NCBI GenBank assembly: GCA_016462445.1
Contig: JAEMTE010000001.1
Span: 26,133 to 90,132 of the forward strand
DNA from: Candidatus Nanopelagicus sp.
Lineage (GTDB): Bacteria; Actinomycetota; Actinomycetes; Nanopelagicales; Nanopelagicaceae
Reading direction: 5' to 3'
DNA length: 64,000 nucleotides
Shown in pieces: positions 1 through 64,000 of the stretch. Position 1 is the first letter of the stretch. Each line of letters begins with the position of its first letter. The position numbers were made by a program, and so were the translations under genes. The notes below the pieces were generated by a model. The model had not been told where the DNA came from and ran no database searches. It saw nothing but the letters and a program-made list of their open reading frames with translations.

Positions 1-195
1 TATGCAAATGGCGTTACTGCTTCAGTTTTATGGGATCCAATACTTGCACCACAACTCTGGGATCGCTTGCGACAAGATCGGGCGATAGTTGATGAAGTAT
101 CACCCTCTCCTTCGCCATCCTCATCAAAAGAAGCGAAGGCTGATGTGGTTGATAAATTTAAAACCCGTACCGCAGAGGATAATATCTGTCGGTAA
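1..195 (+). CDS. C-terminal end of a probable LytR-CpsA-Psr family protein (truncated by window start)
   Basis: Frame 1 is open from base 1 to TAA at 193-195. The translation ...YANGVTASVLWDPILAPQLWDRLRQDRAI... resembles LCP C-termini, and the gene sits next to ugd. Confidence 0.5.
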   Translation, partial: YANGVTASVLWDPILAPQLWDRLRQDRAIVDEVSPSPSPSSSKEAKADVVDKFKTRTAEDNICR

Positions 196-223
196 TTTAT
201 TGATTCTTAGGTAGGCTCTTCTA

Positions 224-1540
224 ATGGCATTAAAGCTCTCAGTAATTGGTACCGGCTACTTAGGTGCAACTCATGCCGCATGCATGGCATCTCTTGGTTT
301 TGAGGTTATTGGCTTTGATACTGAAGGATCAAAAATTGATTTACTTGCAAACGGTAAGGTGCCTTTTTATGAACCAGAGCTTGAGGATTTACTTAATGCT
401 CAAATTAAATCTGGCCGGCTTAAATTTACTAAAAATATTACTGATTTAGCAGATGCAGATGTGCACTTTATTTGTGTTGGTACGCCTCAAGTAAAAGGTG
501 GAAATGCCGCTGATTTAACCTATGTGAACTCTGCCTTAGAAAGTATTGCAAAGGTAGTAAAGCCAGGTGGGTTAGTAGTTGGTAAATCAACAGTTCCAGT
601 TGGCACTGCAACAAGACTTCGAAATAGATTAATTGAATTAAATCCAAAGGCTGATTTAGCTTGGAACCCAGAGTTTTTGCGAGAGGGTTTTGCAGTTGAA
701 GACACACTCCATCCAAATCGGTTAGTAGTTGGAGTTGTAAATGATCAGGCAGAGAAAATATTAAAAGAGGTTTATGCGGTAAATTTAAAGGAGAACACAC
801 CATGGGTAAGAGCTGATCTGCCCACTGCTGAATTAGTAAAGGTGGCTGCTAACTCATTTTTAGCAACCAAAATCTCATTTATAAATGCAATGGCTGAGAT
901 ATGTGAGGCAGCCGGTGGTGATGTAACAGTTTTAGCTAAAGCAATTGGCTACGACCCAAGAATTGGTAGCCGTTTCCTGCAAGCAGGTATTGGTTTTGGT
1001 GGTGGATGTCTACCTAAAGATATTCGAGCATTTATGGCAAGGGCTGAGGAGTTAGGTGCTAGCCAAGCCGTTGAGTTCCTAAAAGAGGTTGATGCAATAA
1101 ACCTACGAGCAAGACAGAGGATTATTGAGTTGGTAAGAAAAGATTTATCAGATGATTTGCAAGGCAAAAAGGTAGCAATTTTAGGAGCAGCATTTAAACC
1201 TGATAGTGATGATGTGCGCGACTCTCCAGCACTTGATATTGCTGCCCAAATTCAAGCAGCAGGGGCGGTAGTTACTGTTCATGACCCAAAGGCAATAGTA
1301 AATGCGCAGAAGCGCTTTCCTGCTTTAAAATTTGCTGAAGATATTGATAACACACTTAAAGATGCTGAAATAGTTTTACACCTAACTGAGTGGAAGATTT
1401 ATCGAGAGATTGATCCAGTTAAGGCAAAATCATTAGTAAAGAGTGCCATCATGATCGATGGCCGAAATGCATTAGATCGCACCACTTGGCAAAGTGCTGG
1501 CTGGAAATTTAGGGCACTTGGGCGAGCAAATAATGAGTGA
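224..1540 (+). CDS. ugd: UDP-glucose 6-dehydrogenase
   Basis: 438 aa; GTGYLGATHAACMASLGFEV Rossmann motif, GIGFGGGCLPKDIRAF catalytic Cys motif. Confidence 0.95.
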   Translation: MALKLSVIGTGYLGATHAACMASLGFEVIGFDTEGSKIDLLANGKVPFYEPELEDLLNAQIKSGRLKFTKNITDLADADVHFICVGTPQVKGGNAADLTYVNSALESIAKVVKPGGLVVGKSTVPVGTATRLRNRLIELNPKADLAWNPEFLREGFAVEDTLHPNRLVVGVVNDQAEKILKEVYAVNLKENTPWVRADLPTAELVKVAANSFLATKISFINAMAEICEAAGGDVTVLAKAIGYDPRIGSRFLQAGIGFGGGCLPKDIRAFMARAEELGASQAVEFLKEVDAINLRARQRIIELVRKDLSDDLQGKKVAILGAAFKPDSDDVRDSPALDIAAQIQAAGAVVTVHDPKAIVNAQKRFPALKFAEDIDNTLKDAEIVLHLTEWKIYREIDPVKAKSLVKSAIMIDGRNALDRTTWQSAGWKFRALGRANNE

Positions 1541-1925
1541 TCAAATAGATCAATCACTTGCCTTAAAAACTTGGGCGGTAGTTGGCTTAAGTAATAATTC
1601 AGAGCGTGCAGCATATGGTGTTGCAAAGCTATTAATTGAGAAAGGTCATACTGTAATTCCAGTTCATCCAAAGGCAGAGAGCGTGCATGGTCAGAAAGGT
1701 TATGCAAAACTCTCTGACATTCCAGTATCTATAGATGTAGTAGATATATTTGTTAACTCTGATTTAGCTGGCAATGTGGTGGATGAAGCAATTACAATTG
1801 GTGCAAAGGGTGTTTGGTTGCAGTTAGATGTAATAGATGCTGCAGCAGTTTCTAGAGCAAAAGATGCCGGTCTTCTTACAGTTATGAACCGATGTCCTGC
1901 GATTGAGTATAAGAAGCGCGTTTAA
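1533..1925 (+). CDS. CoA-binding domain protein (YccU-like)
   Basis: ATG at 1533 is in frame with the listed ORF and overlaps the ugd stop. WAVVGLSNNSERAAYGVAKLLIEKGHTVIPVHP and MNRCPAIEY are typical of the family. Confidence 0.85.
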   Translation: MSDQIDQSLALKTWAVVGLSNNSERAAYGVAKLLIEKGHTVIPVHPKAESVHGQKGYAKLSDIPVSIDVVDIFVNSDLAGNVVDEAITIGAKGVWLQLDVIDAAAVSRAKDAGLLTVMNRCPAIEYKKRV

Positions 1926-2747
1926 TTACTCATCTATCTCACCGCTGTAGTACTGCTGCGCATGAATAATTTCAGTAAGTAATTTCTCTAAATTATTGCC
2001 AGCTATACCCACCTGCTTACTAGATTGGTCAAACTTTAAATCTGGATTACGTGCCATTAGATGTAGGTATGGGCGATAATCATCACTTGCCTCATCAGTT
2101 ATTAACTTTCCTGTAATTACAAAGTTTTCAAATGCATTTGTGCTTCCTAATGGTAAATCTAATACTGCTCGCAAATACTGCTCAAAGTAATTTGTTACTG
2201 AACCAATCTGGCTCCAATATTGGGCAAGTGGAGTTAACCAATTAATTTTAACTAATTTTTTGTAATCTGCAGCATCGACTAATAATTCAAATGCTCCAAC
2301 TAAGCCAATCTCACCTACTAATTTGAAAGCTGAGAGTTGTATTTGCTCTAGTTGATCATCACTTACTCCAGGTGGTGGAGTGATTGTTAAATTATTAGTA
2401 ACTAAAGTTGCTGGCCAACATGCAATCTGATTATGAGCAGATCTTGCAATTAGAATTGAAAAACAATCACCAGTTACTGGAGTTTTCTCAATTAATGATA
2501 GTTGCTCCAAGGTTTTACTCGATGGATATATCCGCACTCCAGAGCGCTCAACTGTCTTAATGGTCGAGATTGCAAGAAGATCTGGCTCTATACAGAGCAG
2601 TTGGCAATCTTTAGAAAACTCAATTAATTGATCTGGACTGATATGGCTTGGCCCAAATTTAATTCCTACCCCAAGTTTGCGCCCCTCATTTTCATAAACT
2701 GCCCTCGCCCAGTCACCTGCAATTAGGCCAACAATCGGGAATGTCAT
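1926..2747 (-). CDS. PurK-like protein (5-(carboxyamino)imidazole ribonucleotide synthase homologue) lacking the central ATP-grasp region
   Basis: Contains VTNYFEQYLRAVLDLPLGST, equivalent to PurK (TSQFEQHLRAVLDLPLG). N-terminal VGLIAGDWARAVYENEGRKLGV aligns with the PurK N-terminus. Only 273 aa. Confidence 0.7.
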   Translation of the reverse strand: MTFPIVGLIAGDWARAVYENEGRKLGVGIKFGPSHISPDQLIEFSKDCQLLCIEPDLLAISTIKTVERSGVRIYPSSKTLEQLSLIEKTPVTGDCFSILIARSAHNQIACWPATLVTNNLTITPPPGVSDDQLEQIQLSAFKLVGEIGLVGAFELLVDAADYKKLVKINWLTPLAQYWSQIGSVTNYFEQYLRAVLDLPLGSTNAFENFVITGKLITDEASDDYRPYLHLMARNPDLKFDQSSKQVGIAGNNLEKLLTEIIHAQQYYSGEIDE

Positions 2748-2767
2748 GTAATAAGGTTACCTGCATA

Positions 2768-3367
2768 ATGGTTCAAATAATTCTCGCCTCCTCCTCAACA
2801 TCAAGATTGCGGCTTCTTGAGAGTTCTGGAATTAAACCAAAGGTTATGGTCAGTGGCGTTGATGAAGAGGCACAAGAGTTATTATCACTATCTCCTGCCG
2901 AACTTGTTATTGCCTTAGCTATTTTAAAAGCTCATACCGTTAAAGATAAGGCACCTGCTAATTCATTAATTCTCGGATGTGATTCAACATTTGAGTTTGA
3001 TCATAAGTCACTTGGTAAACCTGGAAATAGAGAGAGTGCAATTGTTAGATGTAGGCAGTTAAGTGGGCAATTTGGTTATCTACATACAGGTCATTGTTTA
3101 ATAGATTTAAAGCAAGGCATTGAGTTAAGTGAAAGATCTACTGCTAAGGTGCAATTTGCGCAGATGAGCGAGGAAGAAATAATTGATTATGTTGACTCTG
3201 GCGAACCATTGCATGTAGCAGGTGGTTTTACATTAGATGGATTAAGCGCACCCTTCATTACAAATATTGAGGGTGATCCAAGTGGAATTATTGGCTTATC
3301 CCTGCCGCTACTGCGAAAGATGATCATTTCACTTGGATATAGTTGGCCAGAACTAAAAAATAAGTAA
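2768..3367 (+). CDS. maf: Maf-family nucleoside triphosphate pyrophosphatase
   Basis: ILASSSTSRLRLLESSGI, GCDSTFEFD, EPLHVAGGFTLDG motifs; ATG at 2768 is the likely start. Confidence 0.9.
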   Translation: MVQIILASSSTSRLRLLESSGIKPKVMVSGVDEEAQELLSLSPAELVIALAILKAHTVKDKAPANSLILGCDSTFEFDHKSLGKPGNRESAIVRCRQLSGQFGYLHTGHCLIDLKQGIELSERSTAKVQFAQMSEEEIIDYVDSGEPLHVAGGFTLDGLSAPFITNIEGDPSGIIGLSLPLLRKMIISLGYSWPELKNK

Positions 3368-3389
3368 TTATTTAGGATAAGTTTGGCTT

Positions 3390-4199
3390 ATGAGCGATCT
3401 TTATAAAGACCCAATTGGCACTGCAGAAGCTGCAGCAAAAGTAATTGCAAAGATAACTGGTGTTGAAAAACATGATGTGGCTTTGGTTATGGGCTCAGGT
3501 TGGATCTCAGCTGCTGATGCACTTGGAAAGGCAGAACATGAATTTGCAGTTACTGATCTGCCCGGATTTCCAGCTCCAACTGTTTTAGGTCATGGTGGCA
3601 AAGTTAGGTCATATAAATTAGCAAACTCGGTAAATGCATTAGTTTTCTTAGGTAGAACTCATTTTTATGAAGGTTTAGGTATGGAGCCAGTTGCTCATGC
3701 AGTTAGAACTGCAGTTAAAGCAGGTTGTCGGACAATTGTTCTAACAAATGCTTGTGGTGGTATTAATACCGATTACAAAGTAGGCCAGCCAGTTTTAATT
3801 AAAGACCACATCTCATTAACTGCTGCCTCTCCTTTAATTGGCGCAGATTTTGTTGATCTGACCGATCTTTATAGCAAGCGACTACGTGAGTTAGTGAAGG
3901 CAGAGGATCCATCACTTGCCGAAGGTGTTTATGTGCACTGGCGTGGACCTTCATATGAAACTCCAGCAGAAATTAAGATGATGCGCACAATGGGCGCAGA
4001 TCTAGTTGGTATGTCAACGGTGCCAGAGGCGATTGCTGCACATGCACTCGGTGCACAGATTCTTGCAATATCACTAGTAACAAATGCTGCAGCTGGTGTA
4101 ACTGGTGAGAAGTTAAATCATGCTGAGGTAATTGCTGCTGGAAAAGCTGCCGCAGATCGCATGGGAAATCTCTTAGCAAAGGTGTTGCCTAAGCTGTGA
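3390..4199 (+). CDS. Purine nucleoside phosphorylase
   Basis: VMGSGW, GRTHFYEG, TNACGGIN, GMSTVPEAIAAHALG: class II/trimeric PNP motifs. Confidence 0.93.
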   Translation: MSDLYKDPIGTAEAAAKVIAKITGVEKHDVALVMGSGWISAADALGKAEHEFAVTDLPGFPAPTVLGHGGKVRSYKLANSVNALVFLGRTHFYEGLGMEPVAHAVRTAVKAGCRTIVLTNACGGINTDYKVGQPVLIKDHISLTAASPLIGADFVDLTDLYSKRLRELVKAEDPSLAEGVYVHWRGPSYETPAEIKMMRTMGADLVGMSTVPEAIAAHALGAQILAISLVTNAAAGVTGEKLNHAEVIAAGKAAADRMGNLLAKVLPKL

Positions 4200-5809
4200 T
4201 CTCAGATCAGCTGCGTCTTGAGATTCAAGAGTGGATTAAAAATGATCCAGATAAGAAAACTTCAGAACAGTTAAGTAGGTGGTTAGCAGAGAATAATGAG
4301 AAAGATTTAAACCGCTGCTTTAATGGCTTTTTGCAATTTGGTACTGCTGGATTACGAGGTCCAGTCGGTCCTGGACCTTCCTGCATGAATCGCGCAGTTG
4401 TTAGTAGAACAGCAGCTGGCATTGTTTCATTTATGAAGAAAAATAATTTAACCTCAGTTGTAATTGGTAGAGATGCCCGCCATGGATCAAAGGAGTTTGC
4501 GCAAGATAGTGCTGAGATATTTGCTGGAAGTGGAATAAAAACTTATGTACTGCCAAGAATGCTGCCAACCCCAGTTTTAGCCTTTGCAGTTAATAAATTA
4601 AAGACAGATGTTGGGATTATGGTTACTGCTAGCCACAACCCAGCAGCAGATAATGGCTATAAGGTTTATTTAGGTGGCACGGTTTTAGGTGTTAATTACC
4701 GAGGCTCTCAAATTACCTCACCCGTTGACCAGATGATCTCAGATGAGATATCAAAGGCAGATCTAGCACCTAATCGATCAAGCTCTTTTGAAACTGTTAA
4801 TGAGTCAGTAATCTCTGATTACATTTCATCGGTTACAAGATTATCTACATCTGCAGGTAAGTTAAAGATTATTTATACCGCACTCCACGGAGTAGGGGCT
4901 GAGACCTTTATTTCAGTATTTCAAAAAGCTGGCTTTAATGACCTAATTCTTGTGAGTGAGCAAAATGAACCAGATCCTAATTTTCCTACTACTGCATTTC
5001 CAAATCCAGAGGAGTCTGGAGTAATTGATTTAGCAATTGAGTACGCAAAAAAACATAATGCTGATTTAGTAATTGCAAATGATCCTGATGCAGATAGATG
5101 CGCTGTTGCAGTAAATGACCCAGAGAGTGGCTGGCGAATGCTACGTGGTGATGAGGTAGGAGTAATTCTGGGAAAGTATTTAGTTGAGAAAAATATATCT
5201 ACCAGTAAAGCATTTGCTAACTCACTTGTCTCATCCTCATTACTAGCCAAGATTGCAAAGAAAAATGGTGTCAAATTTCACGAAACTTTAATTGGCTTTA
5301 AGTGGATCTCTAAAGTTGAAAACCTGGGTTATGGATATGAAGAGGCTCTTGGCTACTGCGTGGATCCAGATTATGTAAATGATAAGGATGGAATTAGCGC
5401 AGCATTACTACTTGCTCAATTAGTTAGTGAATTAAAACAATCTGGCACTTCACTTAATGATTACCTCCAAAGTATCGGCAATGAGTTTGGTTTTCATGCT
5501 ACAGATCAAATTTCTATCCGATTTACTGATTCAGCAGCGATTGATAGCCTGCTTAGTAAAATAAGCAAAAATCCTCCTAAAGAGTTATCTGGCTTTGCCT
5601 TGCAATCAGTTGAAGATTTAAATTTATCTAAAACTATGCCAACGCCTGGAATTCGAATGAAGTATGCCGGTGAGATCAGAGTAATTATTAGAGCTAGCGG
5701 CACTGAGCCAAAGTTAAAGTGTTACATCGAGGTTGTTTGTAATAGTAAATCTGAGGCTAATTTATTGATCTCGCAAATTAAGCAGGCATTGACTAAAGTA
5801 CTCTCATGA
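4196..5809 (+). CDS. Phospho-sugar mutase (phosphopentomutase/phosphoglucomutase type)
   Basis: VTASHNPAADNGYKVY active-site loop, DPDADRCAV metal loop, RASGTEPKLKCY phosphate loop; GTG start overlaps the PNP stop. Confidence 0.9.
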   Translation: MISDQLRLEIQEWIKNDPDKKTSEQLSRWLAENNEKDLNRCFNGFLQFGTAGLRGPVGPGPSCMNRAVVSRTAAGIVSFMKKNNLTSVVIGRDARHGSKEFAQDSAEIFAGSGIKTYVLPRMLPTPVLAFAVNKLKTDVGIMVTASHNPAADNGYKVYLGGTVLGVNYRGSQITSPVDQMISDEISKADLAPNRSSSFETVNESVISDYISSVTRLSTSAGKLKIIYTALHGVGAETFISVFQKAGFNDLILVSEQNEPDPNFPTTAFPNPEESGVIDLAIEYAKKHNADLVIANDPDADRCAVAVNDPESGWRMLRGDEVGVILGKYLVEKNISTSKAFANSLVSSSLLAKIAKKNGVKFHETLIGFKWISKVENLGYGYEEALGYCVDPDYVNDKDGISAALLLAQLVSELKQSGTSLNDYLQSIGNEFGFHATDQISIRFTDSAAIDSLLSKISKNPPKELSGFALQSVEDLNLSKTMPTPGIRMKYAGEIRVIIRASGTEPKLKCYIEVVCNSKSEANLLISQIKQALTKVLS

Positions 5810-6741
5810 TTATCGATGGCAGTGAGAGCTCATTAAAGAAGTTTTTATCTGAGCTACCCCCTGTTGATCAGGTTGGTGCAGAGGCAAGAGCTTCGATGCT
5901 TGCTACTAGGAGTATTAAAACAACAAGTAAAGCTTGGGCAATTGATATGGCAATTAGCATGGTCGATCTAACAACTTTAGAAGGTGCTGATTCTGCCGGA
6001 AAAGTTAAAGCACTTTGTGCAAAAGCAGTTCGCCCAGATCCAACTGATTTAACAGTTCCTTCAGTTGGCGCAATCTGTGTCTACAATGACATGGTAAAGA
6101 TTGCTCGTACCGAATTAAATTCAATTGGTGGCAGTGAAGTTGCAGTTGCAGCGGTTGCGACCGCTTTCCCATCTGGTAGGGCATCTCTTAACGTTAAAAA
6201 GTTAGATACTCAAGATGCTATTGATGCTGGTGCTAATGAAATTGATATGGTGATTGATCGTGGTGCATTTCTATCTGGTCACCTAGGTGAGGTTTTTGAT
6301 CAAATTAAAATTATTAAAGAGTTGTGCGGAAATAAAGCTCACTTAAAGGTAATTTTAGAAACTGGTGAGTTAGTTACATATGACAATGTTAGAAAAGCTT
6401 CTTATCTTGCAATGCTTGCGGGTGCTGATTTTATTAAGACAAGTACCGGCAAGGTCGCACCTGCTGCTACTGCTCCAGTAGTTTTGGTGATGCTAGAGGC
6501 GGTTAGAGATTACTTCACACTGACTGGTACCAGAATTGGCGTTAAGCCAGCAGGAGGAATTAGAACTACTAAGGATGCAATAAAGCAGCTGGTCTTAGTA
6601 AATGAGACAGCAGGGCCAGAGTGGCTTAAGCCATCCCTATTTAGAATCGGTGCAAGTGCACTTTTAAACGATTTATTAATGCAGCGAATGAAGTTACGTA
6701 CTGGGCACTACGCTAGTGCTAATTACGTAACGATGGATTAG
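5806..6741 (+). CDS. deoC: Deoxyribose-phosphate aldolase
   Basis: ANEIDMVIDRGAFLSG, KVILETGEL, DFIKTSTG, GVKPAGGIRT motifs. Confidence 0.95.
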   Translation: MIIDGSESSLKKFLSELPPVDQVGAEARASMLATRSIKTTSKAWAIDMAISMVDLTTLEGADSAGKVKALCAKAVRPDPTDLTVPSVGAICVYNDMVKIARTELNSIGGSEVAVAAVATAFPSGRASLNVKKLDTQDAIDAGANEIDMVIDRGAFLSGHLGEVFDQIKIIKELCGNKAHLKVILETGELVTYDNVRKASYLAMLAGADFIKTSTGKVAPAATAPVVLVMLEAVRDYFTLTGTRIGVKPAGGIRTTKDAIKQLVLVNETAGPEWLKPSLFRIGASALLNDLLMQRMKLRTGHYASANYVTMD

Positions 6742-6749
6742 GTGGTGTC

Positions 6750-8204
6750 ATGAGCAGCTTTGAGTACGCCAGCGCACCTGAGTCTAAGGCAATCGCAAAT
6801 ATTGCATCATCATATGGATTATTTATTGGTGGCAAATTTGTGGAACCTAAAAAGGGAAAGAGTTTTAACACAATTAATCCAGCAACTGAGGAGCTACTAT
6901 CTAAGGTTGGATATGCCGATAAATTAGATATTGATGCAGCGGTTAAAAGTGCTAGATCAGCCTTTACTAAGGTTTGGTCAAAGCTGCCAGCTAAAGAGCG
7001 TGGCAAGTATCTATATCGGATAGCTCGTATTTTGCAGGAGAGAGCTAGAGAGTTTGCAGTTGTTGAGACATTAGATAATGGCAAGCCTATTAGAGAGTCC
7101 CGTGATACCGATATTCCACTTGCTGCAGCTCACTTTTTCTATCATGCGGGTTGGGCAGATAAATTAGAGTATGCCGGCGTTGGTAATAAACCAAAACCAC
7201 TTGGCGTAGTTGGTCAAATAATTCCTTGGAACTTTCCATTACTAATGCTTGCATGGAAAATTGCGCCAGCATTAGCAGCAGGTAATACTGTTGTATTAAA
7301 GCCGGCAGAGACAACCCCACTTACCGCATTATTGTTTGCCCAAGTTTGCCAACAAGCGGGTTTGCCAGATGGTGTAGTAAATATTGTTACCGGTGATGGC
7401 ATAACTGGTGCTGCCTTAGTAAACCATCCAGATATAAACAAAATAGCATTCACTGGCTCAACTGAGGTGGGTAAAGCAATTGCACGTTCAATCTCTGCAA
7501 CTAAGAAGAGTGCAACCTTAGAGTTGGGTGGCAAGGCTGCCAATATTGTCTTTGAAGATGCGGCAATTGATGAAGCGATTGAGGGAATTGTTAATGGTAT
7601 TTTCTTTAACCAAGGACATGTTTGTTGTGCTGGCTCACGTCTACTTATCCAGGAAAATGTATCTGATGAGGTTATTGAAAAATTAAAGAAACGAATGAGT
7701 TTAATTCGAGTAGGTGATCCAATGGATAAAAATACCGATCTTGGTGCAATTAACTCAAAGGAGCAATTAAAGAGAATTCATGAGATTTCAAATACCGGAG
7801 ATGCTGAAGGTGCTAATCGATGGTCACCTGAGTGTAAATTGCCAGCAAAAGGTTACTGGTATCCGCCAACAATATTTACTGGAGTCTCACAATCTCATCG
7901 AATTGCAAGGGATGAAATATTTGGGCCGGTTTTATCTGTACTCACCTTTAGAACTCCTGCTGAAGGAATTGAAAAGGCAAACAACAGTATGTATGGATTG
8001 TCCGCTGGAATTTGGAGTGATAAGGGTGCAAAGATTTTATGGGCAGCTAAGCAATTAAAGGCTGGAGTTATCTGGGCTAATACCTTTAATAAATTTGACC
8101 CAGCTAGCCCGTTTGGTGGTTATAAAGAGTCTGGTTGGGGACGTGAGGGCGGCCGACATGGACTTGCCGGTTACTTAGCCTCAGATGCGAAGGCAAGCAA
8201 ATGA
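6750..8204 (+). CDS. NAD-dependent aldehyde dehydrogenase
   Basis: GQIIPWNFPLLML, FTGSTEVGK, LELGGKAANIVF, NQGHVCCAGSRL catalytic Cys; 484 aa. Confidence 0.93.
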   Translation: MSSFEYASAPESKAIANIASSYGLFIGGKFVEPKKGKSFNTINPATEELLSKVGYADKLDIDAAVKSARSAFTKVWSKLPAKERGKYLYRIARILQERAREFAVVETLDNGKPIRESRDTDIPLAAAHFFYHAGWADKLEYAGVGNKPKPLGVVGQIIPWNFPLLMLAWKIAPALAAGNTVVLKPAETTPLTALLFAQVCQQAGLPDGVVNIVTGDGITGAALVNHPDINKIAFTGSTEVGKAIARSISATKKSATLELGGKAANIVFEDAAIDEAIEGIVNGIFFNQGHVCCAGSRLLIQENVSDEVIEKLKKRMSLIRVGDPMDKNTDLGAINSKEQLKRIHEISNTGDAEGANRWSPECKLPAKGYWYPPTIFTGVSQSHRIARDEIFGPVLSVLTFRTPAEGIEKANNSMYGLSAGIWSDKGAKILWAAKQLKAGVIWANTFNKFDPASPFGGYKESGWGREGGRHGLAGYLASDAKASK

Positions 8205-9043
8205 GCCGATTAGATATTAATAAAACATATAAGTTATTTATAGCTGGTGCATTCCCAAGGAGTGAATCTGGTCGAGTTTATGAAATAAAGGGTGCTAATA
8301 AGAAATTTATTGCAAACCCTGCCATGGCATCTAGAAAAGATTTGCGGGATTCTGTAGTGGCAGCTAAAGCCGCTCAATCTGGTTGGGCAAATGCAACAGC
8401 GTTTAATCGTGGACAAATTTTGTATCGTATCGCTGAGATTATGCAGGGCCGGAGTGAACAATTTGTCGATGAGATATGTGCACTTGAGGGAGTAAGTAAT
8501 AAGGCTGCAAAGATTCAGGTGGCTGAGGCAATTGATACCTGGGTTTGGTACTCAGGATGGTGCGACAAATTATCATCCGTTACTGGCTCACTTAATCAAG
8601 TATCTGGTCCATTTTATAACTTCACAACACCTGAACCACTTGGTGTTGTAGCGATATTTGCTGAAAGTAAACCATCACTCCTTGGCGTAGTTAGAACATT
8701 AGCCCCGGTACTTGCAGGTGGTAATACGGCAGTATTAATAGCTAGTGAGAGTTACCCACTTCCAGCAATTACTTTAAGTGAAGCACTTGCCACAAGTGAT
8801 ATTCCAGGAGGAGTTGTAAATATATTAACTGGTAAAACCGCTGAGTTAGCCCCTTGGGTAGCTTCTCATATGGAGATAGATGGTGTTGATGTTGCTGGGC
8901 TTTCTAAAAAGCAGGAAGAGGAGTTAAAGCTTGTTGGCGCAGATAATCTAAAGCGAGTATTTAGATTTGCCCCTACTAATAACCCAGAGCGTATTTTAAG
9001 TTTTATGGAACAAAAAACAGTCTGGCACCCAATAGGTCTTTAA
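8201..9043 (+). CDS. Truncated aldehyde dehydrogenase-family protein (no catalytic-Cys domain)
   Basis: 280 aa. ALDH-like N-terminal half (AKAAQSGWANATAFNRGQILYRIAEIMQ, TPEPLGVVAIFAESKPSLLGVVRTLAPVLAGGNTAVLIASES). No xxGxxCxA motif. ATGA overlap with the upstream ALDH. Confidence 0.85.
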   Translation: MSRLDINKTYKLFIAGAFPRSESGRVYEIKGANKKFIANPAMASRKDLRDSVVAAKAAQSGWANATAFNRGQILYRIAEIMQGRSEQFVDEICALEGVSNKAAKIQVAEAIDTWVWYSGWCDKLSSVTGSLNQVSGPFYNFTTPEPLGVVAIFAESKPSLLGVVRTLAPVLAGGNTAVLIASESYPLPAITLSEALATSDIPGGVVNILTGKTAELAPWVASHMEIDGVDVAGLSKKQEEELKLVGADNLKRVFRFAPTNNPERILSFMEQKTVWHPIGL

Positions 9044-9045
9044 AC

Positions 9046-10140
9046 TTATTCAGCAGATATTGCTGTATATGCCGGCTTTACAATCTTTTCAATTATTTCA
9101 AGCCGTTCCTCAAAGGCAATAAATGAACTCTTCAGTGCATTAACGGTTACTCGTTGCAGATCAGCAAACTTCCAATCAAATGATTTAACACATTGACTCA
9201 TCTCATGTGTCATAGATGTATTACTCATCAAACGGTTATCGGTATTAAGTGTTACCCGAAAGCGAAGTTTGGCTAACTTGCCAATTGGATGTTCTGCGTA
9301 TGTTTTAGCAGCACCTGTTTGAAGATTAGATGTAGGACAAAGCTCAAGTGGAATACGTCGGTCGCGAACATAAGAAGCAAGTGGACCAAGTTTTGGAGTG
9401 CTGCCTGAGAAATCAATATCATCAATAATTCGAACGCCGTGGCCTAATCTTTCAGCGCCACAGATTTGAATTGCCTCCCAAATAGATGGCAAACCATAAG
9501 CTTCACCAGCATGAATCGTGAAGTGGGCGTTTTCTTTTCTTAAGTATTCAAAAGTATCTAATTGATTAGTTGGTGGAAAACCATCTTCAGGACCTGCAAT
9601 ATCAAAGCCAACCACACCTTTATTTCGATATTTAATTACAGCAGCGGCAGCCTCTTGAGATCTGTTATTTTGTCGCATTCCACATAAAAGTGATTCAACT
9701 CTTATTTTCTTACCCTCTTTTGCAGCCTCTGCCATTCCTTGCTTATAACCTTCAGTAGTTGCCTCAACTACCTGATCAAGAGTTAATCCTGCTTCGGTAA
9801 ATAACTCAGGTGCTCCTCTTACCTCGGCATAGACCACGCCATCTCTAGCTAAATCAATTGCGCACTCCCTGGCTACTTGAATGATTGCTTCCTTTGTTTG
9901 CATAACCGCAATTGTGTGGGCAAAGGTCTCAAGGTAGCGGACTAGTGAGTGTGAATTACAGGACTCTTCAAACCACTCTGCTAATTTCTTTGGATCATCT
10001 GTTGGTAGTTTTTTATAACCAATTTTCTGAGCAAGTGCAATAATAGTTTGCGGGCGTAAGCCACCATCTAAATGATCATGTAAAAGCGCTTTTGGAACTC
10101 GCTTTATTTGATCATCTGTTGGTGTATTTGTAAGTGACAC
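9046..10140 (-). CDS. add: Adenosine deaminase
   Basis: PKALLHDHLDGGLRPQT, HAGEAYG, RLGHGVRI, ELCPTSNLQTGA, LNTDNRLMSNT motifs. Confidence 0.95.
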   Translation of the reverse strand: MSLTNTPTDDQIKRVPKALLHDHLDGGLRPQTIIALAQKIGYKKLPTDDPKKLAEWFEESCNSHSLVRYLETFAHTIAVMQTKEAIIQVARECAIDLARDGVVYAEVRGAPELFTEAGLTLDQVVEATTEGYKQGMAEAAKEGKKIRVESLLCGMRQNNRSQEAAAAVIKYRNKGVVGFDIAGPEDGFPPTNQLDTFEYLRKENAHFTIHAGEAYGLPSIWEAIQICGAERLGHGVRIIDDIDFSGSTPKLGPLASYVRDRRIPLELCPTSNLQTGAAKTYAEHPIGKLAKLRFRVTLNTDNRLMSNTSMTHEMSQCVKSFDWKFADLQRVTVNALKSSFIAFEERLEIIEKIVKPAYTAISAE

Positions 10141-11436
10141 TTATCCCTCAATTCGTTCAATTACTAATGGTAATCGCTTTACTGGATCATTTTGGTCACC
10201 AATTGAAAATGCACCAACTAAAGCCTCTTTCGCTCGATCAAACCTGGCCGATTCATCACTATGTAAAGTTAAAATACTTTGACCTTCCTTAACAATATCT
10301 CCTGGTTTTGCATGAATCTCAATACCTGCGCCAAGTTGTAAAACTTCACCTTGTTTTTGCCGGCCAGCACCTAGCCGCCAGGCAGCAAATCCCACCTTCA
10401 TTGCATCTAAAGTTAATAATTTTCCAGAAGCATTTGCTTTAATCTCCAACTTTTCCTTAGCAACCGGCAGGGGTGCATCATTATCGCCACCTTGAGCCTT
10501 AATCATCTTGCGCCAAACATCCATTGCCATTCCATTTTTTAATGCAGTAGCCGGATCAACCTTCGGCTTAATTCCAACTGCATCCAGCATCTCATTAGCA
10601 AGTATTAGCGTAAGTTCAACAACATCACTAGGTCCACCACCAGATAGCACCTCAAGGGTTTCTCTAATCTCTAAAGCATTTCCAACAGTTAAACCTAATG
10701 GAATATCCATTGCAGTAACTAGTGCTCTAGTAGTAACTCCTGCACGTTTTCCTAAATCAACCATTGTCTTAGCAAGCAAAGCTGCATCCTTTGGATCACT
10801 CATAAAAGCACCAGAGCCAGTTTTAACATCAAGAACTAAGGCACTTGTTCCTTCTGCAATTTTTTTACTCATAATGGAAGATGCAATTAATGGAATTGCT
10901 TCGACTGTTCCAGTTACATCGCGGAGTGCATAAAGTTTTTTATCAGCAGGGGCAAGGCCAGCACCAGCTGCACAAATTACCGCCCCACACTCTTGAATCA
11001 CCTTTAACATCTCATTATTAGAAAGGTTTGCTTTCCAACCCTTAATAGATTCCAACTTATCTAATGTGCCACCGGTATGACCAAGACCACGACCAGATAG
11101 TTGTGGAACAGCTGCACCACATGCTGCAACTAGCGGCGCAAGTGGCAAAGTAATTTTGTCGCCAACACCACCAGTTGAATGTTTATCAACTGTTGGTCGA
11201 TCTAACATCGACCAGCTCATTTTTTCACCACTTGCAATCATTGCATCAGTCCAGCGAGAGATCTCTTTATTATTCATTCCATTTAAATATATTGCCATTA
11301 GCAAAGCCGACATCTGCTCATCAGCAATTATTCCGCGAGTGTATGCATCTACTACCCAGTCGATTTGTTCATTACTTAACTCTTGCTTGTCACGCTTTGC
11401 TGAAATTATCTCTACCGCTGCAAATCTTTCACTCAT
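10141..11436 (-). CDS. deoA: Thymidine/pyrimidine-nucleoside phosphorylase
   Basis: VDKHSTGGVGDKITLPLAPLVAACGAAVPQLSGRGLGHTGGTLDKLE signature. Confidence 0.96.
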   Translation of the reverse strand: MSERFAAVEIISAKRDKQELSNEQIDWVVDAYTRGIIADEQMSALLMAIYLNGMNNKEISRWTDAMIASGEKMSWSMLDRPTVDKHSTGGVGDKITLPLAPLVAACGAAVPQLSGRGLGHTGGTLDKLESIKGWKANLSNNEMLKVIQECGAVICAAGAGLAPADKKLYALRDVTGTVEAIPLIASSIMSKKIAEGTSALVLDVKTGSGAFMSDPKDAALLAKTMVDLGKRAGVTTRALVTAMDIPLGLTVGNALEIRETLEVLSGGGPSDVVELTLILANEMLDAVGIKPKVDPATALKNGMAMDVWRKMIKAQGGDNDAPLPVAKEKLEIKANASGKLLTLDAMKVGFAAWRLGAGRQKQGEVLQLGAGIEIHAKPGDIVKEGQSILTLHSDESARFDRAKEALVGAFSIGDQNDPVKRLPLVIERIEG

Positions 11437-11823
11437 TTATTTCAGATCCTCAGGGCCAAACGCCCAAGGTAGCAATGTTGAAAAAGGTTTTGGCCCATCT
11501 GGTGTCATAAACAACATCTCATTGCCACCATGCTCAAATAGTAATTGACGACATCTTCCGCATGGAGATAAGTACTCTCCATTTCCATCAACGCAAACAA
11601 CCGCAATTAATCGACCGCCACCTGTTGCAGTTAAAGAGGAAACTAATCCACACTCAGCGCATAACCCAACACCATAACTTGCGTTCTCGCTATTGCAGCC
11701 AACAACAATTCGACCATCAGAGACTAGGCCTGCTACTCCTACTTTAAATTTTGAGTATGGCGCATAAGCATTCTTCATAACTTCTTTTGCGGCCTGATGC
11801 AGCTGATCCCAATTTATTTCCAT
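11437..11823 (-). CDS. cdd: Cytidine deaminase
   Basis: AYAPYSKFKVGVAG, ENASYGVGLCAE, SPCGRCRQLLFE zinc motifs. Confidence 0.95.
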   Translation of the reverse strand: MEINWDQLHQAAKEVMKNAYAPYSKFKVGVAGLVSDGRIVVGCNSENASYGVGLCAECGLVSSLTATGGGRLIAVVCVDGNGEYLSPCGRCRQLLFEHGGNEMLFMTPDGPKPFSTLLPWAFGPEDLK

Positions 11824-11848
11824 GGGGTAATTCTCCTACGAAACTTAA

Positions 11849-13117
11849 CTATTTATTACCGCGGGTATATGGGATTCCATCTGCAGCAGGAGCGCGTACA
11901 CGCCCAACTACCCCTGATACAGCAATAATCGTTGCTACATATGGAACCATCAACATAAATTCTGATGGAATTGGTACGCCAATGATGGTTAGTGTGCCTT
12001 GTAAGTTGTCAGCAAAACCGAAGAATAGCGCCGCAATTACCGCACCCTTTGGTGTCCACTTTCCAAAGATTAAACCTGCAAGTGCAATAAAACCTGCACC
12101 AGCAGTCATTTGCTTAGTAAAGCCACCTACAGAGCCAACTGTGAAATATGCGCCACCAATACCGGCAACAAATCCAGCTAATATCACATTCCAAAATCGC
12201 AATCTATTCACATTAATTCCTACAGAATCAGCTGCGATAGGCATCTCACCGATTGCTCTTGTTCGCAGCCCCCATCTTGACTTAAATAATGCAATCTGAA
12301 TTGCAATTACTATCAAATACATAAAATAAATAATGATTGTCTGATTAAAGAGCACTGGCCCAATAATTGGAATCTTAGAAAGTATCGGAATTGCTATCGC
12401 TGAAAAACTTGGTCCAGTATTCCAAGTTGCTTCATAAGGGATTAATAGCTCTGTATAAATAAATCCAGTAAATCCAATTACTAACACATTTATAACAAAG
12501 CCAATAATTACCTGATCAACTGCATATTTAATGGCAAATACTGCAAGCAATAAGGAAATCAATGCACCCGCAAATGGTGCTGCTACTAGCCCCCAAATTG
12601 AACTCTTAGTTAAACTTGCGACAATACCTGATACGAAAGCTGCGGCAAGTAATTGTCCTTCTATGGCAATATTAATTACTCCTGATTTTTCACAAAGCAA
12701 ACCAGACATTGAACCAAAAATTAAGGGCACTGAAAGCATAAGCGCACCCTGCAATAAACCAGTGAATGGAATGAATTTACCGCTAGCTGCCCAGCAAAGA
12801 AATGCCATAGTGAAGCTAAAACCAAAGATAAAGCTGGAAAGGCTAAGGGTGCGCTTTGATCTAAGTTGTAAATACCCTACTAATACTCCAATTACCGATA
12901 ATAGAAGAAATATTCCTGCACCTGTTTTTGAAGCGATAACCCACTCTTTTATAAGCTTCCACTCATCGCCAACAATAAATCCAAATGTAATTGGTTCAGT
13001 TTTCTCAGAATTGAAGTAAAAAACATACGCCCCAAATAGCGTTAAAACAAACATAGTAATTAATCCACGAAGCTGGCGACGTTGTTGAACGGTTAGGTTA
13101 TTCATCAGCCATTCCAA
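11849..13117 (-). CDS. ABC transporter permease, nucleoside/BMP type
   Basis: Multi-TM; EKSGVINIAIEGQLLAAAF and AGAGFIALAGLIFGKWTPKGAV are typical of this permease family. Confidence 0.88.
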   Translation of the reverse strand: MEWLMNNLTVQQRRQLRGLITMFVLTLFGAYVFYFNSEKTEPITFGFIVGDEWKLIKEWVIASKTGAGIFLLLSVIGVLVGYLQLRSKRTLSLSSFIFGFSFTMAFLCWAASGKFIPFTGLLQGALMLSVPLIFGSMSGLLCEKSGVINIAIEGQLLAAAFVSGIVASLTKSSIWGLVAAPFAGALISLLLAVFAIKYAVDQVIIGFVINVLVIGFTGFIYTELLIPYEATWNTGPSFSAIAIPILSKIPIIGPVLFNQTIIIYFMYLIVIAIQIALFKSRWGLRTRAIGEMPIAADSVGINVNRLRFWNVILAGFVAGIGGAYFTVGSVGGFTKQMTAGAGFIALAGLIFGKWTPKGAVIAALFFGFADNLQGTLTIIGVPIPSEFMLMVPYVATIIAVSGVVGRVRAPAADGIPYTRGNK

Positions 13118-14274
13118 CCTTTGGCAGTTAATGTCTTCTCTGCTGAAGTATTTCTTAATCGGAAAATACCTTTTATAAGCGCTGGAGCTGCAATAAATAA
13201 GACAATTAATGCCTGTATGACCTGGATTATTTCTGCTGGGGTACCGGTATTAGATTGAAGTGTGACACCACCTGTTCGCAAAGCCGCGAATAAAAATGCA
13301 GCTACAACAGTGCCCAGTGGGGCTGCTCTACCCAATAATGCGACAGTAATTGCATCAAAACCAAGTGAGCCGCCTATTCCACTTGTTAATGCATACTCAG
13401 TACCAAGAACGTGTACAGCGCCCCCTAGCCCAGCAAGTGCACCACATAAGACCATAGTTAAAGTTGTTACAAATGGGATTGAAATACCGGCAGATCTTGC
13501 AGCATTTGAATTAGATCCTACCGCTCTAAATTTAAACCCTAAAGTGCTCTTTGTTAGTAGCCACCAAACAAGTAATGCAGCAAGTAAAGCAATAAATATT
13601 CCTGCATGAATTCGTAAATCTTTTCCTAACAATAGGGGCAATCTGGAATTCTCACTAACCTCTGGGGCTATTGGATCAATTCGACCCGGACGCAGAAAAA
13701 ATGTTGTCTTTAGCAACCAAAGAATAAAAAATCCAGCAATATAGTTAAGCATAATTGTAACAATTACTTCATGTGCGCCAGTTTTAGCTTTTAATAAACC
13801 AACAATGCCACCATAGATTCCTGCAAGAAACACGCCAGCTAGAATTGAGGCGATTGGATGAATTACTGGTGGAAGGTCAAAGTGAAAGCCAACATAAGAG
13901 GCGCCGATTGCACCAAAAATAAATTGTCCTTGTGCACCTATATTAAATAAACCAGATCTGAAGGCTAATGTAACTGCAAGTCCAGTAAGTATTAATGGTG
14001 TGGCTGTGACAATAGTTTCTGATAAAGGATAAAAACCTTTAAAGAAGGATTCTCCTCTAGCCAGATTGATATCATAAATTGAACCTTGAAAAACAGCCAA
14101 GTATGAGTTACCGATTTTTGCACCTGCAGAAGTTAAAAATTTACCTGGGGATTTAATATTACTCATTACCTCAGGATCAGAAAATACAATTATTAAACCC
14201 CCAATAAAGAACGCAAAAATAAAGGCGAAAATTGGTAACAATATATTGTTCTTAATTTTTTCAATTTTAACCAT
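13105..14274 (-). CDS. ABC transporter permease, nucleoside/BMP type
   Basis: FRSGLFNIGAQGQFIFGAIGA, GAHEVIVTIMLNYIAGF motifs; overlaps the partner permease. Confidence 0.88.
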   Translation of the reverse strand: MVKIEKIKNNILLPIFAFIFAFFIGGLIIVFSDPEVMSNIKSPGKFLTSAGAKIGNSYLAVFQGSIYDINLARGESFFKGFYPLSETIVTATPLILTGLAVTLAFRSGLFNIGAQGQFIFGAIGASYVGFHFDLPPVIHPIASILAGVFLAGIYGGIVGLLKAKTGAHEVIVTIMLNYIAGFFILWLLKTTFFLRPGRIDPIAPEVSENSRLPLLLGKDLRIHAGIFIALLAALLVWWLLTKSTLGFKFRAVGSNSNAARSAGISIPFVTTLTMVLCGALAGLGGAVHVLGTEYALTSGIGGSLGFDAITVALLGRAAPLGTVVAAFLFAALRTGGVTLQSNTGTPAEIIQVIQALIVLFIAAPALIKGIFRLRNTSAEKTLTAKGWNG

Positions 14275-15768
14275 TTACTTTATACCTGCCATCATCAAAC
14301 CAAGCTTTTCTCTAGCAACACTTGGATCAACTACTCCTAGGATTTCACCCTTATAGATAACTGCAATTCGATCAGCCAGTGCAGTAACTTCATCAAGCTC
14401 AGTGCTAATAAGCAATACTGCGCGCCCAGCATTTCGCTCTGCCAGTAAGCGCTCATGCACAAATTCAATTGATCCAACATCAAGTCCTCTAGTTGGCTGA
14501 GCTGCTATAACTAACTTAACTGTTCTAGATAATTCACGAGCTAAAACAACTTTCTGTTTATTTCCACCGGAGAGGGAATTCGCAGTATCAAAAATGCTTT
14601 GAGCTCTGATATCAAACTCTTTCTTAAGCGCTGTTGCATTGCTTGCAATATCAGTGGCGGATAGCTGCCCTAAACTTGCAAATGGTTTTGTGTCATGAGT
14701 ATCAAGTATTAAATTCTCAGCAATTGTAAAGCTCCCGATCAGACCATCTACTTCGCGAGATTCTGGTATGTAAGCAATACCTGAATTTAAGGTCTGATTA
14801 ACTGATTTGCCTAATATTTCAACACCTTCTAACTTAACAGAGCCAGTTATATTCTCCCCTAGGTTCATAATTGCCCGAACTAATTCAGTTTGTCCATTAC
14901 CTTGCACACCAGCTATTGCCAGTATCTCACCGGCTTTAATATCTAGGTTTAAATTCTTTATAATTGCACGTCCTGCAAAATCATGAATATTTAAATCAGT
15001 AACACTTAAAACATTTGCCCCTGCAGTAGAAATTGAGCGATTTGGAGTTAAATCAACTGGGCGTCCCACCATTAAGTTGGCAAGCTCTTCTTGTGTTGTA
15101 GAAGGGGTTGCAGTACCTACTACTTTTCCTAATCTAATAATTGTTATTTGGTCAGCTACCGCTTTAACTTCCCGAAGTTTATGGGTAATGAATATTATCG
15201 ATGTGCCTTTAGCTTTGAGAATTTTCATCATATTTAGTAATTCATCGGTCTCTTGTGGAGTTAAGACTGCAGTTGGTTCATCTAAAATTAATACTTTGGC
15301 TTCATACATTAAGGCTCGAATTATCTCTACTCGTTGCTGAACTCCTACTGGTAAATTTTCAATTAAATCATCAGGATTTATCTCAAACTTAAATTCAGTA
15401 GCAATTTTATTTATTTGCTCTTTTGCTTCTGTTAGCGAAAGTAATCCTCGCTTTGAAGTTTCATGCCCTAATACAATATTTTCGGCAACTGTAAATACAG
15501 GAACCAACATAAAGTGCTGATGAACCATACCAATACCAACATTAAGCGCATCAGATGGCTCATTTATCTTTACTTCATTTCCATCTACCCAAATACTTCC
15601 AGAATCTGCTTGTAACAATCCATAAACAATATTCATGAGAGTTGATTTGCCGGCACCATTTTCACCCAAGATGGCATGGATTTCACCTTTTGCAACTTTA
15701 AGATCTATTGAATCATTGGCAGTTAAATCACCAAAAGTTTTAGTGATTGCTTTTAACTCCAGTGACAT
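14275..15768 (-). CDS. ABC transporter ATP-binding protein with two ATPase domains (nucleoside/BMP type)
   Basis: Walker A GENGAGKSTL; VQGNGQTELVRAIM; LSGGNKQKVVLARELS in the C-terminal domain. Confidence 0.92.
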   Translation of the reverse strand: MSLELKAITKTFGDLTANDSIDLKVAKGEIHAILGENGAGKSTLMNIVYGLLQADSGSIWVDGNEVKINEPSDALNVGIGMVHQHFMLVPVFTVAENIVLGHETSKRGLLSLTEAKEQINKIATEFKFEINPDDLIENLPVGVQQRVEIIRALMYEAKVLILDEPTAVLTPQETDELLNMMKILKAKGTSIIFITHKLREVKAVADQITIIRLGKVVGTATPSTTQEELANLMVGRPVDLTPNRSISTAGANVLSVTDLNIHDFAGRAIIKNLNLDIKAGEILAIAGVQGNGQTELVRAIMNLGENITGSVKLEGVEILGKSVNQTLNSGIAYIPESREVDGLIGSFTIAENLILDTHDTKPFASLGQLSATDIASNATALKKEFDIRAQSIFDTANSLSGGNKQKVVLARELSRTVKLVIAAQPTRGLDVGSIEFVHERLLAERNAGRAVLLISTELDEVTALADRIAVIYKGEILGVVDPSVAREKLGLMMAGIK

Positions 15769-15800
15769 TTATGCCTCAATTCAAGTTCATTAAAATAAAA

Positions 15801-15830
15801 CTGGGTGAGTTAATTTCTTAACTCACCCAG
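15801..15830 (-). terminator. Intrinsic terminator/attenuator-like hairpin between the BMP-protein gene and the ABC ATPase gene
   Basis: Perfect 13-bp stem CTGGGTGAGTTAA/TTAACTCACCCAG with a GAAA loop on the minus strand, followed by TTTTATTTT. Confidence 0.85.
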
Positions 15831-15865
15831 CGATCTTACCGATCGACCATCAATTAGTCGATCAA

Positions 15866-16915
15866 TTACTTAGCAGAGATATATCCATTCGCTACGTTAG
15901 TTTGAAGATCTTTTAACTCACTTATTAGTTTAGGTGAGATAGATGCCTTCATTGGAGAATAAAATGGTGATAAACCAACACCCTTATTCTTTAGTGTTCC
16001 AACATATAGCGCGTTTGTGAACTTGCCGTCATAAGCTTCTTTAACAGCAGATTGTACAGATTCACTCAATCCCTTAAGTACTGATATCAAAATGACCTTG
16101 TCATATTGAGGTGCAGTAAAGTGGAAATCTGCGTCAACTCCGATAGTTACAGACTTGCCAGATTTCAAACTGTTTTCAGCAGTTGTTGCTCCTAAACCAC
16201 CGGCGACAGGGAAAATTACATCTGCACCTTGTAGTTCGAAGTTTTGTGAGATTGAAAGCGCTTTATTAGTGCTAGAAAAATCTCCAACCATTGTGCCAGC
16301 ACTTGGTTTAGCAGGATCCCAACCAAGAACCTTTACAGATTTACCATGGATGTCGTTGTAGTACGCAACACCTTTAGCAAAGCCATCCATAAAGATTGTA
16401 ACTGTTGGGTATGGTGCTCCGCCGTAAGTTGCAACTACGTTTGACTTTGAGTATCCAGCTGCTAGGAAACCAGCAAGGAATGAGTTCTCATTTGTATTAA
16501 AAGTTAATCCCTTTACATTTGGGATCTTAGTTGAGAAATTCTTTAAACCATCATGGTCAACAATTGCGTACTTAACTGATGGGTTTGCTTCTGCGGAAGC
16601 AATAATTGCATCAGCAACTGCAAAGCCAACACCAATAATTAATGTACATTTCTTATCAACAAACTTCTTGATATTTGGGCCGTACTCAGAAGATGATGCT
16701 GCTGGTAAGTACTCAACAGTTGATGCCCATCCCTTTTTCTTAGAGGCAGTAGCACCTGCCCACGAGGTCTGATTAAATGACTTATCATTAATGCCGCCAG
16801 TATCTAGCGCAATGCAAACCTTCTGTTTTGTTGCAGCATTTGCTGGAGCAACTGCTACAGATGTAACTAATGAAGCGGCTGCTATAGCCACAATTACTTT
16901 ATATGATTTTTTCAA
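15866..16915 (-). CDS. BMP-family substrate-binding protein (nucleoside uptake)
   Basis: TTG start proposed at 16915 with GGGAGGGA SD just upstream. MKKSYKVIVAIAAASLVTSVAVAPANA signal peptide; CIALDTGGINDKSFNQTSWAGA is the BMP motif. Confidence 0.88.
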   Translation of the reverse strand: MKKSYKVIVAIAAASLVTSVAVAPANAATKQKVCIALDTGGINDKSFNQTSWAGATASKKKGWASTVEYLPAASSSEYGPNIKKFVDKKCTLIIGVGFAVADAIIASAEANPSVKYAIVDHDGLKNFSTKIPNVKGLTFNTNENSFLAGFLAAGYSKSNVVATYGGAPYPTVTIFMDGFAKGVAYYNDIHGKSVKVLGWDPAKPSAGTMVGDFSSTNKALSISQNFELQGADVIFPVAGGLGATTAENSLKSGKSVTIGVDADFHFTAPQYDKVILISVLKGLSESVQSAVKEAYDGKFTNALYVGTLKNKGVGLSPFYSPMKASISPKLISELKDLQTNVANGYISAK

Positions 16916-17049
16916 AATCCCTCCCAAGGACTTAGGACCCAAAAGGTTTGGGTAATCGTAGGGTGACTCTAGCGGGCAGATACCTTGATAGTTAAAAGGC
17001 ACTCAATCTGAATTATTACGATTTCTTTAGATTAGATTAAAGCCTAACT

Positions 17050-18054
17050 TTAGGGTTTAAAGTTTTTAACCTTCCCAGCCTTTATTCCTGCAGAAATTGT
17101 AAGAATTTTTGCCGGTAAGACCGATCCGCTAACTAGCTTCACCAATAGACCGCCATCTTTAAGGTTGTAACGGTGGCCATAGATGCCTTTCTTACTATCT
17201 AAGATATCTAACATGCTTTTTCCTGCTATCTCAGTTGAAATCAACTGTTCAACCGCTAGATCAAACCTCTTACTAACTACTAAATATTGATTCTTTTTGC
17301 CAATCGGAAAGTTTAAAAAGTACTGATCAGGAAGAAGTCCAGAGATTAATACCTTTTTACTATTGCCATTACTGGCGGCGATGGTAGAGATAACCTCATC
17401 TGATCTTGCCCAGGTTGAAAATATTTGATCAACGCCGGCTGTAACCTGAGTCTTAACCTCATCAGCAACTGATTCATCAAGTAATTTACTACTCACCTTA
17501 ATCTTTGAATTTGCAGCTACCGCTCCCTTAGAAAATACCTGGGCATAATTAACTGTACTTACCTCAGATTTATCACCGATAAATCCAATCTTTCCGCTTT
17601 TACTTGCCAACGCGAGGGCGGCTGCAGCTAGATATATACCCTCCTCGGTTGCAAATGAGAGGTTTGAAACATTGGTCATAGCCACAGATTGATCATCGAT
17701 TATTGCAAATTGGGTGTTAGGAAACTCAACTGAGATTCGCCTGACTGTGTCAGCATAACCTGCGCCGACACAAATAATTAATTGATACTTATTTTTTGCT
17801 AGAAATCTAACTCTAGTAATTCGATCCCCTAATGTGCCATCGGTGATCTGCTCTCTTACATCAAGGCGGGAGAGATTATTCTTTTTTATTGCTCTTTCTA
17901 GCCCCAAAGATGCAAGATCATTGATTCCGTTATCACCTTTGCCCCCAGCCTCATAGGCAATGGCAATCTTTATGCCCGCTGCTTGAGTTGATGGAGAAAG
18001 TAGTGTGGTACTTAGAAAGATTGCGATAAGTAATGCTGTAAATCGTTTAGCCAT
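17050..18054 (-). CDS. Second BMP-family substrate-binding protein
   Basis: Signal peptide ...[32 protein letters not shown] and [29 protein letters not shown] resemble BMP proteins. Confidence 0.78.
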
Positions 18055-19054
18055 TTTTAATCAGACCTAGAGCAGCATAAGCATCAGCCAGTGTTTTACT
18101 AGCAACCTCATTTGCTTTATCTGCTCCACTCTTTAAGATTCTAAGTAGTTCACTTTGATCACCCATCAACTCTTCAGTTCGTTTACGAATTGGATCTAAA
18201 GCGGCAACCACAATCTCGCCGACTTGAGTTTTAAAATCTCCATACCCTTTGCCAGCAAACTCACTTTCAATATCTTTAATTGATTTACCGGAGAATGCAG
18301 AGTGAATTGTTAAAAGATTTGAAATACCTGCTTTTTCCTTCTCATCATACTTAACCTCTTTACCTGTATCAGTTACTGAGGATTTAAACTTCTTAATTGT
18401 TACCTCAGGTAAATCCAGTAGCTCAATCACACCAGACATAGAATTAGCAGATTTGCTCATCTTGGCAGTTGGATCTTGTAAATCATTTATTTTGGCAAGT
18501 GATTTAATTATTTGAGCTTGTGGAATATTGAAAACCTCTTTGTATTTACTATTAAATCTTTGTCCTAAGTCTCTAGTTAATTCAATGTGCTGGCGTTGAT
18601 CCTCACCTACTGGTACAAAATCTGCCTGATATAACAATATGTCTGCTGCTTGCAAAATTGGGTAGGTGAACAATCCAACATTAGTGCGATCATTTCCACC
18701 CTTTTGTGATTTATCTTTAAATTGGGTCATCCGCCCTGCTTCGCCAAATCCAGTTAAGCACTCAAGCACCCAGGCTAATTGATTATGTGCTGGCACATGA
18801 GATTGAATAAATAATGTGCACTGTTTTGGGTCAACTCCAATAGCAATTAATTGAGCCGCCGATAAAAGTGTTCGTCTTTCTAATAATTTTGGATCAGTTT
18901 CTACAGTAAGCGCGTGCAAATCAACCACGCAGTAAAAAGCATCATTGTCTTTCTGTAGCGCCACCCATTGCTTAAGGGCGCCAAGATAGTTACCAAGATG
19001 AAATGAATCATGGGTTGGTTGGATGCCCGATAGAACTCGCTTTTTACTCATCAC
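18047..19054 (-). CDS. trpS: Tryptophanyl-tRNA synthetase
   Basis: [44 protein letters not shown] (KMSKS) motifs. Confidence 0.97.
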
Positions 19055-20340
19055 TTCACATCATCTCTAGCAAGTAATAACTTGCCAACCTGCTTGCCAT
19101 TCATGCTAGTAATTGTAAAGCGTGCCCCATTGATTCGAATCGCATCATTAACTTGAGCAATTCGGCCTAAATAATGAGTAACAAACTCGCTCACAGTTTC
19201 ATATGGGCCAGCTGGCAACAAAATACCCTTAGATTCTAAAAGCTCTGCAAGTAAAACTTGGCCATTAACTTCAGTATCACCAGCCTGAGCCTTAGATTGT
19301 GGCGCTACTTCATGAGCATCATATTCATCTTGAATCTGTCCAATTAAACATTCAACTAAATTTTCAAGGGTAATAATTCCATTTGTGCCACCATTTTTAT
19401 CAAGCACAATTGCAATATGTTGCCCTTTACTACGCATCTCAGTTAATGCTTGCAATACCCCACTAGTCCTAGGTAAAAACATTATATTTCTTACAATCTC
19501 CATAATTGTTAGTTGAGCATCATCTAACTTTGGATCTAATAAATCTCTGGCATGCAAAAATCCAATTACATCATCACCGCTTCCTCGAACAACTGGATAA
19601 CGAGAATGGGTAAGTTTTACTACAATTTTTCTGGCTTGGGAAATAGTTAATGATGCATCTAGAAAATCGACCTCAGATCTTGGCACCATTACCTCATGAA
19701 TTAATCGATCACTAGATTTAAATACCTCAGTAACAATTTCACGCTCTTCTTTAGTTAAATCTGCATGCCCACTAACTAAATCCATTAACTCAGCTTCAGA
19801 AATCTGATCTCGGGGAGTTTTTGTATCGATACGAAATAGTTTCATTACCAAATCAGTTGAGTGAGAGACTAGCCAAATAATTGGTTTAAATGCGATTGCG
19901 ATTCGATCAATTGTTGCAGCAGAGGCGAGCGCAATTGCCTCAGTCTTATAAAGGGCAAGCCGTTTTGGTACTAACTCACCAAATACTAAGGATATATAGG
20001 CAATCACTAAGGTGATGCCGACAATAGATAAAATCTCACTGCTACCACTTGAGATACCCAACTGCTCAAACTTTGGAATTACATATTGTCCTAACTGTTC
20101 AGCACCAAGGGCGGCTGATAAAAATCCACAAACAGTTATTCCTACTTGAGCAGCAGCTAAAAATCTATTTGGGTGCTTAGTTAAGGCAGCTACTCGGGCG
20201 CCACGTTTTCCCATACTTGCGATCTGTTTGATTTGAGACTCACGCAGTGAGATCAGAGCAATTTCTGCGGCAACAAAGATTCCGCCCACCCCAATCAAAG
20301 CTAAAACGATTGCGATGCTTTTTAAAGCGCCATCAGCCAT
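19051..20340 (-). CDS. CNNM/CorC-like (hemolysin C family) membrane protein with CBS domains
   Basis: Start placed at [49 protein letters not shown]; a TATCAT-N7-ATG promoter signature sits directly upstream. Confidence 0.85.
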
Positions 20341-20510
20341 ATATCCAATGATAACTGTGGATAAGCCAGTACCGCTAAGTGAGCGCCTAACCTCGCGCCA
20401 CTTCCCCTTTTCATCCTTTCTGTCGTAACCTTTGCCAACTCTCACAACCGTGAGACCTTCATCCAACGGATCGTCGGGTACGTACCTACCCGGAAGAAGG
20501 AGTGCTAACC

Positions 20511-21593
20511 ATGGCCTCAGTTGTATTCAAACAGGCATCACGAATCTATCCTGGAACTACCAAACCGGCAGTAGATAAATTAGATCTAACTGTTAATGAT
20601 GGTGAGTTTCTTGTACTAGTTGGACCATCAGGTTGCGGTAAATCAACATCACTACGTATGTTGGCAGGCCTTGAAGAGATTGATACTGGATCAATTCATA
20701 TCGGTGATAAAGATGTAACAAATGTTGCACCTAAAGATCGCGATATCGCAATGGTCTTTCAGTCATACGCTCTCTACCCACATATGTCGGTGGCTGAAAA
20801 TATGGGCTTTGCTTTAAAGATTGCTGGGGTTTCAAAAGAAGAGCGAGATAAGCGCGTACTTGATGCCGCAAAATTATTAGATTTAGAGGATTACTTAGAT
20901 CGCAAACCTAAAGCACTATCTGGTGGTCAACGCCAGCGGGTTGCAATGGGACGAGCAATTGTTCGCGAGCCACAAGTTTTCTTAATGGATGAACCATTAT
21001 CAAACCTTGATGCAAAGCTTCGAGTAGCAACTCGTACTCAAATTGCAGCGCTACAACGTCGTCTTGGAATTACCACTGTTTATGTAACCCATGATCAGGT
21101 TGAGGCGATGACTATGGGAGATCGCGTAGCAGTTCTTAAAGATGGCTTACTACAACAGGTTGATACCCCGAGAAATCTTTATGAGAAGCCGCAAAATGTT
21201 TTCGTAGCTGGCTTTATTGGATCTCCTGCGATGAACTTATTAACCGCTTCAGTATCTGGTGGAAAGGCGATGCTAGGAAACCTTGGTATTGCTGTTCCAT
21301 CATCTGCTGGTTCATCTATCACAGTTGGAATCAGGCCAGAGGGTTTAACGCCAGCATCTACTGGCTTTGAAGTAGCAGTTGAGGTGGTTGAAGAGCTTGG
21401 CTCTGATGCTTATGTTTATGGCAAGCCAGTAGATAAGGCGCTGAAGTTTGCTAATACAACTGAGGAGCTTGGTCAGATAATTATTAGATGGGATCCAAAG
21501 AATCCACCTAAGGCTGGTCAAACAGTAACTGTTGGTGTTAATGCCGATGTAGTTCACCTATTTGATGCCACATCTGGTAAGCGTATTAATTAA
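20511..21593 (+). CDS. ABC transporter ATP-binding protein, MsiK/UgpC sugar-transport type
   Basis: VGPSGCGKSTSLRMLAGLEEI, LSGGQRQRVAMGRAIVREP, C-terminal TOBE-like domain; ATG at 20511 with GGAAGAAGGAG SD. Confidence 0.9.
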   Translation: MASVVFKQASRIYPGTTKPAVDKLDLTVNDGEFLVLVGPSGCGKSTSLRMLAGLEEIDTGSIHIGDKDVTNVAPKDRDIAMVFQSYALYPHMSVAENMGFALKIAGVSKEERDKRVLDAAKLLDLEDYLDRKPKALSGGQRQRVAMGRAIVREPQVFLMDEPLSNLDAKLRVATRTQIAALQRRLGITTVYVTHDQVEAMTMGDRVAVLKDGLLQQVDTPRNLYEKPQNVFVAGFIGSPAMNLLTASVSGGKAMLGNLGIAVPSSAGSSITVGIRPEGLTPASTGFEVAVEVVEELGSDAYVYGKPVDKALKFANTTEELGQIIIRWDPKNPPKAGQTVTVGVNADVVHLFDATSGKRIN

Positions 21594-21602
21594 GTAGAAA
21601 TT

Positions 21603-21635
21603 AAAAAGCCCCACTCTAAGTGAGTGGGGCTTTTT
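21603..21635. terminator. Bidirectional intrinsic terminator between convergent ABC ATPase and icd genes
   Basis: AAAAAGCCCCACTC...GAGTGGGGCTTTTT hairpin with A and T tracts on both sides. Confidence 0.93.
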
Positions 21636-21644
21636 GTTTAAAGT

Positions 21645-22859
21645 TTAAGCCATAGCTTTTTTTAAGTTCTCATCTATCGCTGCTAAAAACTCCTGAGTAT
21701 TAAGCCAAGGGGCATCTTTACTTATTAATAGTGCAAGATCCTTTGTCATCTTGCCACTTTCTACAGTTTCAATACAAACTCGCTCAAGTGTTTTTGCAAA
21801 CTCTGCAACCTTAGGTGTGTTATCTAACTTTGCTCGGTGGGCCAAACCTTGTGTCCAGGCAAATATTGATGCAATGGGATTTGTTGAGGTTGCTTTACCT
21901 ACTTGGTGATCTCGGAAGTGACGGGTAACTGTGCCATGAGCTGCTTCGGCCTCAACAGTTTTACCATCTGGTGAGAGTAGTACTGAGGTCATAAGACCGA
22001 GTGATCCATAGCCTTGGGCAACAGTGTCTGATTGAACATCACCATCATAATTTTTACATGCCCAGATATAGCCACCCTCCCACCGAAGTGAGGTCGCTAC
22101 CATGTCATCAATTAAACGGTGGTCATACTCCAACTTATTTTTAGCAAACTCTTCCTTAAACTCTTTATCAAAAACCTCAGCGAATATATCTTTAAACCGG
22201 CCATCATATGCTTTTAAAATTGTGTTTTTAGTAGAGAGAAAAACAGGATACTTCCTTAATAATCCGTAATTAAATGATGCTCGAGCAAAGTCTCGGATTG
22301 AATCATCTAGGTTATACATTGCCATGGCAACGCCAGAGGAGGGGAAATCAAATACATTAAACTCCATTGGCTTTGAGCCATCCTCTGGTGTGAAGGTAAC
22401 GGTTAGCTTTCCAGCACCAGGAACTCGGAAATCTGTAGCTTTATATTGATCACCATAAGCATGACGGCCAATCACGATTGGCTTTGTCCAGTGTGGAATT
22501 AACCGTGGCACATTTTTAATAATAATTGGCTCACGAAAGATTACTCCGCCTAAAATATTACGGATAGTGCCGTTTGGAGATTTCCACATCTTCTTTAAAT
22601 TAAACTCTTTAACCCGGGCCTCATCTGGTGTGATAGTTGCGCACTTAACACCAACGCCATGTTTTTGAATTGCATGAGCTGAGTCAATAGTTACCTGATC
22701 ATCAGTCTTATCTCGATACTCAATACCAAGGTCGTAGTACTCAAGATTTAGATCTAAGTAAGGAAGGATTAAAGAGTCTTTAATGAATGACCAAATAATT
22801 CGAGTCATCTCATCACCATCTAATTCAACAACTGTTCCCTCGACTTTGATTTTATTCAT
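21645..22859 (-). CDS. icd: NADP-dependent isocitrate dehydrogenase
   Basis: [61 protein letters not shown] motifs. Confidence 0.96.
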
Positions 22860-22870
22860 TATTTCTCCTC

Positions 22871-23827
22871 TTACAAATCTTTAACATCTGCTTGTTTGGT
22901 GCGAACCGCTTCAGCTGCAACCTTAAGGCTAGCGAGCTCATCGACAGTTAACTTTGTCTCAACTACTTTATTAATACCATTCTTACCAATTTGTGCTTCA
23001 ACTCCTAAATAAACTCCAGTAATTCCATATTGACCATCAACCCAAGCGCAAACTGGCATTACCTCATTTGAATCGGTGATTACTGCTTTCGCCATTCGGG
23101 CAGCAGCAGCAGATGGTGCGTAGTAGGCAGAACCAGTTTTAAGCAATGCCACGATCTCAGCCCCGCCATTTCTAGTTCTATCTACTAAATCTGCAATCTC
23201 ATTGGCTGATAAAAGATCAGATAATGCTTTGCCATTTACTGTGCAGCGGCTTGGTACTGGCACCATTGTTTCACCATGTGAGCCAAGTGTTAGCGTCTTA
23301 ACTGCTGATACCTCAACTCCACATTTTTCAGCAACAAAGTTAGTAAAGCGAGCAGTATCTAACATGCCAGCTTGGCCAATAACCTTGTTATAGGCAAACT
23401 TAGTTGCGATTTGAGCAAGTGCGGTCATTTCATCTAATGGATTAGAGACCACAATAATTACTGCATTTGGTGAGTGCTTTGCAATATTTTCGGCTACTCC
23501 GCGAACAATTCCCGCATTTACACCAATTAAATCCATTCTACTCATGCCAGGTTTACGAGGTAGGCCTGCTGTAATTACTACAACATCTGAGTTAGCAGTT
23601 TTCTCATAACCGCCACCTTCAGTAGTAGTGGTTGCACCAATTACCTTTGTTTCAAAATTTTCAATTGATCTAGATTGATTTATATCTAATGCTAATCCTT
23701 CAGATTTTCCTTCAACAATATCGGTTAAAACTACACTCTCAAATATGTCATATTCAGCAAGGCGAAGTGCGGTTGTTGAACCATAGAAACCTGCCCCTAC
23801 CACAGTAACTTTTCCAGATCTGCTCAA
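22871..23827 (-). CDS. mdh: Malate dehydrogenase
   Basis: [53 protein letters not shown] motifs; TTG start. Confidence 0.94.
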
Positions 23828-23892
23828 TTTGATCCTCTCAATTTATAGAGCCAATATTACTGATTTATGCGGGAAGAACTAAATCGGCCTAT

Positions 23893-24138
23893 CTATCTTG
23901 CGTTGGGCAGCGAAAGTGCCAGAATAAACAATAAAAGACAGATTGCAATTGGCAGAATTAGTTCAATATTTCGCTTAACTTTTAATTGCGAATACCTAGC
24001 TAAAGCAAAGGCGCTAGCGCCAAGAGATAAAATAATGGAACCAGTTCGTACCGCCCCACTAATTGCAATAACTATACCAACCACAACAACTACCATTGAG
24101 AATCTACGAATTTGATCTAAGGTGAAGCTTTCTTTCAT
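23893..24138 (-). CDS. DUF3017-like small membrane protein
   Basis: 81 aa, two or three TM segments, located between folD and mdh as is common in actinobacteria. Confidence 0.7.
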   Translation of the reverse strand: MKESFTLDQIRRFSMVVVVVGIVIAISGAVRTGSIILSLGASAFALARYSQLKVKRNIELILPIAICLLLFILALSLPNAR

Positions 24139-24969
24139 TTAATTTGCCAACTCAATTACATTGCTAAGTAACATTGCCCTAGTCATTGGTCCGACCCCAC
24201 CTGGCATTGGCGCAAAATAAGATGCAACTTTAATTACTGTTGGATCAATATCGCCAAGTAATCCAGTTACTCCTCTAGTAATTCCTACATCAATTAAGAC
24301 AGCACCGGGCTTAACCATCTCAGGCTTTATAAAGTGAGCAGAGCCAAGAGCGGCAACTACAATATCTGCCTCTTTAATTAGCTCTAGTAAATTAGTAGTT
24401 GCTGAATGAGCCAAGGTGACTGTGGCATTGATTGGTTTTTGTGATAATAAAATTGAAAGCGGCCGTCCAACTGTTGCACCACGGCCTATTATTAAAACCT
24501 TTGAACCAGATAATTTAATTTTATACTCATTTAATAAAGCAAGAATTGCCTTTGGTGTGCAAGGAACTAAGCTCTTTGCTCCTAGTACTAATTTCCCTAA
24601 ATTAACTGGGTGTAATCCATCTGCATCTTTATCTGGATCTATTGCTAACAAAACCTCTTCAGAATTAACCCCACTCGGTAATGGCAGTTGCACGATAAAT
24701 CCAGTGCACTCTGTGTTTTGATTCAAATCTTTAACCGCCTTAATTATCTCCCCAGTATTTGCGGTAGCGGGAAGATTTACTTTAATTGATTTAATTCCAA
24801 TTTGCGCACAATCTCTATGTTTGCCCTCAACGTAGGCAAGTGAGCCAGGATCATCTCCCACCAATATTGTGCCAAGTCCTGGTTGTTTATTTGATTTAGA
24901 AAGATTAGACAACAGATTACTCTTTACCTTTTCGGCAAGTGCTTTGCCATCCATAATCACTGCGCTCAT
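24139..24969 (-). CDS. folD: Methylenetetrahydrofolate dehydrogenase/cyclohydrolase
   Basis: GLGTILVGDDPGSLAYVEGKHRDCAQIGI, GFIVQLPLPSGV, GRGATVGRPLSILL, PMPGGVGPMTRAMLL motifs. Confidence 0.97.
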   Translation of the reverse strand: MSAVIMDGKALAEKVKSNLLSNLSKSNKQPGLGTILVGDDPGSLAYVEGKHRDCAQIGIKSIKVNLPATANTGEIIKAVKDLNQNTECTGFIVQLPLPSGVNSEEVLLAIDPDKDADGLHPVNLGKLVLGAKSLVPCTPKAILALLNEYKIKLSGSKVLIIGRGATVGRPLSILLSQKPINATVTLAHSATTNLLELIKEADIVVAALGSAHFIKPEMVKPGAVLIDVGITRGVTGLLGDIDPTVIKVASYFAPMPGGVGPMTRAMLLSNVIELAN

Positions 24970-26057
24970 TAAGCAAGCCTACCCTTGTCCTGCTTTTTCT
25001 TTAAAATAATTGAGATCAAATGCATGACTAACATAACTAGTAACAATTGCCCTGCTACTAATAGACCAATACGAAGTGGATTTACACCAACTGGTGACAT
25101 ATTGGCAGAGATTAGGGAGCCGGAGGTAATAAATGCCAGGATCACCGAACCACTAATTGAGATAACTAGGAACCTTAGTTTTAACTGCTGTATATCTTTT
25201 TTATTTAACTTTAGATTTGAGATTAAATAAAGATTAATCCATCCGTAAATTGCAATCAGAATACTCCCAACCCCAACCCATAAATGCCTGCCACTAGGAA
25301 GGGCTGCCAAGGCAGGTATTGCTGGAATCTCACGCAGATCAAATATGAATGGTGAAATATTAGTTGCATCTCCTAAGGAGAATCCAGATCCTAAAATATA
25401 ACTTAGAGTAGCAAAAGCTATATTTGGTAGATATAACAACTGTAAAAGTAGTAACAAAATACCGCCTAAGATCCCCGGCTGAATAATAATTGTTAAGTTT
25501 TTTGCAGTTGTAAAGTTAAAAAGTAGCGAGATTGAAAATACTAAGGCAGCAACTCCTAACATAAATAGAAAAAGCTGTGCGGGTAATTTTAAGAAGGGAT
25601 CTAATTTGATTGGAGTTGTTACACTTATTAGTAATAGAAATAAAGTTACTAATGCTCTGGGCCAATTAATAGATACCTGTGAATTAATAGAAACTGCAGC
25701 AAGAAAGAGGTATACCAAGGTATAGGAGAGTATGAAATAGGCTCTACTAATTTTTTTATTTTGAAATACCTCTAAAACTCGTTTATAACCATTTCGCATA
25801 GTCAGCCATGGCAAAATTACTACCCCAATTGGTAGGTATGAAAGGTATCCAGTTATTTCATTGGTGGTTATATAAAAAGGAGTTAGGTGCGCACCTAACC
25901 AAAGCCAAACCGCAGCACGTAATGGATCAGATGTAGTTCCGTAGGTACTACCTGCAGTTGCCCAGGCAAATAAAGTAATAAAAGCTAGTGGAAATAAAAT
26001 AATTAAGACTGATCTGATCACCTGTTGCAGCGCTATCAATAGCCTACGCGCAACCAT
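24969..26057 (-). CDS. DUF6350-like polytopic membrane protein
   Basis: About 9-10 hydrophobic segments; position between sucD and folD matches actinobacterial DUF6350 proteins. Confidence 0.65.
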   Translation of the reverse strand: MVARRLLIALQQVIRSVLIILFPLAFITLFAWATAGSTYGTTSDPLRAAVWLWLGAHLTPFYITTNEITGYLSYLPIGVVILPWLTMRNGYKRVLEVFQNKKISRAYFILSYTLVYLFLAAVSINSQVSINWPRALVTLFLLLISVTTPIKLDPFLKLPAQLFLFMLGVAALVFSISLLFNFTTAKNLTIIIQPGILGGILLLLLQLLYLPNIAFATLSYILGSGFSLGDATNISPFIFDLREIPAIPALAALPSGRHLWVGVGSILIAIYGWINLYLISNLKLNKKDIQQLKLRFLVISISGSVILAFITSGSLISANMSPVGVNPLRIGLLVAGQLLLVMLVMHLISIILKKKQDKGRLA

Positions 26058-26075
26058 TATTTTCCTATCTGCAAT

Positions 26076-26957
26076 TTATCCATTCAAGATCTTGCGCATC
26101 AAGTTAGCGGTTTCACTTGGTGTTTTACCAACCGCAACACCGACAGCCTCTAATGCTTCTTTCTTTGCAGCAGCAGTACCTGATGAACCAGAGACAATTG
26201 CGCCTGCATGACCCATTGTTTTTCCCTCAGGTGCGGTAAAGCCAGCAACATATCCAACTACCGGCTTTGTTACATACTCTTTAATAAATTGCGCAGCCCG
26301 CTCCTCCGCATCCCCTCCTATTTCACCAATCATCACAATTGCCTTGGTCTCTGGATCATCTTGAAAAGCACGTAAACAATCTATGTGAGTGGTGCCAATA
26401 ATTGGATCACCACCAATTCCAACTGCCGAAGTAAAACCAAAGTCGCGAAGTTCAAACATCATTTGATAGGTAAGAGTTCCAGATTTAGAAACTAAGCCGA
26501 TCTTTCCAGCACCGGTAATATCTGCTGGAATAATTCCAAGATTAGTTTTACCTGGGCTAATAATGCCTGGACAGTTTGGACCAAGTATCTGAGTTGTGCC
26601 TTTACTAACAGAGTAGGCATAAAAAGCTGCCACATCATGTACTGGAATGCCTTCAGTAATTACTACTACCAGCGGCATAAGCGCATCTATTGCATCTAAT
26701 ACTGCAGCCTTTGCAAACTTTGGTGGTACAAAAACAACAGAGGCATTGGCACCAGTTGCTGTAATTGCCTCTTTAACTGAATTAAATACTGGAATTAAAA
26801 CCCCATCCATATCAACACTTTGCCCACCTTTGCCAGGTGTTACCCCAGCAACAATCTTTGTACCAGCCTTAAGCATTCGCTTTGTGTGTTTAGTTCCCTC
26901 AGAGCCAGTCATACCCTGCACAATTACCTTGGTATTTTCAGTTACAAAGATTGCCAT
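26076..26957 (-). CDS. sucD: Succinate-CoA ligase alpha subunit
   Basis: [68 protein letters not shown] motifs. Confidence 0.97.
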
Positions 26958-28117
26958 TAGATTGCTGCTAACTGCGCTGCTTTTGCAGCCGCGCCATCCA
27001 TAGTGTCAAGTTGTTGAATTAATGGATGATTAGCCTCATTTAAAATCTTTCTTCCAAGCTCTACATTGTTACCATCTAGGCGAACCACAATAGGTTTAGT
27101 TGCTTTATCACCAAGCATTGCAAGTGCTTGCACAATTCCATTAGCTACTGCATCACATGCAGTAATACCACCAAAAACATTAACAAAAACACTTCTAACA
27201 TCAGCATCACCTAAAATAATTGATAGACCATTTGCCATAACCTCAGCAGATGCTCCGCCACCAATATCTAGGAAGTTAGCGGGCTTAACGCCATGTTTTT
27301 CCCCGGCATATGCCACAACATCTAAGGTGCTCATTACCAGCCCTGCACCATTACCAATAATTCCAACTTGACCATCTAGCTTTACATAATTTAAATCTTT
27401 TTCCTTCGCTAGTGCTTCTAGTGGATTTGTTGCTGCATGATCTACTAGCTGCTCATGATCTGGATGTCTGAACCCAGCATTATCATCTAATGTTACTTTG
27501 CCATCGAGTGCAATAATTTTGCCATCTTTGGTTTTAACTAACGGATTAATCTCCATCAAGGTTGCATCCTCTTTAACAAAGGCTTGCCATAATTTAATTA
27601 AAACCTCAGCTACCTGATCTAAGACATCAGCTGGAAACTGCCCACCCTTTACGATCTCTAATGCTTTGGCTTTATCAATTCCGATATTTGGATCAATTCC
27701 AACTCTGGCTAATTTCTCTGGCGTTTTATGTGCGACCTCTTCGATCTCCATACCACCGGCAACAGATGCCATTACTAAAAAGTTTCGATTAGCGCGATCT
27801 AATAAAATTGCTAAATAGTATTCAGATTCAATTGGAGCTGCTTGGGCAATCATTACTTTATTAACTATGTGACCTTTAATATCCATACCTAAAATTGCTT
27901 TAGCTTTTTCTTTTGCATCAGCTGCATTATCGGCAAGCTTTACACCACCTGCTTTGCCTCTGCCACCAACCTTTACCTGCGCCTTAATAACAACTTTGCC
28001 ACCAATTTTACTTGCAGCAGCCTCTGCCTCATCTGCGGTAGTAGCAACCGCGCCAGCTAATACTGGAATTTGATGGGATTGAAATAGATCGCGTGCTTGA
28101 TACTCAAAAAGATCCAC
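26957..28117 (-). CDS. sucC: Succinate-CoA ligase beta subunit
   Basis: [55 protein letters not shown] motifs; GTG start. Confidence 0.97.
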
Positions 28118-28178
28118 TAATTATCCCCGATCAAATTTAACTCTGTAAGGTGTAATAGTAATGAGATAAGCAATATAT

Positions 28179-30392
28179 TTATAATTTTTCAACTGGTGCA
28201 TATCTAAGCAGCAGCCGCTTCTCTCCTAATGAGCCAAAATTAATGGTTGCCTCTGCTCGATCACCCTCACCAGTCACATCAATCACAGTTCCTAAACCAA
28301 AGGTGTCATGTGATACCCGCTCACCAACCTCTAACTTCATAGTGTTACTAACTTTGCCAGTTGGTTTAGGAGCGGTAAATGAACGCCTGATTGTTGATTT
28401 AATTGGTGAAGCTTTTTCTTGCGCTTGATTCCATTCAATCACCGAATCTGGAATCTCACTTAAAAATCTAGATGCTGCATTGTAATTTGGCGCCCCCCAA
28501 GATGAGCGATACTCAGCTCTTGTAATAAATAAGTTCTCTCTTGCTCTTGTTAATCCAACATAGGCCAGCCGGCGCTCCTCTTGTAACTCATCTGGATCAC
28601 CAAGTGTTCTAGAGTGCGGAAATACTCCCTCCTCCATTCCAGTTAAAAAAACAGTTGGAAACTCAAGTCCTTTTGCAGTGTGAAGTGTCATCATTGTTAC
28701 CACACCACCATGATCTTCACCCTCTGGAATTTGATCAGCATCTGCAACAAGTGAGACATCCTCTAGGAAACCTACTAGTGAAATTTCTTCTCCCTCATCA
28801 ACCTCACCCTCTTCATACTCAGTTGCAACTGCAACTAACTCCTCTAAGTTTTCAACTCTAACCTCATCTTGTGGATCTTTACTCTCTGATAACTCAGTTA
28901 ATAATCCAGATTGTTCTAAAACAGCTTGCGCAATAACAGATGGCCTAGTCTTTGCCTCAACTAATGTTTGTAGTGATTGAATTAATTTAACAAACTCAAT
29001 TAAGGAGGCGGAGGATCTTTGGGCAATCTCCTGATTCTTCTCAACCTCACATAATGATTGCCAAAAACTTAAGTTGTTAGCTTGTGCATAGAGATCTACT
29101 AAATCAAGTGCTCGATCACCAATACCGCGTTTAGGAGTATTAATAATCCGCCGCATCGATACCTCATCATTTGGATTAACAATCACTCGCAAATACGCTA
29201 GAAAATCCTTAATCTCTTTTCGCTCATAAAATCTAACTCCACCTACTACTTTGTATGGAATTCCTACCCGCATAAAAACCTCTTCAAAAACACGAGATTG
29301 GGCGTTGGTGCGGTAAAAAATAGCGGTATCTCCTGGGTTTGAACTTCCTAAATCTCGCAACCTATCTATCTCGCGTACCACAAAATCTGCCTCATCATGC
29401 TCACTCTCGGCAATATGGCCAATAATCATTGAGCCAGTTCCAGCATCTGACCATAGGTTCTTCTCTTTGCGATTATCATTATTTGCAATAACTGCATTTG
29501 CAGCATTTAAAATATTTTGTGTCGAGCGGTAATTTTGCTCTAATAAAATTGTCTTAGCATTTGGATAATCTGCTTCAAATTGCAGGATATTACGAATATT
29601 AGCCCCCCGAAATGCGTAGATTGATTGATCAGCATCTCCCACCACACAAAGCTCAGCAATTGGGAAACCTTCTATTTCACTGCCTACTAACTCTTTAATT
29701 AAAATATATTGCGCATGATTTGTATCCTGATACTCATCAACTAAAATATGCTTAAAACGGGAGCGATACTTTGACCGAGCATCTGGGTATCGCTGCAAAA
29801 CTTCAACTGTCTTTGCGATTAAATCATCAAAATCCATTGAGTTAGCACCAGTTAATCGCTTTTGATAGATAGCAAATACTTGTGCCACAATCTCTTGAAA
29901 TTGATCTTTGGCTTGATTTAAATAATCAGCTGGTCCCATTAACTCATTTTTTGCTTGTGAGATTAATGAAGCCACCGCTCGCGGGGCATAACGCTTTGCA
30001 TCTAAGTTCATATCTCGCATTACTAAGGTAATTAAACGTAGTGAGTCACTTTGATCATAGATAGTAAATGAATTGGTATAGCCAAGTAATGATGCCTCTT
30101 TACGCAAAATACGAACACATGCTGAGTGAAAGGTTGATACCCACATCATCTTGGCGCGATCACCTACTAATTGCGCAACCCGTTCCTTCATCTCACCAGC
30201 TGCTTTATTTGTGAAGGTGATTGCTAATACCTCATATGGTGCAACATTGCGCTCGGCAAGTAGATAGGCAATCCGCCTTGTTAAAACTCTTGTTTTGCCA
30301 GAGCCAGCACCTGCTACAACCAATAATGGCGAGCCTTCATGTTTAACCGCTGCTAATTGTTGAGTATTTAAACCATCGGTTAGTGCGGGCAT
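28179..30392 (-). CDS. pcrA: UvrD/PcrA family DNA helicase
   Basis: LNTQQLAAVKHEGSPLLVVAGAGSGKTRVLTRRIAYLL, VDEYQDTN, TLHTAKGLEFPTVFLTGMEEGVFPH motifs; C-terminal GERVSHDTFGLGTV. Confidence 0.96.
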   Translation of the reverse strand: MPALTDGLNTQQLAAVKHEGSPLLVVAGAGSGKTRVLTRRIAYLLAERNVAPYEVLAITFTNKAAGEMKERVAQLVGDRAKMMWVSTFHSACVRILRKEASLLGYTNSFTIYDQSDSLRLITLVMRDMNLDAKRYAPRAVASLISQAKNELMGPADYLNQAKDQFQEIVAQVFAIYQKRLTGANSMDFDDLIAKTVEVLQRYPDARSKYRSRFKHILVDEYQDTNHAQYILIKELVGSEIEGFPIAELCVVGDADQSIYAFRGANIRNILQFEADYPNAKTILLEQNYRSTQNILNAANAVIANNDNRKEKNLWSDAGTGSMIIGHIAESEHDEADFVVREIDRLRDLGSSNPGDTAIFYRTNAQSRVFEEVFMRVGIPYKVVGGVRFYERKEIKDFLAYLRVIVNPNDEVSMRRIINTPKRGIGDRALDLVDLYAQANNLSFWQSLCEVEKNQEIAQRSSASLIEFVKLIQSLQTLVEAKTRPSVIAQAVLEQSGLLTELSESKDPQDEVRVENLEELVAVATEYEEGEVDEGEEISLVGFLEDVSLVADADQIPEGEDHGGVVTMMTLHTAKGLEFPTVFLTGMEEGVFPHSRTLGDPDELQEERRLAYVGLTRARENLFITRAEYRSSWGAPNYNAASRFLSEIPDSVIEWNQAQEKASPIKSTIRRSFTAPKPTGKVSNTMKLEVGERVSHDTFGLGTVIDVTGEGDRAEATINFGSLGEKRLLLRYAPVEKL

Positions 30393-30449
30393 ATTGGTAA
30401 GTCTATCGGTGGGTAAGACAGGGGTAATTGCTGAGGTAATCTTGCGCAG

Positions 30450-31175
30450 ATGGAGCCATTAAATGACAGTGAGATCGAGCGAGTATTAGTAGTAACAGCA
30501 CATCCAGATGATTGTGATTTTGGCGCAGCGGGAACTATTGCACTTTGGAGCGCTAAAGGAATCAAAGTCTCATACTGCATCTGCACAAATGGTGATCAAG
30601 GCGGGGAGGATCCAACTGTTGCGCGGGAGGAAATGCCAAAGATTCGCCAACGAGAGCAGCGTGAAGCAGGGCTAGCAGTTGGTGTTAGCGATATAACTTT
30701 TTTAAATTACCGTGATGGTTGGCTAGTTCCAACAATTGAATTACGTAAAGATATTGTGCGTCAAATTCGCATTACTAAACCTGATCGAATGGTTATCCAA
30801 TCACCAGATCGAAATTGGGATCGTTTATTTGCATCCCATCCAGATCATATGGCAGCAGGTGAGGCGGCAATTCAGGCGGTTTATCCAGATGCCCGAAATG
30901 CTTTTGCATTTGAAGATTTATTAAAGAATGAAGGGTTAGAGCCTTGGCGAGTAAAAGAGGTTTGGGTTATGTCTACTCAAAACCCAGATCACTTTGTTGA
31001 CATCACAACAACCTTTGATAAGAAGATGAAGGCGTTGCACTCACATGTTAGTCAGACTGCTCATAATGAAAATCTAGAAAATATGGTTCGCGAGTGGGGT
31101 GAGCGAAATGCACTCGCAAATAATCTACCGACTGGATCAGTTGCTGAGGTGTTTAAGATTGTTAATACTAATTAA
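30450..31175 (+). CDS. PIG-L (LmbE-like) deacetylase
   Basis: VVTAHPDDCDFGAAGTIALW zinc motif; ASHPDHMAAGEAAIQAVYPDARN. Confidence 0.92.
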   Translation: MEPLNDSEIERVLVVTAHPDDCDFGAAGTIALWSAKGIKVSYCICTNGDQGGEDPTVAREEMPKIRQREQREAGLAVGVSDITFLNYRDGWLVPTIELRKDIVRQIRITKPDRMVIQSPDRNWDRLFASHPDHMAAGEAAIQAVYPDARNAFAFEDLLKNEGLEPWRVKEVWVMSTQNPDHFVDITTTFDKKMKALHSHVSQTAHNENLENMVREWGERNALANNLPTGSVAEVFKIVNTN

Positions 31176-31831
31176 CGAACCCTTACTTTTTCAATAGCAA
31201 TTTTTTGTTTAGGCGTGCCATCGGTTTTATCACCAACTACTCCATCTTTTGCGATTGCTTGAATTATTTCAAGTCCTTTAGTTACCTTGCCCCAAATTGT
31301 GTAGCTAGGCGGCAGTGATGTGTCTTCATAAACAATAAAAAACTGACTGCCATTTGTTGAAGGACCGGAGTTAGCCATTGCAACTACCCCTGCTGGATAG
31401 TTTGCCTCAATGGCTTTAGGTAGATTTTCATCTCGGTAAGAAAAATTTGGTCCGCCAGATCCAGTTGCAGTTGGATCACCGCATTGCAAAACATAAATAT
31501 TATTAGTAGTTAGCCGGTGGCATAGCGACTGATCAAAAAAACCACCATTTGCTAGTGCTGATAAAGCAAAAACTGTTACTGGGGCATTTTTACCATCTGC
31601 CTCGATCACTACATCACCACAGTTTGTAGTAAATGTGAAGGTCTTATTTTTAAATGGCCCCTTAACCTCAGGTGGGGTTATATTTTTAGCGGTATGACCT
31701 TTTGCTTTTGTTACCTTACAACTAACTATCTTTGGTGCTTTTGAAGGAGCTGCAGATGCAAGTGGTGAAAAGATTGAAGTAGAAATAAAAAACACAGCTG
31801 CAATAGCGATTGCTTTTTCTCTCTTTTTCAT
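31172..31831 (-). CDS. Secreted cyclophilin-type peptidyl-prolyl isomerase
   Basis: Signal peptide ...SPLASAAPSK; FFDQSLCHRLTT, GVVAMANSGPSTNGSQFFIVYED, IWGKVTKGLEII motifs. Confidence 0.92.
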   Translation of the reverse strand: MKKREKAIAIAAVFFISTSIFSPLASAAPSKAPKIVSCKVTKAKGHTAKNITPPEVKGPFKNKTFTFTTNCGDVVIEADGKNAPVTVFALSALANGGFFDQSLCHRLTTNNIYVLQCGDPTATGSGGPNFSYRDENLPKAIEANYPAGVVAMANSGPSTNGSQFFIVYEDTSLPPSYTIWGKVTKGLEIIQAIAKDGVVGDKTDGTPKQKIAIEKVRVR

Positions 31832-31925
31832 GCTTTAAGTTTAATTCAATACTTTAGTTAAGTAAAAGAATAATTCTCATTATCGCGCTTTACTATCTAA
31901 CTCTAAGTGATTTCACAGTCTTAAA

Positions 31926-33035
31926 CTACGGTTGAACTACTACCTCAACACGTTGGAACTCTTTTAGATCAGAGTATCCGCAGGTAGCCATAGAGCGCCG
32001 TAGAGCGCCAAAGAGATTCATGGAGCCATCAGAGGTGTGTGATGGACCAGTTAATACCTCACTTAATGTGCCAACTGTGCCAACTTGAACTCGATTACCT
32101 CTTGGAAGTTCCCCGTGATGTGCCTCAAGTCCCCAATGCCAACCAGCACCTGGTGCCTCACTTGCTTTAGCAAGAGGTGAACCCATCATTACCGCATCGG
32201 CGCCACATGCAACAGCTTTTGCAATCTCACCACTTGAACCAACTGAACCATCAGCAATTACATGCACATATCTTCCACCAGACTCATCTAAGTAATCACG
32301 CCTGGCAGATGCAACCTCTGCAACGGCGGAGGCCATTGGAACTGATATTCCTAAGACCCTCTTTGTTGTGTGGGCAGAGCCACCACCAAAACCAACTAAC
32401 ACTCCGGCAGCACCTGATCTCATTAAATGCAGTGCTCCTTGTGCGGTTGCGCAGCCACCGACAATTACTGGAACATCTAAATCATAAATAAACTTCTTTA
32501 GGTTAAGGGGCGCCGTCTTATCAGAAACATGCTCTGCTGAAACTGTGGTGCCTCGAATAACAAAGATATCAACGCCAGCATCTAAGACCACTTTATGAAA
32601 CTCTGCAGTTCGCTGTGGTGATAATGCTCCTGCAACAGTGACACCAGCGGCGCGAATTTGGGCTAATCGCTCTTTAATTAAGGTTGGCTGAATAGGGGCG
32701 GCGTAGATCTCTTGCATCCGCTTAATTGCTTTATCCTCTGGCAGTTTTGCCATCTGGGCTAATTGTTTTTCAGCATCCTCATACCTGCTCCAAATACCCT
32801 CAAGATTTAAAACACCAAGACCTCCAGCTTTGCCAATAGCAATTGCTGTCTCAGGTGATACAACTGAATCCATGGGAGCTGCTATAAATGGTAATTCAAA
32901 TTTATATGCATCAATCTGCCAAGAGATTGAAACTTCCTCTAAATCACGAGTTCGCCGAGATGGAACTATTGCAATCTCATCAAAGGAGTATGCCGCCCGG
33001 GCTCTCTTACCCGGACCTAATTCAATATCGGACAT
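31926..33035 (-). CDS. GuaB3 family IMP dehydrogenase-like protein
   Basis: Start set at MSDIELGPGKRARAAYSFDEIAIVPSRRTRDLEEVSISWQIDAY, characteristic of the actinobacterial GuaB3 N-terminus. TACGAT-N7-ATG upstream. Confidence 0.9.
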   Translation of the reverse strand: MSDIELGPGKRARAAYSFDEIAIVPSRRTRDLEEVSISWQIDAYKFELPFIAAPMDSVVSPETAIAIGKAGGLGVLNLEGIWSRYEDAEKQLAQMAKLPEDKAIKRMQEIYAAPIQPTLIKERLAQIRAAGVTVAGALSPQRTAEFHKVVLDAGVDIFVIRGTTVSAEHVSDKTAPLNLKKFIYDLDVPVIVGGCATAQGALHLMRSGAAGVLVGFGGGSAHTTKRVLGISVPMASAVAEVASARRDYLDESGGRYVHVIADGSVGSSGEIAKAVACGADAVMMGSPLAKASEAPGAGWHWGLEAHHGELPRGNRVQVGTVGTLSEVLTGPSHTSDGSMNLFGALRRSMATCGYSDLKEFQRVEVVVQP

Positions 33036-33073
33036 ATAACCAATCGTATCTGTTGTAAGTAAAGTGTTGAAAT

Positions 33074-33826
33074 TTACGCTCTTAAATCCCAAGCTTTAAC
33101 GCCGCCGGTGACTCCGGCTGAGTTAGGAATTATCTTTACCTTGTAATCAAAGCTTCTAAGTGCTGATTTACTAATCCTTGATGAATTACCACCACCGATA
33201 TATAACTTATCCCACACAATCATTGGATATAACTCTTCAATTAATGCTTTAACCCGGCGAGACCATAATTGATTTCCCATTCGCCGCCTAGAAATCTCAC
33301 CAATCCAAGCATCAATTGATTTGCCATAACGAATAGTGGCGTGAGATATCTCAAGGTGGGGAGCTAACTTGCCATCATTAAATATTGCGCACCCTAGCCC
33401 GGTACCAAAGGTAAGAACAGTTTCTAATCCTTTGCCAGTAATCACAGAGGCACCATGAATCTCAGCATCATTTAAAACTAAGGTTGGTAACTTTAATTTC
33501 TTATTTAGCGCCGCCTGCATATCAAAGCCATACCAAGCTTTTTTAAGGTGTGGATCAACGATACCTCTTGGCCCGCGATGATTTATATAATGCGGAATTA
33601 CAATAACTTTGCCATTTCGAATCATGCCTGGCAGGCCAACTGTTACCCGATTTATTCGATGATCTGCAACTACAAAATCTTTAATAATTGCCTGTAAGAG
33701 ATTAGGAGATATTGGGTAAGGTGTTTTTAAATATGGAAAATCAATTAAAACATCGCCACTTTCATCAAGCACAGAGGCCTTGATCCCAGTGCCGCCACAA
33801 TCAACAGCTAGCGTAATAACTTTCAC
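33074..33826 (-). CDS. ppgK: Polyphosphate glucokinase / ROK-family kinase
   Basis: LAVDCGGTGIKASVLDESG, NDAEIHGASVITGKGLETVLTFGTGLGCAIFNDGKLAPHLE motifs. Confidence 0.9.
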   Translation of the reverse strand: MKVITLAVDCGGTGIKASVLDESGDVLIDFPYLKTPYPISPNLLQAIIKDFVVADHRINRVTVGLPGMIRNGKVIVIPHYINHRGPRGIVDPHLKKAWYGFDMQAALNKKLKLPTLVLNDAEIHGASVITGKGLETVLTFGTGLGCAIFNDGKLAPHLEISHATIRYGKSIDAWIGEISRRRMGNQLWSRRVKALIEELYPMIVWDKLYIGGGNSSRISKSALRSFDYKVKIIPNSAGVTGGVKAWDLRA

Positions 33827-33891
33827 CGATTAATATTAGTCGATTTCTAGTTACTGCAGAACCAAAGCCTCTATTTAATTTCTTTGCTTAA

Positions 33892-35529
<1,638 letters not shown>

Positions 35530-35826
35530 TTACTTCTTTGCAATAATTGCTAGTACATCACGGGAGGAAAGTACTAAGTACTCCTCATTGTTGTACTTAA
35601 CCTCAGTGCCGCCATACTTTGAGTAAAGCACGATGTCACCCTCTTTAATATCTAGCGGGATGCGATTTCCATTTTCAAAACGTCCAGGGCCTACCGCCAT
35701 CACAGTTCCCTCTTGTGGCTTTTCTTTAGCAGTATCTGGGATTACTAATCCAGATGCAGTCTTCTGCTCTGCTTCATTTGCCTTAACAACAATGCGATCT
35801 TCTAGTGGCTTAATTGAAATTGCCAT
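35530..35826 (-). CDS. groES: Co-chaperonin GroES
   Basis: [44 protein letters not shown]. Confidence 0.98.
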
Positions 35827-35882
35827 CCTGATTTCTCCTTCTTAGATTCGGTATTACCCTCTGAAGTACCCCATCTGATGAA

Positions 35883-35909
35883 TTAGCACACGGGGGCTTA
35901 GAGTGCTAA
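35883..35909 (-). promoter_or_regulatory. CIRCE element (HrcA operator) upstream of groES
   Basis: TTAGCACAC-N9-GAGTGCTAA versus canonical TTAGCACTC-N9-GAGTGCTAA: one mismatch, correct spacing. Confidence 0.93.
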
Positions 35910-35955
35910 AGCCAACTTTAAAGGGCGCACTGCGCAAGGGCAAATTAAGAGGTAA

Positions 35956-36981
35956 TTACCAGATCACTTGAGCGATTGAGGCTGCTGAATCAGCGCTTAT
36001 ACCTATCTGCGAGGGTGCTACGCCCTGGCTTATCGCCAAACTACCCATCGCTGCCACCATCGCACCATTGTCGGTGCATAAGCCAATTGGTGGGATTCGC
36101 AGCTCAACCTTGCTCAACTCACACCTTTGCTTTGCTAATTCACGTAGCCTGCTATTTGCCGCAACACCGCCGGCAATTACCAATCTATCAATTCCACTCT
36201 CTTTGCAAGCAGATAGAGATTTACTAATTAAAACATCAACTACCGCCTCTTGAAATGAGGCAGCAACATCACTCTTTTTATAATTTGGAGTTTGTTGCAA
36301 ATATCTTGAAACAGCTGTTTTAAGTCCAGAGAATGAAAAATCATAAGGATGCTTTTCTAAATCAGTACTTTGGGTTAAGCCACGCGGAAAATTAATTGCA
36401 TCCCTACCACCACTTACTGCTTGCTTATCAATTACTGGACCACCTGGAAAGCCAAGTCCCATAATCCGGGCAATCTTGTCAAAGGCCTCACCTGCTGCAT
36501 CATCAATTGTTGCACCCTTAACAATTACATCTTTAGCTAGGTTATTTACCTGCAAAATTGATGAGTGCCCACCACTTACTAATAATGCAATAGTAGGTTG
36601 CATTACTACATCATTATCTAATTGATCAACTGCAATATGGGCAGATAGATGATTAACGCCATATAAAGGTTTATCTAAGGCAAGAGCTAAGCCAGATGCA
36701 CTGCTTACGCCAACTAGTAACGCACCGATTAAACCAGGACCTGCCGTAACTGCGATTGCATCAATATCTTTAAGTGTTACCGATGCATCTTTTAGTGCCT
36801 GCTTAATTACCTGCTGCATCGCCTCTAAGTGAGCACGGCTGGCAACCTCAGGAACTACCCCACCAAAACGTGCATGTTGCTCAACACTTGAAGAAATGAC
36901 ATTTGCTAATAACTTTCGCTCATTAACAATGCCAACCGCGGTTTCATCACATGAGGTTTCAATACCAAGTACTAATGCCAT
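35956..36981 (-). CDS. tsaD: tRNA N6-threonylcarbamoyladenosine synthase subunit TsaD
   Basis: [53 protein letters not shown] motifs. Confidence 0.97.
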
Positions 36982-37979
36982 TACTTAAGCTCCTTGCGCA
37001 TTACCACTGCAGTGAGCCCTGGGCCGTAGTAATTCTCCCGCTTTGAAATCTCAACAAAACCATTTTGTTCATATAAGGGGCGGGCTGCATCATTGCCAAG
37101 ACGCATCTCAAGCATTACCGCCTCTGCTTTTTTAACTCTGGCCCAATCAAGTAATCTCTTTAATAACTCACGCCCAATTCCTTTGCGACGATACTTATCT
37201 ATAACTGTGATGGTGTGAATATCTGCCACATCTGCCACATAGAAAATACCGGCATAGGCAATTAGCTCACCACCTGCTTCGGCTGCAAGGTAGTAAGCAT
37301 CCTTGGGCGCCTTAGCAAACTCCTCTTTAAATTGCGCACTACTCCAAGCAGCTTTGCCATAAACCTCTTTTTCAATTGCAGTTGCTACCACTAAATCAAG
37401 TGCGCTCATCACTCTAAATTTAACTCCAGCTGGAAGTGGATAGGCATCTGGTTTTCTAATATAGATTGGTTGATCAACTGAATTAGAGGTTGATGCAATC
37501 TCTGCTAGTGCAACTGGATCTGGATAGTAATCACCCTCACTAAAGATTTTAACTCCCAATTTTTCTAAACTACTGGCGCTAGCAACTGCTGGCTGCGTTA
37601 TGCGCAAGCCATCTTTATACTCTGCCCAATATCTCTCTTTACGTCTTGCATCTGTTGAAACAATAAAATTACCTTCATTAATAACAGCTGCCATTGCATC
37701 TAATGAGCAAACTCCAACCCATTTAATATCTGCTGCTAATGCAAAGCTTTGTGCAAATGCAATACCAACTCTAAGGCCAGTAAATGGACCAGGTCCCATG
37801 CCCACTGCAACTAGATCTATACCTCTATTTATTTCTAAAGCTTGCGCAACTAATTTAGGCAACACCTCACCGTGAGCTAAGGCATCATTATGGGTTTTAT
37901 TAAATAAAACTTTGCCATCTTTAACCAATGCCACCGATGTTTGTGAGGTAGAGGTATCTATTGCAAGGATTGTGCTCAT
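36981..37979 (-). CDS. tsaB: TsaB-RimI fusion (t6A subunit plus GNAT acetyltransferase)
   Basis: N-terminus [21 protein letters not shown] and [21 protein letters not shown] (TsaB). C-terminus [27 protein letters not shown]...[19 protein letters not shown] (RimI). Confidence 0.93.
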
Positions 37980-38419
37980 AATTTAAACCCGGCCCAACGA
38001 TCACCAATTGGAGTTATCTCAAGATTTCGAGAGCTTTCCTTATCACCTTGCGTAATTTTAATATCTAAATATTGATCACTCAGGGTTGAGACAAAGGCCG
38101 CTCCCCACTCAATTACAAAAATAGAGCTTGGTAGGTAGCTTTCAAAATCTAAATCAGTAAAACTACTTACTCCAGAATCAAGTAATCGATAAGCATCGAT
38201 ATGAATAAAGTTTGGAGTTCCCTTATGGATTCGGCTAATTACAAAGGTAGGGGAGGTAACACCGGTAATACCAAGGGCGAAAGCAACTCCTTGAGTTAAT
38301 ACAGTTTTACCAGCAGCTAACTCACCTGTTAAAACCACAACATCAGAAGGCTTTAATGCTTTGCCAATCTGCACACCTAACTGATGCATCTGCTCTACTG
38401 AGGTGACAGAGGTTTTCAT
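37976..38419 (-). CDS. tsaE: t6A biosynthesis ATPase TsaE
   Basis: VVLTGELAAGKTVLTQGVAFALGI Walker A; TSPTFVISRIH; HIDAYRL. Confidence 0.95.
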   Translation of the reverse strand: MKTSVTSVEQMHQLGVQIGKALKPSDVVVLTGELAAGKTVLTQGVAFALGITGVTSPTFVISRIHKGTPNFIHIDAYRLLDSGVSSFTDLDFESYLPSSIFVIEWGAAFVSTLSDQYLDIKITQGDKESSRNLEITPIGDRWAGFKL

Positions 38420-38441
38420 AATGGAAGTAGTTTATAGATAC

Positions 38442-38476
38442 AAAAAGGCCCCTCAGTTTCCTGAAGGGCCTTTTTT
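38442..38476 (-). terminator. Intrinsic terminator downstream of the secreted hydrolase gene
   Basis: AAAAAGGCCCCTCAG-TTTC-CTGAAGGGCCTTTTTT hairpin with A/T tracts on both sides. Confidence 0.9.
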
Positions 38477-38487
38477 AGATTTAGCTT

Positions 38488-40143
38488 TTACCGATCTTGG
38501 AACATCAAAGCAGGTTTGAAGTTTGGATCAATAAACATGCTTGGATCTTTCTTTAGTGCAGATTTAGCGGCTGCAATTGATGGAAGTTTTCCACTCTTAC
38601 CTGCGCTAGCAAGTAACTTAGCAATCACCATAATCTGATCATTTGTATACATCGCATGAGATGTACCCGTTGTAATTCCAGTTGCAGCCTTTGGAGAGCC
38701 AGCTGAGTCAAACTCTGTGTACTCATCTGGTGGCTTGTTCCAAATATTTAGCAACAAACCAGGCTTTGCATCTCCATTACTTATGGAAGCCTCATACAAA
38801 TCCTTCATCTTTTGAATATAGCCAGCTGGTGTAATTTGATCAGCTGTCTGTGAGACTGTGATTGTTGGAACAGAGATCTTTCCAGTGTATGCGGCTTGGT
38901 TATTTATACACGCAACAGCAGAGGCACTTGCAGTAACTCTAGGAGCTACTGGGTTGAGCTTGTTTAGGAAAGCTAACATTCCAGCAGTTGCTGTCTTACC
39001 ACTTAACCCTGCTGCAAAAATATCGCCATTATCACCAAGTCGTGAGGCGTAATCTGTAGCTGAGTTATCAAAGATACTTCCACCACAACGCATTTCAGCG
39101 TCATAGTTTCCAATAACTCCAAGTGCAAGTGCAGTTGATGTGTTTTCCAAAACTGCAAGTGCTGGGCTAATCGCTAATCCAAATGAGGTTTCAAGTGCAC
39201 CCTTAGGTCCAGATGAAGCATCATATGTATTTGACTGAGTAGGCATTCCTGCTAGTAGGCCAATTAATAAAATTGCACTACGAACTGGGATACCTTTTAA
39301 TGACGCTGGTGCGTTTGTAGCACTAGCTGGCCATGCTGGCGCTAATGGATTGGCCGAAATAGCAGCTGAAAGTGCGCCAAGGACAGTTAAAAGCTTTCCA
39401 ATATCGCCAATTAACTCCATATAGCCGCGAGTATCACCTGCATACTCAGGTTGGGTATACCCATTTCCTTTAATTGTTGGATCAAATAATGTTTTATACA
39501 TCCATAAAACATCATTTGCGTATGAGTACTGGCTAGCAGCAGTTCCTGCCATATGCAGATTGGCTGCAGCATCAATAATTCCATATTGCTCAGAAAGTGA
39601 TTGAGAAATATGTCCGCCTAGTGAATCTCCCCAAGAAACAACTTTACTAATCGTTGGGAAAATATCTTTAGCGTAGACAATTAAGTTTACATTTGCCTCA
39701 ATTGCTTCTGGAACTGACCAACCATTTACCTGCACACCTGCACCAGCTAAGGCATAGCCTTGCTTTAGAAGTGTTTGGGCAATGATTTCCTGATCTGCTG
39801 CAGTTCTTCCTGGTGCAACCTCAGGTGCTGAACGAGGTACTGAATAAACACCATCTGGGTTGATTACTGGAATTTTAGGCAGAAGAACTTGGTTTCTGAT
39901 TCCGTGTGAATATAAAAACATCATGCCGTTGAACTTTTCTGGCATTCTGATCTCATACTTAGAACCATTGCCATCAGCGCCGGTACATTTTTGGAATGCA
40001 ACAAACTTAGCGCCGTCAATAAAGCCGGTTTCAGAACAACCTTCGGCTGCATTAGCAGAACTTGGTACTGCTACGGCAAATGTTGCAACAAGTGCTGCAG
40101 AGATAAGAGCAGTTAAGCCCTTCTTTAGTTTTAGATTTTTCAT
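38488..40143 (-). CDS. Secreted putative alpha/beta-hydrolase (serine hydrolase)
   Basis: Signal peptide ...AVPSSANA; GMMFLYSHGI oxyanion-type segment; VSWGDSLGGHIS GxSxG-like nucleophile elbow; late GTSHAMYT candidate His. Confidence 0.7.
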   Translation of the reverse strand: MKNLKLKKGLTALISAALVATFAVAVPSSANAAEGCSETGFIDGAKFVAFQKCTGADGNGSKYEIRMPEKFNGMMFLYSHGIRNQVLLPKIPVINPDGVYSVPRSAPEVAPGRTAADQEIIAQTLLKQGYALAGAGVQVNGWSVPEAIEANVNLIVYAKDIFPTISKVVSWGDSLGGHISQSLSEQYGIIDAAANLHMAGTAASQYSYANDVLWMYKTLFDPTIKGNGYTQPEYAGDTRGYMELIGDIGKLLTVLGALSAAISANPLAPAWPASATNAPASLKGIPVRSAILLIGLLAGMPTQSNTYDASSGPKGALETSFGLAISPALAVLENTSTALALGVIGNYDAEMRCGGSIFDNSATDYASRLGDNGDIFAAGLSGKTATAGMLAFLNKLNPVAPRVTASASAVACINNQAAYTGKISVPTITVSQTADQITPAGYIQKMKDLYEASISNGDAKPGLLLNIWNKPPDEYTEFDSAGSPKAATGITTGTSHAMYTNDQIMVIAKLLASAGKSGKLPSIAAAKSALKKDPSMFIDPNFKPALMFQDR

Positions 40144-41447
40144 GAGTTTGTTGGTATCCCATTCTTAGGCATTGCAGGACGTGTGAAGGTAGAGGCCTCT
40201 ACTGCTCCAGCTGCTGAATCAGTAGTGAAGATAGATAGCGTTCCACCGTATGGCTTTAATTCACCCTTTGCATTTAACTGACCAAACCAGTAACCGTTGT
40301 AACCAACATGGCTAGTGGCTGAGTAATTAAGTGGCACGCGGCCGGCGCTGGCAAACTTTGCACCCTTGTTCTGAACTGCATTAATCAGACCAGTACGGGT
40401 TAGGTTCTTACCAGCAGCGCGTAGTGCCTGCACAGTTAACATCGCTGAGTTCATTCCTTGTAGAACAATGTTGTCAAAGGAAATACCCTTGTTGTACTTC
40501 TCATTGATCTTCATGAACTGGCTTACATACTCATCAGATGTGTCTTTAGCATCTGGGAAGAAGCTAGCTGCGATTGCGCCATCAATTGTTGTGGACTTAA
40601 CACCAAGTGCGAGCAATGTATTTGCATCTCCACCAACAGATCCTGCGATCCAGGTGAATTTGCTAACTAGGTCAAGTGACTCTGCAGCCTTAAAAATAAG
40701 TGCAGTTACATCAGTTGTACCGAATAGAACAACTACTGGCTTACCAGGAATAGCGCTTAATCCAGTTAGAAGTGCCTTAGCACGAGCATCGGTAATGGAG
40801 CTAGTTGGATACAAGGTTGTGGAAGCAATAGTTAGTCCACCAGCTTTGAAGCCGTTAACACCATCTACTCCAAACTCATCATCTTGTGCAACTAAAGCAA
40901 CAGCTTGTCCAGCAAACTTCTCTTTAATGAACTTGGACATAATTTTTGCTTCCATGGCATAACTTGGAAGTACGGTGAATGTGGTTGGGTACTTAGCGAT
41001 GTTTCCAAACCCGCTAAAACCAGTGTTCACAAAAAGATCAGGGACATTCTTAGCGGCAAGTGATGCAGCGGTGTATGCCTTGGAGTGTGTTGCTGTACCA
41101 AGTGCGCCTACAAGTGCAAATACATTGTCTTTAAGAATTAGGTTAGTAGTTTGGGTAGCAGCCAATGTTGGCAAGTACTTATCATCACGAACTACTAATT
41201 TAATTTTACGACCATACACTCCGCCATTAGCGTTGATGTAGTCAAAGTAAGCTTTCATTGCGCCAGGAACTTTTCCGTAGGCTAAGCCAGCAGAGCCAGT
41301 TAATGGAGTTGAAACTCCTAACTTAATCTCAGTAGCGGTAACGCCAGGATCGGCAGCTTGTGCAGGCATGATGCTTAGCACCATTGCTCCGGCAGCAACT
41401 ACCGCTGAAACGATTGAAAAACGTTTCATGCGAGTATTTCTGATCAT
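40140..41447 (-). CDS. ABC transporter substrate-binding protein, branched-chain amino acid/amide (LivK) type
   Basis: Signal peptide ...IMPAQA; GVTATEIKLGVSTPLTGSAGLAYGKVPGAMKAYFDYINANGGVYGRKIKLVVRDD; SD GGAAGGAAATAA before ATG. Confidence 0.92.
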   Translation of the reverse strand: MIRNTRMKRFSIVSAVVAAGAMVLSIMPAQAADPGVTATEIKLGVSTPLTGSAGLAYGKVPGAMKAYFDYINANGGVYGRKIKLVVRDDKYLPTLAATQTTNLILKDNVFALVGALGTATHSKAYTAASLAAKNVPDLFVNTGFSGFGNIAKYPTTFTVLPSYAMEAKIMSKFIKEKFAGQAVALVAQDDEFGVDGVNGFKAGGLTIASTTLYPTSSITDARAKALLTGLSAIPGKPVVVLFGTTDVTALIFKAAESLDLVSKFTWIAGSVGGDANTLLALGVKSTTIDGAIAASFFPDAKDTSDEYVSQFMKINEKYNKGISFDNIVLQGMNSAMLTVQALRAAGKNLTRTGLINAVQNKGAKFASAGRVPLNYSATSHVGYNGYWFGQLNAKGELKPYGGTLSIFTTDSAAGAVEASTFTRPAMPKNGIPTNS

Positions 41448-41485
41448 TTATTTCCTTCCGTATGGTTATCTTGCTTATTACATTT

Positions 41486-42457
41486 TTAATGCTTCTTCTT
41501 TAATAACTGCCCTGGTCCATTAGGCGCAAACAACACCGCTGCGATAAGCAGTGCGCTGACCAAAAAACCAGGCAAGGTTGCGGTGAATCCTTCAGATCCG
41601 CCGATTCGGTTTACTACCGAATCAGCGATCTCAGGGATCGCCACCAAAACCAACCCCCCTAGCATCACACCTTTTAGGCTGTACACGCCAGTAACAACTG
41701 CCCCTGTTAGGAGGGAAAATGAGAGGGAAAGGGGGAAAGCTGAGGGTGAAACCCCGCTTATAAGCATAACAAGTAGCCCACCAGCCAGCCCTGCCATCCC
41801 AGCGCTGATAGTAAAGGCGGTGACCTTTAGCCGGCCGGTATTAATTCCAGTCAACTGAGCAGCAACCTGATTATCCCGCATCGCTCTAAAGCTTCGCCCA
41901 TACTTTGAGCTAAGCAGATTAGCGATCAACCAAATCATTATCAGGGCGGCAAGGGATGAGATCCAGAAGAACCATTTATATTGTGAGAAGTCCTCGCCAA
42001 ATCTAGCCGGTGGTGCACCAACATCAAATGCCACTCCTTGCTCACCACCTAAAATTGGAAATTGATTAGCAAGAGATGGCAACGAGACAGCAAGTGCCAA
42101 GGTGGTGCCAGCTAAATAAGGTCCAGATAATCTAGCAACACCAAATCCTAAAATTAATCCAAATAAACCGGCGACAAAGGTAGCAATTATTAATGCGATT
42201 ACCGGATGCAGATGAGCATTATTAGTTGATAAAGCTCCAGCGTATGCCCCAACCGCCATTAATGCAGAGTGGCCAAGGGATAACTGGCCTGAGTAACCAG
42301 TTAGTAAAATAATTGAAGCGATCGCCAAGGTATACATAGCCACAAATGATCCTTGGTATTGGCGAAGCTCGCCCACTCGATCACCGACTAGAAGTAGTAG
42401 CCAACCAAATAAAATAAATAAAAGTAAACGTTTTTTAGTCGCAGAAAAATTGTGCAT
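41486..42457 (-). CDS. LivM-type ABC permease
   Basis: LTGYSGQLSLGHSALMAVGAYAGA; FRAMRDNQVAAQLTGINTGRLKVTAF; GVYSLKGVMLGGL. Confidence 0.92.
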   Translation of the reverse strand: MHNFSATKKRLLLFILFGWLLLLVGDRVGELRQYQGSFVAMYTLAIASIILLTGYSGQLSLGHSALMAVGAYAGALSTNNAHLHPVIALIIATFVAGLFGLILGFGVARLSGPYLAGTTLALAVSLPSLANQFPILGGEQGVAFDVGAPPARFGEDFSQYKWFFWISSLAALIMIWLIANLLSSKYGRSFRAMRDNQVAAQLTGINTGRLKVTAFTISAGMAGLAGGLLVMLISGVSPSAFPLSLSFSLLTGAVVTGVYSLKGVMLGGLVLVAIPEIADSVVNRIGGSEGFTATLPGFLVSALLIAAVLFAPNGPGQLLKKKH

Positions 42458-43354
42458 TTAATCTCGCCGGCCTTTCTTATTTGAGAATATTCCAGCTGGC
42501 TTAATTAATAAGACTAAAATTAAAATAATAAATGCGGTAGGAAAAACTAATCTAGAGCTGACATAGGAGGTCGTAAAGTTAATTGCAAAACCTAAAACCA
42601 TCGCACCAGCTACTGCGCCAAATAAACTATCCAAACCACCAATTACAGCAGCAATAAAACCAAATACTAAGAGCACATCCATCGCATTTGGATATAGATA
42701 AGTGCTGGGTACAAATAACATGCCAGCTAGCCCACCGGCAGCACCAGCTAATGCCCAACCTAAGGTCCTAATTCCATCCACTTTTATGCCAGAAAGCTTT
42801 GCAATTTCAGGTGAGTGGGCAGAGGCCCGAAGTGCTAAGCCAAGATTAGTTTTTTGGAATAACAAGGTTAGAAGCAACATCGTAATTGTTACGCAAACTA
42901 GAACCATTAGATTAAATGGACTAAATGCAATAACAGAGCCAAAAATTCGATAACCATCAGTTGAGACTGGTGCAGCAATTGTTTGGTAGGTCAGTCCCCA
43001 CTTAAATCCAATTATTGCTTGAACGATGCCAAGTAATCCTAAGGTTGCTACCACTGGTGCAATCATTACGATTGGACCAGTTGTGATTCGCTTAAATATT
43101 GGCCGCATAAAAAATCTATCTATTGCTGCCCCGATTACCGCTCCAGCAACTATTGCCATAATTAATCCAACCCAATATGAACCAGATCTAACTATTACCT
43201 CATAACCAATATAGGTAGTTAATACCGCTTGGCCTGCTTGAGCAAAGTTAATTACTCGAGTAGAGCGCCAGACTAAAACTAGCGCAGTAGACATTAAGGC
43301 GTAGATAGATCCGGTGGTAAGTGAGGTTAAGACCGCTGTTATAAATTTCAACAT
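42458..43354 (-). CDS. LivH-type ABC permease
   Basis: LTTGSIYALMSTALVLVWRSTRVINFAQAG; GLALRASAHSPEIAKLSGI; GGLDSLFGAVAGAMVLGF. Confidence 0.92.
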   Translation of the reverse strand: MLKFITAVLTSLTTGSIYALMSTALVLVWRSTRVINFAQAGQAVLTTYIGYEVIVRSGSYWVGLIMAIVAGAVIGAAIDRFFMRPIFKRITTGPIVMIAPVVATLGLLGIVQAIIGFKWGLTYQTIAAPVSTDGYRIFGSVIAFSPFNLMVLVCVTITMLLLTLLFQKTNLGLALRASAHSPEIAKLSGIKVDGIRTLGWALAGAAGGLAGMLFVPSTYLYPNAMDVLLVFGFIAAVIGGLDSLFGAVAGAMVLGFAINFTTSYVSSRLVFPTAFIILILVLLIKPAGIFSNKKGRRD

Positions 43355-44065
43355 TTAAAACCCCAAATAGGCAGAGCGAACTGCCGGATCATTTAATAGA
43401 TTTTGCGCAGAGTCTGCAGCAACAACTGAGCCTAGATTTAAAACTACTCCCTCATCGGCAATCTTTAGCGCACCCATAGCATTTTGCTCAACCAATAAAA
43501 CAGTTAAATCCATTTTCGTAACCAATGATTTTATTGTCTGGAATATCTGCTCAACAATTAATGGTGCAAGTCCTAAGGATGGTTCATCTAGTAATAAAAG
43601 CTTTGGCCGGGCAACTAATGCTCTACTAATTGCCAGCATCTGCCGCTCACCCCCTGATAATGAGCCAGCAAGTTGTGTCATACGCTGACCTAAAATTGGA
43701 AATAACTCAACTACCTCATCAGTTGCTTTAACAACATCCTTCTTATCTTTTCGCCATAAACCTGCGAGCGCTAAATTCTCTTTAACAGTTAACTCAGCAA
43801 TTACAGATTTACCATCAGAGACATGCATGATTCCAGAGCGGGCCAGATCCTCAGCCCGCTTACCTAGAATTGATTTACCATTCCAGGTAGCACTTCCTGA
43901 TTCACTCTCTTTAAGTCCAGATAATGTTCTAAGTAATGTAGTTTTACCTGCGCCATTGGCGCCAATAATTGCAGCCAGCTCTCCTTGTGGCACAGTAAAT
44001 GAGACATTACTTATTGCTCTGATCGCACCGTGATCAATTGTTAAATTCTCAACTATCAGGCTCAA
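43355..44065 (-). CDS. LivF-type ABC ATPase
   Basis: IIGANGAGKTTLLRTLSGL, LSGGERQMLAISRALVARPKLLLLDEPSLGLAPLIVEQIF. Confidence 0.94.
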   Translation of the reverse strand: MSLIVENLTIDHGAIRAISNVSFTVPQGELAAIIGANGAGKTTLLRTLSGLKESESGSATWNGKSILGKRAEDLARSGIMHVSDGKSVIAELTVKENLALAGLWRKDKKDVVKATDEVVELFPILGQRMTQLAGSLSGGERQMLAISRALVARPKLLLLDEPSLGLAPLIVEQIFQTIKSLVTKMDLTVLLVEQNAMGALKIADEGVVLNLGSVVAADSAQNLLNDPAVRSAYLGF

Positions 44066-44823
44066 CTGTTCACCCCTAAATAGGCAGCGACAACTGATGG
44101 ATCACGTCGGACTGTTTCAACCTCACCGGAAGCAATTACCTGACCAAAGTTAAGAACATATAGGCGATCACAAACATTCATCACAACATCCATATGGTGC
44201 TCAACTAATATGACTGAACATTGGGCAGCAAGATTGTGAATTAATGAGTTCATCCACTCAATATCTTGAGCGCCAAGACCTCCTGCTGGTTCATCAAGTA
44301 ATAAAATCTTTGGCTCACTTACCAACGCCCGCGCAATTGCCACTCGTTTTGTTACTGGGTATGGCAAGGAGTCTGCCCGCCGGCCGGCAATACCTGAGGC
44401 ATAAACCCGCTCAAGTGCGGTCATTGCTCGTTGCTTAAGCTTTGCTTCATCTTTGCCACTTAAGCCAAGGGCGGATGAGATCAAACCACTTCTTGCTCTC
44501 TTATAGTCGCCAACCATTACATTCTCTAAAACAGTTAGCTCTGGAAAGAGACCAACTCCTTGCAGGGTACGGGAGATTCCTAAATCAATTAATTGATGAG
44601 GCTTTGGCCATTTATGTGACTTACCATTTATCTCAAGTGAGCCAGATTCAACATCGGCAAGACCAGAGAGTGCGTTAAATAAAGTTGTCTTACCCGCTCC
44701 GTTGGGACCAATTAATCCCACTACCTCATTGCGATCTAATTCTAGATTTACATCTGATAACGCTTTTAATCCGCCAAATGAAACAGATAAAGATTTAATT
44801 GATAGCAGATTAGAGTTACTCAC
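44062..44823 (-). CDS. LivG-type ABC ATPase
   Basis: LIGPNGAGKTTLFNALSGL, ISRTLQGVGLFPELTVLENVMVG, VEHHMDVVMNVCDRLYVLNFGQVIASG. Confidence 0.94.
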   Translation of the reverse strand: MSNSNLLSIKSLSVSFGGLKALSDVNLELDRNEVVGLIGPNGAGKTTLFNALSGLADVESGSLEINGKSHKWPKPHQLIDLGISRTLQGVGLFPELTVLENVMVGDYKRARSGLISSALGLSGKDEAKLKQRAMTALERVYASGIAGRRADSLPYPVTKRVAIARALVSEPKILLLDEPAGGLGAQDIEWMNSLIHNLAAQCSVILVEHHMDVVMNVCDRLYVLNFGQVIASGEVETVRRDPSVVAAYLGVNS

Positions 44824-45940
44824 GAGGGTAGATTCTAGGCACCCGCGGGCCGATTCGAGTAACTATCTCATAATTTATCGTGCCAGATGCCTTTGCCCAT
44901 TCATCAATTGTGTACTCACCGCTGCTGCCATCACCAAAAACAATCACCTCATCCCCAGTTTTTGCTAAGGAGTTAATTCCCAGATCTACCACAAATTGAT
45001 CCATTGAAACCCGCCCTATTAATGGCGCCCGTTTGCCATCAACAAAAACACCAGCTAAATTATTGGCATTTCGTGGAACTCCATCTGCATATCCAAGTGT
45101 TACTACGCCAAGTTTGGTATCACTTTTTGCTGCTGCAGTACCACCATAACCAACACTGACGCCAGCCTTAACAGCTTTAACTAAATGTAACTTTGCCTTT
45201 AATCTCATCGCCGGCTTTAAATAAAGTGATTTGGAATCACCTAAATTATTTATATCAGGGCTTAAACCATATAAACCAATTCCCCATCTGATAATACTTT
45301 TATGGGCAGCCTTACTTGTTAGCGAAGCAGCTGAGTTTGCAATGTGAATTAACTCTGCTTTTATGCCAGCAGCAGCAGCACTGTTGATTCGGTCCTCAAA
45401 TACATTTAATTGCTCTTTGTTCATGCCCTCATCTGGTTCATCAGCTCTGGCAAAGTGTGACCAGATGCCGACAATATTTATTTCATTATTTTTTGCAGAG
45501 ATACTTAATTTCTCAAGAAATATCTGCCAATCATCACCCACACCCCCTCGGCTCATTCCAGTATCAACTTCAATATGTACTCTTGGGATCTTTTTAACTG
45601 ATTTTCCAGCTAATACAATCTCATTTAATAATTCAGTTGATGAAATAGATAGATCAATATCTAGATTAATTGCAGCTTTAAAATCCTCACCCACTGGTGT
45701 TAGCCAAGCAATAATTGGCTTGGTAATCCCACCGTTTCGTAATGTGATTGCCTCTTCAAGTAAGGCGGTGCCAAGCCAATCAGCACCAGCATCTTGGGCA
45801 GCTCTTGCTACTGGCAATAATCCATGCCCATAAGCATCTGCTTTAACAACTGCTAAAACTTGTGCATTTGTTTTGCTTTTAATAAATTTTAAATTATCTG
45901 CAATTGCAGAGAGATTTATCTCAGCGCTGGCGCGACTCAT
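44816..45940 (-). CDS. alr: Alanine racemase
   Basis: AVVKADAYGHGLLPVARAA (PLP Lys), RVHIEVDTGMSRGG, GYADGVPR, GRVSMDQFVVDL. Confidence 0.97.
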   Translation of the reverse strand: MSRASAEINLSAIADNLKFIKSKTNAQVLAVVKADAYGHGLLPVARAAQDAGADWLGTALLEEAITLRNGGITKPIIAWLTPVGEDFKAAINLDIDLSISSTELLNEIVLAGKSVKKIPRVHIEVDTGMSRGGVGDDWQIFLEKLSISAKNNEINIVGIWSHFARADEPDEGMNKEQLNVFEDRINSAAAAGIKAELIHIANSAASLTSKAAHKSIIRWGIGLYGLSPDINNLGDSKSLYLKPAMRLKAKLHLVKAVKAGVSVGYGGTAAAKSDTKLGVVTLGYADGVPRNANNLAGVFVDGKRAPLIGRVSMDQFVVDLGINSLAKTGDEVIVFGDGSSGEYTIDEWAKASGTINYEIVTRIGPRVPRIYPRE

Positions 45941-45962
45941 AAGATAAAGCCTATCGCCTGCT

Positions 45963-46628
45963 TTATGAGGGTTGAGTATCAGAGGTAATCATGCGATCGA
46001 GAGCGATAATTAATACTAAAAGTGCTGCGCCAATAAATAGGCCGCCAAGTAAATCTGAGAACCAGTGGGTATTGCGATATAGGGAGGCTAGGCAAACACC
46101 ACTGGTAACGATTGAGACAAACCAGGTTAATCGCATTCCTTCAAATGGCTCCTTATGGGAGTAGCGAAATATTAAATAAGCAAAGATGCCCCAGGTAAGT
46201 ATTGCATTAGCCGCATGCCCACTTGGATATGAAAGACCGCTATCGGTAAATACTAAATCAAATCCAGAGTGTGGTTTGGTGCGACCAAATAATAATTTTG
46301 ATACGCCAACAGATAGATTTAAAAGTATTAGTGAAAGTAGAGATAAATTAAATGGTCGCCATGTTTTAAACCTACGCCCAATTAAAATGGAGGTAAGTAT
46401 CAAGATTATTGCCGTAACACTTCGTAATCCTAAATCATCAACTAACATAACTAAGGTTGGTGTTCTGCCAGGTGTGACAAGTAAAATATCACGATTATAA
46501 ATCCACTCATCAAGGCGCCTGATCCAAGTATTTGCTAATACCTGTTGAGTAATAACACCGTAAATACTTATGAATAAGAGTGCTAACTTAAGAGCAGAGT
46601 TTTTCTGCTTACGCCTTTTTTCTGGCAT
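45963..46628 (-). CDS. PAP2-family phosphatase
   Basis: KLLFGRTKP, SYPSGHAANAI, RNTHWFSDLLGG: KxxxxxxRP/PSGH/SRxxxxxHxxxD-type motifs; multi-TM. Confidence 0.88.
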   Translation of the reverse strand: MPEKRRKQKNSALKLALLFISIYGVITQQVLANTWIRRLDEWIYNRDILLVTPGRTPTLVMLVDDLGLRSVTAIILILTSILIGRRFKTWRPFNLSLLSLILLNLSVGVSKLLFGRTKPHSGFDLVFTDSGLSYPSGHAANAILTWGIFAYLIFRYSHKEPFEGMRLTWFVSIVTSGVCLASLYRNTHWFSDLLGGLFIGAALLVLIIALDRMITSDTQPS

Positions 46629-46632
46629 TTAC

Positions 46633-48438
46633 TTACTCAACTGTTACTGATTTAGCCAAGTTTCTTGGCTGATCAACATCATTTCCTCTAGCTACCGCCA
46701 TCTCATAAGCAATAACTTGAAGAGGCACAACAGATAAAACTGGTTGCAGCAACTGATCAACCTGCGGAATTCGAATTAAATGATCAGCGCCAATAAACTC
46801 AAACTCACTAATTGCAATTACTACTGCACCCCTCGCCTTAACCTCTTGAATATTACTTGCCATCTTCTCAGCCAACACTGAATCTTGAGCTGGCATAATT
46901 GCAATTACTGGTGTGCCCTTATCAATCAATGCAATTGGTCCATGCTTTAACTCACCGCCGGCAAAACCTTCTGCATGCATATAGGCCAGCTCCTTTAACT
47001 TAAGTGCACCCTCTAATGCTGTTGGATAGCCAACATGTCTGCCTAAAAATAAAATAGATTCTGCACTCTTAAATTTTCTAGTTAGCTCCCGCAGTGGCTC
47101 AACAGTTTCTAGCACCTGCTCTACCTTTGCTGGTAGTTGATTTAATTGCTCAATTATCTCGCTTGCGCTCTTCTTACCTAGATGACCAAGTTGGCGGCCA
47201 ATCTCAAGGCCAATTAAATAGATCGCAATTAATTGAGTAGCAAATGCTTTGGTGGAGGCAACTGCAATCTCAGGTCCGGCGTGGGTATAAAGAACAGCAT
47301 CTGATTCACGACCAATTGTTGAACCATTGGTATTACATACTGAAAATATGGTTGCACCCTTTGATTTTGCATACCGCAGTGCCATCAAGGTATCCATCGT
47401 TTCACCTGATTGGGAGATTGGAATTACAAGCGTTTGCTTATCAATGCTTGGTTCGCGATAGCGATACTCCGAGGCTAACTCAACATCTACTGGAATCTGA
47501 CCCCACTTTTCAATCGCATACTTACCCACTAATCCTGCGTTATAAGCGGTGCCACAGCCAATAATTACAATCTTCTCAAACTTTTTAAACTTAAGTTTTA
47601 GATCAAGTCCATCTAATCTGCCAATTAAAGTATCAGCAATTGCTTTAGGTTGTTCATAGATCTCTTTAAGCATGAAATGTGAGAACCCACCTCGCTCTGC
47701 CGCACTTGCATCCCAGGAGATCTGATACTCCTTTGCTTTAACAATCTGACCAGATAGATCTGTAACTACAACTGAGTTAGGGGTTATCTCAACAACTTGA
47801 TCTTGTCCTAACTCAAGAGCGGTTTTAGTATGGGCAATAAATGCTGCTACATCTGAGGCCAGAAAGTTTTCATCTTTTCCAACACCAACTACAAGTGGTG
47901 AGTTACGACGAGCACCGACAATATGAGAAGGATTATCTGAGTGAATTGCAAGTAAGGTAAATGAACCTTTTAATTGCTGACAAACCTTACGCATCGCAGC
48001 AGCCAAATCACCATTGTTTTCTTTTCTGGCATCACTTAATAGATGCACTACTGACTCAGTATCGGTATCAGATTTAAACTTATGCCCTTTTATTTCTAGC
48101 TCTGCCCGAAGCTGCACATAATTTTCAATAATTCCATTGTGAATTAAAGCTAACTTGCCCTCATTATCTAAATGTGGATGAGCATTTGTATCGGTTGGCC
48201 CACCATGAGTTGCCCACCTGGTATGGCCAATACCACTTGTTGAGTTTGGAGTTTTTGAAAGAGCTGCCTCAAGATTTTTTAACTTACCAGCACGCTTTTC
48301 AATATATAACGGTTTACCAATTTCAGTTGGGAGCGCAATTCCTGCTGAGTCATAACCACGGTATTCAAGTCGTCGCAAACCTTCAATGACTGGAGTTAGT
48401 GCGGAGTTTTTACCGGTGTAGCCAACAATGCCGCACAT
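46633..48438 (-). CDS. glmS: Glutamine-fructose-6-phosphate aminotransferase (isomerizing)
   Basis: MCGIVGYTGKNSALTPVIEGLRRLEYRGYDSAGIAL; SQSGETMDTL; C-terminal PRNLAKSVTVE. Confidence 0.98.
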   Translation of the reverse strand: MCGIVGYTGKNSALTPVIEGLRRLEYRGYDSAGIALPTEIGKPLYIEKRAGKLKNLEAALSKTPNSTSGIGHTRWATHGGPTDTNAHPHLDNEGKLALIHNGIIENYVQLRAELEIKGHKFKSDTDTESVVHLLSDARKENNGDLAAAMRKVCQQLKGSFTLLAIHSDNPSHIVGARRNSPLVVGVGKDENFLASDVAAFIAHTKTALELGQDQVVEITPNSVVVTDLSGQIVKAKEYQISWDASAAERGGFSHFMLKEIYEQPKAIADTLIGRLDGLDLKLKFKKFEKIVIIGCGTAYNAGLVGKYAIEKWGQIPVDVELASEYRYREPSIDKQTLVIPISQSGETMDTLMALRYAKSKGATIFSVCNTNGSTIGRESDAVLYTHAGPEIAVASTKAFATQLIAIYLIGLEIGRQLGHLGKKSASEIIEQLNQLPAKVEQVLETVEPLRELTRKFKSAESILFLGRHVGYPTALEGALKLKELAYMHAEGFAGGELKHGPIALIDKGTPVIAIMPAQDSVLAEKMASNIQEVKARGAVVIAISEFEFIGADHLIRIPQVDQLLQPVLSVVPLQVIAYEMAVARGNDVDQPRNLAKSVTVE

Positions 48439-48455
48439 TTATAAACTCCTCTTAT

Positions 48456-49796
48456 TTACTTAAGCTCTAATCTTACTAGTTGTACTAATGAATCTGCGAT
48501 CTTTTGAGCCAATTCCAAATCATTTGCCTCCACCATTACCCGAACCATTGGTTCAGTACCAGATGCGCGCACTAAAACTCTACCGATACCTGCTAATTGC
48601 TTCTCTGATTCTAGGATCGCATCCTTAATTTTTACTGAGGATGCCAACTTCTCTTTTGCAATATCTTTAACATTAATCAAAATCTGTGGGTATTTCTTCA
48701 TCACTGAGGCAAGTTCAAGAAGTGATTTCTTAGATTTTGCTACCACCTGCATTACCTGTAGCGCAGTCAATAACCCATCACCAGTATTTGAGAATTGGCG
48801 CATAATCACATGCCCTGATTGCTCACCCCCTAATGTGTAATCATTTTCTAGCATCTTCTCTAAGACATAACGATCACCCACTGCAGTCTTTTCAACTTTA
48901 ATACCTAGAGATTCCATCGATTTAATAAAACCTAGATTGCTCATTACGGTGCCGACCACCGTTTTTTTATTTAACTTATCGGCAGATAGCCAGTCAGTTG
49001 CTAATATATTTAATATGTAATCCCCATCAATAATCTGCCCATCTGAGGCAATTAATAAACAACGATCAGCATCACCATCATGGGCAATACCAATATCAGC
49101 ACCACTCTTTTTTACCTCACTTATTAAATTATCTAAATGAGTTGAGCCGCAATTCTCATTTATATTCCACCCAGTTGGAGTAGCAGAGATTGCGGTAACT
49201 GTTGCCCCCGCTCTTTCATAAGCATTAGGTGCTACAGATGATGCTGCGCCATTTGCACAATCGACAATTACCTTTAGCCCAGTTAATTTTGTGCTCATAG
49301 TAGAAAGTAGGTGGGCGATATAACGCTCCTTAGCACCCTCATCAAAGATAATTCGACCAACATTTAAACCAGTTGGTCTATCCCATGGCTCACCTAATCT
49401 TGCCTCGATCTGTGACTCTAGTGAATCAGCTAATTTATCCCCGCCCTTTGCAAAAAACTTAATTCCATTATCTGGCATTGGATTATGGGATGCACTAATC
49501 ATTACGCCAAGATCAGCACCACTTTCCTTAACTAAGAAGGCAACTGCAGGTGTTGGCAATACACCAACTCGATAAACATCAACACCAGCGCTAGTTAAAC
49601 CTGCAACAACTGCTGCCTCTAAAAAATCACCAGAGGCGCGAGAGTCTTGACCAACAATGGCTTTGGGGCGATGGCCGGCAAATAAACCAATCTCACCTAA
49701 TACATGAGCGGCGGCAATTGCTAAATCAACTGCAAGCTCTGCGGTTAGATCAACATTGGCGACACCTCGCACACCATCGGTGCCGAAGAGGGCCAT
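48456..49796 (-). CDS. glmM: Phosphoglucosamine mutase
   Basis: LFGTDGVRGVAN, ISASHNPMPDNGIKFF, DGDADRCL, RASGTEPMVRVM. Confidence 0.97.
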   Translation of the reverse strand: MALFGTDGVRGVANVDLTAELAVDLAIAAAHVLGEIGLFAGHRPKAIVGQDSRASGDFLEAAVVAGLTSAGVDVYRVGVLPTPAVAFLVKESGADLGVMISASHNPMPDNGIKFFAKGGDKLADSLESQIEARLGEPWDRPTGLNVGRIIFDEGAKERYIAHLLSTMSTKLTGLKVIVDCANGAASSVAPNAYERAGATVTAISATPTGWNINENCGSTHLDNLISEVKKSGADIGIAHDGDADRCLLIASDGQIIDGDYILNILATDWLSADKLNKKTVVGTVMSNLGFIKSMESLGIKVEKTAVGDRYVLEKMLENDYTLGGEQSGHVIMRQFSNTGDGLLTALQVMQVVAKSKKSLLELASVMKKYPQILINVKDIAKEKLASSVKIKDAILESEKQLAGIGRVLVRASGTEPMVRVMVEANDLELAQKIADSLVQLVRLELK

Positions 49797-49820
49797 TAGA
49801 TTTAAGTTACTAAAAGTAAA

Positions 49821-50303
49821 TTAACGCTTGCTGTATTGAGAGCGCTTACGAGCCTTCTTTAGGCCGTACTTCTTTCGCTCAATTACACGAGCATCACGAG
49901 TTAAGAAGCCAGCCTTCTTAAGTGATGGACGGTTTGCATCAATATCGATCTCATTAAGCGCACGTGCTACACCTAATCGAAGTGCACCAGCTTGGCCAGA
50001 TGTTCCGCCACCATTAATGCGAGCGAAAACATCATATGTTCCCTCAGCACCTACTGTGCGAAATGGTTCTGAAACTGATTGTTGGTGAACCTTATTTGGA
50101 AAATAAACCTCAAGTGGCTTGCCATTTACAACCCAACGACCAGAACCTGGAACTAGGCGAACTCTGGCAACCGCCTCTTTGCGACGACCAACGCCACCAC
50201 CAGGTGCGGTGATTGCTTTACGATTTGTTGCAGCCGATGGCGTGCTTGAACTGTATGAGCTAGGAACCGTCTCATCGCCTACCTCTAAAATTTCTTCAGA
50301 CAT
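49821..50303 (-). CDS. rpsI: 30S ribosomal protein S9
   Basis: [20 protein letters not shown]-terminal [25 protein letters not shown]. Confidence 0.98.
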
Positions 50304-50313
50304 CTCTCTCCTA

Positions 50314-50769
50314 TTACTTCTTTACGATCTGGGACACTTGGCTAAACTCAAATACCTTAGGATTTTGTGCTGCATGTGGATGCTCAGATCCTGCATAAAC
50401 CTTTAACTTAGTAAGAGCTGCTCTTCCTACCGAATTCTTTGGCAGCATTCCTTTAATAGCTTTTTCAACCGCCCGAGTTGGGAACTTCTCAAACATATCT
50501 GAGTAAACAGTTGAGGTCATGCCACCTGGATAACCAGAGTGTTGATGAGCAAATTTCTGTGAAACTTTTGCACCAGTTAAAACTACCTTCTCAGCATTAA
50601 TAACAATTACAAAATCACCCATATCCATGTGCGGAGCAAAGGTGGTTTTATGCTTGCCATAAAGTAAATGTGCAGCATGCGTAGCAAGGCGACCAAGCAC
50701 TACATCTTGGGCATCAATAAGATGCCAAGTACGAGTGATCTCACCTGCTTTAGGTGTAAAAGTGCGCAC
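50314..50769 (-). CDS. rplM: 50S ribosomal protein L13
   Basis: [44 protein letters not shown]. Confidence 0.98.
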
Positions 50770-50825
50770 GCTATCTCTTTTCTTAAATTAAGGATTGTCC
50801 CAAATGGGTCATTTCCAACATGCGT

Positions 50826-50855
50826 AGATTACCTGTCGGTATGGGATTAGGTCAA
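50826..50855 (-). promoter_or_regulatory. Candidate housekeeping promoter for rplM-rpsI
   Basis: Minus strand TTGACC-N18-TAATCT in the 110-nt truA/rplM intergenic region. Confidence 0.6.
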
Positions 50856-50879
50856 AACCGCATTCTCATGCGCTCAAAA

Positions 50880-51722
50880 TCAGCCCTCAACCTCTTCAAG
50901 CTCTTGAATTGAGAGGTTGTTTTTATATCTACTCAAATATTGATCTGGCTGCGGATACTCCACCTTGATCAAAGTTAATCCTTTTGCTGGAAATACATAA
51001 CTATCAGAGATTCTCACCTTATCTTGCAAAGTCTTAAGCATCCACTCGGGTGCAAACCTACCTTCACCAACACAAACTGCTGCTCCTACCAAATTACGAA
51101 CCATGTTATAACGAAAAGAATCTGCCTTAACTTCACCGATAACTACGCCATTCTCATCACGGTGCCAGTCAAATTTCATAAGATTTTTAACAGTACTTCC
51201 GCCTTCGCGAAACTTACAAAATGCAAAGAAATCATGCTCTCCTAGCAGTAACTTTGAGCCAGCATTCATTAGATCAATATCTAACTCTCTAAACCACTCA
51301 GCGCTGTCATACCGATCAAGTGGGGCGGTTACTTTGCCAGCATCAATTATTTTATATTGATAGGTGCGCGAAATTGGTGTGAAGCGGGCGTGAAAATTCA
51401 CCTCAGCCCAACAGGTGCTAATAACTCGAACATCCTTATCTAAAATCTGATTTAGTCGAAATACTAGATTTTCAATGTTGGTATTTTCTGGTAGATCTGT
51501 ATGTATTACCTGTTGTTTTGCATGAACGCCAGCATCAGTTCGCCCCGCCACAACTGTTGCGATCTGATTTTGGGTAATAGTAGATAAGGCTTTTTCTACC
51601 TCTTCTTGAATGGTGCGCAGATTTGGTTGCTTCGCCCAGCCTGAAAAATTTGTTCCATCGTAAGTTAAATCAATTCTTAAACGAGAAAACCCACTCTTAG
51701 GGTCAAGAGTGGGTTTTGTCAT
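50880..51722 (-). CDS. truA: tRNA pseudouridine synthase A
   Basis: RIDLTYDGTNFSGWAKQPNLRTIQEEVEKAL, VVAGRTDAGVHAKQQVIH, FRYNMVRNLVGAAV. Confidence 0.95.
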   Translation of the reverse strand: MTKPTLDPKSGFSRLRIDLTYDGTNFSGWAKQPNLRTIQEEVEKALSTITQNQIATVVAGRTDAGVHAKQQVIHTDLPENTNIENLVFRLNQILDKDVRVISTCWAEVNFHARFTPISRTYQYKIIDAGKVTAPLDRYDSAEWFRELDIDLMNAGSKLLLGEHDFFAFCKFREGGSTVKNLMKFDWHRDENGVVIGEVKADSFRYNMVRNLVGAAVCVGEGRFAPEWMLKTLQDKVRISDSYVFPAKGLTLIKVEYPQPDQYLSRYKNNLSIQELEEVEG

Positions 51723-51747
51723 AATCTTTTTCTTTTAGGCTGCGTTA

Positions 51748-52152
51748 TTACTCAGCTTTCGCTGCTGCTTTTTTAGCTACCTTTTTAACTGGTGCACCTG
51801 CTTCAACCATTTCAATTACCGCCATTGGTGCATTATCACCTTTGCGCGGACCGATTTTAGTTATACGGGTGTAACCACCAGCACGGGATGCAAAGCGTGG
51901 TGCAATCTCAGTGAAGAGTGTGTGCACAACAGATTTGCTAGAGATACGTGCCATAACTCGGCGGCGTGCAGCAAGATCACCTTTTTTAGCATGAGTAATT
52001 AATCGCTCTGCTAATGGGCGAAGACGTTTTGCTTTAGCTTCGGTTGTAGTTAACTTTCCTTTTTCGAAAAGTTGCGCAGCAAGTGTTCCCAGCAATAATT
52101 TCTCATGTGCTGGTCCACTACCTAGGCGTGGGCCTTTACTTGGCTTTGGCAT
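51748..52152 (-). CDS. rplQ: 50S ribosomal protein L17
   Basis: [59 protein letters not shown]. Confidence 0.98.
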
Positions 52153-52160
52153 TTTTTCTC

Positions 52161-53174
52161 CTACAACTCTTCCGCGTCAACAAGTTCATCATCAACACTG
52201 CTTCCGTAGTTAGCATGCTTAGTTGGATCAAATCCAGCTGGGCTGTCTTTAAGTTGCATTCCCATAGATTGTAATTTCGCCTTAACCTCATCAATTGATT
52301 TGGAGCCGAAGTTACGAATATCCATTAGATCTGCCTCAGAACGAGAAAGTAATTCACCAACTGTGTGAATTCCTTCGCGCTTTAAGCAGTTATAAGAACG
52401 AACTGTTAGATCAAGATCTTCGATTGGAAGTGCCATATCTGCAGCGAGTGCTGCATCTTGAATGGAAGGTCCCATCTCAATTCCTTCAGCGTTAGCATTT
52501 AATTCACGAGCAAGACCAAATAGCTCAACCAATGTCTTTCCAGCTGATGCCATTGCATCTGATGGTTTCATTGATCGCTTAGTCTCAACATCTAGAACTA
52601 ACCGATCAAAGTCGGTTCTCTGCTCAACACGTGTTGCCTCAACTTTGTAGGTAACACGAAGCACAGGTGAGTAAATTGAATCAACCGGAATCCGGCCAAT
52701 CTCACCTCCTGCTTGCTTGTTTTGTACCGCAGTGATGTAACCACGGCCACGCTCAACAGTTAGCTCAATCTCAAACTTTGCTTTTGAGTTCAAAGTTGCA
52801 ATATGAAGCTCTGGATTGTGTACCGCAACTCCTGCTGGAGCTGCTACATCTGCGCCAGTAACAACTGCCTCACCATTTTTACGAATGTAAAGAAGTGATG
52901 GCTCATCATTATCTGAGGATAAAACTAAGTTTTTGATGTTTAAAACGATCTCAGCGAGATCCTCTTTAACACCTTCTAAAGATGTGAACTCATGCAATGC
53001 GCCATTTACGCGAATACCGGTAATAGCTGCACCGGGAATCGAAGATAGTAATGTACGACGAATTGAGTTACCAAGGGTGTAGCCGAAACCTGGCTCTAGC
53101 GGCTCGATAATGAACCGTGAACGGTACTCGCTTACTACTTCCTCAGTGAGGATTGGGCGTTGTGCAATTAGCAC
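52161..53174 (-). CDS. rpoA: DNA-directed RNA polymerase alpha subunit
   Basis: [36 protein letters not shown]-terminal domain [20 protein letters not shown]. Confidence 0.98.
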
Positions 53175-53277
53175 TTTGTTCCTCCGTATGTTCTGAAAGA
53201 CCCTCTATTTGATCTTTCGGTTGGGCTTAGATATTTAGTTTTTACTGCGGTAAATCTTTACTGCATTAAGTACTTGA

Positions 53278-53904
53278 TTACTTGGAGTAAAGCTCAACAA
53301 TTAGTTGCTCTTGTACTTGAGTATCAATAATTGGTCGGGTTGGAACGGCGTGGACCAAAATTCGCATTTTAGAACCCACAACCTCCATCCATGCTGGAAC
53401 AGATTTCTCACCAAGCTCTGCACTTGCGACGATAAATGGTGTGGTGTCTAATGAATCTGGCACAACATCAATTATGTCCATCGGTGTAGTTCGGAAAGAA
53501 GGAATGTTTACCTTTTTGCCATTAACTAAGAAGTGACCATGGCGCACTAATTGGCGTGCCATGTCGCGGCTCTTAGCAAAGCCAGCACGGAAGACCACGT
53601 TGTCTAACCGAGTTTCAAGTAGTACCAAAAGATTTTCACCAGTCTTACCTTGCAGACGGTTTGCCTCTTCGTAGTAACCACGGAACTGCTTCTCTAGTAC
53701 TCCGTAAATACGTGCGCACTTTTGCTTCTCACGCATCTGTAGTAAGTACTCAGAATCTTTTGAACGAGCACGGCCATGTTGTCCTGGTGGATATGGACGT
53801 GACTCAATTGGACACTTTGGTCCATCGCACTTAGAGCCCTTAAGGAAGAGCTTTACTTTTTCGCGACGGCATCTTTTGCAATCTGCACCGGTATAGCGAG
53901 CCAT
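53278..53904 (-). CDS. rpsD: 30S ribosomal protein S4
   Basis: MARYTGADCKRCRREKVKLFLKGSKC; LETRLDNVVFRAGFAKSRDMARQLVRHGHFLVNGKKVNIPS. Confidence 0.98.
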   Translation of the reverse strand: MARYTGADCKRCRREKVKLFLKGSKCDGPKCPIESRPYPPGQHGRARSKDSEYLLQMREKQKCARIYGVLEKQFRGYYEEANRLQGKTGENLLVLLETRLDNVVFRAGFAKSRDMARQLVRHGHFLVNGKKVNIPSFRTTPMDIIDVVPDSLDTTPFIVASAELGEKSVPAWMEVVGSKMRILVHAVPTRPIIDTQVQEQLIVELYSK

Positions 53905-53920
53905 AGTTTTCTCCCTTTCC

Positions 53921-54355
53921 TTATACTCGACGTGGTTTACGTGGACGGCAACCGTTGTGTGGTGCTGGAGTTACATCAGAGATGGCTCCAACCTCAAGAC
54001 CGGCTGCTTGTAATGAACGAATTGCAGTTTCCCGGCCAGAGCCAGGTCCCTTAACAAATACATCTACCTTCTTTAAACCATGCTCCTGTGCTTTACGAGC
54101 AGCAGCTTCTGCTGCCATTTGTGCAGCAAAGGGAGTTGATTTACGAGAACCTTTAAATCCAACCTGTCCAGATGATGACCAAGCAATTACCCCACCTGCT
54201 GGATCGGTAATAGAAACAATGGTGTTATTAAATGTGCTCTTAATATAAGCATGACCAAAGGCAACATTTTTCTTATCCTTCTTACGTGCTTTAATCTTCT
54301 TTGGTGCAGATTTTTCTGCTGCCTCTTTTGCTGGCTTAGTTTTTTCGGCGGCCAT
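53921..54355 (-). CDS. rpsK: 30S ribosomal protein S11
   Basis: [51 protein letters not shown]. Confidence 0.98.
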
Positions 54356-54732
54356 TACTTGGTCTCCTTCTTCTTACCAGCGATTGCAACACGTGGACCC
54401 TTACGAGTACGAGCATTGGTATGGGTTCGCTGACCGCGGACTGGTAATCCTTTACGGTGGCGACTTCCTTGATAACTTTGAATTTCAACTTTGCGACGGA
54501 TGTCCCCGGCAACTTCGCGGCGAAGATCACCCTCGATTTTGTAATTTGCTTCAATAAACTCACGAAGCTTTGCCAACTCTGGCTCTTGTAAATCTTTAAC
54601 GCGGACATCAGGTGATATACCGGTGGCAGCAAGTGTTGCCTGCGCACGGGTAAGACCCATTCCGAAAATATAGGTGAGTGCAATCTCAACTCGCTTTTCG
54701 CGAGGAAGATCGACACCAACAAGACGTGCCAT
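54355..54732 (-). CDS. rpsM: 30S ribosomal protein S13
   Basis: [49 protein letters not shown]. Confidence 0.98.
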
Positions 54733-54753
54733 ATCGCTTACCTGTTTCTTTTA

Positions 54754-54816
54754 TCCGAAAGGTCCTCCGCAATGCCTCCAGGTATCTCTACCTGGCCTCA
54801 GCCTTTCGGACTGAGG
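54754..54816 (-). ncRNA. Candidate structured cis-regulatory RNA leader (pseudoknot-capable) upstream of rpsM
   Basis: Minus-strand RNA: CCUCAG-[UCCGAAAGG]-CUGAGG hairpin, then CCAGGUA-GAGA-UACCUGG hairpin. The 9-nt loop UCCGAAAGG is fully complementary to downstream CCUUUCGGA (54754-54762). Confidence 0.72.
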
Positions 54817-54865
54817 GTCATAATTAAGTTTTACCTTAATTACGTTACATCACGCGTTTATTAAA

Positions 54866-54979
54866 TTAACCCTGACGTTGTTTATGACGTAGGTTTTCGC
54901 AGATCACCATAACGCGACCATTACGACGAATGACTTTGCACTTGTCGCAAATCTTTTTCACGCTAGGTTTGACCTTCAC
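54866..54979 (-). CDS. rpmJ: 50S ribosomal protein L36 (not in the ORF track)
   Basis: Manual translation from [40 protein letters not shown], 37 aa, correct operon position. Confidence 0.97.
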
Positions 54980-55014
54980 GATTACCTTTCTAACAACTAC
55001 AGTTTAAAAATTAT

Positions 55015-55236
55015 TTATTTGTAACGATAAATAATTCGACCTCTAGTGAGGTCATACGGACTAAGTTCTACAATCACTTTATCTTCTGGCAAAATACGAA
55101 TGTAGTTCTGTCGCATCTTTCCACTGATATGTGCTAAAACTTTGTGCCCATTTGTTAACTCAACTCGGAACATTGCGTTCGGTAGTGCTTCAGCAACAGT
55201 GCCTTCGATCTCAATTGCACCGTCTTTCTTGGCCAA
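55015..55236 (-). CDS. infA: Translation initiation factor IF-1
   Basis: [76 protein letters not shown] start. Confidence 0.98.
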
Positions 55237-55367
55237 GCGATACCTACTTATCTGTTCTAAATCAGGTTTACCCCTTACGAGGCAGGAGGGATAGTTTAGG
55301 CGGGCAGGGTAAAAAGGGGAAATCCGCTCAACTATGCCTAAATCTATGCGGGGATTTATCTAGAAAA

Positions 55368-56177
55368 TTAAAGCAGGGTTGAGATCTCAACTCCCAGCCT
55401 GCCTAATTCAGCTTTTCCGCCATCTACTGCAGTTAATACAAATACCTTGCCATCTGGTGCGATTGCATAAGAGTGTTCAAAGTGTGCACCTTTTGATGAA
55501 TCTTGTGAAACCACGGTCCACTCATCACTTAATACTTTAGTTTTTTCACTGCCACGAGTAATCATTGGCTCAATTGCAAGTGCCATTCCAGCAACTAAAT
55601 CTGGGCCATTACCTGCTGGACCAAAATTTAAAATATGTGGCTCTTGATGCATTGCACTACCAATTCCATGGCCGCCATACTCACGTAAAATTCCATATTT
55701 ACCTTGTGAATCAATGTATCTTTGAATCGCCTCTGAAATATCAGTTAACTTTGCCCCATTTTTACCAGCTGCAATTCCCCGCCACATAGACTCTTCACAC
55801 ACATCCATTAACTTTTGATCTGCTGCTTCAACCTCACCTAATCCAATTGAGATTGCAGCATCCCCATGCCAGCCATCAATAATTGCGCCAAAATCAATTG
55901 ATAAGAGATCACCTGAGATTAATTTTCTTTTATTTGGAATTCCATGCACAACCTCTTCATTGACAGAGGCGCAGATAACCGCTGGAAAGCCGTGATAGCC
56001 AAGAAAGGATGATGTTGCTCCATGCTTTACTAAGTTAGTTGCTGCCATCTCATCTAGCTCAACTGTGGTCATGCCAACCTGAGCTGATTCTTTAATTAAC
56101 TTAAGAGTATCTGCCACAACTAATCCTGCTTTGCGCATAGATTTTAATTGTTCTAAGCTTTTTATCTCAATTGCCAT
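55368..56177 (-). CDS. map: Methionine aminopeptidase type I
   Basis: MRKAGLVVADTL, GYHGFPAVICASVNEEVVHGIPNKR, GGHGIGSAMHQEPHI. Confidence 0.97.
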   Translation of the reverse strand: MAIEIKSLEQLKSMRKAGLVVADTLKLIKESAQVGMTTVELDEMAATNLVKHGATSSFLGYHGFPAVICASVNEEVVHGIPNKRKLISGDLLSIDFGAIIDGWHGDAAISIGLGEVEAADQKLMDVCEESMWRGIAAGKNGAKLTDISEAIQRYIDSQGKYGILREYGGHGIGSAMHQEPHILNFGPAGNGPDLVAGMALAIEPMITRGSEKTKVLSDEWTVVSQDSSKGAHFEHSYAIAPDGKVFVLTAVDGGKAELGRLGVEISTLL

Positions 56178-56182
56178 ATTAA

Positions 56183-56824
56183 TTACTTAAGAATAGCGAT
56201 GGCGTTTTTAGTAATCTCAGAGACCTCACCCAGGGCTGAGATATTTTTTAACAATCCAGCGGATTTATAAAAAGAAATAATTGGCTCAGTCTGTTCGCTG
56301 TAAATCTCAAGCCGGCGAGATACAACCTCTTCTTTGTCATCCTCACGTTGATAAAGTTCACCCTGACATTTATCGCAAACACCAGCCACCTTTGGTTTTT
56401 CAAATTCAATATGTGATGAAGCACCGCAACCTCGGCAGGTGCGCCGGCCGGATAATCGCTTAATAATTTCAGCATGATCAATCTTTAATTCAAGAGCAGC
56501 ATCTAGCGGCATATTTTTTGCTTTTAAAATACCATCTAAAACTTCAGCTTGATTAGTATTTCTAGGAAAGCCATCTAATAAAAAGCCATTGCCGACATCG
56601 CTATTTCCTAGCCGCTCCCTAACCATCTCATTAGTAACAGAATCTGGAACTAACTCACCACGATCCATAAAACTTTGGGCTTGCTTACCTAATTCTGTGC
56701 CATTTTTTAAATTAGCACGAAAGATATCGCCAGTTGAAATATGTGGAATTTTATAGTGCTTAGCTAATTGAACCGCTTGTGTTCCTTTACCAGCACCTGG
56801 TGGGCCAACCAGGATTAATCGCAT
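56183..56824 (-). CDS. adk: Adenylate kinase (zinc-type lid)
   Basis: MRLILVGPPGAGKGTQAVQLAKHY; GFPRNTNQAEVLD; lid CRGCGASSHIEFEKPKVAGVCDKCQGEL. Confidence 0.97.
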   Translation of the reverse strand: MRLILVGPPGAGKGTQAVQLAKHYKIPHISTGDIFRANLKNGTELGKQAQSFMDRGELVPDSVTNEMVRERLGNSDVGNGFLLDGFPRNTNQAEVLDGILKAKNMPLDAALELKIDHAEIIKRLSGRRTCRGCGASSHIEFEKPKVAGVCDKCQGELYQREDDKEEVVSRRLEIYSEQTEPIISFYKSAGLLKNISALGEVSEITKNAIAILK

Positions 56825-58119
56825 TAGCGCAAGAACCCCTCATAAGAGCGCTGTTGCAGTTGGGATTCAATCTGCTTTGCAGTATCTAAACCAACGCCAA
56901 CAACAATCAAAATAGCAGTTCCACCAAATGGGAAGTTTTGTGATGCTTGGAAAAGAATTAGCGCAATAATCGGAATGATCGCAACAAATGCTAGATAGAT
57001 GGAGCCTGGTGCGGTAATTCTTGATAATACATATTGCAGATAATCACTAGTTGGTTTACCTGCTCTAATACCAGGAATAAAGCCGCCATACTTCTTCATA
57101 TTCTCAGCAACCTCATCTGGATTAAAGGTAATGGCAACATAGAAGTAGGTAAAGAAAATAATTAGAAGTGCGTAGGTAGCAACATAAATTGGGTGATCAC
57201 CCTGGATAAAGTTCTTTGAGATCCAAATAGCCCAACCAGCTTGGCTGCCACTGAAATTAACAATTAAAGATGGAATATAAAGTAAAGATGATGCAAAAAT
57301 AACAGGAATAACACCAGATTGGTTTACCTTAATTGGAATATAGGTGCTAGTTCCACCATATTGCTGACGTCCTACCTGGCGCTTGGCATATTGAACTGGA
57401 ATACGGCGCTGTGCTTGCTCAACAAATACCACCGCTGCAACAACTAAAATTCCAACAGCCATTACAAATAGGAATGCAAACCAGCCCTTTTGTAATTTAA
57501 TTGACCAAAGTTGACCAGGAAAACCTGCTGCAATTGAGGTGAAGATCAAGATCGACATACCGTTACCAACACCACGGTCGGTAATTAACTCACCCAACCA
57601 CATAATTACTGAGGTACCGGCGGTCATTACCGCAATCATGGTAATAATTCGAGTACCTGATGTGTCTGGAATTATTGGTAGTGAGCAGTTAGCAAAGATT
57701 CTTCCTTGAATGCGAGCAACTGCGATTAAACCAGTTGATTGCAAAATAGCCAGACCAATTGTTAAATACCGTGTGTACTGGGTTAACTTGGCAGTACCTG
57801 ATTGTCCCTCTTTCTTTAGCGCTTCAAAGCGAGGAATAACTACAGTTAATAATTGAACAATAATTGAGCTGGTGATGTAAGGCATGATGCCCATTGCAAA
57901 AACGCTTAATTGCAATAGTGCGCCACCGCTAAATAGATTGATCAAACCAAATAATCCACCAGTATTTGCAGTTTTCAAACACTCCTGCACATTTACATAA
58001 GAGACTCCTGGGGTTGGCACAACAGAGCCAAACCGAAATAAGGCCATAATAGAAAGAGTAAAGAAGATCTTCTTGCGCAGATCAGGCGTACGAAACGCCA
58101 TTGCAAATGCTGATAACAA
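56824..58119 (-). CDS. secY: Preprotein translocase subunit SecY
   Basis: GSVVPTPGVSYVNVQ, MGIMPYITSSIIVQLLTVV, NGMSILIF, PIKVNQSGVIPVIFASSLL. Confidence 0.97.
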   Translation of the reverse strand: MLSAFAMAFRTPDLRKKIFFTLSIMALFRFGSVVPTPGVSYVNVQECLKTANTGGLFGLINLFSGGALLQLSVFAMGIMPYITSSIIVQLLTVVIPRFEALKKEGQSGTAKLTQYTRYLTIGLAILQSTGLIAVARIQGRIFANCSLPIIPDTSGTRIITMIAVMTAGTSVIMWLGELITDRGVGNGMSILIFTSIAAGFPGQLWSIKLQKGWFAFLFVMAVGILVVAAVVFVEQAQRRIPVQYAKRQVGRQQYGGTSTYIPIKVNQSGVIPVIFASSLLYIPSLIVNFSGSQAGWAIWISKNFIQGDHPIYVATYALLIIFFTYFYVAITFNPDEVAENMKKYGGFIPGIRAGKPTSDYLQYVLSRITAPGSIYLAFVAIIPIIALILFQASQNFPFGGTAILIVVGVGLDTAKQIESQLQQRSYEGFLR

Positions 58120-58142
58120 GATATCTCCTATCTATCTAATTA

Positions 58143-58583
58143 TTAAAGAGTCTTTGCAGAACCACCAGCTGCTGAGATTTTCTCAGAGGCTGAGCTTGAG
58201 AATGCATGAGCTGACACAGTTACCTTCACTGAGATCTCGCCATTGCCAAGTACCTTAACTGGATAACCCTTACGCGCTGCGCCCTTTTTAACTAAATCAT
58301 CAACTGTTACATCTCCACCCTTTGGGTAAAGTGAGTTAATAGTTGAAATATTTACCGCCTGATACTCAACTCGCTCTGGATTTTTAAATCCACGAAGTTT
58401 TGGCAAACGCATAACTAATGGCAACTGACCGCCTTCAAATCCAGCGCGAACAACGTTACGAGCACGTGTTCCCTTACCACCGCGGCCGGCAGTCTTTCCT
58501 TTAGAAGCCTCACCACGACCCTTACGAGTCTTAGCTTTCTTAGCTCCTGGAGCTGGACGTAAATGATGAACCTTAAGCACCAT
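58143..58583 (-). CDS. rplO: 50S ribosomal protein L15
   Basis: [40 protein letters not shown]. Confidence 0.97.
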
Positions 58584-58585
58584 TG

Positions 58586-58768
58586 TTATTCAACCTCCTC
58601 AACTGCAATTAAGTGACGAACGGCGTAAACCATGCCACGAATCTCTGGACGATCTTCCTTAACAACCACATCACCGATTCGCTTTAAACCAAGTGAACGA
58701 AGTGTGTTGCGCTGATCAGGAGGATTACCAACCTTAGATCTAACTTGGGTAACCTTTAATCTTTTCAT
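58586..58768 (-). CDS. rpmD: 50S ribosomal protein L30
   Basis: [60 protein letters not shown]. Confidence 0.96.
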
Positions 58769-59391
58769 TAGGCACCAACCTTTACCTGGGCAGCAATTAA
58801 TCTAGTTAATGCCGCAGGTGCTACATCCTCAAGTGGGCGACCACGACGAGCAGCAATTGCAGTTGGATTCTCCAGCATTTTAAGTGCAGCAGCAGTTGCA
58901 TGCACCATATTAATTGGATTACCTGATCCTAAAGATTTTGATAACACATCAGTAATACCAGCACACTCAAGAACTGCGCGAACTGGACCACCAGCAATTA
59001 CGCCAGTTCCAGGAGATGCTGGGCGAAGCAAGATAACTCCGGCAGCTTTCTCACCTTGTACTGGGTGTGGAATTGTTCCATTAAGAATTGGTACCTTAAA
59101 GAAATTCTTCTTGCCATCTTCTACTGCTTTAGCAATAGCTTGTGGAACCTCTTTGGCTTTGCCATATCCAACGCCAACCATTCCTTTGCCATCGCCAACA
59201 ACAACTAGAGCGGTAAAGGAGAAACGACGTCCACCCTTTACAACTTTGGCAACACGGTTAATGAAAACTACGCGCTCGGTATATGGAGACTTCTCCTTTT
59301 GGAAATCACCATCGCGACGTTCGCGTTTTTCGCGTCCGCCCTTTGGTCTCTCCTCACGGCTACCGGTGGTAGGGGTTGTGGTACCGGCCAT
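58768..59391 (-). CDS. rpsE: 30S ribosomal protein S5
   Basis: [49 protein letters not shown]. Confidence 0.97.
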
Positions 59392-59768
59392 TAGAACTCC
59401 AATCCATTTGCACGAGCACTTGTTGCAACAGCTGCAACTCGGCCATGAAACTTATTACCACCGCGATCAAATACCACGGTAGAAATTCCTTTTTCCTTCG
59501 CACGTTTTGCGATTAACTCGCCAACCTGCTTTGCCTTTGCAGTCTTATCGCCAGCAAAGGTACGTAGCTCCTTCTCCATAGTGGAGGCAGAGGCCAAAGT
59601 AGTTGAGGTTGAATCATCTACAACCTGCACAAATAAATGACGAGCAGAGCGAGAGACAACTAAGCGTGGACGATCAGCGGTTCCAACTACGCGCTTGCGC
59701 AGACGGAAGTGACGACGGGCACGAGCCTTTGTGGCAGAGCCCTTAACGACCTTATAACCGATAGCCAT
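59391..59768 (-). CDS. rplR: 50S ribosomal protein L18
   Basis: [37 protein letters not shown]...[16 protein letters not shown]. Confidence 0.97.
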
Positions 59769-60307
59769 TATTTCTTACCTGTCTTTCCTTGCTTGCGGCG
59801 AATATGTGCGCCTTCCAGATGCAGACCCTTACCTTTATAAGGATCAACCTTCCGTAATTTCTGAATCTTCGCAGCTGTCTCACCAACTAATTGTTTGTTG
59901 ATACCAACTACAGTGATCTCTGTTGGGGAATCAATTTTGAATGTGATTCCTTCATCAGCAATAAAGTTAATTGGATGGCTATAACCGAGTGCGAACTCAA
60001 GGTCTTTACCCTTTGCTGCAACTTTGTAACCAACACCAACAATATTTATCTTCTTGCTATATCCCTTTGTTACACCCTCGATCATGTTTGAGATCATGGT
60101 GCGAGACATTCCATGTAGTGAGCGTGCCTCACGGCTCTCATCTGGACGAGTGATTGTAAGAGTTGATCCCTCTTGCTTTGCAGCAATCGGACCAGCAAGT
60201 ACATGAGTAAGTGTTCCCTTTGGACCCTTAACTGAAACAGATTGTCCAGCAACATTTACCTCAACTCCAGATGGAATTGTGATTGGCATTTTTCCAATAC
60301 GTGACAT
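59768..60307 (-). CDS. rplF: 50S ribosomal protein L6
   Basis: [61 protein letters not shown]. Confidence 0.98.
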
Positions 60308-60311
60308 CAGA

Positions 60312-60716
60312 TCACCATACGTAGGCGAGAACTTCTCCGCCTACACCTTGTTTATTGGCTTGCTTATCAGTTAGCAAACCAGAGGAGGTTGAAATAATTG
60401 CCACACCAAGTCCACCTAAAACCTTAGGTAGTGCGGTTGATTTTGCGTAAACACGAAGTCCTGGCTTTGAAACTCGGCGAAGCCCTGCAATTGATCGCTC
60501 CCGGTTTGAACCAAACTTAAGATCTAAAACTAATGTTTTACCAAAGCCGGTTTGATTACTCTCAATATAAAAACCGCCAATGTAACCCTCTTGTTTTAAA
60601 ATTTCAGCAATTCGAGCTTTAACCGAAGATGAAGGCATAGAAACCTTCTCATGGTAAGCCGAGTTGGCATTACGCAAACGTGCAAGCATGTCTGCGATCG
60701 GATCTGTCATTGTCAT
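60312..60716 (-). CDS. rpsH: 30S ribosomal protein S8
   Basis: [46 protein letters not shown]. Start refined from the track ORF, which runs to 60902. Confidence 0.97.
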
Positions 60717-60795
60717 TCTGTTGGCCTCTGGCCTTTCTCGAAATGGTTTCCGCATTTCTGCGGACCTGCTCCGTAGTTGATAGTTGGGTTTTGTA

Positions 60796-60981
60796 TTACC
60801 AAGAAGCCTTGGTGATACCTGGTAACTCTCCAGCATGTGCCATTTCGCGGAAGCAAATACGGCATATACCAAATTTTTGATAGACAGCATGTACACGGCC
60901 ACAACGTTGGCATCTTGTATAACCGCGAACCTTAAACTTTGGTTTACGGCTAGCTCTTACCTTTAGTGATGTCTTTGCCAT
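60796..60981 (-). CDS. rpsN: 30S ribosomal protein S14 type Z
   Basis: [61 protein letters not shown]; four-Cys zinc type. Confidence 0.98.
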
Positions 60982-60996
60982 TAGTTGTTAGCCCCT

Positions 60997-61554
60997 TTAC
61001 ATTTCTCGGAAAGGAAAGCCAAGTGCACGTAGCAACTCTCTTCCTTCTTCATCTGTTTTAGCGGTAGTAACTAAAGTGATATCCATTCCACGAGTGCGAT
61101 CAATCTTGTCTTGCTCGATCTCTGGGAACACAACCTGCTCAGTTAAACCAAATGTGTAATTACCTTTGCCATCAAACTGCTTAGGAGATAGGCCGCGGAA
61201 GTCACGAATACGAGGCAAAGCGATTGAAAGTAGGCGATCTGTGAACTCCCACATCCGATCATTGCGAAGTGTTACGTGTGCACCGATTGGCATGTTCTCA
61301 CGCAGTTTAAATTGCGCAATAGATTTACGAGAACGTGTTACCTGTGGACGTTGTCCAGTAATAGTTGCAAGGTCGCGAATTGCACCCTCAATTAATTTTG
61401 AGTCACGTGCTGCTTCGCCAACACCCATATTCACAACAACCTTAGTAAGAGTTGGAATTTGCATTACATTCTTATAACCAAACTTGGTTTTAAGAGCTGG
61501 TGCAATCTCAGACTTATAACGTCCCTTAAGACGTGGTGCTAAATCAGTAGACAT
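60997..61554 (-). CDS. rplE: 50S ribosomal protein L5
   Basis: [57 protein letters not shown]. Confidence 0.98.
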
Positions 61555-61871
61555 TAGGCATCCTTTCCAGAGCGGCGAGAGATACGAACATTCTTGCCAG
61601 CATCATCCTTACGAGCACCAATTCGAGTTGCCTTACCATCGCCATCTACTAACATCACATTAGAAAGATGAATCGCTGACTCAACAGTGGTAATTCCGCC
61701 GACCTTAACGCCGCGCTCAGAAGTTGTCTCCTTGGTGTGACGCTTAACCCGGTTTATGCCCTCAATTAAAATACGTGACTTAACTCGGTCAACTGATAAA
61801 ACTGTGCCAGTTGTTCCTTTGTCTTTTCCAGCGATCACCTGAACGGTGTCACCTTTGCGAATGTTTGCCAT
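61554..61871 (-). CDS. rplX: 50S ribosomal protein L24
   Basis: [46 protein letters not shown]. Confidence 0.98.
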
Positions 61872-61874
61872 TTT

Positions 61875-62243
61875 TTATAACACCTCCGGAGCTAATGAAA
61901 TAATTCTCATAAACTTTTTATCACGAAGCTCGCGCGCAACTGGTCCGAAGATACGTGTGCCACGTGGCTCGCCATCATCTTTAACAATTACGGCAGCATT
62001 CTCATCAAAGCGAATATATGAACCATCGGCGCGACGGTTCTCCTTAACGGTGCGAACGATGACAGCTTTAACAACCTCACCCTTCTTAACCTGACCACCA
62101 GGAATTGCATCCTTAACAGAGCAAACAATGATGTCGCCAATACCGGCATAGCGACGTGATGAGCCACCGAGAACTCTGATGCAAAGTAATTCCTTTGCGC
62201 CGGTGTTATCGGCAACGCGTAAGCGCGACTCTTGTTGAATCAT
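61875..62243 (-). CDS. rplN: 50S ribosomal protein L14
   Basis: [50 protein letters not shown]. Confidence 0.98.
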
Positions 62244-62252
62244 CTCTGCCCC

Positions 62253-62537
62253 TTACTTAGCCTTCTCAATAATTGAAACCACACGCCAGCGCTTTGTTGC
62301 TGATAGTGGACGGGTTTCCATAATTAACACGCGATCACCGATGCCAGCAGAGTTGCTTTCATCGTGAGCTTTTAACTTGCGAGAGCGAGTCAAAACTTTG
62401 CTATACATACCGTGCTTAATACGATCTTGGATTGAAACCACAACAGTCTTATTCATCTTGTCGCTAGTAACAATTCCCTCACGGGTTTTGCGGAATGGGC
62501 GCTCTACTGAATTAGCAGAATCCTTTGCTTTACTCAT
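62253..62537 (-). CDS. rpsQ: 30S ribosomal protein S17
   Basis: [50 protein letters not shown]. Confidence 0.97.
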
Positions 62538-62749
62538 GCACTCACTCCAATCCCTAGTTCACGTTCACGTAAAATTGTGTAGATCCGAGCTATCTCTTTA
62601 CGTACTGCAGTTAACCTGCCATGGCTTTCTAATTGGCCAGTTGCAGCTTGAAAACGCAGATTAAATAACTCCTCTTTAAATTCACGCAACTTCTCATTTA
62701 ACTCATCAGTTGAGCTAGCACGTAATGTTTCAGCGGTAGTAGATGACAT
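62534..62749 (-). CDS. rpmC: 50S ribosomal protein L29
   Basis: [58 protein letters not shown]; start refined to 62749. Confidence 0.96.
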
Positions 62750-63162
62750 TAGAACTCCTCTCGGCGAACAATTCGGCACTTCATTGGCAACTTGTGCATT
62801 GCACGAGTCATTGCCTCAGCTGCCACAGATTCAGTTACACCTGAAATTTCAAACATAACTCTGCCTGGCTTAACATTTGCAATCCACCACTCCGGAGATC
62901 CCTTACCAGAACCCATACGAGTCTCAGCCGGCTTCTTAGTTAATGGCCGATCTGGATAAATATTTATCCAAACCTTTCCACCACGCTTGATGTGACGGGT
63001 CATTGCAATACGCGCTGCTTCAATTTGGCGGTTAGTTACATATGCTGGCTCCATCGCCTGCACGCCATAATCACCAAATGCAACAGTTGTTCCGCCCTTT
63101 GATTTTCCAGCACGCTTTGGATGGTGCTGCTTACGGTGCTTAACGCGACGTGGAATTAACAT
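62749..63162 (-). CDS. rplP: 50S ribosomal protein L16
   Basis: [62 protein letters not shown]. Confidence 0.98.
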
Positions 63163-63977
63163 TAGTTAGCTCCGCTCTCATTAGGTGTTGAAGATTCAGT
63201 TGCAGCAGCAGCTTCAGCGCGAGCGGCAACAGTTGTAGTTGTTACCTCTCCTCTTGGTGCACGTGGTGCACGAGATCCACCGCGAGCTCCGCCGCGAGAT
63301 GGCTTAGGTGCTTTAGCGGCAGCAAGTGCAGAGGCTGCACGCTCTGCGCGAGATTCAATTACCTCACCCTTATAAATCCAAACCTTAACTCCTAAGCGAC
63401 CGAAGGTTGTGTGTGCTTCAGCAAAACCATAATCAATATCGGCGCGCAAAGTGTGTAGTGGAACTCTTCCCTCACGATAAAACTCAGAACGGCTCATCTC
63501 TGCTCCGCCTAAACGTCCACCGCACTGCACACGAATACCTTCAGCTCCTGCTTTTAATGCAGTTTGCATTCCTTTACGCATTGCTCGGCGGAATGAAACA
63601 CGGGCTGCTAATTGCTCAGCAATTCCTTGTGCTACAAGTTGAGCGTCCATCTCTGGATTTTTAACCTCAAGAATATTTAACTGTACCTGCTTACCAGTTA
63701 AGTTCTCTAAATCAATACGTAATTTGTCCGCCTCTTGGCCACGACGACCAATTACAATTCCAGGACGTGCAGTAAATAGATCGATACGAACCTTCTCGCG
63801 AGTACGCTCGATTTCAATCTTAGATACGCCAGCTCGCTCCATCTTCTTAGCCATTAAGCGGCGAATTAAAATATCTTCCTTAACATAGGCGCCATAAAGT
63901 TTGTCGGCATACCAGCGTGATTTAAAATCAGTTGTAATTCCAAGTCGGAAGCCGTGTGGATTTATCTTTTGACCCAT
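63162..63977 (-). CDS. rpsC: 30S ribosomal protein S3
   Basis: [80 protein letters not shown]. Confidence 0.98.
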
Positions 63978-64000
63978 TTACTCGGCCTTCCCTTTAGTTG
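63978..64000 (-). CDS. rplV: C-terminal end of probable L22 (truncated by window end)
   Basis: Minus strand ...ACT AAA GGG AAG GCC GAG TAA (TKGKAE*), stop directly abutting the rpsC start; assignment mainly from synteny. Confidence 0.45.

Follow-up and report, generated by a model that had tools for sequence, protein, structure and literature searches.

A conserved pseudoknot leader 5′ of rpsM in most sampled Actinomycetes as a probable regulator of the alpha operon

Does the long gap between rpmJ and rpsM in an actinobacterial ribosomal-protein operon encode a regulatory RNA, and if so, which protein would bind it? How actinobacteria balance their ribosomal proteins is described as almost unknown (PMC8470358). 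We addressed the question in a stretch of 64,000 nucleotides from Candidatus Nanopelagicus sp. (contig JAEMTE010000001.1), hereafter called the window. A first-pass annotation of the same letters had singled out this gap as about 130 nt long in a superoperon with most gaps under 40 nt. We measured 133 nt on the minus strand, from the rpmJ stop at 54866 to the rpsM start at 54732, and found the quoted letters in place; the operon has two other large gaps, one of 131 nt between map and infA and one of 103 nt between rpsD and rpoA. The leader region is present as a single copy in the genome. The genes and the initiation signal concerned are:

54355–54732, minus strand: rpsM (uS13), open reading frame, first gene 3′ of the leader
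53921–54355, minus strand: rpsK (uS11), open reading frame and tblastn query, candidate regulated gene and candidate ligand
53278–53904, minus strand: rpsD (uS4), open reading frame, inside the operon here but no longer there in many leader-bearing relatives
54740–54743, minus strand: AGGU, the probable rpsM Shine-Dalgarno (SD) site as judged from the sequence, 7–8 nt 5′ of the AUG

An SD-like GGAGG had also been pointed out and does lie in the enclosed segment; at 30-odd nt from the AUG it was rejected as the rpsM SD, which is AGGU. The 131-nt map-infA gap (55237–55367, minus strand), which lies 5′ of infA, gave no match in an Rfam scan; for M. tuberculosis, PMC3207917 reports an abundant infA 5′ UTR of 204 nt.

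The rpmJ-rpsM gap folds with a minimum free energy of −47.3 kcal/mol, compared with −27.6 ± 3.5 for shuffled sequences (z = −5.7), and none of 200 shuffles was equally stable. The fold contains both hairpins that the first-pass annotation had described, namely CCUCAG/CUGAGG around a 9-nt loop (P3) and a GNRA-capped 7-bp hairpin (P4), as well as the perfect complement of the P3 loop. It had overlooked half of the structure, a closing helix (P1) and a further hairpin (P2), which complete a four-way junction. The elements, with their pairing in the alignments, are:

54754–54857, minus strand: whole structured leader, P1–P4 four-way junction plus pseudoknot, supported by fold z, alignment, pair counts and homologues
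54847–54854, minus strand: P1 5′ strand CGUGAUGU, junction-closing helix, 100% of cells paired, 5 of 8 pairs changed on both sides
54768–54775, minus strand: P1 3′ strand GCAUUGCG, same pair counts; 54854–54847 pair with 54775–54768 to give 8 bp
54819–54844, minus strand: P2 hairpin, AU-rich, variable in length and sequence, 94.4% of cells paired, double changes in 6 of 6 counted pairs
54796–54816, minus strand: P3 hairpin CCUCAG-UCCGAAAGG-CUGAGG, 99.4% paired (class-wide 99.2%), double changes in 5 of 6 pairs
54802–54810, minus strand: pseudoknot 5′ strand UCCGAAAGG, the 9-nt P3 loop, pairing with 54762–54754 as covariation supports
54778–54795, minus strand: P4 hairpin, 7 bp with GAGA loop, 98.1% paired in four counted pairs
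54754–54762, minus strand: pseudoknot 3′ strand CCUUUCGGA, 92.6% paired class-wide in a structure-blind alignment

The H-type pseudoknot formed by the P3 loop and CCUUUCGGA ends about 10 nt 5′ of the rpsM SD site. The annotation had offered either a pseudoknot or two mutually exclusive folds. Because the pseudoknot can coexist with P1–P4 at the cost of only two loop pairs, we favor it; the P3 loop can alternatively close as CC-GAAA-GG, and only those two pairs are lost once the pseudoknot forms.

Conservation was assessed initially at the level of the order. Of 201 genomes of the family, 130 yielded leader homologues in a DNA search. We made a covariance model from 27 of these homologues and searched 151 genomes of the order; it matched in 112 of them, representing 14 of 15 genera, and homologues stand before rpsM in 92 of the 104 good genomes. 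In a structure-blind alignment of this Nanopelagicales-like family, comprising 33 pairs and 885 cells, 94.8% of cells were paired and 23 of the 33 pairs had changed on both sides. No shuffle attained the covariation score of this alignment, and sliding the partner by 1–3 columns lowered pairing to 30–47%. The first-pass annotation had staked its proposal on compensatory covariation in the stems, and such changes are strong in every helix. Its nine pseudoknot pairs are perfect in the window, but the outermost one is not conserved and pairs in only 7 of 27 sequences. The conserved pseudoknot thus measures about 7–8 bp in the window's family, and 6–7 bp in the class; examples of its paired strands are UCCGAAAGG/CCUUUCGGA, UCCGACAGG/CCUGUCGGA and UCCGAUAGG/CCUAUCGGA. 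P4 is missing in genome L048 and in genome family f9 (L209, L217, L229), all of which keep P1, P3 and the pseudoknot. P4 is thus dispensable, and therefore unlikely to be the essential contact, and P1, P3 and the pseudoknot are the minimal core of the element.

Intergenic position and hairpins could also be explained by an element that works without an RNA regulator, such as a promoter or other inverted repeat acting at the DNA level, a repeat, or a terminator. We consider this extremely improbable. P1 has conserved U·G and G·U pairs, which are possible only on the rpsM-sense strand, so that selection acts on the RNA and not on the DNA. The element is single-copy in the genome, its pseudoknot links a loop to a distant strand, and compensatory changes affect every helix; the absence of a U-run after the hairpins makes a terminator unlikely. 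Moreover, the corresponding M. tuberculosis region is reported as a transcribed 5′ UTR (PMC3207917).

The distribution of the leader proved wider than its first description. Model R1, built on the window's family only, found no further match in 397 genomes of the phylum; this negative was false, the model being narrow and AT-rich and the first look limited. The class-wide leader came to light by direct reading of rpmJ-rpsM gaps in other actinobacteria: members of the class Actinomycetes share the layout, for instance CCCCGG-UUCGGAGG-CCGGGG followed downstream by AGA-CCUCCGAA. We scored the core in 82 gaps of other class members with an anchored finder and dinucleotide-shuffle controls; this finder replaced earlier ones, which often chose wrong hairpins in GC-rich gaps. 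Scores of at least 17 were reached by 74 of the 82 gaps vs 7.9% of shuffles, and scores of at least 18 by 68 gaps vs 2.3%, Streptomyces and Mycobacterium included. Among real sequences scoring at least 17, 81% had the full four-way junction, compared with 8% when the flanks were shuffled.

In a structure-blind MAFFT alignment of 66 class sequences, the pseudoknot was 92.6% paired, a share that fell to 36–56% when the strands were slid. The alignment contained 56 pseudoknot double-change cells, against a mean of 12.3 and a maximum of 28 after permutation. On a tree built from the remaining alignment columns, both strands had changed with pairing kept on 22 branches; on 20 of these branches the changes fell within the four inner variable pairs. 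Among minority types, the P3 loop paired with its own species' 3′ strand at −11.2 kcal/mol, vs −5.4 kcal/mol when strands were swapped between species. When 84,980 genomes of named species were scanned with a pattern, at least 111 of the matches listed (121 in 120 stretches) lay directly 5′ of rpsM; since the pattern fixes P3 and its loop, only this position and the downstream ACCUCC count as independent evidence. Genera among the matches listed include Streptomyces, Micromonospora, Frankia, Nocardia, Rhodococcus, Arthrobacter, Cellulomonas and Nonomuraea, with one Mycobacterium and others. A second pattern, CGGAGGCY...GACCTCCG, applied to whole genomes, was discarded for yielding mostly chance matches in GC-rich DNA.

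Homologues of rpsM were found in 123 of 128 class genomes, and a few class members, such as L163 and L198, have no recognizable leader. In the other classes of the phylum, 19 of 23 genomes with a resolved gap had gaps of only 4–47 nt, and the four longer ones all scored 15 or less. Taken together, sequence comparison indicates that a pseudoknot leader 5′ of rpsM is preserved across the class Actinomycetes, in most sampled members. The observation of the first-pass annotation (54733–54820) was real, but the element reaches beyond those coordinates, and also beyond the lineage.

The position of the core suggests how it might act. Across the class, the pseudoknot 3′ strand mostly begins 25–33 nt 5′ of the rpsM start codon, with the SD within about 10 nt after it. 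Loop 1 usually has 1–2 nt, stem 1 has 6 bp and stem 2 has 6–8 bp; a loop 1 of 1–2 nt over a 6–7-bp stem 2, with a 6-bp stem 1, is ordinary for an H-type pseudoknot. We also considered a switch, with the SD site sequestered by the pseudoknot 3′ strand in an alternative pairing. Indeed, ACCUUUC can pair with GAAACAGGU in the window (in the minimum-free-energy fold, at about −5 kcal/mol), and ACCUCC, the strand common in the class, is anti-SD-like. However, the 3′ strand pairs no better with its own SD region (−4.7 kcal/mol) than with a swapped one (−5.2 kcal/mol). We disfavored this alternative hairpin because SD pairing does not co-evolve, whereas pairing with the P3 loop does, and we regard such a switch as unlikely.

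The reading that we prefer, at a probability of roughly 0.7, is that the element serves the actinobacterial alpha operon, rpsM-rpsK-(rpsD)-rpoA-rplQ, as an mRNA leader acting in cis, one that would control translation initiation through a protein-stabilized core. An operon ribosomal protein in excess over rRNA would bind the core of P1, P3 and pseudoknot and stabilize it directly beside the SD site. The 30S subunit would then be unable to load productively, through blocking or entrapment, and translation of rpsM would fall, as would, by coupling, that of rpsK and the genes behind it. It is also conceivable that the leader needs no protein and serves, for instance, in mRNA stability or as a standby element.

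Which protein might bind was approached through the gene content of the operon. The first-pass annotation had proposed autoregulation by S4, as in E. coli, whose alpha operon is repressed when S4 binds the pseudoknot. Regulation by S4 at a site 5′ of rpsM is established or predicted for Gammaproteobacteria, Clostridia and Fusobacteriales (PMC7247131; PMC10931766), in E. coli by entrapment acting on the rpsM pseudoknot (PMC10931766), and rpsD lies inside the operon in the window's genome. However, among leader-bearing named loci compared by tblastn, rpsD stands between rpsK and rpoA in 43 and is absent from that position in 54, where rpsK is followed by rpoA after 101–301 nt. In the genomes checked, S4 is encoded elsewhere. 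Five families include genomes whose sole S4 gene is detached and about 40–46% identical to that of the window, and all 12 examined genomes of this kind keep the core, with one P3 pair broken in L151 and L217. Nor was a leader copy recognized before detached rpsD in the fetched upstream regions, in only part of which the rpsD start was located.

Since rpsD has left the operon in these leader-bearing loci, either S4 would act in trans, which is possible, or the regulator would be S13 or S11. Thus, the pseudoknot leader 5′ of rpsM stands from the first-pass proposal, but S4 autoregulation does not stand as worded, because the leader persists where rpsD is gone. S13 and S11 are serious candidates, as both stay in the operon when rpsD leaves: rpsM directly follows the leader in every case seen, and rpsK follows too in loci with enough sequence. 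A class-wide leader regulated by S13 (or S11) might explain why it survives wherever rpsD leaves, but a constant neighbor is no proof of ligand identity, and the papers searched contained no report of S13 or S11 as a bacterial operator-binding repressor. We hold this proposal and an actinobacterial S4 operator to be equally tentative. Roughly apportioned by ligand, S4, acting in trans in many lineages, is conceivable at less than even odds; another protein or none at all is only slightly less likely, S13 by itself is rather unlikely, and S11 by itself is improbable.

Further elements were observed near rpoA and near detached rpsD. A conserved one lies 5′ of rpoA in the rpsD-rpoA gap of the window (53218–53195, minus strand) and also in loci L082, L250–L279 and L300–L419. 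It is a hairpin with the octaloop A[AU]AU[AGU]G[N]G closed by C-G, and in the examples it lies 31–38 nt 5′ of the start of rpoA. Of 103 loci whose rpoA start was recognized, 80 have it, whether rpsD was in the operon or not. It had no Rfam match in the window and is possibly a separate operator for rpoA-rplQ. In six Streptomyces-like genomes (L280, L282–L286), the sequences 5′ of detached rpsD are mutually similar and unrelated to the rpsM leader, with the inverted repeats GCCCACC...GGUGGGC and GUGCUGCAC. Three of these regions gave no meaningful match in Rfam, and a separate leader is possible there. In L281, L287, L293 and L294, detached rpsD is preceded by sequences like TTAGGTTAGGCTCAC or TAAGGTAAGCCTAAC, which resemble metal-regulator boxes, so that some S4 genes may be metal-regulated.

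The comparison with Rfam and the alpha-operon model that the first-pass annotation had suggested returned no match. No family of Rfam 15 exceeded its gathering score for the leader of the window or its relatives (best window match, E = 3.7). The covariance model of the E. coli S4 operator, Alpha_RBS (RF00140), had no match at E ≤ 10 on 54000–55400, nor at E ≤ 1 on 49500–56500; among relatives its best score was 19.3 bits (L082) against a gathering score of 38, in a match that takes in the rpsM coding start. Table 1 of Eckert and Weinberg 2020 lists no rpsM leader in Actinobacteria (PMC7247131), and we found no description of the structure in open-access papers, so an earlier one could exist in the subscription literature. 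The suspicion of an undescribed family thus agrees with Rfam and the openly accessible papers. As a conserved, covarying RNA immediately 5′ of a ribosomal-protein gene, the element is best read, by look and placement, as an uncatalogued ribosomal-protein leader family and is a good candidate for a new Rfam family. The operon behind this strongly supported leader encodes the RNA polymerase alpha subunit besides ribosomal proteins, and the leader itself ranges from small, streamlined genomes up to Streptomyces and Mycobacterium. Because some genomes have rpsD in the operon and others do not, the choice between S4 in trans and S13 or S11 is directly testable; S13 or S11, if true, would be a ligand with no known regulatory role in bacteria.

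Several known systems resemble the actinobacterial leader in part. In M. tuberculosis, the same intergenic region yields a 216-nt rpsM 5′ UTR that ranks with the most abundant transcripts of this kind and resembles the rpoA 5′ UTR; the available part of that report gives neither structure, family nor mechanism (Arnvig et al. 2011, PMC3207917). Mycobacterial rpsO (S15) is likewise an actinobacterial ribosomal-protein mRNA, with a 5′-UTR pseudoknot before the start codon that is needed for feedback; its gene and ligand differ, and a four-way junction is unmentioned in the available part of PMC8470358. The S4 leaders predicted in Clostridia and Fusobacteriales also lie 5′ of rpsM-rpsK-rpsD-rpoA-rplQ, but belong to other lineages, and the word pseudoknot is absent from the main text of PMC7247131. 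Finally, the E. coli S4 operator (RF00140) and the actinobacterial element are both pseudoknot leaders directly 5′ of rpsM; they differ in that the rpsM ribosome-binding site is part of the pseudoknot in E. coli (PMC10931766), a trait of Alpha_RBS, whereas the actinobacterial pseudoknot stops before the SD site.
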